A model generated the notes under the pieces. That model did no database searches, was not told where the DNA came from, and was given only the letters and a program-made list of their open reading frames with translations. Shown piece by piece: positions 1-64,000 of a stretch of DNA of 64,000 nt. The stretch covers positions 62,001 to 126,000 of the forward strand of contig JAJEDJ010000050.1 of the NCBI GenBank assembly GCA_022821545.1, in the 5' to 3' direction. A program made the position numbers and the translations under genes. Source of the DNA: Caldilineaceae bacterium. Lineage in GTDB: Bacteria; Chloroflexota; Anaerolineae; Caldilineales; Caldilineaceae. Every line of letters begins with the position of its first letter. Positions within the stretch are counted from its first letter, which is position 1.

Positions 1-46
1 AGAAACACAAGAATAGACAGATCCCCTTGGTCAGGTATGAATCCCT

Positions 47-1621
47 ATGCTTTCAATGAAGAAAGACTGGCTGCGCTGGCGTGCGCTGGCTACGCCCGGC
101 AAAGTCGCCGTTGTTTTTGAAGGGCGGTCGGTCAGCTACGCTGAATTGGACCGGTTGGCCCGTGGACAAGCCGCCGGACTCGCGGCGCATGGTTTGCGGC
201 CTGGCGACAGGGTGGCGACGCGGATGGAAAACAGCGTAGAGGCCATCGCTCTCGTTCACGCTGTGGCCCGAATTGGGGCCGTACTCGTGCCGCTGAACAC
301 GCGGTTGACAGCCCAGGAGATTGCGAGGCAGTTCAGCCTGGTCGAACCGGCGCTGCTGGTGATTGACGACGAAAGCGCTGGCGCGGGTAACGGCGACCCA
401 AAGCATAGGCCGGCCCCGACACCGGATTTCCAGGCATGTCCGGTGGAGCCACTGCAGACCGTTTCCTTGACCAGGCTGGTCGGGGACGGGTCTGTGATTG
501 GGAGAGAGGAGGAAAGGAACTGGCAGGAGCCACGCCAGGCGGAAAAAGATCAGGTCCAGTCAATTGTCTTCACGTCCGGCTCGACGGGGACTCCCAAAGG
601 AGTGCAGCTCAGTCTTGCCAACCATTTTTGGAGCGCCACCGCCTCTGCCTTCCGTCTGGGCGTGGACACCGAAGACAGTTGGCTCTCATGCCTGCCGCTT
701 TATCATGTGAGCGGCATGGCCGTTGTGTTTCGTGCCTGCCTTTACGGCACGGCGGTCGTTCTTCAACGCCGCTTCCAGCTTGAAGAGTTTCAGCGCTGCC
801 TGCGCGAGAATAGGGTAACGCAAACTTCGCTGGTGCCTACGTTACTCCACCGACTGCTGCACAGTTCCACCGCCACGGAATGGCCGCAGAGTCTGCGCAC
901 AGTTCTGATTGGCGGCGCGGCAGCCGCGCCTGAACTTTTGCGTGACGCCCTTGAAGAGGGTGTACCCGTCACGCCTACGTATGGTTTGACGGAAACCGCT
1001 ACACAGGCGGCGACGGCTTTGCCGGCTGAAGTGCGGAAAAAGCCGGGAACTGTAGGGCGGCCCCTGCTCTTTACGGAGCTGCACATTGCAGATTCCGCTG
1101 GGCATCCTCTTCCTCCTGGGGAGATAGGTGAGATTCTTGTGCGCGGCCCGCAAGTGACGACGGCTTACTACCGCAACCCCGCCGCGACCGCGGCAGCTCT
1201 GCGGGAGGGCTGGTTGCGCACCGGCGACATGGGCCGCCTTGACAGCGACGGCGATCTGTTTGTCCTGCAGCGGCGGGCAGACCTGATCGTCAGCGGCGGG
1301 GAGAACATCTACCCGGTCGAAGTGGAGGCGGCGATGAGGGAACATCCTGCCGTGGCAGACGTCTGCGTGGTGGGGCTGCCGGACGCCGAATGGGGACAGC
1401 GTTGTGCGGCGGCTGTGCAGCTTCATGCAGGGGCAACCGTGACCCGCGACGCGCTCCTGGCCTTCAGCCGGGAGCGTCTGGCCGGCTATAAGCAGCCTTC
1501 AGCCAAACATGTCCGCTTCGTTGACTCCCTGCCAGAGACGGCTTCGGGCAAGATCGCACGGCAGGCGGTCAGAACTATGTTTGAGGATGTCATCGCAACA
1601 CGAAAGGAATGCCAGCCATGA
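47..1621 (+). CDS. menE: o-succinylbenzoate-CoA ligase (MenE)
   Basis: Activates o-succinylbenzoate to its CoA thioester with ATP in cytoplasmic menaquinone synthesis. The 524-residue product is an ANL-superfamily adenylating enzyme: the N-terminus DWLRWRALATPGKVAV is MenE-like, the phosphate loop TSGSTGTPKG lies near residues 176-185, YGLTETATQ is the adenine motif, and GWLRTGD and GGENIYP lie in the C-terminal part, which ends with SGKIARQ. Two in-frame ATGs (47 and 56) are possible; a weak AGG precedes the first. The stop overlaps the next start as ATGA (1618-1621), which implies translational coupling. menH follows one gene later, supporting MenE over a generic acyl-CoA synthetase. Family assignment is strong; substrate is inferred from similarity and context. 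Confidence 0.88.
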   Translation: MLSMKKDWLRWRALATPGKVAVVFEGRSVSYAELDRLARGQAAGLAAHGLRPGDRVATRMENSVEAIALVHAVARIGAVLVPLNTRLTAQEIARQFSLVEPALLVIDDESAGAGNGDPKHRPAPTPDFQACPVEPLQTVSLTRLVGDGSVIGREEERNWQEPRQAEKDQVQSIVFTSGSTGTPKGVQLSLANHFWSATASAFRLGVDTEDSWLSCLPLYHVSGMAVVFRACLYGTAVVLQRRFQLEEFQRCLRENRVTQTSLVPTLLHRLLHSSTATEWPQSLRTVLIGGAAAAPELLRDALEEGVPVTPTYGLTETATQAATALPAEVRKKPGTVGRPLLFTELHIADSAGHPLPPGEIGEILVRGPQVTTAYYRNPAATAAALREGWLRTGDMGRLDSDGDLFVLQRRADLIVSGGENIYPVEVEAAMREHPAVADVCVVGLPDAEWGQRCAAAVQLHAGATVTRDALLAFSRERLAGYKQPSAKHVRFVDSLPETASGKIARQAVRTMFEDVIATRKECQP

Positions 1622-2505
1622 TCACTCAGCAACAGATCGAATTTTTCAACGAAAACGGATACCTGCGATACGGCCGCGTATTGGACATGGCCGAAGTCGA
1701 GGCGTTGCGTACGGGCCTGGACAATGTCATCGCTATCGAAGAGGCCGGCGGCGATGAATCGGAAATAGAGTTCAAGTATGGACACCGTCGGGGAGCATCG
1801 ATGGGGGGTAACGCGGAAGAGCATCAGCCGCGCCATATCGTTCAATACGTGAATATGTTCAAGAGGGAGCCTATATATGAGCGTCTGCTCCACCACCCCG
1901 TGATCTCGGGCGCGGCCTGCGCCCTGTTGAACACGCCGCGCGTGCGGCTCTGGCACGATCAGATCATCTCCAAGCCACCGGAGGAGAACCGTCACTTTCA
2001 CTTTCATCAGGACTTCTATCTGTGGCCGCTGAGAGAACCGCGCATCGTAACTTGCTGGCTTGCTCTTGACGATGCGACCCCCGACAACGGCTGCATGCAC
2101 GTGGTACCCGGAAGTCATAGGGACCCCCGTTTCGGCCTGGAGTCGTACGCGGCCGAGCTGGCCGCGCGGGCGGAGGCCGAGGCGCAAGGGCGCGAAATTA
2201 AGGAGACCGACCGGCAAAAGATGGCCCACCAGCCGGCCGACTTTGGAAAGCCGGTCGCTCTGAAGGCCGGTGAGTGTATGTTCCACCACTGTTTGAACTT
2301 TCATGCTACACCGGCCAACGTGACCGACCGGCAGCGCCGCGCCCATGTCATGATCTTTATGGCCGAGGGCGTCAGAACAAAGCTGGACCAATCGCCCAAC
2401 CACGTGCTTATTCCCGGCTTCACTGTGGGGGACGGCGAGGAACTGGTGGGTGAAGGATTTCCACTATCGAATCCGGAGAGCGGCAAATGGAAGGTTACCG
2501 CGTAG
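1618..2505 (+). CDS. phytanoyl-CoA dioxygenase family protein (PhyH)
   Basis: A non-heme Fe(II)/2-oxoglutarate oxygenase of the PhyH family, 295 residues from the ATG at 1618. The start opens with MITQQQIEFFNENGYL, the usual first helix of the family. The iron ligands are visible as HxD (H130, D132, in FHFHQDF) and a distal His in NFHATPAN, followed by an Arg-rich segment suited to 2-oxoglutarate. An ATG at 1609 is also in frame but sits too close to the AAAGGA upstream; 1618 overlaps the menE stop. It lies between menE and menH, and its end overlaps menH by 19 nt, so the three are probably one translational unit. The substrate cannot be told from sequence; a role in quinone tailoring is only inference. 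Confidence 0.85.
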   Translation: MITQQQIEFFNENGYLRYGRVLDMAEVEALRTGLDNVIAIEEAGGDESEIEFKYGHRRGASMGGNAEEHQPRHIVQYVNMFKREPIYERLLHHPVISGAACALLNTPRVRLWHDQIISKPPEENRHFHFHQDFYLWPLREPRIVTCWLALDDATPDNGCMHVVPGSHRDPRFGLESYAAELAARAEAEAQGREIKETDRQKMAHQPADFGKPVALKAGECMFHHCLNFHATPANVTDRQRRAHVMIFMAEGVRTKLDQSPNHVLIPGFTVGDGEELVGEGFPLSNPESGKWKVTA

Positions 2506-3419
2506 CAGAGTCTTGCGAGACGGCCCCGGGAGTGGTCCATAGCCGCAAGATGGTTCTTTGCGGACACACGGCCGACTCTATGAATCCGCCCGCGACCTTC
2601 CCCTATCACCTGCATTGCTGGGGCAGGGAAGGGAATCCGCCCGTACTCCTCCTGCACGGCTTCACCGGACACGGCGGGAGCTGGGCCGGGGCGGGGCATA
2701 CATTTGCGGAGGCTGGATTTCATGTTCTGGCGCCGGATCTGCTTGGACATGGAAGCTCGCCGCATCCCAGCGAGTCGACGCGCTACGGGATGGCCCGCGC
2801 CGCCGCCGATCTGAATTCACTGCTGGATGAACTGTCCTTGGAGGCCGTTCATCTCGCGGGCTATTCGATGGGTGGCCGGCTTGCGCTGTATTTCGCCCTC
2901 AGCTACTCGGAACGAGTTCGAACGTTGTGCCTGGTGAGCGCGTCACCGGGTATCGCGCCCGCTGTTGAGCGGGCAGAACGCCGCGAAAGTGACAATGCGC
3001 TGGCCGACCGGATAGAACGGGATGGGACTGCCGCCTTCGTAGACTATTGGGAATCTCTGCCGATGTGGGAGAGCCAGCAGAGGGGTCTCTCCGTGAAGCA
3101 GCGCCGGCAGTTGCGTGCGCAACGGCTGCGAAACCGACCGGACGGACTGGCGAACAGCCTGCGGGGGATGGGTTCGGGCGCGCAACCAGCGCTATTTGAT
3201 GAACTGCCTTCTCTGGATGTGCCCACGCTCCTCATCGTTGGCATCGAGGACGAGAAGTTCGTCGCCGTCAACCGGCAGATGGCGCAGAGTATTCCCGACG
3301 TGCAAGAGGTAATCTTCCCCGGGGCCGGTCATGCAGTGCAACTGGAGAGACCGCGGGAATTCGCGCGCGCCGTGCTCGAATTCTGGCAGACAAGAGGGGA
3401 CCCGCGCACGACAGCGTAG
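2487..3419 (+). CDS. menH: alpha/beta hydrolase, MenH-like SHCHC synthase
   Basis: Probable 2-succinyl-6-hydroxy-2,4-cyclohexadiene-1-carboxylate synthase of menaquinone synthesis, an alpha/beta-hydrolase-fold lyase. The 310-residue product shows HGFTGHGGSW (oxyanion region), DLLGHGSS, the nucleophile elbow GYSMGG (Ser at residue 127), LVSASPGI, and a C-terminal GAGHAVQLERP carrying the catalytic His. These blocks match MenH rather than a generic esterase. The start at 2487 is favoured by a GGAGAG six bases upstream and overlaps the dioxygenase gene by 19 nt; a later ATG at 2580 would better fit the usual family length of about 265-280 residues. Together with menE it marks the end of a men gene set that may continue to the left of the window. 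Confidence 0.78.
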   Translation: MEGYRVAESCETAPGVVHSRKMVLCGHTADSMNPPATFPYHLHCWGREGNPPVLLLHGFTGHGGSWAGAGHTFAEAGFHVLAPDLLGHGSSPHPSESTRYGMARAAADLNSLLDELSLEAVHLAGYSMGGRLALYFALSYSERVRTLCLVSASPGIAPAVERAERRESDNALADRIERDGTAAFVDYWESLPMWESQQRGLSVKQRRQLRAQRLRNRPDGLANSLRGMGSGAQPALFDELPSLDVPTLLIVGIEDEKFVAVNRQMAQSIPDVQEVIFPGAGHAVQLERPREFARAVLEFWQTRGDPRTTA

Positions 3420-3467
3420 AAGACATATTCGTACCGCGGGCGCACACCCATTTCCGGAGTAATCATA

Positions 3468-3497
3468 TTGAGGATTCGCGCTGGGCGAGGCTATAGT
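3468..3497 (+). promoter_or_regulatory. candidate sigma70-type promoter
   Basis: TTGAGG (3468-3473), an 18-base spacer and TATAGT (3492-3497) lie upstream of the membrane protein gene that starts at 3561. The match is by eye only. Confidence 0.4.
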
Positions 3498-3560
3498 TGC
3501 CGCACACAGTGGGCAGAAACGCAAACGTACAGATGTCTGGCTCACACAGACGGATAAGAT

Positions 3561-4556
3561 ATGGACCGAAAACGGCTGGGCGTTCAGTTCTTGTGGTCGG
3601 TGTTGCTGGCTCTGATTGTGTATATAGGACTGATCATATATGGAGACTGGCGACAGTTGTCCGCGTTGCTGGCCGATTTTCCGTGGAGATGGCTGCCGCC
3701 GACACTGGGTTTGACGCTCGTGAACTTCGGCGTCCGTTTGCTGAAATGGCACTGGTATCTGCGGCTTATCAAGACGCCGATCAGTTTCGGCCAGAGCGCC
3801 CGCATCTACGGCATCAGCTTCCTGATGATGATGACGCCGGGCAAGGTCGGGGAATTCGTGCGGGCCTTCATGGTCCGCAATGTCAGCGGCGCCCCCTTCT
3901 CTGTTGTTGCCCCTGTTGTGCTGGTGGAGAGGATGACCGATGGGCTGGCCATGATTCTGCTGGCCGGGCTTGGGCTGCTGGCAATCGACCAAGGGTCGAT
4001 GCGGTTGGCGGCGCTGGCGGCGCTGCTGGTCATAGCGGGGATCATCGTCGCGATACAGATAAGACCTCTGGCAATGTGGTGCCTGGCTTTGGGTCACCGA
4101 CTGCCGCTGATCAACCGTTTTGCGGATAAGCTGGCCGCGTTCTACGAGAGCAGCTACTTTCTTTTGCAACCAAAGTATCTGTTCACTTCAGTTCTAATCG
4201 GTCTGGTCAGCTGGGCGAGCCAGGGAATTGGCTTCTATCTTGTCTTGCTGGGCTTTGGCGTGGATGCAGGCATTGATACCATGTTGACTTCCGTCTCTGC
4301 CTTCAATATGAGCACAGTCGTGGGCGCGGTGGTGGCGACTCCCGGCGGCCTGGGCGGAGTGGAGAGCTCACTTGCGGCGCTCAGCATGCAGCTACTGGAT
4401 CTGTCCCGGCCGGCCGCCGCGGCTGCGGCGCTCGTGATCCGCTTTGCCACGCTGTGGTTTGGTGTAGCCATCGGCCTTATCTGTTTGGCCCTGTGGCCCC
4501 ACTTGCTGACGACGCAAAGGGGGCCAATGGTCGAAGGGCAGGAGGCGCAACCATGA
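3561..4556 (+). CDS. lysylphosphatidylglycerol synthase TM region family protein (UPF0104)
   Basis: A polytopic membrane protein of 331 residues with about eight hydrophobic helices, matching the flippase-like integral domain seen in MprF (LPG_synthase_TM, YbhN-type). Recognisable family blocks are GVRLLKWHWYLRL near residue 55, MTPGKVGEFVRA around residue 92, VERMTDGLAM near 123, and TPGGLGGVESS around 258. No cytoplasmic GNAT-like aminoacyl transferase domain is present, so lipid lysylation is not supported; a role in lipid or polyprenol-linked substrate handling is the general expectation for the family. A candidate promoter lies upstream, and the PHP gene follows after 51 bases, suggesting co-transcription. 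Confidence 0.82.
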   Translation: MDRKRLGVQFLWSVLLALIVYIGLIIYGDWRQLSALLADFPWRWLPPTLGLTLVNFGVRLLKWHWYLRLIKTPISFGQSARIYGISFLMMMTPGKVGEFVRAFMVRNVSGAPFSVVAPVVLVERMTDGLAMILLAGLGLLAIDQGSMRLAALAALLVIAGIIVAIQIRPLAMWCLALGHRLPLINRFADKLAAFYESSYFLLQPKYLFTSVLIGLVSWASQGIGFYLVLLGFGVDAGIDTMLTSVSAFNMSTVVGAVVATPGGLGGVESSLAALSMQLLDLSRPAAAAAALVIRFATLWFGVAIGLICLALWPHLLTTQRGPMVEGQEAQP

Positions 4557-4607
4557 CATCCGGCCGGGCCACATTCTTCCACCGTATAGTCAGGACGGAA
4601 AGAGACC

Positions 4608-5303
4608 ATGTGGAAAGTCGATCTTCATTCTCACACGATTTTCAGTAAGGATTGCCTCACACGGACCGAGGACACGATTGCCCGCGCGCGCCGCATCGGC
4701 CTGGATAAGCTGGCGATCACGGAACACGACAATCTGGCCGGCGCCTTAAGAGCAAAGGAGCTTGCACCTGATTTGATCATTGTGGGTGAGGAGATAATGA
4801 CAACTCACGGTGAACTGATCGCCTACTTTGTCAAGGAGGAGGTGCCGCGCGGCCTGTCGCCGCAGGAGACGATTCGCCGGTTGCGCGAACAGGGCGCCGT
4901 AATTGCCATTCCCCATCCGCTGGACTCGTTGCGGAATTCGGCAATGGGGTTGTCCTGTGCATTGGAGGTGATCGACCTGGTGGACGCCCTGGAGGTAAGA
5001 AACGCCCGTTGCGTTCGGCCGGAGGACAACCTCGCGGCCATGTCGCTGGCGCAGGAGCGCGGGCTCTTGACCACGGCGGGCAGCGATGCACATATTCCGT
5101 TCGAATTGGGGCGCTGCTACACGGAGATGCCGGAGTTTGAAGACGATGCGGAGTCGTTTATTGACGCGTTGCAGTATGCCAAGCCAATGGGGAAGGAGTC
5201 CCCCTTCTGGCCGCATCTGATGAGCACCTGGGCAAAGTGGCGCAAACGAATCCGGCCGGTGCCGTACGGCGGTGTGCTCCACTCTTACGGCAGGAGTAAG
5301 TAG
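4608..5303 (+). CDS. PHP domain phosphoesterase
   Basis: A 231-residue metal-dependent hydrolase of the PHP family (polymerase and histidinol phosphatase). The N-terminal VDLHSHTIFSKDC carries the HxH motif, ITEHDN the next ligand, GEEIMTTHGELIAYF the Glu and His, IPHPLDS another His, and TAGSDAHIPFELG the final Asp-Ala-His. Length fits stand-alone PHP proteins such as RNase AM or nucleoside bisphosphate phosphatase types. GGAAAGAG just before the ATG supports this start. It probably shares a transcript with the upstream membrane protein and converges on the TPR gene. The substrate is unknown. Confidence 0.82.
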   Translation: MWKVDLHSHTIFSKDCLTRTEDTIARARRIGLDKLAITEHDNLAGALRAKELAPDLIIVGEEIMTTHGELIAYFVKEEVPRGLSPQETIRRLREQGAVIAIPHPLDSLRNSAMGLSCALEVIDLVDALEVRNARCVRPEDNLAAMSLAQERGLLTTAGSDAHIPFELGRCYTEMPEFEDDAESFIDALQYAKPMGKESPFWPHLMSTWAKWRKRIRPVPYGGVLHSYGRSK

Positions 5304-5373
5304 CGTTCACCAAGCGGCGGCTTACCCTGATCCGGGGGACGGCAAGCCAGGTTCCCGGCGATACTCGCTCCCC

Positions 5374-6738
5374 CTATGCCGCGCTCGACTCCTCTTTTTC
5401 GTCTCTTGGAGCGTGGAGGAAGGCCTCGACCTCTGTGAAGACCTCTGGCGGGAGCAGATCTCTGAAGAAATACCAGTTGAAGACGGAAAGCCTGTGATCC
5501 TGAAAAGAGGCTCGCAGAAGTTCAACGGCATGGCGAAGGTTGCGGTGCAGGTGATCTCTGTTGCCGCTGATACCCCATCCTAACGCTGCCAACCCCAAAA
5601 TGAGCGGGTCCCGCCGCGTTTCCTGTTGCCCGAGGAGATTCAGGGCCACATGCAGCCCTTGACGAACCTCGTCGGATTGAATGCCGCTCCCCTGGCCTTC
5701 GCCGTCGTCCGTACTGTCAGTCTCCGGCGCCGTCGCGCCTTCGCTATCGGACAGAGGGGGCGCTTGAACGGCGCCCAGGTAATAGTGGGCCAGGATCCAG
5801 TCGCCGACTGATGAGAGAGTAACTTCCTCAAGGGGGACCTGGGCCACACGCCGCCATTCAATCTCCGCGCCCCGCTGATCACCGCTATAGTAGCCGGACA
5901 GGCCCCGCCAGAATCCCTGAGAGACGGGAGAGTTCTCGCGATTGAGCGCTCGCTGAGCCAGGCGGGCCTGACCATTCAGAACGAGCGGGCGATAGAGCAG
6001 ATGCCAGCGGTCGCTATAGGCATCCGACACTCTGGCAGCCATGCCGAAAGCATCGGCGGCCTCCTGCCAGCCGTGCCTCTCCAACGCCACGCAGCTGCGC
6101 AAAAAGTGAATGAGCCCGAACTGGACGGATACCTGGTTCGTTTCGCTCTCGCTGTCGAGACGCTCCTTGACCTGAATCTGCACATCTACATCTTCGACGA
6201 GGGTCTCCGATAGGCCCTGAGAACGGAACAGTTTCTGCAGCAAATGTAGCAATGACTGCCGGACTTCATCTGCCTCGCTGATTTGATTGTCGTCGATCAA
6301 AATGGAGAAAAGCAACCAGCGCAGGTCCACGTCAAATGGCAGGTTCGCTGATTCGGCGCGTACGATATCGGCCGCCTCTTCATGGCGGCCTTGCCACCAA
6401 TAGGCGCGTGCCTGGTTCTCCCGCCATAAGGACTTGCCGTCCTCGCTCAAAACTTTTAAGACGCCTTCATCAATGGCCGCCATGTCGTCCAAACGGTTGC
6501 GCCGGGCGTAGTGGGATTGCAGGCCGAGGACACTCTTGTCCAAGATGTGTTGCAGCCGTTGTTCCCGGGCAGATAGTCGCGACTCCGGCAGGGCGGCCAA
6601 TCGCTCTATCAGGAAACCGAATTTGTTCAGGGCCTCGTCGTTGCCCTGCCGTGCAAGGGCCACTGCCTCAGAGTGCAAGGCCTCCCAGGAGCCCTTTAGT
6701 GCGGCAGCGCTGCCTGAACCGCGCGTGTCAGTCGTCAT
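5374..6738 (-). CDS. TPR-like helical repeat protein of unknown function
   Basis: A 454-residue soluble protein made of helix pairs, with segments such as RAYWWQGRHEEAADIVR, WHLLYRPLVLNGQARLAQRAL and GFWRGLSGYYSGDQRGAEIEWRRVA that resemble degenerate tetratricopeptide units. No enzyme motif is seen. Residues about 340-365 form an acidic, low-complexity linker, and the C-terminus is charged (RDEKEESSAA). It lies 84 bases downstream of the chelatase I/D gene on the same strand, so co-transcription is likely and it may be an adaptor for that complex. It ends 70 bases from the convergent PHP gene without an obvious terminator. Confidence 0.7.
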   Translation of the reverse strand: MTTDTRGSGSAAALKGSWEALHSEAVALARQGNDEALNKFGFLIERLAALPESRLSAREQRLQHILDKSVLGLQSHYARRNRLDDMAAIDEGVLKVLSEDGKSLWRENQARAYWWQGRHEEAADIVRAESANLPFDVDLRWLLFSILIDDNQISEADEVRQSLLHLLQKLFRSQGLSETLVEDVDVQIQVKERLDSESETNQVSVQFGLIHFLRSCVALERHGWQEAADAFGMAARVSDAYSDRWHLLYRPLVLNGQARLAQRALNRENSPVSQGFWRGLSGYYSGDQRGAEIEWRRVAQVPLEEVTLSSVGDWILAHYYLGAVQAPPLSDSEGATAPETDSTDDGEGQGSGIQSDEVRQGLHVALNLLGQQETRRDPLILGLAALGWGISGNRDHLHRNLRHAVELLRASFQDHRLSVFNWYFFRDLLPPEVFTEVEAFLHAPRDEKEESSAA

Positions 6739-6822
6739 CTGAGATTCCCGCTATGCGTAATTGTCGATTTGAGAAAACGGTCTGGCGCCGGGCATGTTCT
6801 TTTGTCAAGAGCGGTCACGCGC

Positions 6823-8882
6823 TTATCCGCCGATCTCCCGCTTGACGGTATTGAGGAGTGTGTCGGCCCTCAGGTCGGGCAGGTTGTAACAGACGCCGCC
6901 CATCTGCTCAGCGAGAGCCTGGGCCAGCCCGCGGTCGAAAGCCATGTGCTCCATGTTGATGACGATGGTTCGGACGTCCTCACTGTCGAAGAGGGAGGCC
7001 ATCTTCATCGCCTCTTCCTGGGCGGGCATGCCGGTCATGCTTACATTGCCGGCGCCGTCCGTCAGCAGCATTACGAGCGGACGAAGTTCCGGATCGCGGC
7101 GCTGAGCGTTTTCCACTACCTGCCAAGTCGCTAGAAGACCGCTGCTGAGAGGGGTCTTGCCGCCCACAGGGAGGTCTTGCAGGGCCCGTTCGGCCAGTTC
7201 GACGCTATTGGTCGGCGGCAACACCACGCGAGCCTTGTCGCGTTGGAAGACAACCAGCCCGACCTGATCCCGGCGCTGATAGGCTTCCACCAGCAGGCTG
7301 AAGATCGCGCCTTTCGTGGCCTCCATCCGTTCGCTGGCCGCCATCGACCAGCTTGCGTCCACGACGAAGAGAATGAGGTTCCCGGTGCGGCGGACGCGAA
7401 TCTTACGCTGCAGGTCGGACATTCGCAGCTGCAGCGCCAGGTCGCTCTCGCCACTTTCGTGCCGCTCCTTCTGATAGGGGGCAGCGTTTCGCAAGGTAGC
7501 GTCGAAGGCGACGTCGTCGAACTTGTCTTGGGCAGGACGCGCTTTTATGTAACGACCCCGCTTGCGGTCGGTCCGGCTGTAGGAGCGCTTGCCGGACTTT
7601 TCACGCGTCATTTTATCGAGAGGCGTATCCAATTTTCGGGCTTCAAAAACCTCGCCGACGTCGACCGGCTTCCGGGCCCCCTTCTCGTCTCCGGGTGATG
7701 AACTCTGTTGGGGAGCTGCGTCCGGCTGCGCTACGCCGCCTTCGCCGCTCTCCGGCGAGGAGTCTAGCTCCTCTGAGTCATCACCCTCTTCACTTTTTTT
7801 TCCGTTGTCGCCGCGTCGCCGTCCGCCTCTTCCATCGCTTCTTCGTTTTCCTCGGCTTCGGCGCGGGCCTGGCGCATGTTGGCCTCAAGTTGGTCCGGCT
7901 GGAGGGCGGTATCCTGGAAGGGCTGTTTCTTCATGCGGTGAGGAAGCGCCAGTTCCGCCGACATGAGGATATCCCTGTCCGTAATCGCGTCGCGGCCCTC
8001 GAATGCGGCCTGGGCTCGGGCGGTATTGAGAATGACGAGGTCGGCCCGGTGTCCATCGACGTTGAAGCTGCTGGTGAGAGCGGCAATCGTGTAGAGATCT
8101 GTGTCGGAATAGGTAACGCGGTCGTAGCCGCGGCGGGCCTGGATGATACGTTCACCCAGACCCTTTGCTTCGTCGGCGAAGTCATCGGAGAAACGGTCTG
8201 CGTCCTGTTCGAAACGGGTCCGCCGGCGCAAGATCTCCACGCGGGCCCGGGGTTCGTCGATTCCGACTACGTCTACGGCGTGGGCAAAGCGGTCCAGCAG
8301 TTGGGGGCGCAGGTCGCCTTCTTCCGGATTCATGGAGCCGACGAGTACAAAGCGGGCCGGATGCTGGACGCTGATGCCTTCGCGCTCGACGACATTGACA
8401 CCCATTGCCGCGCTGTCCAGCAGCAGATCGACAACGTGGTCGTCGAGGAGGTTCACCTCGTCAACGTAGAGTATTCCGCGGTTTGCGGCGGCGAGAATGC
8501 CTGGCTCGAAATGACGCTCGCCCTGCCGGATTGCCTTCTCAATGTCCAGCGTGCCGACGACCCGATCTTCGGTCGCGCTGACGGGAAGATCGATGAATGG
8601 CGTGTTTCGCTGTCCGGCCTTCAGCTCTCCGTTGAGGGCGCTTCCTTCGCAGACATGGCAAAGACCGAGGGGATTGTCCAGGTTACAGGCAAAGGGGCAT
8701 CCATCTACCGCTTCTATTGCCGGCAAAAGGGCAGCCAGGCCCCGGGCAGCGGTCGATTTGGCCGTGCCGCGTTCGCCCCTGATCAGCACACCGCCGATCA
8801 GCGGATGGACTGCATTCAGGATCAGCGCTCTCTTCATGCGCTCTTGGCCGACAATCGCAGTGAATGGATAAATGACTTGCAT
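6823..8882 (-). CDS. chlD: chelatase D-type subunit (AAA+ / acidic linker / VWA), made by predicted -1 frameshift
   Basis: Predicted full-length product of about 686 residues, of the Mg-chelatase/cobaltochelatase medium-subunit type. The AAA+ frame stops at 7764, while the VWA frame (first ATG at 7632) runs to 6823. Shifting back one base in the A8 run at 7794-7801 joins them without a stop through KSEEGDDSEELDSSPESG and a Gln/Ser/Pro linker, then LDTPLDKMTREKSG. The VWA domain has an intact MIDAS, DASWS (Asp at about 509 of the fusion), plus MLLTDG. The 2060-base span fits one re-read base. A homopolymer sequencing error would give the same layout, but dual decoding of chlD genes in cobalamin producers is established. 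No chlH or cobN large subunit lies in the window. Confidence 0.72.
7757..7801 (-). promoter_or_regulatory. predicted programmed -1 ribosomal frameshift site
   Basis: In the zero frame the mRNA reads GAA AAA AAA GTG, so A-AAA-AAA forms a classical XXXYYYZ slippery heptamer within an A8 run (plus-strand T8 at 7794-7801). Twenty bases downstream is a perfect hairpin, GAGGAG - CTAGA - CTCCTC (7773-7757 on the mRNA strand), whose loop contains the zero-frame TAG stop. A second small hairpin, CGCCG/CGGCG, follows. A purine-rich GGAAGAGG lies roughly 24 bases upstream, farther than the usual stimulatory spacing. Efficiency cannot be judged from sequence. Confidence 0.65.
7764..8882 (-). CDS. chlI: chelatase I-type AAA+ subunit (zero-frame product of the chelatase gene)
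   Basis: The non-shifted product, 372 residues, is a ChlI/BchI-like AAA+ ATPase. It has YPFTAIVGQERMK at the start, Walker A GERGTAKST at residues 36-44, the cysteine pairs CPFAC (62-66) and LCHVC (74-78) typical of this branch, VVGTLDIEKA, Walker B ILYVDEVNLLDD, the SMNPEEGDLRPQLLDRF sensor block, and HRADLVI. Such ATPases form a hexamer that drives metal insertion by the D and large subunits. The last residues after the A8 run (VKRVMTQRS) are unrelated to the family, as expected for a zero-frame tail. AAAGGAA precedes the ATG at 8882. It could work in cobalamin synthesis; chlorophyll synthesis has no support here. Confidence 0.85.
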   Translation of the reverse strand: MQVIYPFTAIVGQERMKRALILNAVHPLIGGVLIRGERGTAKSTAARGLAALLPAIEAVDGCPFACNLDNPLGLCHVCEGSALNGELKAGQRNTPFIDLPVSATEDRVVGTLDIEKAIRQGERHFEPGILAAANRGILYVDEVNLLDDHVVDLLLDSAAMGVNVVEREGISVQHPARFVLVGSMNPEEGDLRPQLLDRFAHAVDVVGIDEPRARVEILRRRTRFEQDADRFSDDFADEAKGLGERIIQARRGYDRVTYSDTDLYTIAALTSSFNVDGHRADLVILNTARAQAAFEGRDAITDRDILMSAELALPHRMKKQPFQDTALQPDQLEANMRQARAEAEENEEAMEEADGDAATTEKKVKRVMTQRS

Positions 8883-9207
8883 CGTGATCCGTTCCTTTCA
8901 AGGTTCAGGCAGAAGTCGGGATGTCGTGGTTCGTCCGAACGGTGGACGTCGCGCTTGCAACCTGATGTGCCTGTGGCGGTGCAGAGTCGAGCATGAAATA
9001 TGTTGCCTGAAAAGCCGCGATTCGGCCGCAGGGCCGGTTTTGACCTGGCGGAGGAATGTCAGCTTTCAGTCAGGACTATGGCAGGACACCACACACCGTA
9101 TCCGATTTATTATATAACGAGGACAATTTGCAAGACAAACCAAAGCCCCCCGAAACTTTATCATCGCAGATGCGTAGTAGACAATGAGCATCCAAAGGCG
9201 CATAGGA
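8883..9207. other. divergent intergenic region between chelatase and sigma factor genes
   Basis: About 325 bases without a gene. It must hold the promoters of both divergent units. An AT-rich patch, TTATTATATAACG (around 9106-9119), and a short CGGCC-GCAG-GGCCG hairpin followed by GTTTT (9023-9041) are visible. A weak ECF-like candidate lies near 9152-9176. No small ORF looks real. Confidence 0.5.
9152..9176 (+). promoter_or_regulatory. possible ECF-type (autoregulated) promoter
   Basis: GAAAC (9152-9156), 16 bases, then CGTA (9173-9176) loosely resembles the GGAAC / CGTC pattern of ECF sigma promoters, and lies just before the sigma gene. The match is weak and made by eye. Confidence 0.25.
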
Positions 9208-9945
9208 ATGAATGAACAGGAACAAGACTGGTTGGAGCGTGCCAGGGCCGGAGAGCAGCAGGCATTCGGCTTTCTCGTCGAAACATATCAGAGACCGGTC
9301 TTTGCATTAGCATATCGAATGCTCGGCGATCTGTCCGAAGCCGAAGATGCCGCTCAGGAGACCTTCCTGCGCGCATATGCCCGGCTGGACCAGTATGACC
9401 CCGGACGCAAGTTCAGCACCTGGCTGTTTTCGATCGCCAACTACCACTGCATTGACAGGCTGCGAAAACGTCGCGTGCAATTTGTCGGCCTGGACGAGTC
9501 TCCTGTCATATTCACCCTGGAAAGCGAATCAGCCCGGCCGGAAGAAGAGACGTTGGCAGTTGAACAGGCTGAAGAGATGCAGGCCCTCGTCAATCAACTG
9601 GAAACGGAATACCGCACGCCTTTGGTCCTGCGGTATTGGAACGATTGCAGCTATCAGGAAATCGCCGACGTTATGGACATTTCGGTACCTGCTGTCAAAA
9701 GCCGGCTCTTTCGCGCACGCAAGAAACTGGCTGAGTTGTACGAGGCGGCCCAGCAAACGCATCGAGTGGAGGGCGCCAGGGCTTCGGCTGACCTGTCCGG
9801 GCAGATTCAGGCTGGACAGAATGCCCAAACCAACCAACCGGCCGCCCGCTTCCAATCAGCAGGACGGGCTGAGAAGCCGGAGGAAGACTGGACGGCGCAA
9901 ACTGTTCTTTTGCACAGGGCCCTCGTCAGCGGCGCAAGCCTTTAG
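9208..9945 (+). CDS. ECF-family RNA polymerase sigma factor
   Basis: A 245-residue sigma-24-type factor. Region 2 is clear (VETYQRPVFALAYRMLGDLSEAEDAAQETFLRAY, then FSTWLFSIANYHCIDRLRKRR), and region 4 follows (LETEYRTPLVLRYWNDCSYQEIADVM, with VPAVKSRLFRARKKL as recognition helix). About 60 extra residues, Ala/Gln/Pro-rich, follow region 4 and have no assigned role. The start at 9208 is chosen because AAAGG lies nine bases upstream and the protein then opens MNEQEQDWLERA; an ATG at 9184 is in frame too. The anti-sigma gene begins 17 bases downstream, so the pair is likely one operon with the beta-repeat membrane protein. Confidence 0.9.
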   Translation: MNEQEQDWLERARAGEQQAFGFLVETYQRPVFALAYRMLGDLSEAEDAAQETFLRAYARLDQYDPGRKFSTWLFSIANYHCIDRLRKRRVQFVGLDESPVIFTLESESARPEEETLAVEQAEEMQALVNQLETEYRTPLVLRYWNDCSYQEIADVMDISVPAVKSRLFRARKKLAELYEAAQQTHRVEGARASADLSGQIQAGQNAQTNQPAARFQSAGRAEKPEEDWTAQTVLLHRALVSGASL

Positions 9946-9962
9946 GAGTTCAGGAGGCTGAG

Positions 9963-10556
9963 ATGGTGGAAAGGCTTATCAGAGCAGGCATGTCACCCGG
10001 CAAGTCCGCGGGCCACCGCGAGTACTTGATGCTGATGTCGCTGGCTTTGGACGGCATGCTGGACTCGGAAGAGAAAAAGCAACTTGACGGACATCTGGAA
10101 CAGTGCAGCGGGTGCCATGCACAGTGGGTCTTGTGGCAAGCTATCGACGACAGGCTGCGTGCGGCTCCTGTGCCTGTGCCGGCCCCCGGTTTTTCCCGTT
10201 CGGTGGCGCAGCGGCTGGCCCAACGGGAACGCCTGCGCAATCTGCGTATCGGCGTGATGCTTGCCGTATTCACACTGCTTGTCTGGTCGCTGGGCCTGGT
10301 CGGGGTCTGCGTTCTGACCGGTGCGCTCGTCTATACCAACCTGGACCGCTTGGCGGAAACGGGTCTTTTCCTGAATGAGGTATGGGCGGTGGCGGGCGTA
10401 GTCGGGCATTCACTTTGGGAGATAGTCGTCGAAATAACCGCGACGCCGGCCGCGCTGGGCGCCGCGTCGGCCTATCTTGTCATCGCGGTCGCGGCGATTG
10501 CAACATGGTGCATCATCATTCAGCGCACAACCCAGCCGCTCCGTTCCCGGGGTTGA
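9963..10556 (+). CDS. zinc-finger anti-sigma factor, membrane anchored
   Basis: A 197-residue protein with an N-terminal zinc-finger anti-sigma domain: H...HLEQCSGC gives the H-x3-C-x2-C signature around residues 44-51, after LALDGMLDSEEKKQ. Two hydrophobic segments follow (about 98-130 and 165-187), so it sits in the inner membrane with the sigma-binding part in the cytoplasm. A strong AGGAGG precedes the ATG by six bases. By family knowledge it would hold the upstream ECF sigma factor inactive until a membrane or envelope signal releases it. Confidence 0.82.
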   Translation: MVERLIRAGMSPGKSAGHREYLMLMSLALDGMLDSEEKKQLDGHLEQCSGCHAQWVLWQAIDDRLRAAPVPVPAPGFSRSVAQRLAQRERLRNLRIGVMLAVFTLLVWSLGLVGVCVLTGALVYTNLDRLAETGLFLNEVWAVAGVVGHSLWEIVVEITATPAALGAASAYLVIAVAAIATWCIIIQRTTQPLRSRG

Positions 10557-10639
10557 GAGGACTGAAGCAAGGTGGAACAGGCAGGTAGGGGAGCAACAGT
10601 CGGAGTGGCCCCGTCTATTGTGACGAAGAGGATTGCCGC

Positions 10640-11998
10640 ATGAAGTCGTTACGCAGGAAGGGATGCCGGACAACGTTCCTTCTTATCTTCGCGCTTGGCA
10701 CCTTCATATTTCTGTTCACACAGTCAAGACAGGGGCGAAGCGAGCTCAGTGTCAGGCAGGAGCAGCGCAACGTAACCATGTTTGGCGGCGATGTGCGGAT
10801 CGGTGAAGACGAGCGCATCCCGGGAAACCTGCTGGTCGTAGGAGACGACCTGACTCTGGAAGGGCGAATCGGCGGCAATCTCGTTGTTGTCGGCGGCGAC
10901 GCTGACCTGACCGGTCAGGCTACAGTCGGCGGCAATTTCAGCGTGATTGGAGGGGATGCGCACGTTGCGGGATCCTCGGTGATCGGAGGCAATGTTGCCG
11001 CGGTAGGCGGGGACGTTGAACTGGCCGGACACGCTAAAGTCGGCGGCAGTGTCAGAGTTGTCGGCGGGGGCGTCAAGCAAGATCCGACCGTGCTTGTGGG
11101 CGGCGGCGCGAGTGGACTCAACTACACGAATCGCGTCTCTCAACAGAGTCTCAATTCAGCGGCGGCGGCGCCACTTACCGCAACAGGCCCGCCCAAACGG
11201 CCTGATCCACCGATTGCGCAGGTCGTCGATAGTGGAAGACCTGGTGAAAGCGCCCAGGCCCGAGTCGAACTGATTCGCGAGGCAGCGGAGGAGGCGGCAG
11301 ACGCGGCGGCGGAGGCAGCAGAGGAAGCGGCGGAACTGGCGGAAGAGGCGGCAGAAGACTGGGCAGAAGCGGCGGTGGAGGCGGCAGAGGAATGGGAAAG
11401 AGCGTCGCTTGTCCAGGGAGCTTCCGCACGGACGCCCTGGTTCCTTGTTTTTCTCGGTAAGTTGGTACAGGCCTTTTTGTGGACGGTGCTCATCACCGGT
11501 CTTGTCCTGCTGTTTAGCTGGTTGCTCCCCAATCAGGTGAAAGCAGTATCCGAGACCGCGGAAGAGGAGACCGCGCTCAGTTTCGCCACTGGAGCGATCG
11601 GGATTGTGGGGTCGGCTATTCTGACCGCCATCCTGACTATCACCATCTGCTTTGCCTTGCTTGCGTTGCCTCTCCTGGCCCTTCTGGCATTGGTAGTGCT
11701 GTGCGGCTGGACGGTGTCCTGCTACTGGTTGGGCCGCCGCCTGGATGAGCTTGTTGCTGGCCAGGGCGAGCTCCCCTGGAATCCGTTGATTTCGGTGGGT
11801 CTGAGCTCGCTGGTCATCACTGGCGTCACGGCATTTTCCTGGGTGATCTTTCCCTGCCTGGGTTTCATCGTAGGGCTGCTCATCGGCTCCACCGGAACGG
11901 GCGCAGCAGTTGTGCATATTGCCCGGCGATCAGGACGCCTTCCGGGTGGTGTGCTGGGAAGCAGACCGGACGATCCTGAGCCAGACAGAGAAGAGTAG
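10640..11998 (+). CDS. bactofilin-like polymer-forming repeat membrane protein
   Basis: A 452-residue protein with four parts. Residues 1-32 are a signal or anchor helix. Residues about 62-145 contain four to five repeats of roughly 19 residues, each built on GGN-(V/L/F)-x-V-(V/I)-GGD-x-x-(L/V)-x-G, a right-handed beta-helix pattern like bactofilins. Residues about 208-255 are an Ala/Glu-rich helix, almost pure EAAEEA, encoded by a GAGGCGGCG-rich stretch. The last 190 residues carry several hydrophobic helices. It follows the sigma/anti-sigma pair by 83 bases and is a likely regulon member. Function is unknown; an envelope scaffold is a guess from the repeats. Confidence 0.7.
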   Translation: MKSLRRKGCRTTFLLIFALGTFIFLFTQSRQGRSELSVRQEQRNVTMFGGDVRIGEDERIPGNLLVVGDDLTLEGRIGGNLVVVGGDADLTGQATVGGNFSVIGGDAHVAGSSVIGGNVAAVGGDVELAGHAKVGGSVRVVGGGVKQDPTVLVGGGASGLNYTNRVSQQSLNSAAAAPLTATGPPKRPDPPIAQVVDSGRPGESAQARVELIREAAEEAADAAAEAAEEAAELAEEAAEDWAEAAVEAAEEWERASLVQGASARTPWFLVFLGKLVQAFLWTVLITGLVLLFSWLLPNQVKAVSETAEEETALSFATGAIGIVGSAILTAILTITICFALLALPLLALLALVVLCGWTVSCYWLGRRLDELVAGQGELPWNPLISVGLSSLVITGVTAFSWVIFPCLGFIVGLLIGSTGTGAAVVHIARRSGRLPGGVLGSRPDDPEPDREE

Positions 11999-12034
11999 GC
12001 AGGAGAGTTGGGCGCCAGGCGGGAGGGGCGTCGA

Positions 12035-13714
12035 TCAAGCGCGGCTCAGCTTGCGATAGGTGATACGGTGCGGCCGCGAAGCCGCGGGGCCAAGGCGACG
12101 GCTTCTGTCTTCTTCATATTCGCTGTAGTTGCCGGGAAACCAGAACACGTCGCTGTCACCTTCAAAGGCCAGAATATGGGTGGCGACGCGATCCAGGAAC
12201 CAGCGATCGTGTGAGATGACCATTGCTGTACCGGCGAAAGTTTCCAGTGCGTCTTCCAGCGCCCGCAACGTATTGACGTCCAGGTCATTGCTCGGCTCGT
12301 CCAGTAGAATGACATTGGCGCCGGTTTTCAGTAGTTTGGCAAGATGGACCCGATTACGCTCGCCCCCTGACAGCCCACCGACCTTCTTCTGCTGGTCCTG
12401 CCCGCTGAACGTAAAGCGGGCGACGTACGCGCGACTGTTCACCTGTCGGTTGCCCAGTAGCAGCTGCTCATTCCCGCCGCTGATCTCCTCCCAGACGCTT
12501 TTCTCAGAGTCGAGACTGTCGCGACTCTGGTCAACGTAGGCGAGCATAACCGTTTCCCCCTGCTGCACGCGACCCCTGTCAGGCGTTTCCGCGCCGGTCA
12601 GGAGTCGAAACAAGGTCGTTTTGCCGGCTCCGTTGGCGCCAATTATGCCCACGATTGCGCCCGGCGGAATGTCGAGCGTGAGATCCTCGAAGAGCAGGTT
12701 TTCGTTGAATCCTTTTGTCAGAGATTCAGTCCTTATAACCAGGTCGCCCAGGCGGGGGCCGGGCGGAATGTAGATCTCTCTATCCTCGCGCGCCTTTTCG
12801 AACTCCTGGCTGAGGAGATCATTGTAGGCGTTGACGCGCGATTTGCGCTTTGTCTGCTGGGCCTTGGGTGACATGTTCAGCCACTCCAGCTCTCTTTGCA
12901 GCGTTTTCCGGCGGGCGCCCTCCCGCTTCTCCTCCTGAGCAAGGCGCTGTTGCTTTTGTTGCAGCCAGCCTGAGTAGTTGCCCTGCCAGGGTATGCCGTG
13001 CCCGCGATCGAGTTCGAGGATCCAGCCGGCTACGTTATCGAGAAAGTAACGATCATGGGTGACGGCGATGACTGTACCCGCGTACTCCTGAAGGTGGCGC
13101 TCCAGCCAGGCGACGGATTGCGCGTCCAGGTGGTTGGTAGGCTCGTCCAGGAGGAGGATGTCCGGCTTCTTCAGGAGCAGCCTTGTCAGCGCGACACGCC
13201 GCAATTCGCCGCCGGAAAGGATAGCCACGGGCGTTTCCCCGGGAGGACAGCGCAGCGCGTCCATCGCCAATTCCAGGCGGCTGTCCAGGTCCCAGGCGTC
13301 CAGTGCGTCCAGTTTATCCTGCACGGCTCCCTGCCGCTCAATCAGCTTGTCCATCTCATCGGGCGTGAGGTCTTCATTGAAGCGGGCATTGATAGCGTCG
13401 AACTCGGCAAGGGCGTCAACCGCTTCCTGCGCGCCCTCTTCCACAATTTCTCGAACTGTTTTGGATGGGTCGAGAACCGGCTCCTGGGGGAGAAGGCCGC
13501 GTGTATAGCCCTGGGCAAGAACAGTTTCGCCGTCGTACTGATCCTCCTCACCCGCCATTATCCGCAGTAGCGTGGACTTTCCGGCCCCGTTAAGGCCCAG
13601 AACACCGATCTTTGCACCCAGGAAAAACCCCAGGCTTATGTCTCGCAGAACGCGCTGGTTGGGGCCATAGCTCTTGCCAACGCCTACCATCGAGTAGATA
13701 ATCTTGTCGCTCAT
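12035..13714 (-). CDS. ettA: energy-dependent translational throttle protein EttA (ABC-F ATPase)
   Basis: A 559-residue ABC-F protein, the usual EttA length. It has two ABC cassettes: Walker A GLNGAGKS (40-47), signature LSGGELRRVAL and DILLLDEPTNHLD in the first, and GANGAGKTT, LSGGERNRVHLAKLL and VILLDEPSNDLD in the second. The linker between them includes LEWLNMSPKAQQTKRKSRVNAY, a charged P-site tRNA interaction motif characteristic of EttA. No transmembrane domain is present. EttA binds the ribosomal E site and gates the first elongation step according to energy charge. It ends 36 bases from the convergent bactofilin-like gene and diverges from the phosphoesterase gene. Confidence 0.93.
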   Translation of the reverse strand: MSDKIIYSMVGVGKSYGPNQRVLRDISLGFFLGAKIGVLGLNGAGKSTLLRIMAGEEDQYDGETVLAQGYTRGLLPQEPVLDPSKTVREIVEEGAQEAVDALAEFDAINARFNEDLTPDEMDKLIERQGAVQDKLDALDAWDLDSRLELAMDALRCPPGETPVAILSGGELRRVALTRLLLKKPDILLLDEPTNHLDAQSVAWLERHLQEYAGTVIAVTHDRYFLDNVAGWILELDRGHGIPWQGNYSGWLQQKQQRLAQEEKREGARRKTLQRELEWLNMSPKAQQTKRKSRVNAYNDLLSQEFEKAREDREIYIPPGPRLGDLVIRTESLTKGFNENLLFEDLTLDIPPGAIVGIIGANGAGKTTLFRLLTGAETPDRGRVQQGETVMLAYVDQSRDSLDSEKSVWEEISGGNEQLLLGNRQVNSRAYVARFTFSGQDQQKKVGGLSGGERNRVHLAKLLKTGANVILLDEPSNDLDVNTLRALEDALETFAGTAMVISHDRWFLDRVATHILAFEGDSDVFWFPGNYSEYEEDRSRRLGPAASRPHRITYRKLSRA

Positions 13715-13857
13715 CGCGATATTCTTTCCAATTTCGTGTTTGTTCAGCGACCATCAGGCGTTTATCATTGGACCATGAATACCGACTTCGGTCCTGTCCG
13801 CCGGCTCCGGAGAATTCACATTCACTATATAGCCCCTAATGCGAAGGCGCAACAACA

Positions 13858-14646
13858 ATGACCGACATGACCTTTGTGCATCTGTCCGACCTGCACATAT
13901 TGTCCAACGACGAAGACCTGCTCTACGGACGGCGAACAACCGAAAAGCTGCGCGCCGTCATCGATCTGATCCGCAACATGGACGTCAGTCCCGACTTCTT
14001 CATTCTGAGCGGCGACCTCGTAAACGATGGGAAAGAAGCCGAATACAGAACGCTCAACACGGTTTTGGATGAGCTGCGAGAGTTCGGCGCGCCGCTGATT
14101 CTCGGTCTGGGGAATCACGATTGCCGGATAAACTTTCGCCGGATTGTTCTGGGGGAAGACGCCGGGGACGAATCGCAACGCTACTACCATAGCGCCATGT
14201 TCGGCGGGCTGCGAGTGATCATGTTGGACAGCAAGTTGCCGGACGCCGTCTACGGCGATCTGGACGGGCCTCAACTGGCGTGGCTTGCAGAAGAGTTGCG
14301 AAAACCGGCTCCGCTCGGCAATCTGATCGCCGTTCACCACCCGCCCGTTTTCAGCACGGTTGAGCCGCTGAGCGATCACTGCCTGAACAATCCGGATGGA
14401 CTGGCGAAGGCAATTGCCGGCAGCCATGTTCACGCCATTTTGAGCGGGCACATTCATTACTCTCATATCACGTCCTTTCAGGATACGATTTCGATCACCA
14501 CGCCTGCTATCGCGTACATACTCGATCCGGGTTCACAGCAGGAAACCCGCCAAAGAGACGGCTGGGGATTCACGCTTTGTTCGCTGCGCGGCGGGCAACT
14601 CTACGCGAATCCGATTTCCCTGCACGGGCAGCCGGTGCAGGACTGA
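13858..14646 (+). CDS. calcineurin-like metallophosphoesterase (Icc/CpdA type)
   Basis: A 262-residue cytoplasmic phosphoesterase with the full metal-binding set: SDLHIL (DxH), SGDLVND (GDxx), GLGNHD (GNHD), VHHPP and ILSGHIHYSH (GHxH). Length and motif spacing match class III cAMP phosphodiesterases such as CpdA, though activity on cAMP cannot be inferred from motifs alone. Two in-frame ATGs (13858, 13867) are close together; no strong ribosome site separates them. The 143-base divergent region to ettA contains an AT-rich CTATATAG that could serve either direction. Confidence 0.85.
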   Translation: MTDMTFVHLSDLHILSNDEDLLYGRRTTEKLRAVIDLIRNMDVSPDFFILSGDLVNDGKEAEYRTLNTVLDELREFGAPLILGLGNHDCRINFRRIVLGEDAGDESQRYYHSAMFGGLRVIMLDSKLPDAVYGDLDGPQLAWLAEELRKPAPLGNLIAVHHPPVFSTVEPLSDHCLNNPDGLAKAIAGSHVHAILSGHIHYSHITSFQDTISITTPAIAYILDPGSQQETRQRDGWGFTLCSLRGGQLYANPISLHGQPVQD

Positions 14647-14811
14647 ATTGCCCGAACTCCTGGTCAAGGCTCTATATTTCTCCCACGTCGCAGCGTGCCC
14701 TGATCAGACCACCACCTGAACGTAGTGTGCGGCTCACCCTATTGCGGCGGTCATGTCGGGCGCCTGTCAGGTAAGTAACCCAGCCCCGCCCCCCTGCCTT
14801 TCGCGGGCTGC

Positions 14812-14840
14812 TTGCAATCGTGCCGCGGCGAATGTATACT
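14812..14840 (+). promoter_or_regulatory. sigma70-type promoter of the phosphatidyltransferase gene
   Basis: TTGCAA (14812-14817), a 17-base spacer and TATACT (14835-14840) form a near-consensus promoter 70 bases before the start at 14910. Confidence 0.6.
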
Positions 14841-14909
14841 GCTTCACACTGCTTCCGACCTGTCCATACCTGTTCCACCTACCCAAGAGATACTGAGAGA
14901 AATCGATCG

Positions 14910-15518
14910 ATGTTGGCGAAGCACGTTCGGCCAATGCTTTCTTCCGCGGTGGGCGCAATCGTACGCTGGCTGCATGGTATCGGCGTGACGCCGAACATGG
15001 TCTCTTTAGCCGGCTTTGCATTAACAGTCGGCGCGGCAGCCTTGCTGGCCGCGGGAAGTCTGCGTATCGGCGGTGGTGTGCTGTGGGTGGCGGCGATGTT
15101 CGATATGGTTGACGGCGCCCTGGCGCGCCTGAGCCAATCGGAGAGCAAGTTCGGCGCCTTTCTGGACAGTACGTTGGACCGTTACTCCGAGAGCATCACA
15201 TTCCTGGGGCTGGCGATATTTTTCGTCACTCAAAGTAACGCGCAGACCCACCTCATTCTGATCTTCCTGACGTTGGTCGGCTCCTGGGCGGTCAGCTACA
15301 CTCGGGCCCGGGCTGAAGGGCTGGATGTCGAGTGTAAGGCGGGCATTCTACAGAGACCGGAGCGCCTCGTCCTGCTCATTGCCGGGCTGATTCTGGGACT
15401 TGTGCTGCCTGTCCTGTGGGTGCTGGCGGTGATGACGAACATCACTGCGGTCCAGCGCATCCATGAAGTCTACGTGCGTACGTCGACATCCCGAAGTAAC
15501 GAGCGCGCAGGCAACTGA
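14910..15518 (+). CDS. CDP-alcohol phosphatidyltransferase family protein
   Basis: A 202-residue integral membrane enzyme that joins a CDP-lipid to an alcohol acceptor. The diagnostic motif D-x2-DG-x2-AR-x8-G-x3-D-x3-D is complete in DMVDGALARLSQ through FLDSTLDR. About five further hydrophobic segments follow. It could make phosphatidylglycerophosphate, phosphatidylinositol phosphate or a related headgroup; the acceptor is not readable from sequence. The start at 14910 follows GAGAGA and lies downstream of a good promoter; longer in-frame starts (for example 14820) would overlap that promoter. The gene stands alone between the phosphoesterase and ffh. Confidence 0.85.
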   Translation: MLAKHVRPMLSSAVGAIVRWLHGIGVTPNMVSLAGFALTVGAAALLAAGSLRIGGGVLWVAAMFDMVDGALARLSQSESKFGAFLDSTLDRYSESITFLGLAIFFVTQSNAQTHLILIFLTLVGSWAVSYTRARAEGLDVECKAGILQRPERLVLLIAGLILGLVLPVLWVLAVMTNITAVQRIHEVYVRTSTSRSNERAGN

Positions 15519-15600
15519 GACAGGCACATCCTTCCTCCGCAATGTGCGCGTTCTGAAGACCCCCGCCCCGCTTTGCCTGTTATCCCGGCCACTCTCTCTA

Positions 15601-15628
15601 TTGGCGGAAATACCCAATTCAGTATAGA
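15601..15628 (+). promoter_or_regulatory. candidate ffh promoter
   Basis: TTGGCG (15601-15606), 16 bases, and TATAGA (15623-15628), about 140 bases before the ffh start. The -35 box recurs before moxR. Confidence 0.45.
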
Positions 15629-15769
15629 CTTTGGAGACTGGTTTCGCGAGGCGCGACCGGGATTGCCCTGTGTGACTTGGCAATTAGCCGGCACACCCGT
15701 TCCAGACTGCAATAAGTTTTCAGTGTTCTCGCAGAACGGCGATTGAGAGAAGCAGGCGGGAAGGTCTAC

Positions 15770-17161
15770 GTGTTTGAAAGTTTGTCTGACAAACTGCAAG
15801 GCGTTTTTGAGAATCTGGCCACTCGCGGCAGGCTCTCGGAACGCGATGTGAACGCGGCACTGCGCGAAGTACGGCTGGCTCTTCTTGAGGCCGACGTCAA
15901 CTATAAAGTCGTCAGAGAGTTCGTCGGGCGGATAAAGGAGCGGGCAATCGGTTTGGAGGTGATGGAAAGCCTCACGCCGGCTCAGCAGGTCGTCAAGATC
16001 GTCAATGAGGAGTTGGTCAAGCTTCTGGGTGATCCGGCTCCGCTGAATCTGTCCGGGCCGCCTCCTCTCGTTCTCATGCTGGTTGGTCTGCAGGGCGCGG
16101 GCAAAACGACGATGGCCGCCAAACTTGCGCTGCGTCTGCGCAAGCAGGGGCAACGCCCTTTGCTGGTCGCAGCTGACATTTACCGACCGGCGGCGATCGC
16201 GCAGTTGGAGACCTTGGGCCGGCAGATCGATATTCCGGTCCACAACGAGGGAACAGAGGTCGCGCCCAGCAGTATCGTCAAGAATGCGATGCGAATTGCC
16301 CGGGAGAAAGCCTATACCGTCCTGATTCTGGACACGGCCGGCCGGTTACAGATCGATGAGGCGATGATGCAGGAATTGGAGCAGATTCGCCTGGTGGCGC
16401 GACCTGCGGACGTCCTGTTGGTGGTCGACGCCATGACAGGTCAGGAGGCCGTATCCGTCGCCCAGGGCTTCCACGAGCGGGTGCCGGTGACGGGCCTGGT
16501 TATGACGAAGATTGATGGGGATGCCAGGGGCGGGGCGGCGCTCAGCATTCGCCAGGTAACGGGCGTTCCCATAAAATTTCTTGGCACCAGCGAAAAGATG
16601 GACGGTCTCGAACCGTTCCATTCGGACCGGCTGGCAGGGCGAATTCTCGGAATGGGCGATGTGCTTACGCTTATCGAGAAGGCTTCGGACGGCATCAGTG
16701 AAGAGGATGCCCTGGCCATGGAAGAGAGGTTGGCCGGCGGTCAGTTCGATTTTGAAGATTTCCGCGATCAGCTGCAAAAGCTTCAGCGGCTGGGCTCAAT
16801 CCAGGACATTTTGAAGATGGTTCCGGGCATGGGGCAGATGGCCAGGCAACTCGACGGCCAGGACCTCAATTCCGACCTGAAGCAGATTGAAGCAATCATC
16901 AATAGCATGACCACGCAGGAACGACGCCTGCCCAGTGTGCTGAATGCAAGCCGGCGGCGGCGGATCGCAGGTGGGAGCGGCACAACCGTTGAGGACGTCA
17001 ATCAGCTCGTCAAACGTTTCCGCGACATGCAGAAGATGATGAAGCAGGCTGGCATGCTCGGCGATCAGCGTGGAACGAAAAAGAAGCGGCGACGACGGCG
17101 TCAGCGCGAACCGGATTCCGAGGGTATTCTTGCGTCGTTGCGTCAGGGACGCCTTTCCTAA
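15770..17161 (+). CDS. ffh: signal recognition particle protein Ffh
   Basis: The SRP GTPase that binds signal peptides and 4.5S RNA and delivers ribosomes to FtsY. 463 residues from a GTG at 15770, preceded by GGGAAGG; this gives the canonical MFESLSDKLQ start, whereas an upstream TTG would add nine unrelated residues. The N domain leads to the G domain with GLQGAGKTT, DIYRPAAI, DTAGRLQIDE and TKIDGDARGG. The M domain holds the methionine-rich KMVPGMGQMARQ and SRRRRIAGGSGT. A basic tail (KKKRRRRRQ) follows, common in this family. It heads a conserved ffh-rpsP-khpA-rimM block; FtsY is also in this window. Confidence 0.95.
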   Translation: MFESLSDKLQGVFENLATRGRLSERDVNAALREVRLALLEADVNYKVVREFVGRIKERAIGLEVMESLTPAQQVVKIVNEELVKLLGDPAPLNLSGPPPLVLMLVGLQGAGKTTMAAKLALRLRKQGQRPLLVAADIYRPAAIAQLETLGRQIDIPVHNEGTEVAPSSIVKNAMRIAREKAYTVLILDTAGRLQIDEAMMQELEQIRLVARPADVLLVVDAMTGQEAVSVAQGFHERVPVTGLVMTKIDGDARGGAALSIRQVTGVPIKFLGTSEKMDGLEPFHSDRLAGRILGMGDVLTLIEKASDGISEEDALAMEERLAGGQFDFEDFRDQLQKLQRLGSIQDILKMVPGMGQMARQLDGQDLNSDLKQIEAIINSMTTQERRLPSVLNASRRRRIAGGSGTTVEDVNQLVKRFRDMQKMMKQAGMLGDQRGTKKKRRRRRQREPDSEGILASLRQGRLS

Positions 17162-17198
17162 AGGAATAGACCGCAGGGAAGCTGTAGCGCAAAAGCAG

Positions 17199-17229
17199 GC
17201 CGGGCTCGTAACCGGCGAACCGTTTTTTT
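17199..17229 (+). terminator. weak intrinsic terminator or attenuator after ffh
   Basis: A five-base-pair stem GCCGG / CCGGC (17199-17203, 17212-17216) with an eight-base loop is followed six bases later by T7 (17223-17229). The stem is short and the T run is offset, so termination is probably partial, separating ffh from rpsP. Confidence 0.35.
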
Positions 17230-17268
17230 CATAATGCACGAGAACTAGCAACCAAGGAGTCATAATCA

Positions 17269-17580
17269 GTGGTCCGCATCCGTTTGCGCCGCATGGGCGC
17301 CAAAAAGAAGCCATTTTACCGCATTGTCGTGGCCGATCAACGCAGCCCGCGCGATGGTCGATTTATCGAAAACATCGGCACCTACGATCCATTGACCGAT
17401 CCACCTACTGTCAACGTCAAGACCGAACGCGCCGGTCACTGGTTGCGTGTCGGCGCCCAGCCCAGTGAGGCCGTGGCCCGGTTGCTGAAAAAAACCGGAA
17501 TCACAGATGAAAGCGGCAAACTGAAAGAGATTGAAGCCGACGCAGCCGAGGCAACGCCGGCAGAGCCGGAAGCTGCCTGA
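17269..17580 (+). CDS. rpsP: 30S ribosomal protein S16
   Basis: Small-subunit ribosomal protein S16, 103 residues, starting at GTG 17269 with AAGGAG nine bases upstream. The family start [23 protein letters not shown] is intact, followed by [16 protein letters not shown] and [13 protein letters not shown] short acidic C-terminal tail ([15 protein letters not shown]) extends beyond the minimal protein. It lies 15 bases from khpA, the standard gene order. Confidence 0.97.
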
Positions 17581-17595
17581 TAAAGAGAGCATCCG

Positions 17596-17823
17596 ATGAA
17601 AGAACTGGTCGAATTCATGGCAAAAGCTCTCGTGGAATCTCCCGATGACGTGCATGTGTCCGAACGTGTTTATCGGGAAAGGGTTGTCCTGCGTCTGCAG
17701 GTCGCTCAGGAGGATGCCGGAAGAGTGATCGGCAAGAACGGGAGAGTAGCCAACGCTATGCGGTCCGTGCTGAAGGTCGCGTCGGTTCGCCAGTCGCGCG
17801 ATGTGATACTGAAAATCATGTAG
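17596..17823 (+). CDS. khpA: KH domain RNA-binding protein KhpA
   Basis: A 75-residue single-KH-domain protein of the KhpA/YlqC family. It starts MKELVEFMAKALVESPDDV and carries the GxxG loop in VIGKNGRVANAMRSVLK. KhpA pairs with KhpB in other bacteria and binds many RNAs. Position between rpsP and rimM is the conserved one. A long hairpin lies in the 157 bases after it. Confidence 0.93.
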   Translation: MKELVEFMAKALVESPDDVHVSERVYRERVVLRLQVAQEDAGRVIGKNGRVANAMRSVLKVASVRQSRDVILKIM

Positions 17824-17894
17824 CTGCCCCAACGTTTCAATTCCTCAGCTGCAGGCGGACTCCCTTCCACTGCCCGTTTCCGCGACCGCAAACT

Positions 17895-17933
17895 GGCCCG
17901 CCCGGTCCCTGGCGCCCCAGGGGGAGGCGGGCC
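17895..17933 (+). other. strong two-tier hairpin between khpA and rimM
   Basis: An eight-base-pair outer stem GGCCCGCC / GGCGGGCC (17895-17902, 17926-17933) encloses an inner perfect stem CCCTGG - CGCC - CCAGGG. There is no U run after it, so it is not a standard terminator; it could be a processing or attenuation element within the ribosomal transcript. Confidence 0.55.
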
Positions 17934-17980
17934 TTGGAACATATTGCAGTGAGGAATAGGCAGTCACTTGATAGACCGGT

Positions 17981-18682
17981 ATGGGCAGCAAGTCCGAAAA
18001 CGCAACTGGCACAGACCGGTCACCCGATGCAAAAGGTGAGCCTGAGGACACTGGATTTGCCAGAATGAATGACCGATCGAAGCCAAAGCGCGGCCGGCCT
18101 GGCAGGGGTCGCCGTTCACGTGCGAGCCGCTTTCGCCAGCGTTCATCCTCGGTTCCTGACGGGCATCTGGCCGTCGGTCGAATCCTGGGCGCTCACGGTT
18201 TGCGGGGAGAGGTGAAGATTGAATCGCATACCGACTTTGACTCCCGCTTCGATCCGGGCCAGCAACTCCTGGTCGGGAAGGAGTTGCTCCTGGCTGAAAT
18301 CACATCGTCGCGGCCTCACAAAGGCATTTTCTTGGTCCAGTTCTCCGAGATTTCGGATAGATTCGGAGCCGAAGAACTCTACAATGAATGGCTGTACATT
18401 CCGGAAGAGGCTGCAATGGAGTTGGAAGAGGACTCCTTTTGGGTTCACGACATTGTCGGCTTGACAGCGCAAACAGAATCCAAAGGCCGGTTGGGCGAAG
18501 TGGTCGATGTCCTGTTTACCGGGGCAAACGAAGTCTACATAGTCCGACCGGCGCCGGGGGTCAACCGTGATCGGGATCTGCTGATCCCTGCCCTGGAGGA
18601 GGTTGTGCGACGTGTGGACATTGAGGCCGGAACGTTGACCGTTCGCCTGCAGCCAGGATTACTCGAAGAAAGTGGGGAGTAA
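17981..18682 (+). CDS. rimM: ribosome maturation factor RimM
   Basis: Assists 30S head maturation and binds S19. The 233-residue product has the N-terminal RimM domain from about residue 61 (GHLAVGRILGAHGLRGEVKI, then SHTDFDSRF) and the PRC-barrel part (DSFWVHDIVGLTAQTE, then LLIPALEEVVRRVD). The first 60 residues are a charged, Arg/Lys-rich extension absent from most RimM proteins. An internal ATG at 18065 or a later start could shorten it, and no clear ribosome site decides. trmD, which usually follows rimM, is missing; dprA comes next. Confidence 0.9.
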   Translation: MGSKSENATGTDRSPDAKGEPEDTGFARMNDRSKPKRGRPGRGRRSRASRFRQRSSSVPDGHLAVGRILGAHGLRGEVKIESHTDFDSRFDPGQQLLVGKELLLAEITSSRPHKGIFLVQFSEISDRFGAEELYNEWLYIPEEAAMELEEDSFWVHDIVGLTAQTESKGRLGEVVDVLFTGANEVYIVRPAPGVNRDRDLLIPALEEVVRRVDIEAGTLTVRLQPGLLEESGE

Positions 18683-18726
18683 TCGGGAGCCGGCAGCAGC
18701 CGGCATTTGAACTCTTTCCCGTGATT

Positions 18727-19809
18727 ATGGACGAGCGCGCCTTTTGGATAGCTTTTAACCGTGTTCCCGGCATTGGACCAACGCGGCTGACCGCGCTGTT
18801 GGAAAAGTGCGGCGGCATCGCCGCGGCCTGGAAGGCGCCCATTCAGACGCTGCAAGAGGCAGGACTCGACCGGCGCAGTATCGAAAACCTGTTGAATGCC
18901 CGCAAAAGTCTGGACCCCCAAGCAGAATTGGAAAGAGTCTTACGCCGTGGATTCGACGTCTTTTGCTGGGACAATAGCGGCTATCCGGCCAACCTGCGCA
19001 CGATTCCACAGCCTCCGCCGGTCTTGTACGTGCGGGGCCGGCTCGAGGAGCGGGACGAACTGGCAGTGGCCATTGTCGGCACGCGGCGGGCTTCCACCTA
19101 TGGGCGGGAGGTGGCCCGTGAACTGGGCGCCGAATTGGGGCGGCACGGCGTTACCGTGGTTAGCGGGCTGGCACTCGGTGTAGACACGATCGCACATCAG
19201 GCCGCCCTCGACGCCGGCGGCCGCACGATCGCCGTTTTGGGGAGCGGTGTCGACCAGATTTACCCGGCGAGAAACCGAAGGCTGGCGCTGCAGATCATCG
19301 AACAGGGCGCGCTGGTCAGCGAGTACCCGATGGGAACAAGGCCGGAAGCCAGCAACTTCCCACCCCGCAACCGCATCATCAGCGGGTTGAGTCTGTCGGT
19401 GATCGTTGTTGAAGCCGGTAGGCGCAGCGGCGCGTTGATTACTGCCAGCTTTGCCGCTGACCAGTCTCGTGATGTCTTTGCCGTTCCCGGTTCGATTCTC
19501 AGTCCGGGCAGCGACGGTTGCAACCGGTTGATTCGTGACGGCGCAATTCCCGTGACCTCTACCAGTGACCTCCTCGAACGTCTCCAGCTTGCCACCGCCT
19601 CCGCGCAGCAGGAGGCACGCGTCGCGGTCCCGGCATCGCCGGTAGAGGAGATGATTCTCCAACATATTTCGACCGAACCGCAGCACATGAACGAAATCGT
19701 GCGGGCAGCCCCCTTGGAGACCTCGGAGGTCAGCAGTTTGCTGGCAATGATGGAGCTCAAGGGCCTTGTACGCCAAGTGGGGCTGATGCAGTATGTACGC
19801 GCCAACTGA
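18727..19809 (+). CDS. dprA: DNA-processing protein DprA
   Basis: Loads RecA on incoming single-stranded DNA during natural transformation. 360 residues from the ATG at 18727 (a GTG at 18721 is in frame). The helix-hairpin-helix N-terminus (VPGIGPTRLTALLEKCGG) leads into the Rossmann domain with VGTRRASTYG, SGLALGVDTIAHQAAL, SEYPMGTRPEASNFPPRNRIISG, VEAGRRSGALITA and GSDGCNRLIRDGA, all intact. A C-terminal winged-helix domain (about 300-358) completes the long form. manC starts 12 bases downstream. Confidence 0.95.
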   Translation: MDERAFWIAFNRVPGIGPTRLTALLEKCGGIAAAWKAPIQTLQEAGLDRRSIENLLNARKSLDPQAELERVLRRGFDVFCWDNSGYPANLRTIPQPPPVLYVRGRLEERDELAVAIVGTRRASTYGREVARELGAELGRHGVTVVSGLALGVDTIAHQAALDAGGRTIAVLGSGVDQIYPARNRRLALQIIEQGALVSEYPMGTRPEASNFPPRNRIISGLSLSVIVVEAGRRSGALITASFAADQSRDVFAVPGSILSPGSDGCNRLIRDGAIPVTSTSDLLERLQLATASAQQEARVAVPASPVEEMILQHISTEPQHMNEIVRAAPLETSEVSSLLAMMELKGLVRQVGLMQYVRAN

Positions 19810-19821
19810 CACTGTCACCAA

Positions 19822-20898
19822 ATGTACGCTGTAATTCTGGCCGGCGGTGTAGGCACTCGCCTGTGGCCCCGCAGCCGGCAAAGCACACCCAAACAGTTCA
19901 CCGACGTCACCGCCAGCGGACGCACGATGATTCAGTCTACCGTCGCCCGGCTCGAGGGGTTGGTTAGCCCGGAGGACACTTATGTAATCACGGGCAGACG
20001 CTATGCCGATCTCTGTGCCCTGCAGTTGGACGGTCTGCCTGAATCGAATGTGCTGGTGGAGCCGGATGGCCGCAATACGGCACCCGCAATAGCTCTCGCT
20101 TGTGCTCATCTGAAACGGCGAGATCCGGATGAAGTGGTTGCGATACTGCCGGCAGACCACCTCATTCAGGATTGTCGCGGCTTCCAGAGTGCGTTGCGGC
20201 AGGCGGAGCGAAGCGCTCGCGAGGGCTATCTTTCCGTGTTGGGTATTGAACCGACAAAGGCTCACACCGGCTATGGTTACATTCAACGGGAGGAGGGGCA
20301 TCTGCCTCTTGCAGGTGATCTTCCGACCTATGCGGTAAGTCGCTTTCTGGAAAAGCCCGACCAGGCGACTGCCGAGCGCTTCCTGGCGGATGGCCGGTAT
20401 TATTGGAACGGCGGTATCTTCGTGAGCCGGATCGGGCGTCTGCTGGCTGAATATGAAAAACAGTTGCCCGACCTGTTTGATGCAATGAACTCCATTGCCG
20501 CTGCACTTGGCACAGGCGAGCAGGAAACCGTGCTGGCTGAAATCTGGCCGACCATGCCCGATGTATCGATAGACTACGGGCTCATGGAAGGGGCGAAAAA
20601 AGTGGCAGTGGTGCCGATGCAGGTTGGATGGAATGACATGGGGAGTTGGGATGCTCTTGAGGCAGTCGTTGCCGAAGATGAGGCCGGGAACTACCCTGTG
20701 GAAGGAGAGATCCTGCCGTTGAATAGCCGGGGCAACATTGTCGCGGCCCAACAGCGGCTGGTAGCGCTGATCGATGTCGACGACTTGATCGTGATTGATG
20801 CCGGGGACGCGCTGTTGATCGGCAAAAAGGAAAGTATTCAACAGGTAAAACAGGTCGTCGCCGAGTTGCAGGCCGCTGATCGCGGCGAACTCCTCTAA
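19822..20898 (+). CDS. manC: mannose-1-phosphate guanylyltransferase
   Basis: Makes GDP-mannose from mannose-1-phosphate and GTP for glycans. The 358-residue protein starts MYAVILAGGVGTRLWPRSR, with TPKQF as the pyrophosphorylase signature, then EPDGRNTAPAIALA, LPADH, FLEKPD and WNGGIF. Only the nucleotidyltransferase region is present, without the C-terminal isomerase domain of bifunctional enzymes. It is 12 bases from dprA, which is probably chance operon packing. GDP-mannose would feed the surface-glycan genes around 28-31 kb. Confidence 0.93.
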   Translation: MYAVILAGGVGTRLWPRSRQSTPKQFTDVTASGRTMIQSTVARLEGLVSPEDTYVITGRRYADLCALQLDGLPESNVLVEPDGRNTAPAIALACAHLKRRDPDEVVAILPADHLIQDCRGFQSALRQAERSAREGYLSVLGIEPTKAHTGYGYIQREEGHLPLAGDLPTYAVSRFLEKPDQATAERFLADGRYYWNGGIFVSRIGRLLAEYEKQLPDLFDAMNSIAAALGTGEQETVLAEIWPTMPDVSIDYGLMEGAKKVAVVPMQVGWNDMGSWDALEAVVAEDEAGNYPVEGEILPLNSRGNIVAAQQRLVALIDVDDLIVIDAGDALLIGKKESIQQVKQVVAELQAADRGELL

Positions 20899-20935
20899 CG
20901 TACCGTCGGTCGCGGCGAGAGTTGCAGACAGGAAT

Positions 20936-22240
20936 ATGATCGACCGTTACAGGTCACTCATCCATATGCTGATGGCCGGGCTGGTTGGGTTGACCCTCGG
21001 CCTGTTCATCGGCTGGTGGGTGTGGCCTGTACAGTGGATCGAGACGCCTGCGGCGGCTCCGGCAACAGCGCCGGCCGCGTCGGCGCCCGCTCAGTCCGTG
21101 GAGAGTCCGGCAGAAGAAAACAGGAGCTCCGATTCCGGTTATTCGGCCTTGATGGACCGGGTGAATCAGGGACTCCTGTACGTAGCGGCCGCGCTTCTTC
21201 TGGTCGGGGGCGTCGTCATCGGCTACCAGCTTCTGCGTCAATCTCAGGACAAGGACTCGAAGGAATCACCATTTCCGCTGCCTTTCAGCAGAAGACGCTC
21301 CAATCAGGCCACTGCCGCGCGTGACCGGCGTGCCCATTCTCCCCCTCTCGCAGGCAGACCGACAAGGCCCCGTCAACCCACCCTGAACTGGCTGCGCAGG
21401 GAAACCGAATCCGAGAATCCGGCCAATACGCAAGAGCCTGTATTCAGAGAACAGACTGTGAGGGAACAGTCTGTAAGGGAACAGTCCGTAAGGGAGCAGT
21501 CCTTCGACGGGCGGCAAACAGGTGAACACTCTCCCGCCTCCCCGGCGCCCGACCGCGACACTTCCCATCAGGAAGCTAGACCGCAAGAGCAACCTGTCGA
21601 AGCCGACCGCGAGCCGGGCGAACCTCTTTCACACGGCCCTCCTGAGGCCGCGATTCAAGAGAGCGGCGATAGGCAGGATGGCGAGCCGACCGTTGACTGG
21701 GACGGAGAAGAGCCGGCCCGGCAGGAGCCTGAGACCGTTGAAATCGTCCGCACTAAGGAGGAAATGCCGGCGGCGACCCACTCTTCAAGTCGCCAGCTTG
21801 GCCGCTTTGAGGCCAATTACGCTTTCGGCATCCAGACCTACGATGAGAGCTTTACCATCAACGCAGCGGACGGCGAATTGCTGGGCGCCTGCGGGATGGG
21901 TATCAATGAATCGGTGGACCGCGCTGCCGCGAATTCAGACCGGGTTAGACTGCTCGACGTCTGGCTGTATGACCGTTCGGCCGTTCAAAGCGTCAGCCAG
22001 TCCCTCGTCTCGCCTGGATTCGACGTGTCCGGTCTGGATGACCTCGCGGAGGACAGCGACTCGGATGCGCCGGTCCCGCTTGATGTCCGCCCCGGCCTCA
22101 CCTGCACACTTCGGTCAGACCACCTCGTCCTTGACTGCAAAATAGAGAGTGCAACATTTCTGGATGGCGAACAGGCGCCGACGCCCTTCCGCTCGGTCAG
22201 CGCAAGCCTGACTGTCTATGTGCAGCCGCAATCGGTGTAG
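20936..22240 (+). CDS. membrane protein of unknown function with pentapeptide repeats
   Basis: A 434-residue protein not assigned to a known family. A hydrophobic helix (residues 9-32) and a second (about 79-102) flank an Ala/Pro-rich loop. Residues about 105-285 are low-complexity, rich in Glu, Arg, Gln and Pro, and include four REQ(T/S)V-type pentapeptides encoded by 15-base tandem repeats. Residues 290-434 look folded (RFEANYAFGIQTYDESFTI, VSASLTVYVQPQ) and beta-rich, so probably a cytoplasmic or surface domain held on a disordered stalk. It follows manC by 37 bases and ends 24 bases from the convergent dgt. Confidence 0.6.
   Translation: MIDRYRSLIHMLMAGLVGLTLGLFIGWWVWPVQWIETPAAAPATAPAASAPAQSVESPAEENRSSDSGYSALMDRVNQGLLYVAAALLLVGGVVIGYQLLRQSQDKDSKESPFPLPFSRRRSNQATAARDRRAHSPPLAGRPTRPRQPTLNWLRRETESENPANTQEPVFREQTVREQSVREQSVREQSFDGRQTGEHSPASPAPDRDTSHQEARPQEQPVEADREPGEPLSHGPPEAAIQESGDRQDGEPTVDWDGEEPARQEPETVEIVRTKEEMPAATHSSSRQLGRFEANYAFGIQTYDESFTINAADGELLGACGMGINESVDRAAANSDRVRLLDVWLYDRSAVQSVSQSLVSPGFDVSGLDDLAEDSDSDAPVPLDVRPGLTCTLRSDHLVLDCKIESATFLDGEQAPTPFRSVSASLTVYVQPQSV
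21446..21505 (+). repeat. four 15-base tandem repeats within the membrane protein gene
   Basis: Four consecutive 15-base units with the pattern AGGGAACAGTCNGTA (slightly varied) encode the pentapeptide REQ(S/T)V, the last as REQSF. The units differ by one to four bases. Confidence 0.85.
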
Positions 22241-22264
22241 AAGGCTAGACGCGAAGTTTGCCGT

Positions 22265-23428
22265 TCAGACCGCCTCTTCCGGGTCAAACAGCCGGCGGTG
22301 CTCAGCGATGGCGTAGCGGTCGGTCATGCCCGCGATGTAATCGCAGACAGCGCGGTGCAGATCTCTGCCTGGGTCGGAAATGTTGGCCTGTGTTTCAGGC
22401 GGCAATTGGGCCGGCTCCTCGACAAATGCGGAAAAGAGGGCGCGAATCGTCCTGTCTGCCTTGGCCGCCATGCGGGCCACCCGGTAGTGCCGGTAGAAAC
22501 GTTCGTAAAGAAACCGTTTCAGTTCCCGGTTCTCCTCAGCCAGTTCATCCGAATATGCTGCCGCGTTGGTTGTTTGCGCCCGTAGATCAACGATGCTCCC
22601 GACGCCGGCGGCGCGCAGGTTCGCGGTTGTGGCCCGTATCGCGTCGTTGACTTCGATCCCAACCATCCGCCGGATGAATCGGTAACGGTCCAGGGGCTGA
22701 GTAAGGTCAATGGCGTTCGTCGACTCTCCAAGTGAGTCCAGGACGCGCCGGCTGATGGCCAGTTCCAGGAACGCGCCGGGGTTCAGGATTCCGGCCCGCA
22801 AGCCGTCGTCGGAGTCACTCGTGTTGTAAGCGATTTCGTCTGCCAGGTTACTTACCTGGCATTCCAACGTACCCTTTTCATCGGGACTGTAATCCTCGGC
22901 GTCGACGATGTCATAGTCGGTGTCGTGCTTCACCACCCCTTCACGCACCTCGTATGTCAGATTCAGCCCTGGATGATCAGTATAACGCCGCTCCAACCTG
23001 GTGATTATGCGATAAGTCTGCTTCTGGTGATCGTAGCCGCCGTGCCCTTGCATGAGTTCATCCAGGGTTTCTTCGCCAGTATGGCCGAACGGAGGATGTC
23101 CCAGGTCATGGGCGAGGCAGATCGCTTCCGTCAAATCTTCATTACAGGACAGGGTTCGGGCAAGTGTGCGGCCTATCTGGGCCACTTCGACGGTGTGGGT
23201 CAGGCGGTTACGGTAATGATCGCCTTCGTTGTAAACAAAGACCTGGGTCTTGTACTGGAGTCGCCGGAATGCCGTCGTGTGGATTATGCGGTCGCGGTCC
23301 CGCTGGTAGGCTGTGCGATAGGGGTGTTCGGCTACAGGATAGACCCGCCCGCGGCTGCGGCAGCTGGGCATGGCGTAGGCGGCCAGCTCTCTTTCTTCCC
23401 TCTGCTCCAGCTCTTCTCTGGTCACCAT
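22265..23428 (-). CDS. dgt: deoxyguanosinetriphosphate triphosphohydrolase family protein
   Basis: Cleaves dNTPs to nucleoside and triphosphate, controlling dNTP pools. The 387-residue protein begins MVTREELEQREERELAAYA, the usual dGTPase-like start, and carries the HD metal site in RLTHTVEVAQIGR and CLAHDLGHPPFGHTGE, then NLADEIAYNTSD and the C-terminal helices. An open frame extends 26 codons upstream to 23506 but those residues do not look family-like. Length near 390 fits the shorter dGTPase-like branch. It is divergent from ftsY. Confidence 0.9.
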   Translation of the reverse strand: MVTREELEQREERELAAYAMPSCRSRGRVYPVAEHPYRTAYQRDRDRIIHTTAFRRLQYKTQVFVYNEGDHYRNRLTHTVEVAQIGRTLARTLSCNEDLTEAICLAHDLGHPPFGHTGEETLDELMQGHGGYDHQKQTYRIITRLERRYTDHPGLNLTYEVREGVVKHDTDYDIVDAEDYSPDEKGTLECQVSNLADEIAYNTSDSDDGLRAGILNPGAFLELAISRRVLDSLGESTNAIDLTQPLDRYRFIRRMVGIEVNDAIRATTANLRAAGVGSIVDLRAQTTNAAAYSDELAEENRELKRFLYERFYRHYRVARMAAKADRTIRALFSAFVEEPAQLPPETQANISDPGRDLHRAVCDYIAGMTDRYAIAEHRRLFDPEEAV

Positions 23429-23643
23429 CGTCTTTGCCTGGGGCGGTAGAGGATCGAGGCTGTCTGAGTTTCCCCAAAGTGGTCCTGCAGAACGGGAGCT
23501 TCCCACAAAACTCAGTATACAGGTAGAGGACCCAATCCTGCCAACACGCTATTCAAGTTTGATTGCCAATCTGCTTGCGCGTCGTGGACGTTCCCATAGA
23601 CCGGCGCGTTTGCCATAGATGTTCTTTCTATCGTTCCCGCCCA

Positions 23644-23652
23644 TGCTATAAT
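23644..23652 (+). promoter_or_regulatory. extended -10 promoter of ftsY
   Basis: TGCTATAAT (23644-23652) is a perfect TGn-extended -10 box, about 45 bases before the ftsY start. No good -35 is seen, as is usual for extended -10 promoters. Confidence 0.55.
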
Positions 23653-23696
23653 TGCCTCGTGGACCGCCCGCAGAGCCTATCTCAGGAGACGCACAC

Positions 23697-24647
23697 GTGC
23701 TCAGGCGCTTGTTTGGCCGCCAGCAGGAAAAGACGGCGGACGATGTACGAATTGAGGAAAGCCTGCAAAAGACCCGGTCGGGAATCTTCAGTCAGATCGG
23801 TTCGCTATTTCAGGAGAACGAGGTCAGTGATGCACTTTGGGAGGAGCTGGAGGAGGCGCTGATCGTAGCCGACGTCGGGATGGACACTACGGTCGAACTC
23901 GTCGAATCTACGCGCGCGCGGGTGCAGCAGGAGGGGATTAGGCGCAGTGAGGATGCCTACCTGGTCCTGAAGCAGGAGATGGTGAAGCTGTTGGAGGCAG
24001 AGGAACCGTTACAGATAGAAGAACCGCGCATTCTGACCGTTGTGCTGGTCGTTGGCGTGAATGGATCGGGCAAAACTACGACCATCGGCAAACTGGCGTT
24101 GCGGTACAAGGAGAAGGGCAAAAGAGTCGTCCTTGCCGCAGGTGATACTTTCCGGGCGGCGGCCATTGATCAGCTCCAGATTTGGGGAGAACGGGCGGGC
24201 GTGGACGTAATCGCCCAGGCCCCCGGATCCGATCCGGCGGCCGTTCTTTTCGACGCAATACGGGCAAGTCAGGAGAGCCGCAATGCCGACCTGCTTATCA
24301 CCGACACGGCAGGAAGATTGCAGAACAAGTTCAATCTGATGCAGGAGTTGGAGAAGATTCGGCGAGTGGCTGCGAAACAGGTCCACAGGGCGCCGCACGA
24401 GACTCTATTGGTGCTGGACGCTTCCACGGGCCAGAACGCCATTTTGCAGGCAAAGGGTTTTGAAGAGGCGTCCGGAGTAACCGGTATCATATTGACCAAG
24501 TTGGACAGCAGTGCCAAGGGCGGCGCGGTTCTTAACATCAAGAAACAGCTGGGAATTCCCGTGCGTTTTGTCGGCACAGGGGAAAAACTTGAAGACCTGG
24601 CCGAGTTCGAGCCGGTCACGTTCGTAGAAGGACTCTTGGGAGAGTAA
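23697..24647 (+). CDS. ftsY: signal recognition particle receptor FtsY
   Basis: The membrane-associated SRP receptor GTPase, 316 residues from a GTG at 23697 with AGGAGA six bases upstream. The N domain ([20 protein letters not shown]) precedes the G domain: [59 protein letters not shown] and [12 protein letters not shown]. The long acidic A domain of E. coli FtsY is absent, as in many non-proteobacterial forms. It pairs with Ffh encoded 8 kb upstream. prfB follows after 102 bases. Confidence 0.95.
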
Positions 24648-24749
24648 TGGGGCGGCGCCCCGCTGGTGGCGGACGAAGAGTGTCCTGAATCCTGGGGCCG
24701 GCGGAGGCTCCGGGATGCCAGCCAATTTCATCGAAGGAGATAGGGACGC

Positions 24750-25842
24750 ATGGGCGAGTTAACTGACAGACTTCATCTGCTTGCGGAGCGGGTCAACACG
24801 ATACGGAGGCGGCTTTGACCTGCCGGACAAAGTCGCACAGGCAAAGGCATTGGAAGAGGCGTCAATAGCACCCGATTTCTGGGACGACCAGAGGGCCGCC
24901 CAGCAGAAGATGCAGGAGTTGAACGCCCTGCAGGAGCAAATCGGAGTCTGGAATGGGTTGAGTCAGCGGACGCAGGACGCACTCGATCTGGCGGAAATGG
25001 CCGCTGACGACGCGGAACTGCTGGTGGAGTTGGACGGTGAGGCCAGTTCCTTGGTTGAGGAGTTGGAAAGACGCGAATTCACGCTGGCCCTCAACGGAAA
25101 GTATGACTCGGGCGGAGCAATCATCAGCATTCATGCCGGGGCCGGCGGTACCGAGGCACAAGACTGGGCGGCGATGTTGCAACGCATGTACCTGCGCTGG
25201 GCGGAGAAGAAGGATTATGCGACCGAGATCACCGACATGACCCAGGGCGAAGAGGCCGGCATCAAGAGCGTTACGATCACAGTGGACGGATCATACGCAT
25301 ACGGCTATCTTCAAGCGGAGCGGGGCACACACCGGCTTGTCCGGCTCAGCCCGTTCGACGCCGGCAACAGGCGTCATACCTCCTTTGCCAAGCTTGAGGT
25401 CATGCCGATCATCGACGAAGACATCGAAATCGAAATCGCGCAAAGTGACATTCGAATGGATGTCTTCCTGTCCAGTGGGGCCGGAGGTCAGAGCGTGCAA
25501 AAGAACGCGACCGCGGTTCGGCTCCACCATTTGCCGACAGGCATAGTCGTTTCATGCCAGAATGAGCGCAGCCAGACGCAGAACCGGGAAATCGCAATGA
25601 GGATTTTGCGGGGGAAGCTCTACGCAATCGAGCAGGAAAAAATCGCCGCCGAAAAGGCCCGTCTCAAGGGAGAAAATGTCCAGGCCGACTTCGGCAGCCA
25701 GATCCGCTCCTATGTCCTGCATCCCTATCAGATGGTGAAGGACCTGCGCACGGAAGTGGAAACCGCCTCGCCGCAGACGGTCCTCGACGGCGACCTGGAC
25801 CCGTTTATCGAGGCATGGTTGAAGGGTCAGGTAGGAACTTAA
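24750..25842 (+). CDS. prfB: peptide chain release factor 2, with programmed +1 frameshift
   Basis: Class I release factor for UAA and UGA. Translation starts at ATG 24750 (AAGGAG upstream), runs 22 codons to CTT TGA, then shifts +1 by skipping T24816 and continues to 25842: join(24750..24815, 24817..25842), 363 residues. The protein has the peptidyl hydrolysis loop GAGGQSVQKNATAVR (GGQ), the SPF anticodon tripeptide in RLSPFDAGNRRHTSF, and HAGAGGTEAQDWAAML. Reading only the long frame would begin at 24781 with an unlike N-terminus (MRSGSTRYGGG). This is the classical autoregulatory circuit: low RF2 slows UGA decoding and favours the shift. Confidence 0.95.
24805..24819 (+). promoter_or_regulatory. 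RF2 +1 programmed frameshift site
   Basis: An internal Shine-Dalgarno GGAGG (24805-24809), three bases, then CTT TGA C (24813-24819). Spacing and the CUU-UGA-C slip site equal the canonical prfB signal. Confidence 0.93.
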
Positions 25843-25867
25843 CCGGATTCGCTCCACGGAGGTATCA

Positions 25868-27100
25868 ATGATTCAACTCGCGCCGGTGCGGCAGTCGGTC
25901 TCTGAGCAGCAGGCGGCGAATGTATCCGCCGCCGTATGGAACGGTCTCAACGCGGTGGCGCTGTCTGAAAAGGTACGGCCTGGGATGCGAGTGGCGGTGG
26001 CCGTAGGCAGCCGGGGCATCTCCTGCTACAAGGAAGTGGTGCAGGCAGTCGTCGAGACACTGAAGTCACTGGGGGCGGAGCCGTTTCTCGTCCCGGCGAT
26101 GGGCAGCCACGGCGGGGGTACGGCCGAAGGTCAACACGCCGTCCTCGTCGGATATGGAATGGCTGATCTGGGCGTCCCCATTCATAGCAGCCTCGAGGTA
26201 AAACAGATTGGCGAAGCGGCCGGCATGCCGGTCTACTGGGATCGTCACGCGGCCGGGGCCGATGCGGTCATCCCTGTCAATCGCGTCAAGGCCCACACCG
26301 CCTTTCGCGCAGACCACGAAAGCGGTCTGTGCAAAATCATGACGATCGGACTGGGGAAAAGGAAAGGGGCGGCGACGCTCCATGCCCACGACGCCGTAAC
26401 CGCGATTCCTCAGGCCGCGCAGGTCGTACTGAGGACGATGCCGGTCGTAGCCGGCGTCGCCATCGTCGAGAACGGTCGCCACGAGCCCGCCGAGATTGCG
26501 GTCCTGGCCGGTGACAGGATATTTGATGAGGAGCCGGAGTTACTGCGCAAGGCGAAAGCGCTGCAACCGTCCATTCCCTTTGACGACCTCGATCTGTTGA
26601 TCGTGCAGGAGATGGGCAAGAACATTAGCGGTACGGGCATGGATACCAACATCATCGGAATGTGGCGGCGCAACGGCGGTCCGAGAGAGCCGAACTTTCG
26701 CGTCCTCGCGGTCCTGGATCTGACGGCCGGCAGCCACGGCAATGCCTCCGGCGTCGGCCTCGCCGATCTCATCCCCGAACGACTGCGGGCCAAGGTCGAC
26801 TGGCACGCAACCTATACCAACTGCTTGACCGCCGGAAATTTCGCGGCCGCAAAGCAACCTGTCGTGTTGCCGTCCGACCGGGAGGTCATCGAGACCGGGT
26901 TGATGGGCAAGGATGCCGGCTCGGCGCGCGTCGTCTGGATTCAGAACACGCTTGAACTGGATACGCTGTGGCTGTCGCCGGCGCTGTTGGAAGAAGCCGC
27001 CGCAAAACCGGCCCTTAAGAATGCTGGATCTCTGCGACCTGTCGAGTTCACCGCGGACGGCGCGCTCCGGCCTCCGGCAACCGAGCAGATTGTCACCTGA
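25868..27100 (+). CDS. LarA-like (DUF2088) lactate racemase N-domain protein
   Basis: A 410-residue protein resembling the nickel-pincer lactate racemase superfamily (DUF2088): PGMRVAVAVGSRGISCYKEV near residue 38, then LVPAMGSHGGGTAEGQ, VIPVNRVKAHTAFRADHESGLCKIM and IGLGKRKGA. The His residues in SHGG, KAHT and the following region may be catalytic. Known LarA proteins also need LarB, LarC and LarE; none is in the window, so racemase activity is not supported directly. The start at 25868 follows GGAGG. A HAD dehalogenase gene lies 18 bases downstream; both may act on a 2-substituted acid. Confidence 0.72.
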   Translation: MIQLAPVRQSVSEQQAANVSAAVWNGLNAVALSEKVRPGMRVAVAVGSRGISCYKEVVQAVVETLKSLGAEPFLVPAMGSHGGGTAEGQHAVLVGYGMADLGVPIHSSLEVKQIGEAAGMPVYWDRHAAGADAVIPVNRVKAHTAFRADHESGLCKIMTIGLGKRKGAATLHAHDAVTAIPQAAQVVLRTMPVVAGVAIVENGRHEPAEIAVLAGDRIFDEEPELLRKAKALQPSIPFDDLDLLIVQEMGKNISGTGMDTNIIGMWRRNGGPREPNFRVLAVLDLTAGSHGNASGVGLADLIPERLRAKVDWHATYTNCLTAGNFAAAKQPVVLPSDREVIETGLMGKDAGSARVVWIQNTLELDTLWLSPALLEEAAAKPALKNAGSLRPVEFTADGALRPPATEQIVT

Positions 27101-27118
27101 TGCCATGGAGGAGAAACC

Positions 27119-27814
27119 ATGGGCCCGACCGACGGCGCCGTCGCACTGACATTCGACCTCTTCGGCACGATCCTGGATCTGGGGGGAAGTCTCAGGCCGG
27201 CTATCACGGAACTCCTCGAAAGGGACGCGCCGGACAGGTCGCCGGAAGCCTTCTGGGATCAGTGGCGGACTCGTCAGCGGCTGGAGCAGTACCAGGACAC
27301 CATCATGATGGTGGGCCACGCCGGCTATCTCGAAACGGTGCGGCGTGCGCTGCACTACGTGTTTCGGCTGAACGGGTTGGAGCCGACTGAGCAACGCATA
27401 CAGGAGCTGATGGCGGCCTGGCAGGGACTCTCCCCTTTTCCTGAGGTAGTTCCGGCCCTGGAACGATTGCACGACCGTTATCGCCTGGTTGTTCTCTCCA
27501 ACGGAGACCCCCATTACCTCGAGCATCTTGTGGAGAACCGAGTTCATTTCCCATTTGACGATGTGATCTCCGCCACCGGCAACGGCGCTTTTAAGCCCCA
27601 TCCCGGCGTTTACCGGCGGGCTGCCTATCTGCTTGGCCTGGAGGTCCACCAGTGCCTCATGGTATCGGCCAATGCCTTTGACTGCGTGGGCGCCCGCGCA
27701 TGCGGTTTCCAGGCGGCCTATGTGGACCGTTACGATCTGCCGGTCGAGGACTCGCCCTTCCAGCCGGCGTTGACTGTGGCCGACTTTACTCAACTGGCCG
27801 ACGCTCTCCATTGA
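27119..27814 (+). CDS. HAD-superfamily haloacid dehalogenase type II-like hydrolase
   Basis: A 231-residue HAD hydrolase. Motif I is FDLFGTI, with the nucleophilic Asp and the DxFGT form typical of L-2-haloacid dehalogenases rather than the DxDGT of phosphatases. Motif II is VVLSNGDP, the conserved Lys sits in AFKPHPGVY, and the last acidic motif is SANAFDCVGARACG. A helical cap lies between residues about 20 and 95. GGAG precedes the ATG. It is probably co-transcribed with the LarA-like gene. The substrate is uncertain. Confidence 0.85.
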   Translation: MGPTDGAVALTFDLFGTILDLGGSLRPAITELLERDAPDRSPEAFWDQWRTRQRLEQYQDTIMMVGHAGYLETVRRALHYVFRLNGLEPTEQRIQELMAAWQGLSPFPEVVPALERLHDRYRLVVLSNGDPHYLEHLVENRVHFPFDDVISATGNGAFKPHPGVYRRAAYLLGLEVHQCLMVSANAFDCVGARACGFQAAYVDRYDLPVEDSPFQPALTVADFTQLADALH

Positions 27815-27880
27815 GAGCGGACACGAGCAGATTGCTCATTCAGCGGTCGGACTGACAGTTTCAGTGTCCTGCTTCCAGGG

Positions 27881-27918
27881 CTGCCGTTTCGCCGCAGATC
27901 TGCCGTTTCGTCCCAGAT
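27881..27918 (+). repeat. 19-base tandem repeat upstream of tRNA-Ser
   Basis: Two adjacent 19-base units, CTGCCGTTTCGCCGCAGAT and CTGCCGTTTCGTCCCAGAT, differ at two positions. They abut the -35 box of the tRNA promoter. Confidence 0.75.
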
Positions 27919-27919
27919 T

Positions 27920-27949
27920 TTGTACAGAGGTTAGAGAATGTGCTAGGAT
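27920..27949 (+). promoter_or_regulatory. promoter of tRNA-Ser
   Basis: TTGTAC (27920-27925), 18 bases, TAGGAT (27944-27949), the latter preceded by TGC as an extended -10. The tRNA begins 37 bases downstream. Confidence 0.55.
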
Positions 27950-27985
27950 TTCCCGTGCCGGGCCTGCCCGGCGCTAGAAGGCTCT

Positions 27986-28075
<90 letters not shown>

Positions 28076-28196
28076 TCGGTTCCCGGGCATAGCGTGTCCG
28101 GGAATTTTCTTTGTTCAGGGAGTTCAATTTGTCGGGAACTCACGCTGGTTTCCAGCGGGACCAACTGTCCCGAACTCGGGCGTCAGGATCGAAGGT

Positions 28197-29840
28197 ATGG
28201 GATTGGGACGGACAGTCAAGCAGTCTCTGACCGGCGGTCTGCTGGAGCCGCCTGCCGGGTTGCCGCCAGCCGGGCTGCCATCTGTCTCCGGCCGGCAGGT
28301 CCGCACAGCTGCTGCGGTAGTTGGGCTGGTGCTGCTGGCCGGACTGCTGGCCGGGCTGCCATTGCTCTGGGCGGCCGCTGCCGTTGCGGCCGGCGCAGCG
28401 GGCGTACTGCTGCTGCGTTTCCCGCATCTGATCTGGCCGGGGCTTGCCGTCGCGCTCCCTTTCGCCAGCGCGTTCAAGCGGGGTCCAGTCAGCCTGGCGG
28501 ACCTGATGCTTGGCACTGCGGTGCTGCTGTGGTTTGTCGACGGTGTGCGGAAGGGCCGCCTTCGGCTCAACTCTGGCCTACTGCCCGTCTTGTTTATCGT
28601 CTATCTGCTGGCGCTCCTGCTCTCCTTTCCCATCGCGATAGACTTGCAGGAGGCAGTTGAGGGTGTGATCAAGTGGCTGCAGATGCTGGTAGCGATTCTA
28701 TTGGTCCAGGAGGCGTTATCGCCGAGGCAGGTGCGCTGGCTGGTTTGGGGTCTGCTGGCCGGCGGCGTACTGCAGGCCGCGCTCGGCGCTTTCCAGTTTG
28801 CTTTCCGCATCGGCCCGCCCAACTTTCTGTTGCTGGACCGATTCATGCGAGCGGCGGGAACATTCGGCCAGCCGAATCCTTTCGCCGGTTACCTTGGTTT
28901 GACATTGCCGGTGGCGGCCGCGCTTTTTCTCTTGCATTTCACCTCGGTTTTGAGAAGACAGGGTGGGAGTTTGCGTCAGGCTTTTGCGGGTACGGTCGCT
29001 TATGGGGGGGCGACCGCAATAATTGCAGGTGGGCTCTTGGCGAGTTGGAGTCGCGGCGGCTGGATTGGCGCTGCCTCCGCTCTGGCCGTTGTCCTCTTCG
29101 TTCAAGGGGGACGGCTGGCAAAAGGGGCTGCCCTCGCCACGGCGGGCGCGGTTATGCTGCTGGGGCCAATCTCATACCGCTACATTCCCAGCTCCTTGAC
29201 CGACCGGTTAGCCGGTCTGCCTGCCATTCTTGGATCGGGCATGTGGGATATCGTTCAGCAGCCGGTCACCGATGACAATTTCTCAATCATCGAACGTCTG
29301 GCCCATTGGATCGCTGCCCTGCGGATGTGGGAAATGTCGCCCTGGCTAGGCGTCGGGCCGGGCAACTACGCCGCCGTTTACCCGCAGGTACGGCTGGCCA
29401 AATGGGAGGACCCGTTGGGGCACGCCCATAATACCTATCTGAATGTACTTGCCGAGAACGGGATTGTTGGGATTGTCGCGTATCTGGCGCTTTGGGCCGG
29501 CGTGGTCGTCTGGCTGATTGGCATGCGCAAGCGAATTCTGCGCAGAACGTGGGAGCGTATTGACGCCAAAGTCAGTTCAGGACCGGCCCGCGCATCCGCC
29601 AATCCATCCCCGGAGTGGAACGCAGCGGTTCTTCTCGGCGTCTTAGGCGTGGTCGCTCACCTTTCCGTACATCACCTGTTCGATAACCTCTACGTACAGG
29701 GGATCTATTTGCATGTCGCGCTTTGGCTTGGCGCCGCGGCGGCGCTGGTCAGGGGAGGACCGGCCGGCAGAGTTGAAGCCTTTCCCTTCAGTGGTTCTGA
29801 AATCGGCCGGCGCGGCACAAGAGATTTGCAGGGGAAATAA
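28197..29840 (+). CDS. O-antigen ligase / polymerase family membrane protein
   Basis: A polytopic protein of 547 residues with about eleven hydrophobic helices and the Wzy_C-type domain. The diagnostic large loop block is WLGVGPGNYAAVYP followed by GHAHNTYLNVLAENGIVG (residues about 385-430). These proteins polymerise or transfer undecaprenyl-linked glycans at the outer face of the membrane. The open frame continues upstream into the tRNA; 28197 is the first ATG clear of it. GtrA and a glycosyltransferase follow, so this is a small surface-glycan locus. Confidence 0.8.
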   Translation: MGLGRTVKQSLTGGLLEPPAGLPPAGLPSVSGRQVRTAAAVVGLVLLAGLLAGLPLLWAAAAVAAGAAGVLLLRFPHLIWPGLAVALPFASAFKRGPVSLADLMLGTAVLLWFVDGVRKGRLRLNSGLLPVLFIVYLLALLLSFPIAIDLQEAVEGVIKWLQMLVAILLVQEALSPRQVRWLVWGLLAGGVLQAALGAFQFAFRIGPPNFLLLDRFMRAAGTFGQPNPFAGYLGLTLPVAAALFLLHFTSVLRRQGGSLRQAFAGTVAYGGATAIIAGGLLASWSRGGWIGAASALAVVLFVQGGRLAKGAALATAGAVMLLGPISYRYIPSSLTDRLAGLPAILGSGMWDIVQQPVTDDNFSIIERLAHWIAALRMWEMSPWLGVGPGNYAAVYPQVRLAKWEDPLGHAHNTYLNVLAENGIVGIVAYLALWAGVVVWLIGMRKRILRRTWERIDAKVSSGPARASANPSPEWNAAVLLGVLGVVAHLSVHHLFDNLYVQGIYLHVALWLGAAAALVRGGPAGRVEAFPFSGSEIGRRGTRDLQGK

Positions 29841-29904
29841 GACACTCGGCGCTGTGGCTGGCCATGTCTCGCGGCGACGGCACTAACGCAAAACGGAGTC
29901 CCTT

Positions 29905-30375
29905 TTGAGCTTGGCAAAACACATCGGAATGGAAAGCATCACTGGCAAAGAGACAAAACGGTTTGTCAAATTCGCCTTCGTTGGCGCGCTCGGATCGGTG
30001 ACCGACTTCACGATTCTGAATCTGCTTATTGAGTTCGCAGGTCTCCCTTCCGTCATCGCCAACGCTGCCGGGTTTTGTGTGGCAGTCCTCCAGAACTTCC
30101 TTCTCAACCGCTGGTGGACGTACCCCGAGAGTCGAGTTCGTAACTCCCGCCGCCAGATGGCAAGATTTGCTCTCGTCAGCGTCGTGGGTCTGGGAATCAA
30201 TCTGATCGTATTCAGATACTTTGATGAACTTCTGCGCCCCTTCTGGGTTGACTGGCTATCCAGTGCCGACTTGGGATTCACATTCAGCTACAATTCAGCC
30301 AAGCTGTTCGCGATCGGAGTTGTCCTCTTCTGGAACTTCGCCGCCAACCGACTGTGGACCTACAAAGGGCTGTGA
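29905..30375 (+). CDS. GtrA family membrane protein
   Basis: A 156-residue protein with four hydrophobic helices and the family start RFVKFAFVGALGSVTDFTILNLL, then NAAGFCVAVLQNFLLNRWWTY and a C-terminal NFAANRLWTYKG. GtrA proteins are thought to carry lipid-linked sugars across the membrane. The start is TTG 29905, six bases after GGAG; ATG 29929 is an alternative. The stop overlaps the next gene as GTGA. Confidence 0.88.
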   Translation: MSLAKHIGMESITGKETKRFVKFAFVGALGSVTDFTILNLLIEFAGLPSVIANAAGFCVAVLQNFLLNRWWTYPESRVRNSRRQMARFALVSVVGLGINLIVFRYFDELLRPFWVDWLSSADLGFTFSYNSAKLFAIGVVLFWNFAANRLWTYKGL

Positions 30376-31511
30376 AGCTTGTAATTGACTACACGCCGGC
30401 CGTTCGCCAGACGGCAGGCATTGGCCGCATCATACGCGGCCAGGTTGACGCGCTGGTCCGGCACAATCCCGGCTTTGACATTTCACTCTTCGTGGCCGGG
30501 ACGGTCACCCCCGGTCAGCGCGCCGCAAGCCCTCTTCCTCTACACACTTTCCCCGGAATTTCCGAGCGCAATCTGACTCGCATCTGGCACCGCCTCAACA
30601 TTCCCGCCCCGCGCGTCGAGTGGCTGACCGGGAGCGCCGTCAGTCTCTTTCACGCGACCGATTTCGTTATGGCGCCGGTGAGCTCGAAAAAAAAGCTGCT
30701 GACCGTACACGACCTGGCCTTCATGCGCTACCCCCAGGCGGCCATGCCCTCACTGCATCACTACCTGAATGTCGTCGTTCCCCGCAACATCAACCGCGCC
30801 GACCACCTCATCGCAGACAGCGGCAACACGGCCCAGGACCTGGAATCGACTTGGCCGCGCCTTGAAGGCAGGATCAGCGTTGTGCAGGGCGCCGTTGATC
30901 ACGGTTTCTTTAGACGCGTATCGGATCATGAGACCCTGCGTGCGTCACGTCGGAAGTACTCTCTTGGAGACAAGCCATACATCTTCGCTCTGAGCACTCT
31001 TGAACCCCGCAAAAACTATCCCAGGCTGATCCGTGCCTTTCACGCCGCCCGCCGGGATTCAGACCTGCCTCACAGGCTTGTCATTGGGGGCAAGACAGGC
31101 TGGCTCTTTGACGAGATCTTCACAACGGTGCGAGAGCTGGGAATGGAGCAGGAAGTTCACTTTCCCGGATTCGTTGACGACGCTGACCTGCCGGCCCTCT
31201 ATTCGGGAGCGGAGTTCTTCGCCTACCCTTCCCTATACGAAGGATTCGGGCTCCCGGTTCTCGAGGCGCTGGCCTGCGGGACACCTGTCCTCACGTCAGA
31301 CAACTCCTGTCTGCCCGAGGCCGGCGGAGAGGGCGCACTCTACGTTGATGCCGAATCTGTCGAAAGCATCGCCGATGCGATTGTACGCCTCGCCTCGCAG
31401 CCCGGGTTGCGGGCCAGGCTGGCGGCCGCCGGAGAGGCGCATGCCCGTTCGTTCACCTGGAGGCGCAGTCTGCGGCAACTCCTTGAGGCCTACGAACGGG
31501 CGCTGGCCTGA
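30372..31511 (+). CDS. GT4-type glycosyltransferase
   Basis: A GT-B glycosyltransferase of 379 residues. The N-terminal domain begins MKLVIDYTPAVRQTAGIGRII with a Gly-rich acceptor loop; the C-terminal domain has ALSTLEPRKNYPRLIRAF, VIGGKTGW, and the nucleotide-sugar E-x7-E motif in YEGFGLPVLEALACGTPV. A GTG at 30372 is chosen, overlapping the GtrA stop by four bases; GTG 30354 is also possible. Donor and acceptor are unknown. It completes the ligase-GtrA-GT set. Confidence 0.87.
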   Translation: MKLVIDYTPAVRQTAGIGRIIRGQVDALVRHNPGFDISLFVAGTVTPGQRAASPLPLHTFPGISERNLTRIWHRLNIPAPRVEWLTGSAVSLFHATDFVMAPVSSKKKLLTVHDLAFMRYPQAAMPSLHHYLNVVVPRNINRADHLIADSGNTAQDLESTWPRLEGRISVVQGAVDHGFFRRVSDHETLRASRRKYSLGDKPYIFALSTLEPRKNYPRLIRAFHAARRDSDLPHRLVIGGKTGWLFDEIFTTVRELGMEQEVHFPGFVDDADLPALYSGAEFFAYPSLYEGFGLPVLEALACGTPVLTSDNSCLPEAGGEGALYVDAESVESIADAIVRLASQPGLRARLAAAGEAHARSFTWRRSLRQLLEAYERALA

Positions 31512-31516
31512 GAATG

Positions 31517-31525
31517 TGATACAAT
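31517..31525 (+). promoter_or_regulatory. candidate extended -10 promoter
   Basis: TGATACAAT (31517-31525) is an extended -10 box 30 bases before the thioesterase start, right after the glycosyltransferase stop. Confidence 0.4.
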
Positions 31526-31555
31526 GCACTGCACTCAGCCGTCACTTCACTACGC

Positions 31556-32038
31556 ATGAAATCCATGAGCAAGACTGTCGCCGACTCGACGACGCGTATC
31601 AGCCAGATAATGAATCCCGAGCACGCCAACCTGCTGGGCAACGTGCATGGCGGCGTGATTCTGAAGTTGTGCGACGAATGCGGCGGCATCACGGCCGCGC
31701 GCCACGCGCGGCGGCTCGCTGTGACGGTCGCAGTTGACAGCATGGCCTTCCATGAGCCGGTGCGCGTCGGCCAGCTCCTAAGGTTGCGCGGGCGGATCAC
31801 CTACGTTGGCCGCACTTCCATGGAGATCGAGGTCATCGTCCAGGCGGAGGACCTGCTGACCGGTGAGATTTCACATACCAACAGCGCCTACTACATTTTC
31901 GTAGCCCTTGACGAAAGGGGCTTGCCGACCGAAGTGCCGCGGCTCGACCTGACCAACGAAGCCGAACGACGGCGATTCAAAGAGGGCGAGGAGCGGCAAC
32001 GCCAGCGGCTCAAGCGCGCCGGGAAGAAAGTGGCGTAA
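31556..32038 (+). CDS. acyl-CoA thioesterase (hotdog fold, YciA/BACH-like)
   Basis: A 160-residue hotdog-fold thioesterase. The active helix block is NLLGNVHGGVILKLCDECGGITAARHA, followed by VDSMAFHEPVRVGQLLRL and SMEIEVIVQAEDLLTG, as in medium/long-chain acyl-CoA thioesterases. The C-terminus is a basic, Arg/Glu-rich helix (about 135-160). An in-frame ATG at 31565 is an alternative start. No partner gene indicates the substrate. Confidence 0.87.
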   Translation: MKSMSKTVADSTTRISQIMNPEHANLLGNVHGGVILKLCDECGGITAARHARRLAVTVAVDSMAFHEPVRVGQLLRLRGRITYVGRTSMEIEVIVQAEDLLTGEISHTNSAYYIFVALDERGLPTEVPRLDLTNEAERRRFKEGEERQRQRLKRAGKKVA

Positions 32039-32066
32039 TTGGAGTAAGACCGGCCTCTACCCGCAG

Positions 32067-32876
32067 ATGCAACCCTTTCAACACCTCATTACCCGATCTC
32101 TGGACCCTTTGCGCAGATGGCTGCTGCCCATCGGCGCGCTGTGTGCGTTTCTTGGCTACGTCCGACCCTGGATCGCGCACAAGGCGGCAGGGCTGGCCGT
32201 ATTGGGGCTGGACTTGGGAGAGTTCGTGAAGTTTCTGCACCCCGTGCAGCAGGGTGAAATCCGCCTGTGGCGTGAGGGGTTCTATCTGCCGCTGGTCGCG
32301 GTAAGTGTCAGCCTCAGTTTGAACGCCTTTTGCCGTGATTCAAACGCTTCGGATCGCCAGGATGCGAATATCGACGGAACGGAAGCCGGAGAACCCCGCC
32401 CGCGCTACGGCTGGCCTGTCCGCATCGCGCTCCTCCTGCTTGCAATCGTGACGGCGCTTAACCTGTTGCCCCCTGCCTGGACCCCCCGTCTGTTGCTCAC
32501 CCCTGAGTTTCGCTTGCAATCGATGGCAATGGCTCTTTGCCTGGCGCTGGTTGCCTTAAGCCCATTGGTGGGGCTTCTTCAGTCTCCCCGTTCGCTTTTT
32601 GAGTCCTTCGGCGGAACTGCAGACGGCGCCGGACGCCGCGGTTGTCTTTGGCGGGCCGCCTGGTCGATCGCTCTTGTGCGCAGCCTATTTCTTGTCGTCA
32701 GTGCGGGCGCCGCCATCTACTTTCCCGTAGCCCAATTTCGCCTGGTGATCCCGACCCTGGCCGAACTGTACGGGCAGCCGCCTGAAATTGGTTGGGGTCC
32801 GGCGCTGATGGTTGCCGGGCTGGCAGTTCTGCTCTTGCATGGACTTGGCGACCTCTCCTCCCAGATAAGAGAATGA
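32067..32876 (+). CDS. multi-pass membrane protein of unknown function
   Basis: A 269-residue protein with about six hydrophobic segments (near residues 19-38, 70-88, 118-138, 150-175, 207-228, 245-265) and no recognised motif. A polar loop around residues 90-115 is acidic. Its stop overlaps the next start as ATGA at 32873, so the two products are probably made together. It follows the thioesterase by 28 bases. Confidence 0.6.
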   Translation: MQPFQHLITRSLDPLRRWLLPIGALCAFLGYVRPWIAHKAAGLAVLGLDLGEFVKFLHPVQQGEIRLWREGFYLPLVAVSVSLSLNAFCRDSNASDRQDANIDGTEAGEPRPRYGWPVRIALLLLAIVTALNLLPPAWTPRLLLTPEFRLQSMAMALCLALVALSPLVGLLQSPRSLFESFGGTADGAGRRGCLWRAAWSIALVRSLFLVVSAGAAIYFPVAQFRLVIPTLAELYGQPPEIGWGPALMVAGLAVLLLHGLGDLSSQIRE

Positions 32877-33352
32877 TTACAGAGTTTGGAACGAACGTCC
32901 GGACATTCGACCTGCCCTTCCGGGCCGTCTGGGTCCGCCGCAAAGACATGATCGACCTGCGCGTTTCCAGAAACGCGCCGCAGACGGATAGCTGGACGAA
33001 CGCCGATGTCGTGGCCCGCGTCAGCGCGTTCCGCCTGGTTGGCGTAAGCGTCAAGGATCACAAGAGATTGGGTCTGGGCCGCTGGCTCCGTGAAAGCGGA
33101 AATGAAATCCCATTCATCGCCGGTGAACCGATGCCCTCGGGAACGGTTGCTTACGATGAGGCGGGCCAGATCGCATACTTCTCGATCTGGCCCCAACTTT
33201 CCGAGGATGCTGATGCCCGTCACTACGAGCGCAGGGGCAAAATATATTTGAAGGGAAACGGCGGAATTGCACGGATCCGCTTCCCCGTGCTCAACAAACG
33301 CGGCCGCGCAGGTCTTCTCGGTTCGGCCGCGGCTCTCCTGGCGACGAGGTGA
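32873..33352 (+). CDS. hypothetical protein, translationally coupled
   Basis: A 159-residue protein not assigned to a family. It has no signal peptide or membrane segment and looks like a mixed alpha/beta fold, with repeated basic patches (VWVRRKDMIDLRVSRNA, KDHKRLGLGRWLRE). The ATGA overlap with the membrane protein stop supports the start at 32873; an in-frame upstream ATG would overlap that gene by 85 bases. Confidence 0.55.
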   Translation: MITEFGTNVRTFDLPFRAVWVRRKDMIDLRVSRNAPQTDSWTNADVVARVSAFRLVGVSVKDHKRLGLGRWLRESGNEIPFIAGEPMPSGTVAYDEAGQIAYFSIWPQLSEDADARHYERRGKIYLKGNGGIARIRFPVLNKRGRAGLLGSAAALLATR

Positions 33353-33368
33353 GCTTTGAAGACTTCGA

Positions 33369-33421
33369 CGAATACACCCTCCGGAAACCTGCTGCGCGCT
33401 GAATGATTTCGAATACACCCT
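33369..33421 (+). repeat. 12-base direct repeat upstream of mtnP
   Basis: CGAATACACCCT occurs at 33369-33380 and again at 33410-33421, start points 41 bases apart, in the 117-base region before mtnP. Confidence 0.7.
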
Positions 33422-33469
33422 TAAGCGGGAAACTCGAATCTTCTATCAATCTTACATGGAGTTCTCTTG

Positions 33470-34357
33470 ATGACAGGTCATATTCGCTTCGGAGTGATCG
33501 GGGGCAGCGGCGTTTACCGGATGGATACGTTGTCTGATGTCGAGGAAGTCGAGTTAGACACGCCTTTTGGCAAACCCTCGGACGCTTATATTGTGGGCAC
33601 TTTGCACGGTCAGCGGGTCGCGTTTCTCGCCCGCCACGGACGGGGACACCGCATCAGCCCCACGCGGTTGAACCAGCGAGCCAACATCTACGGCTTCAAA
33701 ATGCTGGGCGTCGAGTACCTGATCGCGGTCAGCGCTTGCGGCAGCCTGCAAGAGAGGCTGCGGCCGGGCGATATTGTCATCCCGGACCAGATCTTTGATC
33801 GCACGCGCCTGCGAGGGCTCAGTTTCTTCGATGACCCTGACGTGGGGACTGACGGGCTGGTTGTCCATGTGAGCGTCGCCCACCCATTTTGCGAGTTCCT
33901 CAGCGGCATCTGCTTCAGGGCCGTCGAGCAGAGTGGCGCCGCGGCGCACCTTGGCGGTAATTTCGTTACGATCGAGGGCCCCCGCTTCAGTACAAAAGCC
34001 GAGAGTGTCGCCTTCCGCCAGTTGGGAATGGACATCATCGGCATGACCACCACCCCGGAGGCGTTCCTGGCCAGGGAAGCGGAAATGAGCTATGCCTGCA
34101 TGGCCCATGTGACTGACTACGATGTCTGGCATGAAACGGAAGAGGCGGTGACGGTCGAAGCTGTCATCAGGATGCTTATGCACAACGCGGAAGTGGCTGT
34201 AGAGGCCGTTGCCAATGCAATCGAACTGCTGGCCGACAGCGGGCCTTCGCCCCATGCAAACGCGCTCCAGGATGCGCTGATTACCGACAAGAAGGCTGTT
34301 CCGTCCGACGTCGTTGACCGCCTTGAACTGATCGTAGGCAAGTATTTTGATCGATAG
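33470..34357 (+). CDS. mtnP: S-methyl-5'-thioadenosine phosphorylase
   Basis: Phosphorolyses methylthioadenosine to adenine and methylthioribose-1-phosphate in methionine salvage. 295 residues from ATG 33470, eight bases after GGAG (a TTG at 33467 is adjacent). Family blocks: GVIGGSGVYRMD, ARHGRGHRISPTRLNQRANIY-type phosphate site, AVSACGSLQE, VTIEGPRFSTKAES, and GMTTTPEAFLAREAEMSYACMAHVTDYD. The last block fits MTA phosphorylase rather than purine nucleoside phosphorylase. A thiamine diphosphate enzyme follows 18 bases later. Confidence 0.92.
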   Translation: MTGHIRFGVIGGSGVYRMDTLSDVEEVELDTPFGKPSDAYIVGTLHGQRVAFLARHGRGHRISPTRLNQRANIYGFKMLGVEYLIAVSACGSLQERLRPGDIVIPDQIFDRTRLRGLSFFDDPDVGTDGLVVHVSVAHPFCEFLSGICFRAVEQSGAAAHLGGNFVTIEGPRFSTKAESVAFRQLGMDIIGMTTTPEAFLAREAEMSYACMAHVTDYDVWHETEEAVTVEAVIRMLMHNAEVAVEAVANAIELLADSGPSPHANALQDALITDKKAVPSDVVDRLELIVGKYFDR

Positions 34358-34365
34358 GGAAGGAC

Positions 34366-34395
34366 ACTCCTGCCATGCCCACTCCTGCCATGCCC
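34366..34395 (+). repeat. 15-base tandem duplication containing the start codon
   Basis: ACTCCTGCCATGCCC is present twice in a row (34366-34380, 34381-34395), duplicating the ATG of the next gene. AAGGA lies ten bases before the first ATG, so the first is the likely start. Confidence 0.85.
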
Positions 34396-36057
34396 ACCGT
34401 TGCCGAGACAATTGCCCAGTCCCTTCATAACGCCGGCGTCCGCTTTGCCTTCGGAATGCCGGGTGGAGAGGTGGTGTCGGTATTGGAGGCCTTGCAGCGT
34501 GTGGGAATCCGTTTTGAGCTGATGCACCATGAGGAAAGCGCGGTGTTTGCGGCCGATGCTTACGCGCGGGCCACCGGCAAGCCGGGGTGCGCCCTCACCA
34601 CTTTGGGCCCCGGCGCGCTCAACGCGGTGCCCGGCGTTGGGCATGCATGGTTGGACCGGGCGCCGGTTGTGCTGGTCACGGCGCAGAAGCCGGACTCCCT
34701 GCTGCCGGACTATACCCACCAGGTCGTCGACCTGCAGTCCCTCTTCGCGCCCATCACCAAGCGCACGCTCAAGGTTACGCCTGAGAACGCCGCCGCGGAG
34801 GTGCCGGCGGCCGTTGCATTGACGATGCAGGGGCGTCCGGGTCCTGTGCATTTGCAGATAAGCAACGAGGAGGCGGAACTTCCGGTCGAGCGCGCGAACG
34901 GGCAGCAGCTAGGCCATACTTCGACCGGCCGGAACGAAGCGGGTGGGAAGGGAGATCTGCCCGACGGCGAGCAACTCTCTCGAGCAAGAGAAATTATTGC
35001 GAAGGCGTCCCGTCCTGTGATTCTGGCCGGGCTCGGATTGGAGCCGGAGGCCCCGTACGCTGCGCTGCGGGCGCTGGCGGAAGCGGCCGGCGCGCCGGTA
35101 ATTGTGTCCCCGAAAGGCAAGGGCGCGTTACCGGATGATCACCCGCTGAGCGCTGGTGTCATCGGTTTGACCCGCACCGATCCCGTGTACGACATCCTGG
35201 AGGAATCGGACTGTGTCGTCGCCGTGGGATTCGACGTGGTCGAGCTGGTGAAGGAGTTTTCGCTGCCGCAGAACGGCGACGGCGCGTCGGCAGGACGGAC
35301 TGAAGACGTGCCGCTCATTTGGATCGCGAATTGGCCCAACTACGACCCGGTATTGCCAGCTGACGTAGAGCTCGTGGGGCCAATGACGGCGGCGCTGATG
35401 CAACTTGCCGACACTGAGTTCTGCACCGACGGAAGTTGGGGGCAGTCAAGGGTGCGTGCGTTTCACGCGCAGCTGGCTGCCGTACCTTTGCCCGCGGCCC
35501 GGCCCGGCCATCTGCTGCCGCAGCAGTTGCTGGAGAGCATGAGGCGTCATTTGAGCCGCGACACCTTGCTTGCCGTGGACGTGGGCAGCCACAAGATTTT
35601 CGGGAGCCTCGAGTGGCCGACCTTGTCTCCCAACAGCTTCGCTCTTTCCAATGGGCTGTCCTGCATGGGATTTGGGCTGCCGGCAGCCATCGGAACAGCT
35701 CTGGCGCGGCCCGACGAAACCGCGGCCTGCCTAATTGGCGACGGCGGAATGCTGATGTGCCTGGGTGAACTGGCTGTCCTAGCCCGGCTGAATCTGCCCG
35801 TCATCGTCGTCGTCGCCGTCGACAACGCCATCGATCTTATCCGTTCACACCAAATCAGGCAGGGCAAGAAGCCTTTCGGGACCGAGTTCCCTGCGCCGGA
35901 CTTCTGCAAGATCGCCGCAGGATACGGCATCCCGGCGGCCCGCGTTACGACACCGGAAGCGTGCGATGACGCCCTGGCCCGCGCGGTCGCCGCAAGCGCG
36001 CCCTACCTGGTCGAAGCCGTCATCGATCCAGTCGGCTATCCAACCACGCCGGCGTAG
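34375..36057 (+). CDS. thiamine diphosphate-dependent enzyme (acetolactate synthase-like)
   Basis: A 560-residue ThDP enzyme with the standard three domains. The PYR domain has the catalytic Glu in HHEESAVFAADAYARATGKPG; the middle Rossmann-like domain starts near residue 205; the PP domain has LIGDGGMLMCLGELAVLARLNLP with the GDG..N metal motif. Compared with acetolactate synthase catalytic subunits it has shorter FAD-like regions, and no small regulatory subunit gene is near, so a 2-oxoacid decarboxylase or another carboligase is equally possible. The N-terminus MPTPAMPTVAE results from a duplicated start region. Confidence 0.82.
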   Translation: MPTPAMPTVAETIAQSLHNAGVRFAFGMPGGEVVSVLEALQRVGIRFELMHHEESAVFAADAYARATGKPGCALTTLGPGALNAVPGVGHAWLDRAPVVLVTAQKPDSLLPDYTHQVVDLQSLFAPITKRTLKVTPENAAAEVPAAVALTMQGRPGPVHLQISNEEAELPVERANGQQLGHTSTGRNEAGGKGDLPDGEQLSRAREIIAKASRPVILAGLGLEPEAPYAALRALAEAAGAPVIVSPKGKGALPDDHPLSAGVIGLTRTDPVYDILEESDCVVAVGFDVVELVKEFSLPQNGDGASAGRTEDVPLIWIANWPNYDPVLPADVELVGPMTAALMQLADTEFCTDGSWGQSRVRAFHAQLAAVPLPAARPGHLLPQQLLESMRRHLSRDTLLAVDVGSHKIFGSLEWPTLSPNSFALSNGLSCMGFGLPAAIGTALARPDETAACLIGDGGMLMCLGELAVLARLNLPVIVVVAVDNAIDLIRSHQIRQGKKPFGTEFPAPDFCKIAAGYGIPAARVTTPEACDDALARAVAASAPYLVEAVIDPVGYPTTPA

Positions 36058-36071
36058 CCTTTCCCTCCACC

Positions 36072-37265
36072 TCAAAAAGACACGACCTCTCTTTCCTGGA
36101 TCCTGGCATCGTCCAGTTCCATGCCGATGCCGGGCGCGGTGGGCACGCTGACATTGCCGTTGACCGGCTTCAGCGGATTCTTCAAAAAGAACTGGTGGAC
36201 TTCATTCCACTTGATCAAGTATTCCAGCATCGGTGTGGTCGGTTCCGGCCAGGCGGCGATGACGTGGATGCTGGCAGGCGTAGAGTGGCCATGGGGAATG
36301 ACAGGCACGTCGTAAGAGGATGCCAGGGCCAGGATCTTCTGTGTCTCGGAAATGCCCCCGCACCAGTAGATATCCGGCTGGTAGACGTCGCAGGCGCCGG
36401 CGTCCATCAGCTGTTTCAGCCCCCAGCGTGTGTATTCGTGTTCGCCGCCGCTGATGGGAATGTTAACCGCGCGGCGGATCTGCGCGTACTGTTCGATCTT
36501 GTCGGGCAGGACCGGCTCTTCCAGCCAGCGGGGGGCGTATTCTTCGAGCCGGCGGGCCATCTGCACTGCGTACGGTACATCCCAGCTCATCCAGCAGTCC
36601 AACATGATGTCCACGTCCGGGCCGACGCTCTCGCGCAATGTGCGCGCCAGGCGAAGATTTCGCTCCATTCCCATCTTGCCGTCGGTCGGGCCGTCGCGGA
36701 AAAACCACTTCGTTGCTCTATAGCCTTCGGCCGTGAACTGCCTGGCCCGCTCCTGGACCAGCTCCGGATCGATTGAGAACCCCAGGGCGCTGGCGTAGGC
36801 CGGGACCTCGGTGCGCGTGGGCCCGCCCAGCAACTGGCAGACGGGCGCCTGAAAGTAGTTTCCTTTCAGGTCCCAGAGCGCGCAGTCCACCGCGCTGAGG
36901 GCCATCATTTCCGTCCCTTTACGTCCATGCACCTGGGAGCGGTACATCCGGTCCCAGAGCCGCTCGGTTGCCAGAGGGTCGTGACCGATCAGGAGGGGCG
37001 CCAATTGGGTCTGGATTATGAAGGCCTGCTCTAAAGGAAGAGGACCGCCGCGACCGGATACGCCTTCGTCGGTCTCGACTTCGACAAAGTACGCGGTGAT
37101 GTTGTAGCGGCCTTCGCCAACGGCAAACATTTCGTGGGGGCCTTCCGCCTTGTGTTCCGGGTAGATGTCGAGGGGACGCACCAGCCGCTCCTCCCAGAAC
37201 TCCCCTTCGGACTCCAACACGCCTTGCAATCGGACTACCGTCACGTCAGTGATTTTCATGTTCAT
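36072..37265 (-). CDS. enolase-superfamily dehydratase, L-rhamnonate dehydratase-like
   Basis: A 397-residue mandelate racemase/muconate lactonizing enzyme homologue. After the capping domain come the barrel motifs: TKWFFRDGPTDG, the metal ligands in IMLDCWMSWDVPYA, WLEEPVLPDK and ISGGEHEYTRWG, then DVYQPDIYWCGGISE and IPHGHSTPASIHV. The block LDCWMS and the Trp-Cys-Gly-Gly segment resemble L-rhamnonate dehydratase. It probably dehydrates an aldonic acid to a 2-keto-3-deoxy acid for the lyase encoded divergently. The start at 37265 was chosen over a longer frame because it gives MNMKITDVTVVR; an ATG at 37259 is next. Confidence 0.82.
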   Translation of the reverse strand: MNMKITDVTVVRLQGVLESEGEFWEERLVRPLDIYPEHKAEGPHEMFAVGEGRYNITAYFVEVETDEGVSGRGGPLPLEQAFIIQTQLAPLLIGHDPLATERLWDRMYRSQVHGRKGTEMMALSAVDCALWDLKGNYFQAPVCQLLGGPTRTEVPAYASALGFSIDPELVQERARQFTAEGYRATKWFFRDGPTDGKMGMERNLRLARTLRESVGPDVDIMLDCWMSWDVPYAVQMARRLEEYAPRWLEEPVLPDKIEQYAQIRRAVNIPISGGEHEYTRWGLKQLMDAGACDVYQPDIYWCGGISETQKILALASSYDVPVIPHGHSTPASIHVIAAWPEPTTPMLEYLIKWNEVHQFFLKNPLKPVNGNVSVPTAPGIGMELDDARIQEREVVSF

Positions 37266-37301
37266 TTCGCTCGCTTCTAAATGGAGTGGATGCCTGAATG
37301 T

Positions 37302-37329
37302 AGTATACTGATCCCAAGGGGCAGGGCAA
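37302..37329 (-). promoter_or_regulatory. candidate promoter for the divergent dehydratase gene
   Basis: On the minus strand TTGCCC (37329-37324), 16 bases, TATACT (37307-37302). The symmetric AGTATACT core could also be used in the plus direction for the lyase gene, although no -35 is visible there. Confidence 0.4.
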
Positions 37330-37366
37330 CAAGCGGACCCCCTTAACGAGCCCGGGAGCAGAACCA

Positions 37367-38266
37367 ATGAACAAGAACTGGCGCGGCATATTCGCTATCG
37401 TCGTTACCCCGTTTACCGACGGCCTGGATCTGGACGAGGCGGCGCTTCGCCGTCAGGTCGAGTTTTGCATTCAGGCGGGCGCGGCCGGGCTCGTCGGTCC
37501 GGCCAACGCGGGCGAATTCGCGACGATGTCCGATGAAGAGCGTCAGCGCTGGATCCGGATCGTCGTTGAGGAGGCCGGCGGGCGGGTTCCGGTCATAGCT
37601 GCCACCACCCACGGCCACAGAGTGCCGGCAGTGGCCCTGGGCCGCTTTGCCCAGGATGTGGGCGCTGACGGCATCATGGCGATGCCGCCGCACATCCTGC
37701 ATCCTGACGCCGATGGCTGTTTCAACTATTACTTGGCTCTGAATGACGCCCTCCGCATTCCAATCTGCATTCAGAACTTTATGGGACCGATTGGAACGCC
37801 GATGTCCTCGGAGTTGCTGGCGCGCATGTGCCGGGAGCTGGAGTGGGTCCAGTATCTGAAGGAGGAAACCCTGCCGGAGCCGCGCGCCATTTCGCGCACC
37901 CTGACTGCGGCAGGAGATGACTGCAGGGGCGTCTTTGGGGGGCAGGGTGGAATCTACATGATCGATGAGTGGCGGCGGGGGGCCTGCGGAAATATGCCTG
38001 CCAGCCAGTCTGTGGACCTGCACACCCGGATCTGGGGCCTTCTGGAAGAGAATGACGAGCACGGCGCCAGGGCACTGTTCAACCGTCTGCTGCCGCTGCT
38101 CAATTTCGAACGAATGCACGGTGTCGCCGTTTACAAACAGGTCTTCTTGCGTCGCGGCATCTTTGCGTCGGCCGCCAGCCGCATTCCCGGCGCCTACCTG
38201 GACCGGCAGGACTTGCAGGAGTTTGAAGCCATTTGGCGGGACGTACAACCGCTTCTGGAGACATGA
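37367..38266 (+). CDS. dihydrodipicolinate synthase family (DapA-type) lyase/aldolase
   Basis: A 299-residue TIM-barrel class I aldolase. It begins MNKNWRGIFAIVVTPFTDGLDLD, has VGPANAGEFATMSDEER in the GxxGE position, VIAATTHGH, and the Schiff-base Lys in VQYLKEE. The usual YN dyad that holds the catalytic Tyr is replaced by Gln-Asn in ICIQNFMGP, so it is not a normal dihydrodipicolinate synthase. With the flanking sugar-acid dehydratases a 2-keto-3-deoxy-sugar-acid lyase role is likely. It is divergent from the first dehydratase and 37 bases upstream of the second. Confidence 0.82.
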   Translation: MNKNWRGIFAIVVTPFTDGLDLDEAALRRQVEFCIQAGAAGLVGPANAGEFATMSDEERQRWIRIVVEEAGGRVPVIAATTHGHRVPAVALGRFAQDVGADGIMAMPPHILHPDADGCFNYYLALNDALRIPICIQNFMGPIGTPMSSELLARMCRELEWVQYLKEETLPEPRAISRTLTAAGDDCRGVFGGQGGIYMIDEWRRGACGNMPASQSVDLHTRIWGLLEENDEHGARALFNRLLPLLNFERMHGVAVYKQVFLRRGIFASAASRIPGAYLDRQDLQEFEAIWRDVQPLLET

Positions 38267-38303
38267 GGGCAAGTCGAGAGGGACACCCCGCCATCGACAA
38301 GCT

Positions 38304-39476
38304 ATGAACGCTACCGTATCTGCCGTTGAACTCTTCCCTCTCCGCATCCCGCGCGACGTTCCCTACCTGGGACCGCTGGAGGAGGACAATCGCCCCAACC
38401 CCAAGGGCTACATCGTGCGCCCCGGCAACCGCACTGTATACCCCGTATTCGACCAGACGCTGCTGGTCAGAGTCGAAGCAAGTGACGGAACGGTCGGTTG
38501 GGGCGAATGTTTCGGTGTGGTGGCGCCGCAAGTCGCACGGACGATCCTGGATGAGCTGCTGATCCCGTTTGTCATTGGCCGCAGCCCCCATGACGTCGAA
38601 CGCATTTACGAGGACATGTACGACCTGCAGCGAGTGCGGGGCCATTTCGGCGGGTACGCGCTCGATGCCATCGCCGGACTGGACATGGCTCTCTGGGACC
38701 TGCGGGCCAAACTGTCGGGGCAGCCGGTGTGGCAGTTGCTGGGCGGCCTGCGGCGCCAGAAGTTGCCGGTCTACGTCTCTGGGCTGCCGGGCGCGACAAA
38801 GGAGGAACGGGCTGCGCTGGGAAAGCGGTGGATCGAACGCGGTTTTTCGGCGCTGAAGTTCGCAGCTGTTGTCGCTGCCGAAGGCGAGGTCGCGGAGATC
38901 GAGGCAATCCGCAGCCAGGTTGGGTCTGCGCCAAGGATCCTCGCCGATCTTCACTGGCGCTACACTGCCCTGGAAGCCGTTCAACTGATAGAAAGACTAT
39001 GCGAATACGACCTCTATCTGGCGGAGGCGCCGGTCGCGCCCGAGGACCTGGCCGGTCAGGCGCACGTGGCCCGGTCGGTTAAGACGCGCATCGGTCTGGG
39101 AGAAGAGTGGCGAACCGTCCACGAATACCTTCCGCGCCTGCAGGCCGGCTGCATGGACGTCATTCAGCCGGAGATGGCCCACACCGGCATCACCGGTTTC
39201 GTCCGCATCTGTGAGCTGGCGCAGGCTTTCCACTGCCAGGTGATGCCCCATGCGACCATCAATATCGGCATCGCGCAGGCGGCCAGCCTGCATGCGGCCG
39301 CCACCCTGGCCAACTTCGTCATGCACGAGTACCAGCATACCATTTTCGATCGCAACAAACAGTACATTCGCAGCGCGATGGACTGCCGCGCCGGTTTCTT
39401 CACGCTTCCTGATGGGCCCGGCCTGGGCGTCGAGCCGACGGAAGAGGCGCTGAGTTTTGCATTCAATCAAGGCTGA
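38304..39476 (+). CDS. mandelate racemase/muconate lactonizing enzyme family protein
   Basis: A second enolase-superfamily enzyme, 390 residues from ATG 38304. The capping domain (VSAVELFPLRIPRDVPY) leads into the barrel with FSALKFAAVVAAEG, the Asp ligand in RILADLHWRYT, the Glu in LYLAEAPVAPEDL, and GLGEEWRTVHEY, then DVIQPEMAHTGITGF and VMPHATINIGIAQ. The YxRxxMDCRAGFF C-terminal block is galactonate/gluconate dehydratase-like in style, but the substrate is not assigned. The open frame extends upstream into the lyase gene; 38304 is the first ATG outside it. Confidence 0.82.
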   Translation: MNATVSAVELFPLRIPRDVPYLGPLEEDNRPNPKGYIVRPGNRTVYPVFDQTLLVRVEASDGTVGWGECFGVVAPQVARTILDELLIPFVIGRSPHDVERIYEDMYDLQRVRGHFGGYALDAIAGLDMALWDLRAKLSGQPVWQLLGGLRRQKLPVYVSGLPGATKEERAALGKRWIERGFSALKFAAVVAAEGEVAEIEAIRSQVGSAPRILADLHWRYTALEAVQLIERLCEYDLYLAEAPVAPEDLAGQAHVARSVKTRIGLGEEWRTVHEYLPRLQAGCMDVIQPEMAHTGITGFVRICELAQAFHCQVMPHATINIGIAQAASLHAAATLANFVMHEYQHTIFDRNKQYIRSAMDCRAGFFTLPDGPGLGVEPTEEALSFAFNQG

Positions 39477-39496
39477 ATCCACGAGGAGTGTTCGGG

Positions 39497-40270
39497 ATGA
39501 GTGAGAGAGAGTTTGCCGTCGTCGATACGCACTGCCACGTCGGCCTGCACAAGTATGAGCCTGTTGAGGCCCTGCTCTTCCACATGGAGCGGGCCGGTGT
39601 CGACCAGGCCGTTCTGATCCAGTACATGGGCAACAGCGACAACGGTTACATTGTGGATGTAATTGAAGCGAACCCGGGCCGATTTGCCGCGGCCATGATC
39701 GTGGATGACGGCGACGACGGCTCTGCCATTCGCGCCTGGGCCGAACAGGGGCTCGCCGGCATTCGCTTGCTGGCCGACTTCCGCAGCTCCGGCGGCGACC
39801 CCCTGGCCCACTGGCGCGTTGCCGACGAGCTGGGCCTGGTTGTCAGCGTCTTCAGTCGACCGGATATCCTGCAGAGCGCCGAGTTCAATGAAGTGCTGCG
39901 CCTCTTCCCGAACCTTTCAATGATCATCGAGCATTTGGGAGGCGTCAAGCCGGGCGTTGACCTGGAAGAGTTCGCCGCTATCACCGCTCTGGCGCGCCAC
40001 GAAAACCTGACGATCAAGCTGCCGGGATTTGGCGAATTCTGCCATCTCCCTTGCCCGTTTCAGGAGGTACCTCCTCTCGCGGAGCTTACTTTGGAGGCGT
40101 TCGGCGCACGGCGCATCATGTGGGGCAGCGACTGGCCCCCCGTCAGCAGCCGCGAAGGCTTCGACAACTCTCTGGCGTTTCCTCTTGAGTACCTGTCCGC
40201 TCTGAGCACAGATGAGCGCGCCTGGATATTCGGCAAAACGGCAAGACAGGTCTGGAACCTGAACGGCTGA
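39497..40270 (+). CDS. metal-dependent amidohydrolase (lactonase-like)
   Basis: A 257-residue TIM-barrel hydrolase of the amidohydrolase-2 family. Ligands are DTHCHVGL (HxH) near residue 12, IIEHLGG, and the late Asp in RIMWGSDWPPVS. Members hydrolyse sugar lactones (for example L-fucono-lactone) or decarboxylate aromatic acids; the neighbours favour a lactonase. AGGAG lies eight bases before ATG 39497, against GTG 39488. It is 20 bases from the enolase gene. Confidence 0.82.
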   Translation: MSEREFAVVDTHCHVGLHKYEPVEALLFHMERAGVDQAVLIQYMGNSDNGYIVDVIEANPGRFAAAMIVDDGDDGSAIRAWAEQGLAGIRLLADFRSSGGDPLAHWRVADELGLVVSVFSRPDILQSAEFNEVLRLFPNLSMIIEHLGGVKPGVDLEEFAAITALARHENLTIKLPGFGEFCHLPCPFQEVPPLAELTLEAFGARRIMWGSDWPPVSSREGFDNSLAFPLEYLSALSTDERAWIFGKTARQVWNLNG

Positions 40271-40353
40271 ACCAAATTGTCCCCATCGCTTGCGCAGCTC
40301 TTGCGGGCGTCTTCGCCTACGGTAGACTGTTGCGCTCACCCAGGAATGCCCTG

Positions 40354-41316
40354 ATGCCAAAAATCATCTTCTTCACAAATCTGGCCGGTGAACTGGCCCG
40401 GCAGGTCATTGCCCCGGCTCCCGGGGAATGGGATGTATCCGTGCAGCCGTTTGAGCTGCCGGCAGAGGAAAAAGCCAGCATTGCCTCCGATGCCGACTTC
40501 CTGATTCTCTTTCCCGGAGACCTGGAGGAAACCGTACTGCGGGCGGCGCGGAGTCTGAAGTTGGTCCAGCTTGTGAGCGCCGGTTTCGATCGCATGCCGC
40601 TCGACGTGCTGGCAGAACTGGATATCCCCCTTGCCAACAACGGCGGCACGAATTCGATCGACGTGGCCGAGCACACCTTGGCCCTCATCCTGGGCGTCTA
40701 CCGCCGCTTGACGGAGATGGACCGCAACGTTCGCAACGCAGGTTGGAGCGATATCGACAGTGGAATGACGACCTTCACAGTCCACGGCAAGACGGTTGGC
40801 ATCGTCGGCCTCGGTCACATTGGCAAAGAGGTTGCCAGGAGGCTGGTCCCCTTCCAGGCCAACGTAATCTATTTCGACCCGTTCCCCGTTCCGGCCGCAG
40901 TGGAACGCGAATTGCAGGTTGATCGGGTCTCTTTGGGCGAGTTGTTGGAGAGGTCCGATATTGTCACCTTGCACGTGCCCCTGAATGACCGGACCCGTCA
41001 TCTCATCGGCCCAAAAGAGTTGGCGCAGATGAATTCCAGCGCGATCCTCGTCAATACCTGTCGCGGCCCGGTTGTGGACGAAGATGCACTGATCGAAGCC
41101 TTGACCGTTGGTACAATTCGGGCCGCAGGACTGGATGTACTCAAGGACGAACCGACCGGCCCCGACAACCCGATTCTGCAATTGGATAACGTGATTCTCT
41201 CACCCCATATCGCCGGCGTCACCTACGATACGTGGCGGCGTCGCGGGCTTTTCATCTTCGAGAACCTCCGGCGAGTCTGGGAAGGCGGGAAACCGCTGGC
41301 CGAAATCGAACTCTGA
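40354..41316 (+). CDS. D-isomer-specific 2-hydroxyacid dehydrogenase
   Basis: An NAD(P)-dependent dehydrogenase of 320 residues. It has the catalytic domain around MPKIIFFTNL, the nucleotide fold GIVGLGHIGKEVARRL, and the three active-site blocks NTCRGPVVDEDAL (Arg), LDVLKDEPT (Glu) and SPHIAGVT (His). It would reduce or oxidise a 2-keto acid, fitting as the last step of the sugar-acid cluster. The start at 40354 gives a normal N-terminus; an upstream in-frame ATG at 40330 adds eight residues. Confidence 0.87.
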   Translation: MPKIIFFTNLAGELARQVIAPAPGEWDVSVQPFELPAEEKASIASDADFLILFPGDLEETVLRAARSLKLVQLVSAGFDRMPLDVLAELDIPLANNGGTNSIDVAEHTLALILGVYRRLTEMDRNVRNAGWSDIDSGMTTFTVHGKTVGIVGLGHIGKEVARRLVPFQANVIYFDPFPVPAAVERELQVDRVSLGELLERSDIVTLHVPLNDRTRHLIGPKELAQMNSSAILVNTCRGPVVDEDALIEALTVGTIRAAGLDVLKDEPTGPDNPILQLDNVILSPHIAGVTYDTWRRRGLFIFENLRRVWEGGKPLAEIEL

Positions 41317-41375
41317 GCGGCGGCTGTTTGCTGGCGTCGCCGCCCTCTTTGCCGCCATAACTGGACCCTTCTCCT

Positions 41376-41404
41376 TTGGCGTTCAGTCGGCGCGCTGTTA
41401 TACT
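41376..41404 (+). promoter_or_regulatory. promoter of the moxR operon
   Basis: TTGGCG (41376-41381), 17 bases, TATACT (41399-41404), leaving a leader of about 170 bases before moxR. The leader holds no obvious riboswitch fold by eye. Confidence 0.6.
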
Positions 41405-41583
41405 CCCTCAATTGCAGGTTCAACTGACCGCTTCCTGCAGAACTCTATTTCATGGCTTCTCTGACGGCCCGGTGCGGCCCTGCCGTCCGGTCGGGACCCA
41501 ATGCTGTCAGGGTCAATGGGCCAACTGTCCTTTCGTCGGCTTCACTTGCGTATTCCGGAGCTGTGGTCGATTTAGGAGCATAC

Positions 41584-42681
41584 ATGACGGACATCGCCTT
41601 TGTACAGGACCTTGCGCAACGGCTACGCGAAAATGTTGGCCGGGTGATTGTTGGCAAGGACGAGGTTGTTGATCAGCTGCTGGTGGCTCTCTTCTGCGAA
41701 GGTCACGTGCTGCTTGAAGACGTACCCGGCATCGGCAAGACGATGCTGGCGAAGACGCTCGCCGCTTCTCTGGGAATCGGCTTTCAACGAATCCAGTTCA
41801 CGCCCGACCTGCTCCCCTCGGACATCGTAGGCGTCAGCGTCTACAACCGCAAGACGGACGACTTCGAGTACCGTCCCGGCCCGATTTTGGCGGGGATTGT
41901 CCTCGCAGACGAAATCAACCGCGCCGGGCCCCGTACGCAGAGCGCCCTGTTGGAAGCAATGGAAGAGCGGCATGTTACCGTCGATGGCGTCAGCCACGCG
42001 CTCCCCTACCCGTTTTTCCTTATGGCGACTCAGAATCCGGTCGAACTTGCAGGAACGTTCCCACTGCCTGAAGCGCAGATGGACCGCTTCTTGATTCAGC
42101 TGGCGCTGGGGTATCCGGAGCGTGAAGAGGAGCGCCTGATCCTGCACCGTTTTCGCGCAGACAACCCTCTTTCCCGCGTCAAGGCTATCGTCCTGGCGGA
42201 CGACGTCCGCCAGGCTGTAACAATCTGCCGTGATGTTTTCGTCCACCCGGTCCTGGAGGACTATCTCCTCGACCTGGTCCAGGCTACGCGCGTCGACAGT
42301 GCGCTCGACCTGGGCGTCAGCCCGCGCGGCAGCCTTGCCTTCTACCGCACGGTGCAGGCCCTGGCCGCAGTCAAGGGGCGGTCCTACGTTACGCCGGACG
42401 ATATTCAGCAACTTGCCCCGCCCGTCCTCCGCCACCGCTTAATCCCCGGCCCCGACACGCGTCTGCACGGCACCTCCGTCGCCAAGGTTCTGGAGGACAT
42501 TATTCGCACTGTGCCGGTGCCCGTAGAGGAGAACTGGCAGGAAGGCCCTTCCGGGACGGACTCGGCTGACGGGGTTGGCGCTTTCGGCGCTGACCTGGAG
42601 CAGGAGTTGGAGGCGGCCGCATCCCCGGAGGCTTCCGTCAACGGCCCGCCGGCTGACAATCGCACCTTACTTTCAGACTGA
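41584..42681 (+). CDS. MoxR family AAA+ ATPase
   Basis: A chaperone-like AAA+ ATPase of 365 residues. It shows VGRVIVGKDEVVDQLLVALFCEGHVLLEDVPGIGKT (Walker A GIGKT), LLPSDIVGVSVYN, Walker B GIVLADEINRAGPRTQSALLEAMEE, and QNPVELAGTFPLPEAQMDRF. An acidic tail of some 50 residues follows the lid domain. AGGAG sits six bases before ATG 41584; an in-frame ATG at 41452 lies in the leader and would add 44 non-family residues. The stop overlaps the DUF58 start (TGATG). MoxR proteins work with DUF58 and VWA partners in assembling complexes. Confidence 0.92.
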   Translation: MTDIAFVQDLAQRLRENVGRVIVGKDEVVDQLLVALFCEGHVLLEDVPGIGKTMLAKTLAASLGIGFQRIQFTPDLLPSDIVGVSVYNRKTDDFEYRPGPILAGIVLADEINRAGPRTQSALLEAMEERHVTVDGVSHALPYPFFLMATQNPVELAGTFPLPEAQMDRFLIQLALGYPEREEERLILHRFRADNPLSRVKAIVLADDVRQAVTICRDVFVHPVLEDYLLDLVQATRVDSALDLGVSPRGSLAFYRTVQALAAVKGRSYVTPDDIQQLAPPVLRHRLIPGPDTRLHGTSVAKVLEDIIRTVPVPVEENWQEGPSGTDSADGVGAFGADLEQELEAAASPEASVNGPPADNRTLLSD

Positions 42682-43928
42682 TGGGGCGAGCTGGCTGGAC
42701 CGCCGCGGCTGCTGTACTGATTCTGGCGCTTTCTACGCGCAACAGCCTGATCTTTACGATGGCGCTGGTCCTCGGTCTGATGGGGCTCGTTGTCTGGCTT
42801 TGGAGCCGCTACAGTCTGTCTCAAGTGACCTACAGGCGCCGCTTCGATGTCGACCACGTCTTTTTCGGCGAAAAGACTGAACTTCACTTGGAAGTGACCA
42901 ACGCCAAACCGCTTCCGCTTGCCTGGCTGCGCTGCGAAGATGACTTTCCCGTTGCCCTCCACCTGGAGCCGGAAGAACGAGCGCGGCACTATCTGTCCAC
43001 GCGCCGCGTTCTCGTCAACCTCTTCTCTCTCGGTATCTATCAGAGAGTCATTCGTCGCTACACCGTCGTCGGTACCCAGCGCGGCGCCTGGAGATTCGGG
43101 CCGGTTCAGATCATCTGCGGCGACATCTTCGGATTCCGCAGCCAGTTCCTGGAGGATCCGGCTACCTCGCTGCTTCTTGTCTATCCCAAAATGTACTCAC
43201 TGCCCGAACTGGGTCTGGAGGCCCGCAACCCATTTGGCGATCACGAAAGTCGAAACAGACTGATCGAAGACCCGTTGCGGTTGAGCGGTGTACGCGACTA
43301 TCTGCCCGGCGACAACTTCCGCTACATTCACTGGAAGGCGACGGCCCGCCGCCAGGAACTTCAGACAAAGCTGTTCGAACCTTCTGCCTCGCGCCCGCTG
43401 GCGATCTTCGTCAATATCCGCACCTTCCATCACCGCTTCGAAGGCGTAGACCCGGAGCTGCGGGAGTTTGCCATCAGCGTCGGCGCCTCCATTGCCCGCT
43501 GGGCGCAGATGCAGGGTGAGGAGTTCGGTGTTTTCGCCAACAGCATGATGTACGCCGGCAGGCGGGTGCGCGTACTTCCCGCCGCGCACCCGCGGCAGCT
43601 TACCAGCGTCCTCGAGGCGCTGGCCTACTGTGTCGGCCTGCCGCATACGACCATCGAAAGGGTCTTGCAACAGGAGGCCGACCACCTTCGCTTCGGGACT
43701 ACGATCGTTCTGGTCAGCGCCACGCTGTCGGAAAACCTTCGGCGCGTCCTCATCGACCTGCAGCGTCGCGGATTTGCCGTCACACTGCTGGGAATCGGCG
43801 GCCTGACGCTCGACAGGGCTATCCCCGGGGTCGCTTTCCAAAAGCTGTCGCAACAGGCGTTGAGCGGCCTGGCTGTCGAAGTGGAACAGGAGACGCACGA
43901 ATCTGAATCGGCCGTCATGGCGGCTTGA
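42681..43928 (+). CDS. DUF58 domain-containing protein
   Basis: A 415-residue membrane-anchored partner of MoxR. Two N-terminal hydrophobic segments (about 5-24 and 27-42) are followed by an immunoglobulin-like stretch and the DUF58 block PLRLSGVRDYLPGDNFRYIHWKATARRQELQTKLFEP. The C-terminal half resembles a degenerate VWA fold (LAIFVNIRTF) lacking a complete MIDAS. Its start overlaps the moxR stop by one base, and the DUF4129 gene follows after 14 bases. Confidence 0.88.
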   Translation: MGRAGWTAAAAVLILALSTRNSLIFTMALVLGLMGLVVWLWSRYSLSQVTYRRRFDVDHVFFGEKTELHLEVTNAKPLPLAWLRCEDDFPVALHLEPEERARHYLSTRRVLVNLFSLGIYQRVIRRYTVVGTQRGAWRFGPVQIICGDIFGFRSQFLEDPATSLLLVYPKMYSLPELGLEARNPFGDHESRNRLIEDPLRLSGVRDYLPGDNFRYIHWKATARRQELQTKLFEPSASRPLAIFVNIRTFHHRFEGVDPELREFAISVGASIARWAQMQGEEFGVFANSMMYAGRRVRVLPAAHPRQLTSVLEALAYCVGLPHTTIERVLQQEADHLRFGTTIVLVSATLSENLRRVLIDLQRRGFAVTLLGIGGLTLDRAIPGVAFQKLSQQALSGLAVEVEQETHESESAVMAA

Positions 43929-43942
43929 TACCATACTGACCC

Positions 43943-45532
43943 ATGAATTCGACACTTACTCTGCCTTGGGGCCATTCGGAATGGAACATTGTGGACGGCG
44001 GGCTGTTGCCGTTGCTTGTCGGTGTCATGCGTTTCTGCTGGATCTGGCCCTGGATGCTGCTGATTCAGGGATTTCTGGCGCCCTCACTCGCCGCGCCGCT
44101 CATGTACCCCTGGATGGTGATTCTCCTGCCGGTGCTCAGCTTTACTTTCGCGCGCTGGTCCATGCCCACGCTGGCTGAACGCAGGGACTTTCGCAGAACC
44201 AATCAGATACGCCAGCAAATCGCAACCTTCGGCTTTGCGGCCCTCCTGTTTCTGCTGTGGCTGCGCTTCCTGCGACCGGAATTCTGGCTGGTGGACCTGC
44301 GCTGGCTGATAGCCGCAGGCTACGATCTGATCTACTGGGACGCGGTCCCGGTCGAAGTTCCCGGCACGTTGCTCTTTCTGCTCCTGGGTGTTTTTCTCTG
44401 GCTGCGCGGCGCGCTCGACGGGCATGGCCAGTACCGCCACGATGAGATCTGGAGGGCCTTTCTCTCGGGCGGCGCTGCGCTGGCCCTTTTTGCCTGGATC
44501 GTTCCCCCAATACCCGCAATAGAGCAACCTGACGCGGCCGCGACCCCGTTCATGTCCGCCGGCGGCCAGCTCTCTAGCTCTATCTGGCTTGTACTCCTCT
44601 TTGCCGCCTCAGGACTTGCAGGGATGGGTGTCGCCAACCTTGGAAAGTCGGGCGGTTGGAGACGCCGTGCGCACGCTGCCAAACTGCGTCCCAACCGCGG
44701 CTGGATGGCCGGAATCGGGTTAACGATCATCGTCATGCTGGCAATGGCCCTGCTGGTGGCGTTGATCATTCAGCCCGAGGACGCCGCCATACTTTGGAAG
44801 GCGCTCGGGCTGATCTGGCAGGGCGTTAGCAGAGTTCTCATCTGGATCATCACAGTCGTCACCTACCCCATCTTTATAGTCCTTGAGTACCTCATGCGCC
44901 TGCTGCGAAGCCTCTTCGGTGAACGTTCTCAGGAAACCGAGCGTACCGAATTTGCCCCGTTTCCTACCTCTGAACCGATGCCGGAGCCGCCGGATAGGGC
45001 CGTCGAAGCGATGCCGGAGCCTTTACGGTGGATTGCACTCCTTGTGTTTGCCGCAGGCGTTTTCTTCATACTCATGCTCGTTCTGCGTCAGTTGAACAGA
45101 CCCGAAGAGGAGAGCGACGAGGTACGCGAATCGATACTGACGGCCAGCCTGTTGCAGTCTCAACTTGCAGACCTGTGGGCCCGTCTGCGCTCTCGGTTCG
45201 GCCCGCCGCCGGAGGAGCCGGACCCGTACCTGTCGCTGGCAGGCGAGAACGACACGCGCCGTCTCATTCGCTCGATCTACCAGCGGCTGCTGGCGCTCGC
45301 ACAGACGCGAAACGCGCCCAGGTTGCACGGTGAGACCCCCGGCAGCTATGGGGGGCGCCTGGCCGCCAAACCCGAATTTGACGAGGCGCTCGTGCAAACA
45401 ATCACCGCGGCTTACGGCGAGGCCCGTTATGGCGACGAGCCCCCTTCCGAACAGACCGCTTCGGCAGCGCAAGAGGCTTGGCGCGGGATTGAGTCTGCTC
45501 TTGCGCCAGACCCATCTGAAGACGATTCCTGA
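43943..45532 (+). CDS. DUF4129 domain membrane protein
   Basis: A 529-residue polytopic protein, with about nine hydrophobic helices before residue 400 and a cytoplasmic C-terminal DUF4129 domain: RRLIRSIYQRLLALAQTRNAPRLHGETPGSY. DUF4129 proteins occur with MoxR/DUF58 and transglutaminase-like proteins in many bacteria; here no transglutaminase domain is seen in the product, although the length and topology are those of that family's membrane part. It ends the operon; a second ThDP enzyme begins 59 bases later. Confidence 0.83.
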   Translation: MNSTLTLPWGHSEWNIVDGGLLPLLVGVMRFCWIWPWMLLIQGFLAPSLAAPLMYPWMVILLPVLSFTFARWSMPTLAERRDFRRTNQIRQQIATFGFAALLFLLWLRFLRPEFWLVDLRWLIAAGYDLIYWDAVPVEVPGTLLFLLLGVFLWLRGALDGHGQYRHDEIWRAFLSGGAALALFAWIVPPIPAIEQPDAAATPFMSAGGQLSSSIWLVLLFAASGLAGMGVANLGKSGGWRRRAHAAKLRPNRGWMAGIGLTIIVMLAMALLVALIIQPEDAAILWKALGLIWQGVSRVLIWIITVVTYPIFIVLEYLMRLLRSLFGERSQETERTEFAPFPTSEPMPEPPDRAVEAMPEPLRWIALLVFAAGVFFILMLVLRQLNRPEEESDEVRESILTASLLQSQLADLWARLRSRFGPPPEEPDPYLSLAGENDTRRLIRSIYQRLLALAQTRNAPRLHGETPGSYGGRLAAKPEFDEALVQTITAAYGEARYGDEPPSEQTASAAQEAWRGIESALAPDPSEDDS

Positions 45533-45591
45533 AGTAACTTACGGCAGTTCGTTTGCCGATTCTCTCACTCGCCCAGTCCGGAGTATTTCTA

Positions 45592-47142
45592 ATGAACGGC
45601 GCCCAGGCTCTCATTCGCACTCTTTATGACGCAGGTGTAGACACATGTTTCATGAATCCTGGCACGTCGGAGATGCACTTTGTTGCCGCGCTGGACTCCG
45701 TGCCGGAGATGCGCTCCATTCTCTGCCTGTTTGAGGGCGTCGCGACCGGCTGCGCAGACGGCTACGCCCGCATGACCGGCAAGCCGGCCGCGACACTGCT
45801 GCACCTCGGCCCTGGCCTGGGAAATGGAATCTCCAACCTGCACAACGGGCGCAAAGCCCACTCTCCGATCGTCAACATTGTGGGCGAACACGCGACCTAT
45901 CACCTCAAGTATGACGCGCCCCTGACGTCGGACATCGAGGGGCTGGCCCGGCCGGTCTCGGGCTGGGTGCGCACTTCGCCCAATGCGCGCGCGGTTGCTG
46001 AAGACGGCGCCGAGGCCGTCGCCGCGGCCCGTACGCACCCGGGACAGGTGGCGACCCTGATACTGCCTGCGGATACCGCTTGGGGAGCTGCCGGCGGGCC
46101 GGCGTCCCCGCAGAGCCCGCCCCCGAAACCCGCCGTGCCCGAGGAGCGTATTTCAGCCGTCGCCCGTCTGCTGCGGCGGGGAGAAGAGACTGTCCTTCTC
46201 GTGGGCGACCAGGTAATGTGCAGCGCAGGTGTCAGCGAACTTGCCTGCCGCATCGCGGCGGGAGCGAACGCCCGCGTTGTTGGCAATCGCGCCGCAGCGC
46301 GCGTTTCGAGAGGCGCCGGCCGCCCTGTCCTGGCCCGCCTGCCCTATCCTGTCGATCAGGCGCTCTCCCTGTTGGCGGGCGCACGCCACGTCGTTCTTGC
46401 CGGCGCCAAAGACCCGGTGGGATTCTTTGCCTACCCGGACAGCCCCAGTCGGCTGGCGCCGCCGGACGCAGATATCCATCTTCTCGCCTCCGAGGATGAG
46501 GACGTTCCCGCCGCGCTCGATGCCTTGAACGAAGAGTTGGGCGCGCCGGCAGCTCCGACGCCCGCGGCCCGGTTGGAACGCCCGGCCCTGCCCACCGGCC
46601 AGCTCACGCCGGAGGCGGTCTGGACCGCTCTGTGCGCACTGATGCCGGAGAACGCAATCATCGCCGATGAGTCGGTCACCTGCGGCCGCCAGGCCTATCC
46701 CCACACCGAGACCGCGCCGCCTCACGACTGGCTTCACGTGACGGGAGGCTCTATCGGCCAGGGCCTGCCGGCGGCCACTGGGGCGGCCGTGGCCTGCCCG
46801 GACCGCCAGGTGTTTGCCATGGAGGGCGACGGCTCCGGCATGTACACTTTGCAGGCCCTGTGGACGCAGGCGCGCGAGTCGCTGAACGTCGTGAACGTCA
46901 TTTTCGCAAACCGCAGTTACCGCATTCTGCAGGGCGAACTCCTGAATGTGGGAGGCGATGCTGAACCGGGGCCGCGTGCCCAGGCCATGATGCGCCTTGA
47001 CTCTCCGGAGTTGGACTGGGTCTCGATCTCCGAGGGTATGGGCGTTCCCGCGGTCCGCGTCGAGAGCGCCGACGCTTACGTCCGGGCGCTGAGCCGGGGG
47101 ATTGAAGAGCCGGGACCGCTGCTGATTGAGGCGATGATCTGA
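45592..47142 (+). CDS. thiamine diphosphate-dependent enzyme (acetolactate synthase/benzoylformate decarboxylase-like)
   Basis: A 516-residue ThDP enzyme. The PYR domain starts MNGAQALIRTLYDAGVDTCFMNPGTSEM and has the Glu in CLFEGVATGCADGYARMTGKPA; the PP domain holds MEGDGSGMYTLQALWTQARE, ending in ANRSYRIL. The N-terminus FMNPGTSE is shared with benzoylformate decarboxylase and similar 2-oxoacid decarboxylases. It is not closely alike to the other ThDP enzyme at 34 kb in the PYR signature. The start ATG 45592 was chosen over 45553, which adds 13 hydrophobic residues. CCA-transferase follows after 22 bases. Confidence 0.82.
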   Translation: MNGAQALIRTLYDAGVDTCFMNPGTSEMHFVAALDSVPEMRSILCLFEGVATGCADGYARMTGKPAATLLHLGPGLGNGISNLHNGRKAHSPIVNIVGEHATYHLKYDAPLTSDIEGLARPVSGWVRTSPNARAVAEDGAEAVAAARTHPGQVATLILPADTAWGAAGGPASPQSPPPKPAVPEERISAVARLLRRGEETVLLVGDQVMCSAGVSELACRIAAGANARVVGNRAAARVSRGAGRPVLARLPYPVDQALSLLAGARHVVLAGAKDPVGFFAYPDSPSRLAPPDADIHLLASEDEDVPAALDALNEELGAPAAPTPAARLERPALPTGQLTPEAVWTALCALMPENAIIADESVTCGRQAYPHTETAPPHDWLHVTGGSIGQGLPAATGAAVACPDRQVFAMEGDGSGMYTLQALWTQARESLNVVNVIFANRSYRILQGELLNVGGDAEPGPRAQAMMRLDSPELDWVSISEGMGVPAVRVESADAYVRALSRGIEEPGPLLIEAMI

Positions 47143-47164
47143 TTAAACACCTTCCCCTTCAGCC

Positions 47165-48796
47165 ATGGACGCAGTTGAACTGGACCGGCCATCAGGAGAT
47201 GCAGTCGCCCGCGTCATCGACGCCTTCATGGCGGCGCGGACGCCGGTCTACATTGTCGGCGGCGCTGTGCGCGACCATCTGCTGGGCATCTCTGCCATCC
47301 CAGGCTGGACGCCTGCGAAGCTGGACGGAAAACCTCGCGCCGGCGCTGGCGTCCCCGCTTCGACAACCGACCTGGATCTTGTCCTGAACGGGCCGGTATT
47401 ACCCCTCGCGAAACGCGTGGCGGACAGCCTCGGCTGGGCCTACTATCCCTTGGACGAAGCGAGGGACGTCGCCCGGATTATCGGTAGAGGCGGCGACGGT
47501 CGCCGAATTGAGTGTGACGCCGCGGCACTGCGAGGCGATCTGCGCTCCGACCTGCTGGCCCGTGACTTCAGCGTCAATGCACTCGCGCTGGAACTTTCGG
47601 CGAACGGTCCGGCCCGCTTGATCGACCTGTGCGGCGGCATAGCCGATATCACTTCGGGTACCCTGCGCCGCATTTCGGACGAGAGCCTGCATGACGACCC
47701 CATCAGGCTCTTGCGCGCAGTGCGCCTGGCAGCTCAACTGGGCTTTACAATTGAGAATGAAACACGAAGGCAGATCGTTGACCTGGCCGGGACCGTTCTT
47801 CGCGTCAGTGCCGAACGTCTGCGGCAGGAACTGTGGAAGCTGCTGGACTGTTCGCGTCCGGACCACGGAATCAGGGAGTTGAATGCGCTCGGGCTTCTCG
47901 ACCGGCTGTTGCCGGAGGTCAGCGCACTTCAAGGCGTGACGCAGTCATCTCGCCACCATCTTGATGCCTACGACCACAGCCTGTTGACGGCGCGCCGCGC
48001 AGCCGAACTTCGAGACTGGCTGCGCGGCAGTTCGCCTCTGGAGGATGACAATCTGAAAGGAGCTCTGGAACCTTGGGCGGAGCCGCTCCGCGCCCATTTC
48101 GGTGAGGAGATCGCCGCCGGTCACGACCGGGCCGGCTGGCTGGTCTGGCATGCACTGCTTCACGATACCGGAAAGGCCGCTGAATGTGCCGCGGATTCCG
48201 GCGACGGCGCCGAACGACGGTCCCGGGCCGGCCACCAGCAGTTGAGCGCCCAGTTAGCCGGCCGGCGCGTTGCGCAACTTCGCTTCAGCAGGCGTGAAGT
48301 CCTGCTGGCCGGGCGCGTGGCGTCCATGCACAGCGTTCCCCGCAACCTGGTCGACTCGCTTCCCCGTGTTGAGAAACGGATCGATAGGCGGACGGCCTAT
48401 CGATTCTTTCGTGATGCAGGCAGTGTGACCGCTGGCCGCCGGATCGAGCGCCATCTGCAATCGAGCGGCGCACGGCAACCTCTCGACGGGCTGGATGTGA
48501 CGCTGCAGGCTATCTCGGATCTGCATGCGACAGGGCTGGAGCGGGGCGCCGAGTGGGGCTGTTTCCTCAAGGCGGTGGAAGGGCTGTTTTCCTTTGCCTT
48601 CTCACGGCAGGCGGACTATCCGGCCGCGCCGCTCGTGGACGGCCATGCCCTGATGAGGCGCCTGGGCTTGGAACCGGGGCCGACTTTGGGGGCCGTTATC
48701 CGGGAACTGTCGGAGGCGCAGGCGGCAGGCGCCGTGGCCAGCGCGGACGAGGCAGTAGCATTGGCTAGAGAGTTGCTGGCGAGAGGGGTGAAATAG
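47165..48796 (+). CDS. cca: CCA tRNA nucleotidyltransferase / poly(A) polymerase family protein with HD domain
   Basis: A 543-residue class II nucleotidyltransferase. VYIVGGAVRDHLLG carries the GGxVRD motif, TTDLDLVL the catalytic DxD, LLARDFSVNALAL the next conserved block, then DDPIRLLRAVRLAAQLGFTIE and SAERLRQELWKLL for nucleotide recognition. A C-terminal HD domain (HHLDAYDHSLLTA, LLHDTGK) is present. Between GGxVRD and DxD there is an unusual 30-residue Pro/Ala-rich insert (around residues 43-63). It would add CCA to tRNAs such as tRNA-Ser at 28 kb, which lacks an encoded CCA. Confidence 0.9.
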   Translation: MDAVELDRPSGDAVARVIDAFMAARTPVYIVGGAVRDHLLGISAIPGWTPAKLDGKPRAGAGVPASTTDLDLVLNGPVLPLAKRVADSLGWAYYPLDEARDVARIIGRGGDGRRIECDAAALRGDLRSDLLARDFSVNALALELSANGPARLIDLCGGIADITSGTLRRISDESLHDDPIRLLRAVRLAAQLGFTIENETRRQIVDLAGTVLRVSAERLRQELWKLLDCSRPDHGIRELNALGLLDRLLPEVSALQGVTQSSRHHLDAYDHSLLTARRAAELRDWLRGSSPLEDDNLKGALEPWAEPLRAHFGEEIAAGHDRAGWLVWHALLHDTGKAAECAADSGDGAERRSRAGHQQLSAQLAGRRVAQLRFSRREVLLAGRVASMHSVPRNLVDSLPRVEKRIDRRTAYRFFRDAGSVTAGRRIERHLQSSGARQPLDGLDVTLQAISDLHATGLERGAEWGCFLKAVEGLFSFAFSRQADYPAAPLVDGHALMRRLGLEPGPTLGAVIRELSEAQAAGAVASADEAVALARELLARGVK

Positions 48797-48845
48797 CTAA
48801 GGCGGCCCTTCTGAAAGGGAACTGCTAGCGGGACCTGCTGGTTGC

Positions 48846-49919
48846 TTATGCCGCGCTCTTCGCCGCGGCTCGTTCCAGGCGGGCGCGCGCGGCACCGCTC
48901 TCAAGTATGCGCCTGGTGCGGCCTATCCCGTCGGAAACACTTTGTGCCAGATCAAAAAGATGCAGAAAAACACCGGCCGTCAGGCAGACCTGCTCGGTCG
49001 CGTCGCACTCTTCTGAAGCGAGTACTCTTGCATTCAGTTCGGCATGGCCTGCAGCGTCTGCGGGTCCGGCTACGCGGACTCGCTCGGTGTGGCCGAGGGC
49101 TTCAGGATCAAGGACCAAATCGTTGGCCGCATCTTCGGCAAATACGTGGGACTTTCGTCCGACTGCCATTTCAACTGAGCCTTCCTCGCCCTGGACAATA
49201 AAGCTGCGTTCGCCGCCCGTCTGCGCCGCGCGCAGGCGCTCGATGTAGTTTCCGTGGAAGAACCCGCTCACCTGGTAGGGGGCGTTGGCTGGATTCAGGA
49301 GCTTCTCGACACTGTTGAGCACAGTGCGAAGGCCGAACTGGCGCCGCAATGGCAGCAGGGCATGCCACTGGGGCGCGAATCTCTCTGCCGACAGGTAGCC
49401 GATGCCGACCGCCTCTATCATTGCTTGCACGGCTTCCGGCTCCAGGTCGTCGGCAACGCCCAGTTCCCGCAGAACCGGCCCCGGCCCGATGCCCTCCTTG
49501 GTGGGTACCGCTTCATCGCCATGCAGGATGACCGGCATTCCGGCCTCGGCGAGAACGGCCGCTATCGCGGGGGCCAGTTGTGCGCTCCTTGCCTTGCCGT
49601 CGTAGGGCACGGCCAGATCGAGCAGCCCGTCAACCCGGGGCCGGATCTGCGTGATCGTCTCTGCCCGTAAGAGCGCGGTGAAGCCCCGAATCTCGTCGAC
49701 AGCCTCACCCTTTACCCTCTGTGAAATCAGAAAAGCGCCGGCCTGCGCCGGGGAGCAGGCCTGCCCGACGATCTGGCGCAGGGCTTCTACCGACTCATCG
49801 TAGGTAAGATCGCGCTTCAGTTTCTCGCCGCGCCCAACCGCTTGAATGAAAGGGACAAATGGGGCCGGATCCCGGTCCGTTTCATAGATTGAGCCGACTT
49901 CCGGGGTCGCGGCCAGCAT
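48846..49919 (-). CDS. anthranilate phosphoribosyltransferase-like (TrpD2) protein
   Basis: A 357-residue protein with the glycosyltransferase family 3 fold: an N-terminal helical domain (RDLTYDESVEALRQIVGQACSPAQAGAFLISQRVKGE) and an alpha/beta domain (APAIAAVLAEAGMPVILHGDEAVPTKEG, ERFAPQWHALLPLRRQFGLRTVLNSVEKLLNP). The PRPP-binding glycine motif of true TrpD (GTGGD) reads VPYDGKARS here, so anthranilate activity is doubtful; it is closer to the TrpD2/YbiB branch. It is the last gene of the reductase operon on the minus strand and converges on cca with 49 bases between. Confidence 0.75.
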   Translation of the reverse strand: MLAATPEVGSIYETDRDPAPFVPFIQAVGRGEKLKRDLTYDESVEALRQIVGQACSPAQAGAFLISQRVKGEAVDEIRGFTALLRAETITQIRPRVDGLLDLAVPYDGKARSAQLAPAIAAVLAEAGMPVILHGDEAVPTKEGIGPGPVLRELGVADDLEPEAVQAMIEAVGIGYLSAERFAPQWHALLPLRRQFGLRTVLNSVEKLLNPANAPYQVSGFFHGNYIERLRAAQTGGERSFIVQGEEGSVEMAVGRKSHVFAEDAANDLVLDPEALGHTERVRVAGPADAAGHAELNARVLASEECDATEQVCLTAGVFLHLFDLAQSVSDGIGRTRRILESGAARARLERAAAKSAA

Positions 49920-49968
49920 CGGGGTCGTTCCTTAACGGTTGCAGGGAGGTCGGGAAGGGGTCGGACGT

Positions 49969-50574
49969 TCAGTCCCCACGCCCCAATTGGTTGAGAAGCG
50001 TGTCTACATCCGGAGCGGAAGGCGCCTGTAACTCGAAAGTCAGTGGCTCACGCGCGTCGTTGGCGACGCGTGTAACGGTGGCGTCTTCCCCGAAGATGGC
50101 GGCCAGATTGTCCGAGAGCTGGGCCTGGGCATCGCTCGCGGGCGAATCGGCGCCATCGCCATTTGCGCCGTTGGGGTAGTTGAGCCGGTCCAACAGGACG
50201 ATTGTAGCCCCGTCCGTGCGCAACTTCAGCTTTCCCTTCAACTCCACGTCGTTTTCCGTCAGCTTTGCCCCGTTCAACGCCTGGAACAGTGTCCTGCCCA
50301 GGGCATCTGACAGGTCGGAGCCGGCGTCGCGTTTGCGTACATAGAGGAGGCCCGGCTTGCCGTCGGTCAAGTCGATAATGTAGTCGGCTTCGTGGCCGAC
50401 GAGGAGAATCGCCGGACCGTCCCCGATATGCTTGTAGTCTGCCACGTCGAGCAGCAGCTCGTTGGGCACAACATCCTCCCGAATCCACCGATGGAAAACG
50501 GGAATAAAGGATTCGACGTCTACGGAAAAGTCACTGAAAAAGAACTTAACGCTCAGGCGATGGGGTGCAATCAT
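49969..50574 (-). CDS. conserved-looking protein of unknown function in the reductase operon
   Basis: A 201-residue soluble protein with no assigned family. The first half resembles an alpha/beta domain (LSVKFFFSDFSVDVESFIPVFHRWIRED, then LLLDVADYKHIGDGPAILLVGHEADY). The C-terminal part is acidic and may be flexible. GGAG sits six bases before ATG 50574; another ATG is at 50577. It lies between the siroheme reductase and the TrpD-like gene on one strand. Confidence 0.65.
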   Translation of the reverse strand: MIAPHRLSVKFFFSDFSVDVESFIPVFHRWIREDVVPNELLLDVADYKHIGDGPAILLVGHEADYIIDLTDGKPGLLYVRKRDAGSDLSDALGRTLFQALNGAKLTENDVELKGKLKLRTDGATIVLLDRLNYPNGANGDGADSPASDAQAQLSDNLAAIFGEDATVTRVANDAREPLTFELQAPSAPDVDTLLNQLGRGD

Positions 50575-50649
50575 CATTTGCTCCAGCGGGGATGAAAGGC
50601 CGTTCGCCGGCTGCAACCTGTATGGCCAGGCACAGCCGGCGGACCGCCG

Positions 50650-52908
<2,259 letters not shown>

Positions 52909-52984
52909 AGTTGTCTCCTTCACTATCGGTAGAGTCTCTTGGTCTCTTTCGACATCTTTTCCTATTGGTCCCCTATTGCCCACA

Positions 52985-53014
52985 ATTGTAGGGCAGCAGC
53001 GCTTGATCTGTCAA
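52985..53014 (-). promoter_or_regulatory. sigma70-type promoter of the reductase operon
   Basis: On the minus strand TTGACA (53014-53009), 18 bases, TACAAT (52990-52985), about 75 bases before the GTG start. The -35 is a perfect consensus. Confidence 0.7.
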
Positions 53015-53095
53015 GCCGGTCATAATGGGACGTGCATCCCTGCCGCACCCTCCTCGCCCTCTCTCTTCTCTCTCCTCTCCGCTCTCTCCTCCCCT

Positions 53096-53124
53096 TTGGG
53101 CGTGGTCTGGGAATAACGTATACT
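53096..53124 (+). promoter_or_regulatory. promoter of the M16 peptidase gene
   Basis: TTGGGC (53096-53101), 17 bases, TATACT (53119-53124), leaving a leader of about 185 bases. Confidence 0.6.
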
Positions 53125-53154
53125 CTTTTGGGCGCACGCTCTTTTGGGCGCACG
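53123..53154 (+). repeat. 16-base tandem repeat just downstream of the -10 box
   Basis: CTCTTTTGGGCGCACG occurs twice in a row (53123-53138, 53139-53154). The TTTGGGCG core occurs a third time at 53095-53102, where it forms the -35 box. Confidence 0.85.
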
Positions 53155-53315
53155 CTCTCTTTGCGCCTTCAGACGATGCCCAAAATTCCCGCCGGGATTA
53201 TTCCTGCCTGTTGCGAAATCTTCGCCTAATGGCAACAGAAATCTCATCTCAGCGTACTAAGCTGGTAGGAGCGGCGCGAATTTCACCCAAGCGAAAGAGA
53301 TTCAAGGAGTAAACA

Positions 53316-56300
53316 ATGACCAATTCATGCAGTGCCCAGCCCGGCGCGTCCATACGCGGTAAGGCGTACTGGACGGAGACCGGGCCAAAGCCGAGAAAAG
53401 TAAAGCTGCTGGTCGGACTACTGCTGCTGACTGCACTGCTCGCCAGTGCCTGCCAGGGAATTACACCTCCTTCGGCCAGTCCGGCCGCGACGACCGATTC
53501 GAGCGCTGAGCAGGCGGAGGCCCCGGCAGAGGAGACCGAACAGGCGCAGGCCTTTCTGGACCTTGACAGCGAAACATTGGACATGAACGCGCCGATTGCC
53601 CTGGACCCGAGCATACGCAAGGCGCAATTGGAAAACGGCCTGACCTACTACATTCGGCACAATACCGAGCCGGCGAACCGGGCTACACTGATGCTGGTGA
53701 TCAACGCCGGCTCCCTGCAGGAGGACGAGGACCAGCTGGGGTTGGCCCACTTTGTCGAGCACATGATGTTCAACGGCACCGAGCGCTTTCCCAAGCAGGC
53801 GTTGATCGACTATTTCGAGACCGTCGGCATGTCGTTCGGGCCGGACGTGAACGCCTATACATCTTTCGACGAAACAGTCTATTTCCTGGAATTCCCCACC
53901 GATGACGAGGAGATTATCGGCACGACTTTCCAGGTGGCGGAGGACTGGGCCAGCCGCGCCGCGATTTCCGATGAAGAAGTGGAAGGCGAACGCGGCGTCA
54001 TTCTGGAAGAGGAACGCCTGCGGGACCAGAACGCAAGCGGCAGGTTGAACAAACAGCTGTTCCCGCTGCTGCTGGGTGAGTCCCGTTACACTGACCGGAT
54101 GCCGATCGGTGACATGGAGATCGTCCGGAACACGCCGGGCGAAACGCTGCGCCGCTTTTACCATGACTGGTACAGGCCCGATCTCATGGCGGTCATTGTC
54201 GTGGGCGACATCGACGTCGACGACGTAGAGGCGAGAATCAAAGAGCATTTCGGGCCGCTGACCGCGCCGGATACCGTCCGGCCCAGGGACACCTATTCCC
54301 TTCCCGACTACGATGACACAGGCTATCTGATTCTCACCGATCCCGAGTTTCCCGTCACGATAGCCCAGATCATCTACCGGCAGGCCGCCCCGGCTCTGGA
54401 CTCGGCCGCCGTCTATCGAGACCGCCTGATCGGCAATCTCTTCTACAAGATGCTCAATTTCCGGCTCGACGACCTCACCAGGGAAGCGGACTCACCGTTC
54501 CTTGGCGCTTTCGTGAGCGAGGGCCAGCTGGTACGCGGCAACAACTACCAGGTGGTCGGCGTGCAGGTGCGCCAGGGCGAGGCCCTTTCCAGCCTGGACG
54601 CCGCCCTTACGGAGGTTGAGCGCGTACGCCGTTACGGCTTTACGGCCGCCGAAGTGGAGCGGGCCAAGTCGGAGATCCTGAACACATACGAACGGCTCTA
54701 CAACGATCGCAAAAACCTGCGCAACCACTCTCTTGCCAGCGAATACAGCCGCAACTACCTGGAGAACGAGACAGTCCCCGGCATTGAAGTGGAGTTCAAA
54801 CTGGTGGACCGTCTTCTGCAAGGGATCAGCCGCGACGATGTCAACCAGAGGGCGGAACTCTATGTCGGCGGCAGTAACCGCTCAGTCTTCGTCGTCGGGC
54901 CGGAGCGGGACGCCGACAGCCTGCCCAACGAGGATGAGCTGGCCGCCGTGATTTCAGACCTTCAGACCAAGCAGGTAGACCCCTACCAGGACATCGAGGC
55001 GGTCACGGCCCTGCTGACCGAGATCCCGGAACCGGTGGAGATCATCTCCCGTCACACGGACGCGACATTCGACATTACCGACCTGACGCTGGCAAACGGC
55101 GCCAGAGTCATTCTCAAACCGACGACCTTCAAGGAAGAGGAGATCCTCTTCAGCGCAACCAGCCCCGGAGGCTCCTCCCTCGTCAGCGATGAAGACTATC
55201 CAGAAGCCGACTTCATCGACAGTATAGTCAGCCAGAGCGCGGTCGGCGACGTGAGTTACGCCGCGCTGCAGAGGCTTCTGGCCGACAAGTCGGTGTCGGT
55301 CGCCCCGTTTATCGGCGAGCTGGAAGAAGGGTTCCACGGCCATTCCGGCCAGGAATTCATCGAGACCCTGTTTCAGCTGGTCTACCTGTACGGCACGCAG
55401 CCAAATGCAGATGACGACGCCTTCGCTACCCTCAAGGACCAGTACACAGAGTCTCTGCGCAACCGCGAACTGGACCCGCGCAGCGCCTGGACGGACGCCT
55501 ATATCCAAGCCCGCTACGGCGATTCGATTCGGCGCAATGTCCCCTCGCTGGAGGTAATCGATTCGCTCGATCTGGAGCGGGCCTTTGCCATTTACCAGGA
55601 GCGTTTTGCCGACTTCAGCGACTTTACCTTCATCTTTGTGGGCAACTTCGATCTCGAGCAGATGGTCGACTGGTCGCAGAGATACCTGGGCAATCTGCCC
55701 TCCCTGGACCGCGCCGAAACCTGGTTGGACGTAGCTCCGGATCCGCCCGCGGGCGTAATCGAGGTTCCTGTCTATAAAGGGCAGGACGAGCAGAGCCTGA
55801 CGACATTACTCTTCACGGGACCCGGCGAAGATTCACTGGACAATCGACTCCACCTGCGCATGCTGGAGATGATTCTCGATATCCTCATGCGTGAAGAGTT
55901 GCGGGAGGAATTGGGCGGTGTCTATGCCTACAGCGCCACTTCTTCGATGGAGCCGGACCCGGACAGCCTGTACCGAATCTCCCTCACTTTTGGCAGTGAC
56001 CCGGCTCGGGTGGAGGAGTTGGTAGATGCCCTGTTTGGGCTGATTTCAGATGTGCAGGCGGATGGCCCCAGAGAAGATCTGCTGGAAAAAGCCAGGGCCC
56101 AGATCGTTCGCCAGCGCGAGGAACAGCTGGAACAGAACAACTACTGGTTGCGTGTCCTGGAGTATTGGGCTGCCGAGGATGATGTCGACCTGACTAACTT
56201 CGTCGACCTGGAGGTGGTGGAGAGCCGCACCGACGCCGTTACTGCTGCGGAAGTTCAGGCTTTGGCAGTAGATTTCCTGCCGCTGGACCGCTATATTCTG

Positions 56301-56333
56301 GTGTCGCTGTATCCCGAGGACTTTGAGGAGTAG
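53316..56333 (+). CDS. M16 (insulinase-family) zinc metallopeptidase, lipoprotein
   Basis: A 1005-residue two-half M16 peptidase. The inverted zinc motif HFVEH is at residues 145-149 and the downstream Glu lies in EEVEGERGVILEEER. The second half (from about 545) has the peptidase fold without the zinc motif, as in pitrilysin/PqqL-type proteases. A hydrophobic signal (30-45) ends in a lipobox LASAC with Cys46, so it is exported and lipid-anchored; a low-complexity Ala/Glu stretch (50-80) follows. AAGGAG precedes ATG 53316. The 28 residues before the signal are longer than usual. Monocistronic, with a strong terminator behind it. Confidence 0.9.
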   Translation: MTNSCSAQPGASIRGKAYWTETGPKPRKVKLLVGLLLLTALLASACQGITPPSASPAATTDSSAEQAEAPAEETEQAQAFLDLDSETLDMNAPIALDPSIRKAQLENGLTYYIRHNTEPANRATLMLVINAGSLQEDEDQLGLAHFVEHMMFNGTERFPKQALIDYFETVGMSFGPDVNAYTSFDETVYFLEFPTDDEEIIGTTFQVAEDWASRAAISDEEVEGERGVILEEERLRDQNASGRLNKQLFPLLLGESRYTDRMPIGDMEIVRNTPGETLRRFYHDWYRPDLMAVIVVGDIDVDDVEARIKEHFGPLTAPDTVRPRDTYSLPDYDDTGYLILTDPEFPVTIAQIIYRQAAPALDSAAVYRDRLIGNLFYKMLNFRLDDLTREADSPFLGAFVSEGQLVRGNNYQVVGVQVRQGEALSSLDAALTEVERVRRYGFTAAEVERAKSEILNTYERLYNDRKNLRNHSLASEYSRNYLENETVPGIEVEFKLVDRLLQGISRDDVNQRAELYVGGSNRSVFVVGPERDADSLPNEDELAAVISDLQTKQVDPYQDIEAVTALLTEIPEPVEIISRHTDATFDITDLTLANGARVILKPTTFKEEEILFSATSPGGSSLVSDEDYPEADFIDSIVSQSAVGDVSYAALQRLLADKSVSVAPFIGELEEGFHGHSGQEFIETLFQLVYLYGTQPNADDDAFATLKDQYTESLRNRELDPRSAWTDAYIQARYGDSIRRNVPSLEVIDSLDLERAFAIYQERFADFSDFTFIFVGNFDLEQMVDWSQRYLGNLPSLDRAETWLDVAPDPPAGVIEVPVYKGQDEQSLTTLLFTGPGEDSLDNRLHLRMLEMILDILMREELREELGGVYAYSATSSMEPDPDSLYRISLTFGSDPARVEELVDALFGLISDVQADGPREDLLEKARAQIVRQREEQLEQNNYWLRVLEYWAAEDDVDLTNFVDLEVVESRTDAVTAAEVQALAVDFLPLDRYILVSLYPEDFEE

Positions 56334-56353
56334 GCAAGGCCGGGAAATAAACG

Positions 56354-56394
56354 AAAGAGCGGGCAGTTGAAGAATAACTGCCCGCTCTTTTCTT
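56354..56394. terminator. bidirectional intrinsic terminator
   Basis: A perfect 15-base-pair stem, AAAGAGCGGGCAGTT / AACTGCCCGCTCTTT (56354-56368, 56376-56390), with a seven-base loop and a T-rich tail (TCTTTC). The A-rich opposite end lets it serve the convergent minus-strand gene too. Confidence 0.9.
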
Positions 56395-56418
56395 TCTGAA
56401 ATCAGATCGGAAGCTGTC

Positions 56419-56616
56419 TCAGTGACCGTAGAAATGTTCTGTCGGATCGATAACGGAGTCCTGCCAGTCCAGGTAGCGGGCCGCCTCTTCCAGGGTGGCT
56501 GCCTTGCCGTCGTCGACCAGTTGCTGCAGCGTTGCCTTCTGTGTTTCAGTCAGCTGGTCGGCCTGTAAAGCCAGCAGCCAGCTGCTGAACTCCTCCTTTT
56601 CGTCTATCCGAGCCAT
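56419..56616 (-). CDS. small acidic protein of unknown function
   Basis: A 65-residue predicted-helical protein (SSWLLALQADQLTETQKATLQQL, then EEAARYLDWQDSVI). It has no signal or metal motif. GGAGACAG precedes the ATG. It lies 36 bases downstream of the 103-residue gene on the same strand and ends at the shared terminator. The composition and the coding-like start support a real gene. Confidence 0.6.
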   Translation of the reverse strand: MARIDEKEEFSSWLLALQADQLTETQKATLQQLVDDGKAATLEEAARYLDWQDSVIDPTEHFYGH

Positions 56617-56652
56617 CGAACTGTCTCCTCTCTCGCCGGTCCAAGCGTCGCG

Positions 56653-56964
56653 TCAAATCGTAAAGGCGACGTCGCTGCCATCTTCAAAATAGAGCTGTAA
56701 GTGGAGAGCGTTGAGCCTGAAATGGCTCATGCCCAGGCAAGCCCGTTCTGCCTGCGTGCGCTCTGCAGAAGCCTTCGCCCAGCGGCTGTCACGGCCTTTG
56801 TGTTCCAGCTGCAAATAACTTCCGTCCTCAAAGAAGAGAACGGCCTGGTTGAACTCCGCGTTGGCCACGTAACGGACGGCATGGGCGGCCGCGCTTTGCG
56901 CCTGGGAAAACGAATTCAGTTCGATCTGGAGAGAACTGTCGGCGCCGGTTGTTCCTCTTTCCAT
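56653..56964 (-). CDS. hypothetical protein, 103 residues
   Basis: A small protein with no assigned family. After MERGTTGADSSLQIELNSF come a beta-rich stretch, FNQAVLFFEDGSYLQLEHKG, and a near-repeat LHLQLYFEDGSDVAFTI near the end; the two EDGS segments suggest an internal duplication. AGGA lies five bases before ATG 56964. It is probably co-transcribed with the 65-residue gene. Confidence 0.55.
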   Translation of the reverse strand: MERGTTGADSSLQIELNSFSQAQSAAAHAVRYVANAEFNQAVLFFEDGSYLQLEHKGRDSRWAKASAERTQAERACLGMSHFRLNALHLQLYFEDGSDVAFTI

Positions 56965-57043
56965 GCGGCATCCTTTGCGCCGGCCTGAGCAGTGGCTTTT
57001 CGCCATGGGGGCCGGCGCCATTGGGCTTTCTTGCTTTGGCCCA

Positions 57044-57069
57044 TGGCAAGACTATATGGCAAGACTATA
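57044..57069 (+). repeat. 13-base tandem repeat in a divergent promoter region
   Basis: TGGCAAGACTATA is repeated exactly twice in a row (57044-57056, 57057-57069). Each copy ends in TATA and may duplicate a -10 element for the gene at 57200. Confidence 0.8.
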
Positions 57070-57199
57070 CAGCAGCGGCCGCGATCATGCAAGGGATGCC
57101 TGCCGGTGCGCCGCTGCAGATTTTCTGGACGGCTTCGTGTGTGCTACCATGGCAGCAATACCGAACGGGCGGATCAGATCCTTCTAATGGAGTTGTGCT

Positions 57200-57541
57200 A
57201 TGAAAAAGCTGCTTAAGTTTCTCTTCTTCGTCGGCTTTGCCGCAGGCGTTGTGTATGTCATAAAGCAGGTCCTGGGAGGAGAGCAGTCGGAGGGCGCAGG
57301 CAGCGGTGTTCTGCCGGAAACGCCGGTGACGCCCTTGGAAGACGCGCCGCTGGGCGGCGAAATAAGTCCGCAGCTGCTGGATATACTGGTTGACCCTGAG
57401 GATAAGGGAAAGCTTCAGCTGATGGACGACAACAGATTTCTGCTTAATCCCCGCAATGGTTACCGCTATCCGATTCGCAACGGCATCCCGGTGATGCTTA
57501 TCGAAGAGGGTAAGAAGTACCAGGACACGAGTCTCATTTGA
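57200..57541 (+). CDS. Trm112-like (UPF0434) domain protein with membrane anchor
   Basis: A 113-residue protein. An N-terminal hydrophobic helix (residues 5-26) precedes an Ala/Pro/Glu linker and a Trm112p-like domain: ISPQLLDILVDPEDKGKLQLM, LLNPRNGYRYPIRNGIPVMLIEEG. The zinc cysteines found in some Trm112 proteins are absent, as in UPF0434. A membrane anchor is unusual for this small domain, which is normally cytoplasmic. Its stop overlaps the end of the convergent histidine kinase gene by 8 bases. Confidence 0.78.
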   Translation: MKKLLKFLFFVGFAAGVVYVIKQVLGGEQSEGAGSGVLPETPVTPLEDAPLGGEISPQLLDILVDPEDKGKLQLMDDNRFLLNPRNGYRYPIRNGIPVMLIEEGKKYQDTSLI

Positions 57542-59261
57542 GAGAATCAGGGACCGGTGCGTCCGCCTGGCTGCCTGCCGGTTCTTTGGGGATCGCCAGC
57601 GTGAAGGTTGCGCCGTCTCCGCTTTCCACGCCTACTTTGCCGCTGTGCGCTTCCACTGCGCTCTTGACTATCGCAAGACCCAGTCCGGCTCCTGGAACCC
57701 GTTCGCTCAATTCACCGCGATAGAAGCGCTCGAAGATCAGTTCCCGGTCTGCCTGCTGTATTCCCGGCCCCGTGTCGGCAACTGACAGCAGGATCGCATC
57801 TTCATCTTCGGTTGCGGCAAGTTCTACGGCGCCGCCGGGCGGCGTGAATTTGAGCGCGTTGTCCAGCAGATTCGCCAGTGCCATCCCCAGGCTCGCCCTG
57901 TCACAACAGATCCTGTCGAGGCCGTCCTCCATGGACAGGCGCAGTGCGATCTGCTTCGCCGCGGCCGTCGACCGAAACGGGGCCAGCGCTTCTTCCAGCA
58001 GCCCCTCGAGGTCGTGGCGTGAGATATCCAGGGCCGCCACCCCGCCTTCAAGACGCGACAGGTCCAGCAGGTGTCCGGTAATCCACTGCAGCCGCTCCAG
58101 CTGCCGCTGGCTTTCACCAAGGAACTCGGCGCGCGTTTCCGGTTTGCCTCCGGCCTGACCCTGCAGGATCTCGATGAACTGGCGCAGTGCTGTCAGCGGG
58201 GTACGCAGTTCGTGTGAGGCGTCGGCAATGAAACGGCGCAGCGCATCGCGTTCCGCGGCCAGGTCCGCGAAAGTGGCTTGAAGCCTTGCTGCCATGCGGT
58301 TGAAGCGTCGCGAGAGGTCGCCGATCTCTCCAACCGATTCCGGAGCCCGCACGGCCAGGTCCCCCTCCTCCATCTGCTGCGTGGCGCTTGCCAGTGCCAT
58401 CAAGGGGGCTGTGAGCGTCCGGCTCATCAGAAATCCCAGCAGCACGGCCACGAGGATGGCGCCCAGCCCTGCCACCATCAGGGATCGACGGATTGCGAGC
58501 AGCGGCTCAGCAAAAAAAGGGTACCTGTTTGTCATCTGCACGTAGCCAACGACCTGGTCGTCCTGGTGGACCGGAACAGTGACTTGAGGCCCTTCCGAAG
58601 GGGGAGGAACTGCCTCTGGCGCATAGCCGAAAACGATCCGCCAGATTCGGGGCGACGTCCGGTTATCGGGTGTTCCGGCGCCACTCTGCGCCGCGTCCGT
58701 GTCGTCGGCGGAAGCGCCTGCAGGATCAACGATGACTAACCTGTCGCCCATAAAGCCAGGCCGCCTCTCGAGGGACAGTGCGGCCCCCTCTTCAATCAGA
58801 GGGTCGCTCTCATCGACGTCCATTGCGACCATCCCCCGCGGGTGACCTGGGCCTGAAACGACGATCACAGGGCTGATCAGCCCCTTCTGCCAGTCCTCTT
58901 TGCCGCTGCGGGATAGTTCACTGAGCAGGCGCATTACTGCCTGGCTCGAATCCAGTGGCGTCAGGCGCATTTGGGAATAGGCGACCGGCCGCCTGTCCCT
59001 GTCGAGAATTCTCAGTTCGGTGTTGGTGAGAAAACCGGACGTTATCGCCAGTTGTTGCAGACGGGGGCCCTGGTTTGGCCGTGCCAGGAGTGGCCGCGCC
59101 ATGCGGGCTACCGCCTCGGCATTGAGAATTAGCGTCTCATATTCACGGGCGGCCATGTACCTGGTGAGGAGACTGAGGGCAACGACCCCAATCAACAGGA
59201 TCGTCAGCAGAGTCAAAGCGGTATAGCTGATAATCAGACGCCAGCGAATCGAGTGCAACAT
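57534..59261 (-). CDS. two-component sensor histidine kinase
   Basis: A 575-residue kinase. Transmembrane helices at about 12-34 and 262-285 flank an extracytoplasmic sensor of some 225 residues; then HAMP, the dimerisation block with phospho-acceptor His (ADASHELRTPLTALRQF) and the ATPase domain (LANLLDNALKFTPPGG, VADTGPGI, GAGLGLAIV). It is the last gene of the response regulator - PDZ - kinase operon, separated from the PDZ gene by a 207-base region with a 14-base-pair hairpin. Confidence 0.9.
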   Translation of the reverse strand: MLHSIRWRLIISYTALTLLTILLIGVVALSLLTRYMAAREYETLILNAEAVARMARPLLARPNQGPRLQQLAITSGFLTNTELRILDRDRRPVAYSQMRLTPLDSSQAVMRLLSELSRSGKEDWQKGLISPVIVVSGPGHPRGMVAMDVDESDPLIEEGAALSLERRPGFMGDRLVIVDPAGASADDTDAAQSGAGTPDNRTSPRIWRIVFGYAPEAVPPPSEGPQVTVPVHQDDQVVGYVQMTNRYPFFAEPLLAIRRSLMVAGLGAILVAVLLGFLMSRTLTAPLMALASATQQMEEGDLAVRAPESVGEIGDLSRRFNRMAARLQATFADLAAERDALRRFIADASHELRTPLTALRQFIEILQGQAGGKPETRAEFLGESQRQLERLQWITGHLLDLSRLEGGVAALDISRHDLEGLLEEALAPFRSTAAAKQIALRLSMEDGLDRICCDRASLGMALANLLDNALKFTPPGGAVELAATEDEDAILLSVADTGPGIQQADRELIFERFYRGELSERVPGAGLGLAIVKSAVEAHSGKVGVESGDGATFTLAIPKEPAGSQADAPVPDSLK

Positions 59262-59340
59262 TCGCGTCCCTCTACGCCTTCAAAGGACGCGCCGTGAACT
59301 CTCGACGCCTCCTTTGCGGCAATGGTGCGGCTTGAGGATG

Positions 59341-59376
59341 CCCACTCTGCGGTCAACCGCTCGACCGCAGAGTGGG
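59341..59376 (-). other. 14-base-pair perfect hairpin between PDZ and kinase genes
   Basis: CCCACTCTGCGGTC / GACCGCAGAGTGGG (59341-59354, 59363-59376) around an eight-base loop. No T run follows in either direction, so it is not a standard terminator; it may stabilise, process or attenuate the operon mRNA. Confidence 0.75.
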
Positions 59377-59468
59377 GTGAGTTATGGCTGCGCCGGCCTC
59401 CGGGGCGGTAGCACGCCCTTGTGCTGTCCCGTCTCGCCGGCGCTGGCCGCAATCGGGTTGGCAGTGGT

Positions 59469-60755
59469 CTAGGAGCTGCTCTGCGACTCCTGGGCGCTCT
59501 GCTGCTCTTCGCCGCTCTGCTGCTCTTCGCCGCTCTGTTGCTCTTTGTAAGTCTCGTCCTCCATCTCCTTCATCTGCATACGGAGGGATTCCAGCGGCAT
59601 GATGGCGACACCCAGGTAGGCTTTGTCGTCGTCGTCGGGGTGTGCCCCAAGGGTCACTGTTGCCGCAACTGTTTCACCGTCGCGATTCACTGTGATGCTC
59701 ACCTCGTCGCCTGGGCTGTAACTTGCCAGGGCTTCCACCAAATCCCCCATGTTGGAGATTTCGGTTTCGCCAACTGCGGTGATTGCATCGCCTCTCTGGA
59801 GTTCGGCAGCGGCTGCCGGCCCTTCCTCCTGCACGCCCATCACCAGGGCGCCGTCAGGCACGTCTCCCAAGAAGAAGCGTCCGCCCTGCGGGAACGCGAA
59901 GCCAAAACGGTTGCCGCGTTGCTGGCGGCCATTGTGATCAGTGCCGTGCGCGTGGGGCCGGAACTGCTCCGCCGGCGCAATGCGAACGCCGAAGAACGCC
60001 TTTTCTCCGTCATCGGGATGTGAGCCGAGGGTCACGTTCAGCTCAACCGTCTCGCCGTCCCGATCAACCGTCAACGCGACGTCGTCTCCGGGGCTGAGAG
60101 CGGCGGCAGCGCCGGCCAGGTCGCCCATTCCCATAATCTCGGTCTCGCCCACGGAAGTAATTGTGTCGCCGGCCATCAGTCCTGCCGTCGCGGCCGGGCT
60201 CTCTTCCAATACCTCCATTACGACAGCGCCCTCACCAACATCTTTGGGGCTTCCGTCCATGCCCTTGAACTGCTCCATCGAGGGCATACGACCGAAGCTG
60301 CGCATTGCAGCGAATCGCCCGCGCCGGGTCTTCATCCCGCGGATACCCGGCCCATCCGGCGCCACGCCAAGCAGCGGGTAACCGTCGACGTCGGCCAGGG
60401 TGGCGGTCAGCGTAAGCGCCTCGTCCCCGCGCTTGACCGTAAGTTCCAGAATGTCGCCCGGGTCCTGCATCAGGATAACGTGCTTCAGCTCGGCTGCCGT
60501 ATTGACCATGTCACCGTCGATTGCCAGCAGGATGTCGCCGCGCATCAGGCCGGCCTCGGAAGCCGGCGTCTCCTCTCCAACGGCTACGATCAGAACGCCG
60601 GGCTCCGGTTTGACGCGTTCTGTCATTGACTGAGCCGATGCGGTCCCTCCAAAGGCCAGTAGTCCAAGCAGGGCCGCCGAGATCACGAGCCAAAACCTTC
60701 GATTGGCCGCTCTTTGCCATGTCCGCTCCCTGGTCGTTAGTCTGGGTTGTCTCAT
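59469..60755 (-). CDS. exported protein with three PDZ domains
   Basis: A 428-residue protein with a signal peptide (core LVISAALLGLLAFGGTASAQ, about residues 23-42). Three PDZ domains follow (near 45-140, 165-265, 285-395), each with ETPASEAGLMRGDILLAI- or EESPAATAGLMAGDTITSV-like loops. No protease domain is present, so it is not a DegP or CtpA enzyme. The tail has repeats of EEQQSG. Placed between a response regulator and a kinase, it may act as a periplasmic or extracellular binding subunit for signal sensing, which is an inference. Confidence 0.8.
   Translation of the reverse strand: MRQPRLTTRERTWQRAANRRFWLVISAALLGLLAFGGTASAQSMTERVKPEPGVLIVAVGEETPASEAGLMRGDILLAIDGDMVNTAAELKHVILMQDPGDILELTVKRGDEALTLTATLADVDGYPLLGVAPDGPGIRGMKTRRGRFAAMRSFGRMPSMEQFKGMDGSPKDVGEGAVVMEVLEESPAATAGLMAGDTITSVGETEIMGMGDLAGAAAALSPGDDVALTVDRDGETVELNVTLGSHPDDGEKAFFGVRIAPAEQFRPHAHGTDHNGRQQRGNRFGFAFPQGGRFFLGDVPDGALVMGVQEEGPAAAAELQRGDAITAVGETEISNMGDLVEALASYSPGDEVSITVNRDGETVAATVTLGAHPDDDDKAYLGVAIMPLESLRMQMKEMEDETYKEQQSGEEQQSGEEQQSAQESQSSS
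59496..59545 (-). repeat. 18-base tandem repeats encoding EEQQSG
   Basis: Two full 18-base units (59496-59513, 59514-59531) and a partial third (to 59545) encode the hexapeptide EEQQSG near the end of the PDZ protein. Confidence 0.85.
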
Positions 60756-60851
60756 CTCTGGTTCCTTTCAATGTGCTTTGCATCGCGAGTCCATCACTGA
60801 CTACGCTCTCAGTGTAGTGGATGGAATTGAAAGGACGGTTGCCTTTGGATT

Positions 60852-60876
60852 AAGTTTTCACAACAAATGAAAACTT
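60852..60876. promoter_or_regulatory. AT-rich palindrome between response regulator and PDZ genes
   Basis: AAGTTTTCA / TGAAAACTT (60852-60860, 60868-60876) around a seven-base spacer, in an otherwise GC-rich region. It could be an operator for the upstream regulator or a weak hairpin. Confidence 0.5.
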
Positions 60877-60903
60877 TGCCCAGGCATGATTTCCCCGCGG
60901 ATG

Positions 60904-61605
60904 TCAGCCCTGGAACTTGTAACCAAACCCGCGTACGGTCACAAGTCTTGCGGGATTGGCCGCATCGCGTTCAATCTTCTGGCGCAGATGACGGATATGA
61001 ACGTCCACGGTACGGTCGCTGTTGACGTCGCTTTCGTAGCCCCACACGGCCTCCACAAGACCGCTGCGGCTGACCGGCACATTGGGCCTGGCCGACAGGT
61101 AGCGGAGCAGCCGGAATTCGGTAGGCGTAAGTTCGACGGCTTCCCCGTCCAGCCGTACTTCCAACCGCGTCACATCGATTTCGAGACCCTCAAAGCGTTG
61201 AACCTGCTCTGACGACGGAGCCGCCAGGTCACCGTAGGCCCGGCGCAACAGGGCCCGGATCCGGGATATCAGCTCTCGCAGCCCATAGGGCTTGACCATG
61301 TAATCGTCTGCTCCCAGCTCCAGGCCGAGCACTTTGTCGAGTTCCTCATCCCTCGCAGTCAACATCAGGATAGGTTGGCGGTGGTTTTGGGAACGGAGCG
61401 CACGGCAGACGTCATAGCCGCTCATATCCGGCAGGCGCAGGTCCAGCGTAATCAGATCGGGCTGTTGCCTTCCCGTAATCTCAATGGCCTGCGCCCCCGT
61501 CTTGGCCCAGTAGACATCAAACCCTTCCTCCTTCAGGGCGTACTCCAACCCCCTGGCAACGGCCGGTTCGTCCTCCACAATCAATACCCGTTCCCGTTTC
61601 ATCAT
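60904..61605 (-). CDS. OmpR-type response regulator
   Basis: A 233-residue regulator. The receiver has the acidic pair (E11, D12), phospho-acceptor D55 in LITLDLRLPDMSGYD, LTARDEELD and the Lys in MVKPYGL. The C-terminal winged helix (VRLDGEAVELTPTEFRLLRYL, VWGYESDVNSDRTVDVHIRHLRQKIE, TVRGFGYKFQG) binds DNA. It is the first gene of the operon; the cognate kinase is two genes downstream. Confidence 0.93.
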   Translation of the reverse strand: MMKRERVLIVEDEPAVARGLEYALKEEGFDVYWAKTGAQAIEITGRQQPDLITLDLRLPDMSGYDVCRALRSQNHRQPILMLTARDEELDKVLGLELGADDYMVKPYGLRELISRIRALLRRAYGDLAAPSSEQVQRFEGLEIDVTRLEVRLDGEAVELTPTEFRLLRYLSARPNVPVSRSGLVEAVWGYESDVNSDRTVDVHIRHLRQKIERDAANPARLVTVRGFGYKFQG

Positions 61606-61910
61606 CCGATCTCCTGGGCTTGCCGGTGTTTCTGTCTACTGCTTCCACACCCTGTTTCGCAAAAATGGCGCGCTTTCATTGGACTGGAATTTTGGGCTCC
61701 TGCCCGCTGTCGGTGTACAATGAGCCGCTGTAGTATACCTATCAAATGCAGGCTTTGCTACAAGGGAAGTGGACGGTTCGCCCCCAACGCGCGCGCAGAC
61801 CGTCACGGTTCGCAGCAGTTCAGGCCCCCGACCTTCGTGACCTTTTTCAAATGGACCGGCCGGCCGAACTACCTTGAGCAGCCGCCGAAGTTGAGAAGGA
61901 AAAGTAAGCA
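61606..61910. other. divergent region between response regulator and rplI
   Basis: About 305 bases with no gene. It holds the rplI promoter and an unassigned TAGTATACC element near 61731-61739. Nothing coding is evident. Confidence 0.6.
61692..61721 (+). promoter_or_regulatory. candidate rplI promoter
   Basis: TTGGGC (61692-61697), 18 bases, TACAAT (61716-61721), leaving a leader of about 180 bases, long enough for autogenous control. Confidence 0.5.
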
Positions 61911-62486
61911 ATGGCTCGCATGAAAATCTTGTTGACGGAGGATGTTCCCTCCCTGGGTCTTGCCGGTGAAGTCCACACTGTGGCCAGAGGCTATGCCCGT
62001 AACTACCTTATCCCGCGCAGGGAAGCAATCATTGCGACCAGGGGCGCCTTGAAACAGGCCGAGGATATCCGTCAGGCTGCCGTACGGAAGCGGGCGCAAG
62101 AGCGGTCGAACGCCGATGCCCAGGCAGAGGTGCTGAACGGCCAGCAGCTGCTCTTTAACGTCAGGGCGGGTGAAAACGACCGCCTTTACGGTTCGATTAC
62201 CACTTCGGACATCGCAGAAAGTCTTGAAGAAACGGTCGAATTCGAAGTGGACAGAAGGCGAATCGTCTTGAACCAGCCAATTCGGGAGCTGGGCCTTTAT
62301 GACGTGACGATGCGGCTGATGACTGAAGTAGAGGCTACATTTGCGGTTGCGGTTGTGCGGGAGGGCGAAGGTTGGGCCGACGCCGAACAGAGGGAACGGG
62401 ACCGGGAAGCCGCTGCCCAGGCGGAGGCCGAAGAGGAGGCAGTCGCCGAGCTGGTGGATGATGCCTCCGCGGCTGAAGAAGAATAG
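61911..62486 (+). CDS. rplI: 50S ribosomal protein L9
   Basis: Large-subunit protein L9, 191 residues. The N-terminal domain begins [36 protein letters not shown], joined by the long helix to the C-terminal domain ending in VAVVREG. An acidic, Ala/Glu-rich tail of about 35 residues makes it longer than the usual 148-150. The gene stands alone with its own promoter and terminator, not in the common rpsF-ssb-rpsR-rplI cluster. Confidence 0.94.
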
Positions 62487-62545
62487 GGCCCGGAGACAGC
62501 CTGACCTGAACGGTCTCTCCTCGACAGAGAGTTCAGCATAATTGG

Positions 62546-62574
62546 CGGACAGGGCGTACGCCCTGTCCGTTTTT
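62546..62574 (+). terminator. intrinsic terminator of rplI
   Basis: A perfect 10-base-pair stem, CGGACAGGGC / GCCCTGTCCG, with a GTAC loop (62546-62569), followed by T5 and more T residues. Confidence 0.9.
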
Positions 62575-62583
62575 CTTTTCGTC

Positions 62584-62617
62584 GGGGCTGGGGACCGAGT
62601 CCCCAACACGCAGCCCC
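62584..62617 (+). other. GC-rich hairpin downstream of the rplI terminator
   Basis: Outer stem GGGGCTG / CAGCCCC (62584-62590, 62611-62617) encloses GGGAC-CGA-GTCCC (62591-62603), leaving a seven-base bulge. There is no T run; the role is unknown. Confidence 0.5.
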
Positions 62618-62735
62618 GCCTCCCCCTCTCTCTCCTCACTACTCCCTCCTTGCCCCTCGCCTTTTCCAGCCAATTCAGATGCGATAGTTCCGCCACACCA
62701 AGCCTGTTTCACTAGCCAGATTCGGGCATATCGGG

Positions 62736-62741
62736 TATAAT
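62736..62741 (+). promoter_or_regulatory. gyrA -10 box
   Basis: TATAAT (62736-62741), a perfect -10, about 110 bases before the gyrA start. No convincing -35 at normal spacing is seen. Confidence 0.45.
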
Positions 62742-62851
62742 AAATGATGGCGAAGTGACCGGATTTCGACCCGAAACGCAGGACAGAAACCTCCCCTTCG
62801 ATCGACTGCGGAGGCCGCGAGAATAGACGAAATAGTGGCGGGAGAACGTGA

Positions 62852-64000
62852 ATGAGTGAAGAGCCAAACGGCATGGACGGCGCAGCCCCTGGGGACAATG
62901 GAATGAGCGGCTTGCCGCAAGACCCTGCCGCCCTGAACGGGACAAATGGCAATGGCATGTTTGCCCAGAGCGTCGAGGAAGTCTCTATCGAAGACGAGAT
63001 GCGCACCGCTTTTCTGGACTATGCGGTCAGCGTAATCGTCGCGCGGGCTCTGCCCGACGCCCGCGACGGACTGAAACCGGTTCACCGGCGCATCCTGTAT
63101 GCCATGCACGACATGGGGTTGCGCGCCAACTCCTCCTATAAGAAGTCGGCCCGCATCGTCGGAGAGGTGCTGGGCAAGTATCATCCCCATAACGACCAGG
63201 CCGTCTACGATGCCCTGGCGCGTATGGCGCAGGAGTTCAGCCTGCGCTACCCCCTGGTGGACGGCCAGGGGAACTTCGGCTCCGTGGACGGCGACAGCCC
63301 GGCCGCGATGCGGTACACCGAGGCCCGGCTCGCGCAGCTGACCGAAATGCTGCTCCAGGACATCGAAATGGATACGGTCGACTGGGGACCGAATTTCGAC
63401 GACAGCCTGGAGGAGCCCCTGGTTCTGCCTGGAAAACTGCCCAACATGCTGGTCAACGGCTCCAGCGGCATCGCCGTGGGCATGGCGACAAACATCCCTC
63501 CTCATAACCTGAATGAGATTTGCGACGCCGTTGCCTTTGTCATCGACAACTGGGAGCGGCGGGAACAGATCGGCCTGGAAGAGTTGATGGAGTTGGTGAA
63601 GGGGCCGGACTTCCCAACCGGCGGCGAGATTCTGGGGACGGAAGGGATTCGTCACGCCTTCGCCACCGGCCGCGGCCGCGTACTCGTGCGCGCCCGGACG
63701 CAGATTGAGGAGACGGACAGCGGCCGCTTCCGCATCATCGTCACGGAGATCCCTTACCAGATAAACAAGACGACACTGATTGAGCGCATCGCCGAGCTGG
63801 CCCGCTCCGGTCGTCTGGACAGCATTAGCGATCTGCGCGACGAGAGCGACCGCCGCGGCATGCGCATCGTCATTGAGCTGAAACGCGGCGCGTCGCCCAA
63901 AAAGGAGCAGAACCGCCTCTTCAAGTTCACGCCGCTGCAGTCCACCTTCAGCGTGAATGCCCTCTCCCTGCTGAACGGCAGGCCGGTGACGCTGGGACTG
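62852..64000 (+). CDS. gyrA: DNA gyrase subunit A (5' part, runs off the window)
   Basis: The first 383 residues of a type IIA topoisomerase A subunit, open to the window end. A Gly/Asn-rich leader of about 40 residues precedes the normal start, [38 protein letters not shown]. The catalytic Tyr is Y155 (AMRYTEARL). The quinolone-determining stretch reads [11 protein letters not shown], with Asn at E. coli position 81 and Gln at position 83, where Gly and Ser are usual; Asp87 is kept. ParC cannot be excluded without the C-terminal domain, but GyrA is more likely. GGGAG lies nine bases before ATG 62852. Confidence 0.9.

Follow-up and report, generated by a model that had tools for sequence, protein, structure and literature searches.

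What might a three-PDZ protein, probably exported and free of any protease domain, be doing between the genes of a response regulator and a histidine kinase? This arrangement occurs in the stretch of Caldilineaceae DNA analysed here (the window, 64,000 nt), and the initial annotation had read it as an operon whose PDZ protein could present misfolded or C-terminal peptides to the kinase, with DegS-type sensing as the analogy. All three genes are borne out by their open reading frames and Pfam matches, and are as follows.

60904..61605, minus strand: OmpR-family response regulator (RR), 233 aa (Pfam Response_reg 2.6e-30, Trans_reg_C 5.2e-27)
59469..60755, minus strand: three-PDZ protein without a protease, probably exported, 428 aa (Pfam, NCBIfam, AlphaFold, Foldseek, VIA-align)
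57534..59261, minus strand: membrane histidine kinase (HK), 575 aa (Pfam HAMP, HisKA and HATPase_c, alignment, model)

The minus-strand order is RR, then the PDZ gene, then HK (ORF coordinates as in the initial annotation), with intergenic gaps of 148 nt (RR-PDZ) and 207 nt (PDZ-HK). While this order agrees with an operon, the term is too simple for gaps that contain a conserved promoter-like block (RR-PDZ) and a covarying hairpin (PDZ-HK). An Rfam scan of 52900-62600 gave no match.

For the PDZ protein, Pfam recognised PDZ in three stretches and matched no family of peptidases, just as annotated, and its parts can be delimited in the following way.

60633..60755, minus strand: predicted signal peptide region, A-S-A at residues 39-41 (by eye from the sequence; model helix 17-35)
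60357..60599, minus strand: PDZ1, residues about 53-133, ends LLGV (model, fold match)
59973..60233, minus strand: PDZ2, residues about 175-261, ends FFGV (model, fold match)
59595..59855, minus strand: PDZ3, residues about 301-387, ends YLGV (model, fold match)

Here, the N-terminus reads as a hydrophobic segment ending in A39-S40-A41, with A41 at least 90% conserved (46 homologues), and the protein is probably exported. Its AlphaFold model has three PDZ domains, mostly with pLDDT >90, and disordered linkers between them. Since the LGV-loop glycines are nearly invariant (G130 and G256 in 46/46 sequences each, G382 in 44/46), peptide binding by these domains is plausible. In the homologue alignment, PDZ3 is absent or degenerate at two loci (L071 and L073). 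Among the best fold matches were PDZ2 structures of RseP and MucP that carry a bound or fused peptide, including MucP PDZ2 7xft (Z 14.5, rmsd 1.1 over 79 residues, model residues 53-132). In fact, VIA-align superposed the PDZ domains with RseP/MucP PDZ2 over their full length, whereas the alignments with DegS/HtrA PDZ domains were about ten residues shorter. As modelled, the domains thus resemble the RseP PDZ more fully than the HtrA PDZ, and with no protease present either, the DegS-type analogy appears weak; the VIA-align rows may also be compatible with HtrA-type relatives. Membership in known families was rejected for HtrA/DegS/DegP (Pfam shows no protease family; the top-scoring HtrA model of NCBIfam gives 153.3 bits against 416.2, best stretch PDZ3), for the RseP/site-2 proteases (M50) (TIGR00054 82.4 against 147.55 bits, best stretch PDZ3, no Pfam peptidase), and for CpxP/Spy (LTXXQ), where Pfam at E<=0.01 gave PDZ families and weak cross-hits only. 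A literature search on permuted GRASP-type PDZ domains returned nothing.

The HK has transmembrane segments, their limits judged from model helices and sequence, at about 5-35 and 251-275 that flank a variable extracytoplasmic sensor (about 36-250), followed by HAMP (278-329), HisKA (340-407), and HATPase (454-560) domains. No sensor family is claimed, because the model is weak at 99-222 and the fold matches cover mainly the kinase core. The RR scores under the NCBIfam cut-offs of the 25 models listed, and assignments to WalRK (YycFG; WalK 207.7/725, YycF 212.8/340 bits), MtrAB (MtrB 192/450, MtrA 215.6/300), PhoBR (PhoB 213.9/296.2, PhoR 166.4/334.2), and CreBC (CreB 219.8/273, CreC 176.6/356) were all rejected as under the equivalog cut-offs. 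Further OmpR-family regulators are encoded in the genome (L076-L078).

Looking for the same gene order in relatives had been proposed as a check, and the order does recur, within the family and the class, more than by chance. The triad lies on one contig in 24/27 PDZ-positive genomes of the window's family; elsewhere in the class, 24 of 40 loci have it, these from eight other families. The remaining class loci include PDZ-HK pairs with no RR found nearby (8/40, four of them at or near contig ends), PDZ genes with neither RR nor HK nearby (4/40), and the order RR-HK-PDZ (3/40). PDZ and HK are present in the same 28 of 46 family genomes. Among 298 class genomes, 40 have both, 47 a strong HK, and 58 the PDZ gene, for a Fisher value of 2e-28 that ignores kinship and is inflated by HK profiles built from PDZ-adjacent kinases; seven of the 18 PDZ genomes without a strong HK have a weak or partial one. 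In the phylum sample, matches came from 6/301 genomes, with a single, weak one outside the class. The PDZ gene is reduced to a 53-aa N-terminal stump in two genomes (G055 and G225) and is missing from a third (G145), with box and kinase kept in all three, so that HK is found without an intact PDZ gene in three genomes or more; at locus L244 the box persists between RR and HK although PDZ is gone. Outside the triad, 1517 ORFs at 43 loci yielded no other gene at a fixed place in at least three families; one loose neighbour cluster (nine ORFs, four families) spans at least three, with position and strand both varying. Within the window's family, a Trm112-like neighbour gene is found again in three genera, and families f4 and f34 share one gene at about 3 kb. 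No description of the RR-PDZ-HK arrangement was found in the literature, among the matches listed.

What is new here is a conserved, putative promoter element before the PDZ gene that extends over distant relatives. In the window, it has this form.

60811..60867, minus strand: conserved promoter block 5' of the PDZ gene (17-genome alignment A6, class alignment A8, leave-one-family-out PWM, genome searches)
Elements of the block, minus strand: box TTTGTTGTGAAAACTTAAT at 60849-60867; GGCAACC; CTTTCAA; -10-like TACACT at 60811-60816

A TGTTGCGAAACCTTAAC-like box sits 5' of the PDZ gene at a near-fixed distance from the -10-like element, the spacing being constant within 1 nt over the 24 rows of the class alignment A8, which leaves out four loci (L071, L073, L151, and L171). 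By leave-one-family-out PWM, the box was found at p<=0.005 in 48 of 65 PDZ upstream regions, with 17 failing, and in 31/48 outside the window's genus; the 65 regions are the 68 loci minus L063, L169, and L178, whose 5' end is cut or frames are broken. Median PWM scores were 20.0 bits before PDZ, -2.4 before HK (58 loci, maximum 12.4), and 0.1 before RR (52 loci, maximum 7.9), where up to 350 nt were scored for PDZ and 150 nt for HK and RR, with mononucleotide shuffles; the box was not seen by PWM in the 150 nt before HK or RR at those loci. The PWM was seeded with the genus consensus, and as the starting point of both box scorers was a consensus picked out by eye, the box is not a de novo discovery. 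A Gibbs motif search over 400-nt upstream regions locked onto the RR coding sequence and was discarded, after which the box was scored within the intergenic part and by the leave-one-family-out PWM. A sigma-70 scan listed no promoter-like site, nor the PDZ-HK hairpin as a terminator.

Sequence comparison thereby establishes a conserved RR-PDZ-HK gene set and, directly 5' of PDZ, a conserved box with its -10-like element. Because this box lies before PDZ and was not seen before RR or HK, PDZ looks like an output, and the pattern suggests that PDZ production is a main one of the system. Independent transcription and action of the PDZ gene had been named as what would refute the initial annotation, and this is half borne out: the gene does seem to have its own candidate promoter, which nevertheless binds its expression to the signalling system. 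Downstream of it, the second gap holds a further element.

59341..59376, minus strand: 14-bp RNA hairpin in the PDZ-HK gap, lacking a U-run (RNAalifold)

Six of its 14 pairs are changed on both sides, and its covariation score was reached by 0/500 shuffles, while the count of further pair types was reached by 136/500.

The same block, judged by sequence, also stands 5' of an M16 peptidase gene in the window's genus.

53207..53263, plus strand: second copy of the promoter block, 5' of the M16 peptidase gene (promoter model R1, PWM)
53316..56333, plus strand: M16 metallopeptidase, lipoprotein, 1005 aa (Pfam Peptidase_M16 1.3e-28, Peptidase_M16_C 6.5e-38)

A lipobox (LASAC) and an HFVEH motif can be read from the peptidase sequence. 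Promoter model R1 matched before this gene with E 0.028 (G000:C39:115209-115263), and the PWM gave 17.1 bits at 109 nt from the ATG (p=0.005; p=0.02 in the wider-region scan). The best PWM match falls 108-109 nt from the ATG in 16/17 genus genomes and has p<=0.05 in 13 of the 17, or 14 with the wider region scanned, and second sites stood before M16 in 12 of the 13 cases examined. Since certain start codons of other genera had been misplaced in the first scan, the second PWM scan took in a wider region; it found the site at 0/12 assessable loci outside the genus (L316 is too short). The link is restricted to the window's genus, where two genomes show it weakly and one lacks it.

Elsewhere in the genomes, few further such sites appear by sequence search. 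The window's own genome has one exact consensus match, none with one mismatch, and 21 with two, against 35 for the control. In 28 chosen genomes, a model built from most of the PDZ promoters searched there gave the PDZ promoter as clear top match in 25 and as a tie in one, with eight other matches (best E 0.044). A degenerate pattern, which the window's own PDZ site does not fit, showed no enrichment over 249 class genomes (23 exact matches, where the reversed control gave about 30). Five of those 23 are PDZ promoters; one precedes a trypsin-like HtrA (L214), two a protein of 183-185 aa whose N-terminus is hydrophobic (L216 and L217, the latter copy without a Pfam match), and one a PstS-like phosphate-binding protein (L221). 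As consensus sites are no commoner than controls genome-wide, no broad regulon is supported.

We give about even chances to a three-component envelope-homeostasis system in which the PDZ protein would be both regulator-driven output and kinase-damping feedback. Here, the kinase would sense envelope disturbance through its extracytoplasmic domain and phosphorylate the RR, whose binding to the box we infer from their linkage; bound RR would activate the PDZ gene and, through transcripts that read on past it, HK as well, with the hairpin perhaps holding PDZ in excess over the kinase, and in the window's genus it would also switch on the M16 peptidase. The exported PDZ protein would grip chain ends or strands that damaged exported proteins expose, as a holdase or protease adaptor, and when unoccupied would damp the kinase, giving negative feedback that misfolded clients relieve, as for CpxP and CpxA. 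The damping sign of any PDZ effect on HK is our proposal, by analogy. The PDZ protein looks like an accessory feedback arm with CpxP-like logic and not an obligate DegS-type presenter.

The presenter scheme, where captured misfolded or C-terminal peptides would be shown to the kinase as an activating signal, DegS-like but without proteolysis, we judge improbable. The PDZ-HK linkage and co-occurrence, the conserved LGV-loop glycines, and the peptide-bearing RseP/MucP matches are consistent with it, yet expression of the gene is organised as for an output, and since the kinase is retained without an intact PDZ gene in G055, G225, and G145, PDZ is not obligate. What holds of the annotated presentation is that PDZ and HK are linked, and what falls is a required presenter. 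Such retention also speaks for PDZ as output only, namely a chaperone or protease adaptor that is exported, binds peptides, is produced on demand by the two-component system (TCS) and has no kinase contact, HK being autoregulated via the PDZ promoter. The box found before PDZ only, among the PDZ, HK, and RR regions scored, and the block shared with a peptidase gene in the genus point the same way, but PDZ beside HK without a nearby RR (8/40 loci, with the contig-end proviso) and a co-occurrence, from biased profiles, tighter than expected of a freely movable output gene make this rather unlikely. Very improbable, in our estimate, is that the box belongs to another OmpR-family regulator, e.g. 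of PhoB type, with PDZ controlled independently of its neighbours: half-sites of this style are common to OmpR-family regulators and one pattern match precedes the PstS-like gene, but in family after family the box goes with the PDZ-HK locus, and it stays between RR and HK after PDZ loss (L244).

The feedback system, if real, would place a protease-free PDZ protein at the centre of an envelope-homeostasis circuit found across one class, probably of the Chloroflexota; to our knowledge, stress signalling has been little studied in these organisms. Thanks to the promoter block, purified parts would suffice for a direct test of regulator, target, and feedback, and the natural PDZ-loss genomes are ready-made controls for the accessory protein's contribution to the kinase. 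As a doubtful extension, the PDZ-only protein might be a 'split HtrA', a detachable substrate-recognition half paired in the genus with the separately encoded M16 lipoprotein under the same regulator, and, when client-free, able to switch the kinase off; the roles of chaperone, protease adaptor, and stress gauge would then fall to a single protein, itself the signalling system's conserved target across a bacterial class.

Compared with known systems, the PDZ domains share the fold of RseP/MucP PDZ, with the LGV strand at the domain end, but the protein here is without an M50 protease and without a membrane domain beyond its N-terminal signal segment. Envelope TCSs with PDZ-bearing quality-control proteins include CssRS-HtrA and YycFG with htrA3/HtrC (PMC12826053) and, reportedly, MprAB-PepD. 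HtrA, however, has a trypsin-like domain, which the present protein lacks, and in our locus RR and HK have the PDZ gene between them. The window's genome also carries RR-HK-HtrA, on contig C12. In HbpS-SenS-SenR of Streptomyces, a secreted accessory encoded with kinase and regulator likewise modulates kinase autophosphorylation, but the excerpted text describes HbpS as a haem- and iron-binding redox sensor, with another gene order and no PDZ mentioned (PMC4991794). As for CpxR-CpxA-CpxP, PMC4985592 gives a 10-fold excess of CpxP over CpxA as needed for switch-off. Our accessory differs from CpxP in being a PDZ protein with no CpxP homology by Pfam, in having its gene between RR and HK, and in an inhibition that is a proposal. 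Common to both is a TCS with an accessory protein, periplasmic in the case of CpxP: in E. coli cpxP adjoins cpxRA, and here a linked, probably exported protein has its conserved box.

The initial annotation had placed a secreted three-PDZ protein without a protease between two signalling genes, and its place, its three PDZ domains, and the lack of a protease are borne out by the ORFs, Pfam, and NCBIfam, its export being probable. The genes for the response regulator (RR), PDZ protein (PDZ), and histidine kinase (HK), separated by gaps of 148 nt (RR-PDZ) and 207 nt (PDZ-HK), make up the following triad.

Triad genes in the window (from ORF and Pfam)
60904-61605, minus strand: OmpR-family response regulator
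59469-60755, minus strand: PDZ protein, 428 aa, three PDZ domains, probably exported
57534-59261, minus strand: histidine kinase, 575 aa

No protease domain was found in the PDZ protein with Pfam or NCBIfam, and its AlphaFold model consists of three well-defined PDZ domains with disordered linkers. Here, PDZ1 to PDZ3 match PDZ2 of RseP or MucP, final LGV strand included (e.g., 7xft, with a Z-score of 14.5 and a rmsd of 1.1 for 79 residues, model 53-132), whereas matches to the DegS/HtrA fold end about ten residues short of these. The glycines of the three LGV motifs, which going by the PDZ family probably form the carboxylate loop, are highly conserved (Gly130 and Gly256 each in 46/46 sequences, and Gly382 in 44/46). 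As for the kinase, the alignment, model, and fold table reveal two membrane helices, a variable sensor (its middle part modelled poorly), and a standard core.

Judged by gene order, the RR-PDZ-HK set is a conserved unit. At E ≤ 1e-20, the PDZ protein is present in 27 of 46 family genomes, including 17/17 of the window's genus, and when the same order was sought in relatives, as the initial annotation had proposed, 24 of these 27 were found to carry the triad in identical order and orientation on a single contig. In G009, the triad is split across two contigs in a manner compatible with this order, while G028 and G030 have PDZ-HK with no RR found adjoining. A profile search of the class located the PDZ protein in 58 of 298 genomes, these being 11 family genomes already counted, 40 fetched loci (one, G034, from the window's family), G079 (triad present), and six weak partial matches (G046, G084, G115, G152, G247, and G310). 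Among the 40 loci, RR-PDZ-HK occurs in 24, spread over 8 families besides the window's (RR 0.7-2.1 kb off in three, kinase cut by the contig end in three, and frames broken in one). Eight others have PDZ-HK without RR (4 of these lying at a contig end or close to one), one has RR-PDZ broken off where the contig stops, four have PDZ as the only triad gene, and three, all from a single genus, show RR-HK-PDZ. The kinase in these last three (L173, L175, and L176) is low-scoring, and the promoter box described below is not significant. Outside the class, a sample of 301 phylum genomes gave one weak PDZ match. Two Caldilineaceae metagenome bins encode PDZ proteins 81% and 78% identical to that of the window, whose assembly comprises 4.87 Mb and which therefore probably stems from a Caldilineaceae-like member of the Chloroflexota. 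No fixed-place neighbour recurs in three or more families among 1517 non-triad ORFs at 43 loci; a Trm112-like gene about 3-4 kb downstream of the triad is kept in three genera of the window's family.

Genes and putative promoter site near the triad in the window
57200-57541, plus strand: Trm112-like protein, N-terminal hydrophobic segment, conserved across the genus
56653-57021, minus strand: 122-aa ORF between the M16 and Trm112-like genes, no Pfam match; its place is kept within the genus at 66-89% identity
53207-53263: second promoter block (genus model), 109 nt before the M16 peptidase start

Aligning the RR-PDZ gap within the genus revealed a distinct block consisting of the box TTTATTGCGAAACCTTAAT, GGCAACC, CTTTCAA, and TACACT, in which 23 of 62 columns are invariant among 17 genomes. 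The box has the tandem half-site layout known from OmpR-family binding sites. Class-wide, the box recurs upstream of PDZ, and its spacing to a -10-like hexamer varies by at most 1 nt in 24 aligned rows (four other loci were left out). With a weight matrix seeded from the genus consensus and trained without the family under test, 48 of 65 PDZ upstream regions were significant at p ≤ 0.005 (31/48 among those from outside the genus), as judged from 200 mononucleotide shuffles per region; 3 of 68 loci had been dropped, and a few PDZ starts are misplaced, such that the L142 box falls on the chosen start and is scored as a miss. Median scores were 20.0 bits for PDZ, -2.4 for HK, and 0.1 for RR upstream regions, with maxima of 12.4 bits before HK (58 loci) and 7.9 before RR (52 loci), though the PDZ regions extended up to 350 nt versus 150 nt for the other two. 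On this comparative evidence, PDZ is probably a promoter-driven output, and from their linkage we infer that the window's RR is the activator of its promoter.

Further sites turned out to be few in any one genome. In the window's genome as a whole, the box consensus has one exact match, none with one mismatch, and 21 with two, against 35 matches in total for the reversed consensus. Using a class-wide model on 28 chosen genomes, the PDZ promoter was the clear top match in 25 and tied in 1, and did not show in G145 (PDZ lost) and G295; there were 8 other matches (best E 0.044). Because most of the promoters recovered had also built the model, the informative part of this search is the lack of strong other matches. 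With the genus model, a second site was found besides the 17 PDZ promoters used in building it, and in 12 of 13 loci examined this directly precedes an M16 peptidase gene. The window's peptidase has Pfam-confirmed M16 domains, along with an HFVEH motif and lipobox read from the sequence. In 16 of 17 genus genomes, the best box match lies 108-109 nt from the M16 start, being significant at p ≤ 0.05 in 13/17 (14/17 in a wider rerun); the two weakest sites retain chiefly the downstream half, and G020 has none. Since none of 12 assessable loci in other genera reached p ≤ 0.05 (0/13 in a first scan), the peptidase seems to have joined the system in the window's genus only.

Several single sites were also observed. 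At L076 (G000:C12:33000-43000, in the window's genome), a trypsin-like HtrA gene (4926-6398) comes after a second two-component system, and a site within two mismatches of the box lies on the opposite strand between kinase and HtrA. In G127, where the PDZ gene stands alone, a trypsin-like HtrA (L214 1685-3016) has an exact pattern match upstream. In two genomes belonging to a single family, the box lies upstream of a protein of 183-185 aa with a hydrophobic N-terminus (L216 1608-2162 and L217 848-1396, the latter copy without a Pfam match), which is a possible further target. A box of 23.8 bits near a contig end (L281, G018:C19:165145-165182) has its downstream gene cut off.

Within the family sample, 28 genomes have a full-length HK orthologue, and the identical 28 carry PDZ (27 from the family search plus G034 from the class profile search). 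In the class sample of 298, a strong HK (E ≤ 1e-150) occurs in 47 genomes, PDZ in 58, and both in 40, giving a Fisher p of 2e-28 that takes no account of kinship and is coloured by HK profiles derived from PDZ-adjacent kinases. Another 16 weaker HK matches fall in 7 genomes with PDZ and 9 without. Inspection of the seven strong-HK genomes lacking a PDZ profile match revealed that a PDZ gene in fact precedes the kinase in G082, G134, and G210. That of G134 (L242 4542-5171), like one in G087 (L248 4876-5532), encodes a single-PDZ protein directly before a related kinase, and so PDZ domain counts range from one to three; both of these proteins have an N-terminal hydrophobic segment. In G145 (L244 5380-5660), no PDZ gene lies between RR and HK, though the box persists (18.6 bits) and might now drive the kinase directly. 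In G055 and G225 (L239 and L241), PDZ is reduced to a 53-aa N-terminal membrane-anchor stump, and in G090 PDZ was not found. Box and kinase are intact at L239 and L241, where genes resembling an antitoxin and PIN-type toxin (called by eye) sit between RR and the stump.

The initial annotation had suggested that the PDZ protein presents peptides to the kinase, in a logic like that of DegS. As a required presenter, it fits less well than as an accessory brake, HK being retained in genomes without intact PDZ; given this dispensability and its linkage to HK, we favour a damping of HK by PDZ. In the proposed scheme, an envelope disturbance would be sensed by HK, leading to phosphorylation of RR, which would then bind the box and raise PDZ, as well as HK past a hairpin, and in the window's genus also the M16 peptidase. 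The PDZ protein would grip damaged exported proteins and, when idle, damp HK. A precedent for such damping is CpxP of E. coli, for which switch-off takes a 10-fold excess over CpxA (PMC4985592). The hairpin, with 14 pairs between PDZ and HK, is kept in 16 genus sequences, and has 6 pairs with both sides changed (reached by 3/500 shuffles) and a covariation score of 0.185 (0/500), while the count of further pair types lies within the range of the shuffles (136/500).

A literature search, with subscription journals mostly outside its scope, found no description of the RR-PDZ-HK combination. Kinase accessory proteins such as CpxP (PMC4985592) and HbpS (PMC4991794) have already been described, as has an HtrA linked to a two-component system (PMC12826053). 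The ingredients are thus known, and it is their combination here that may be new.
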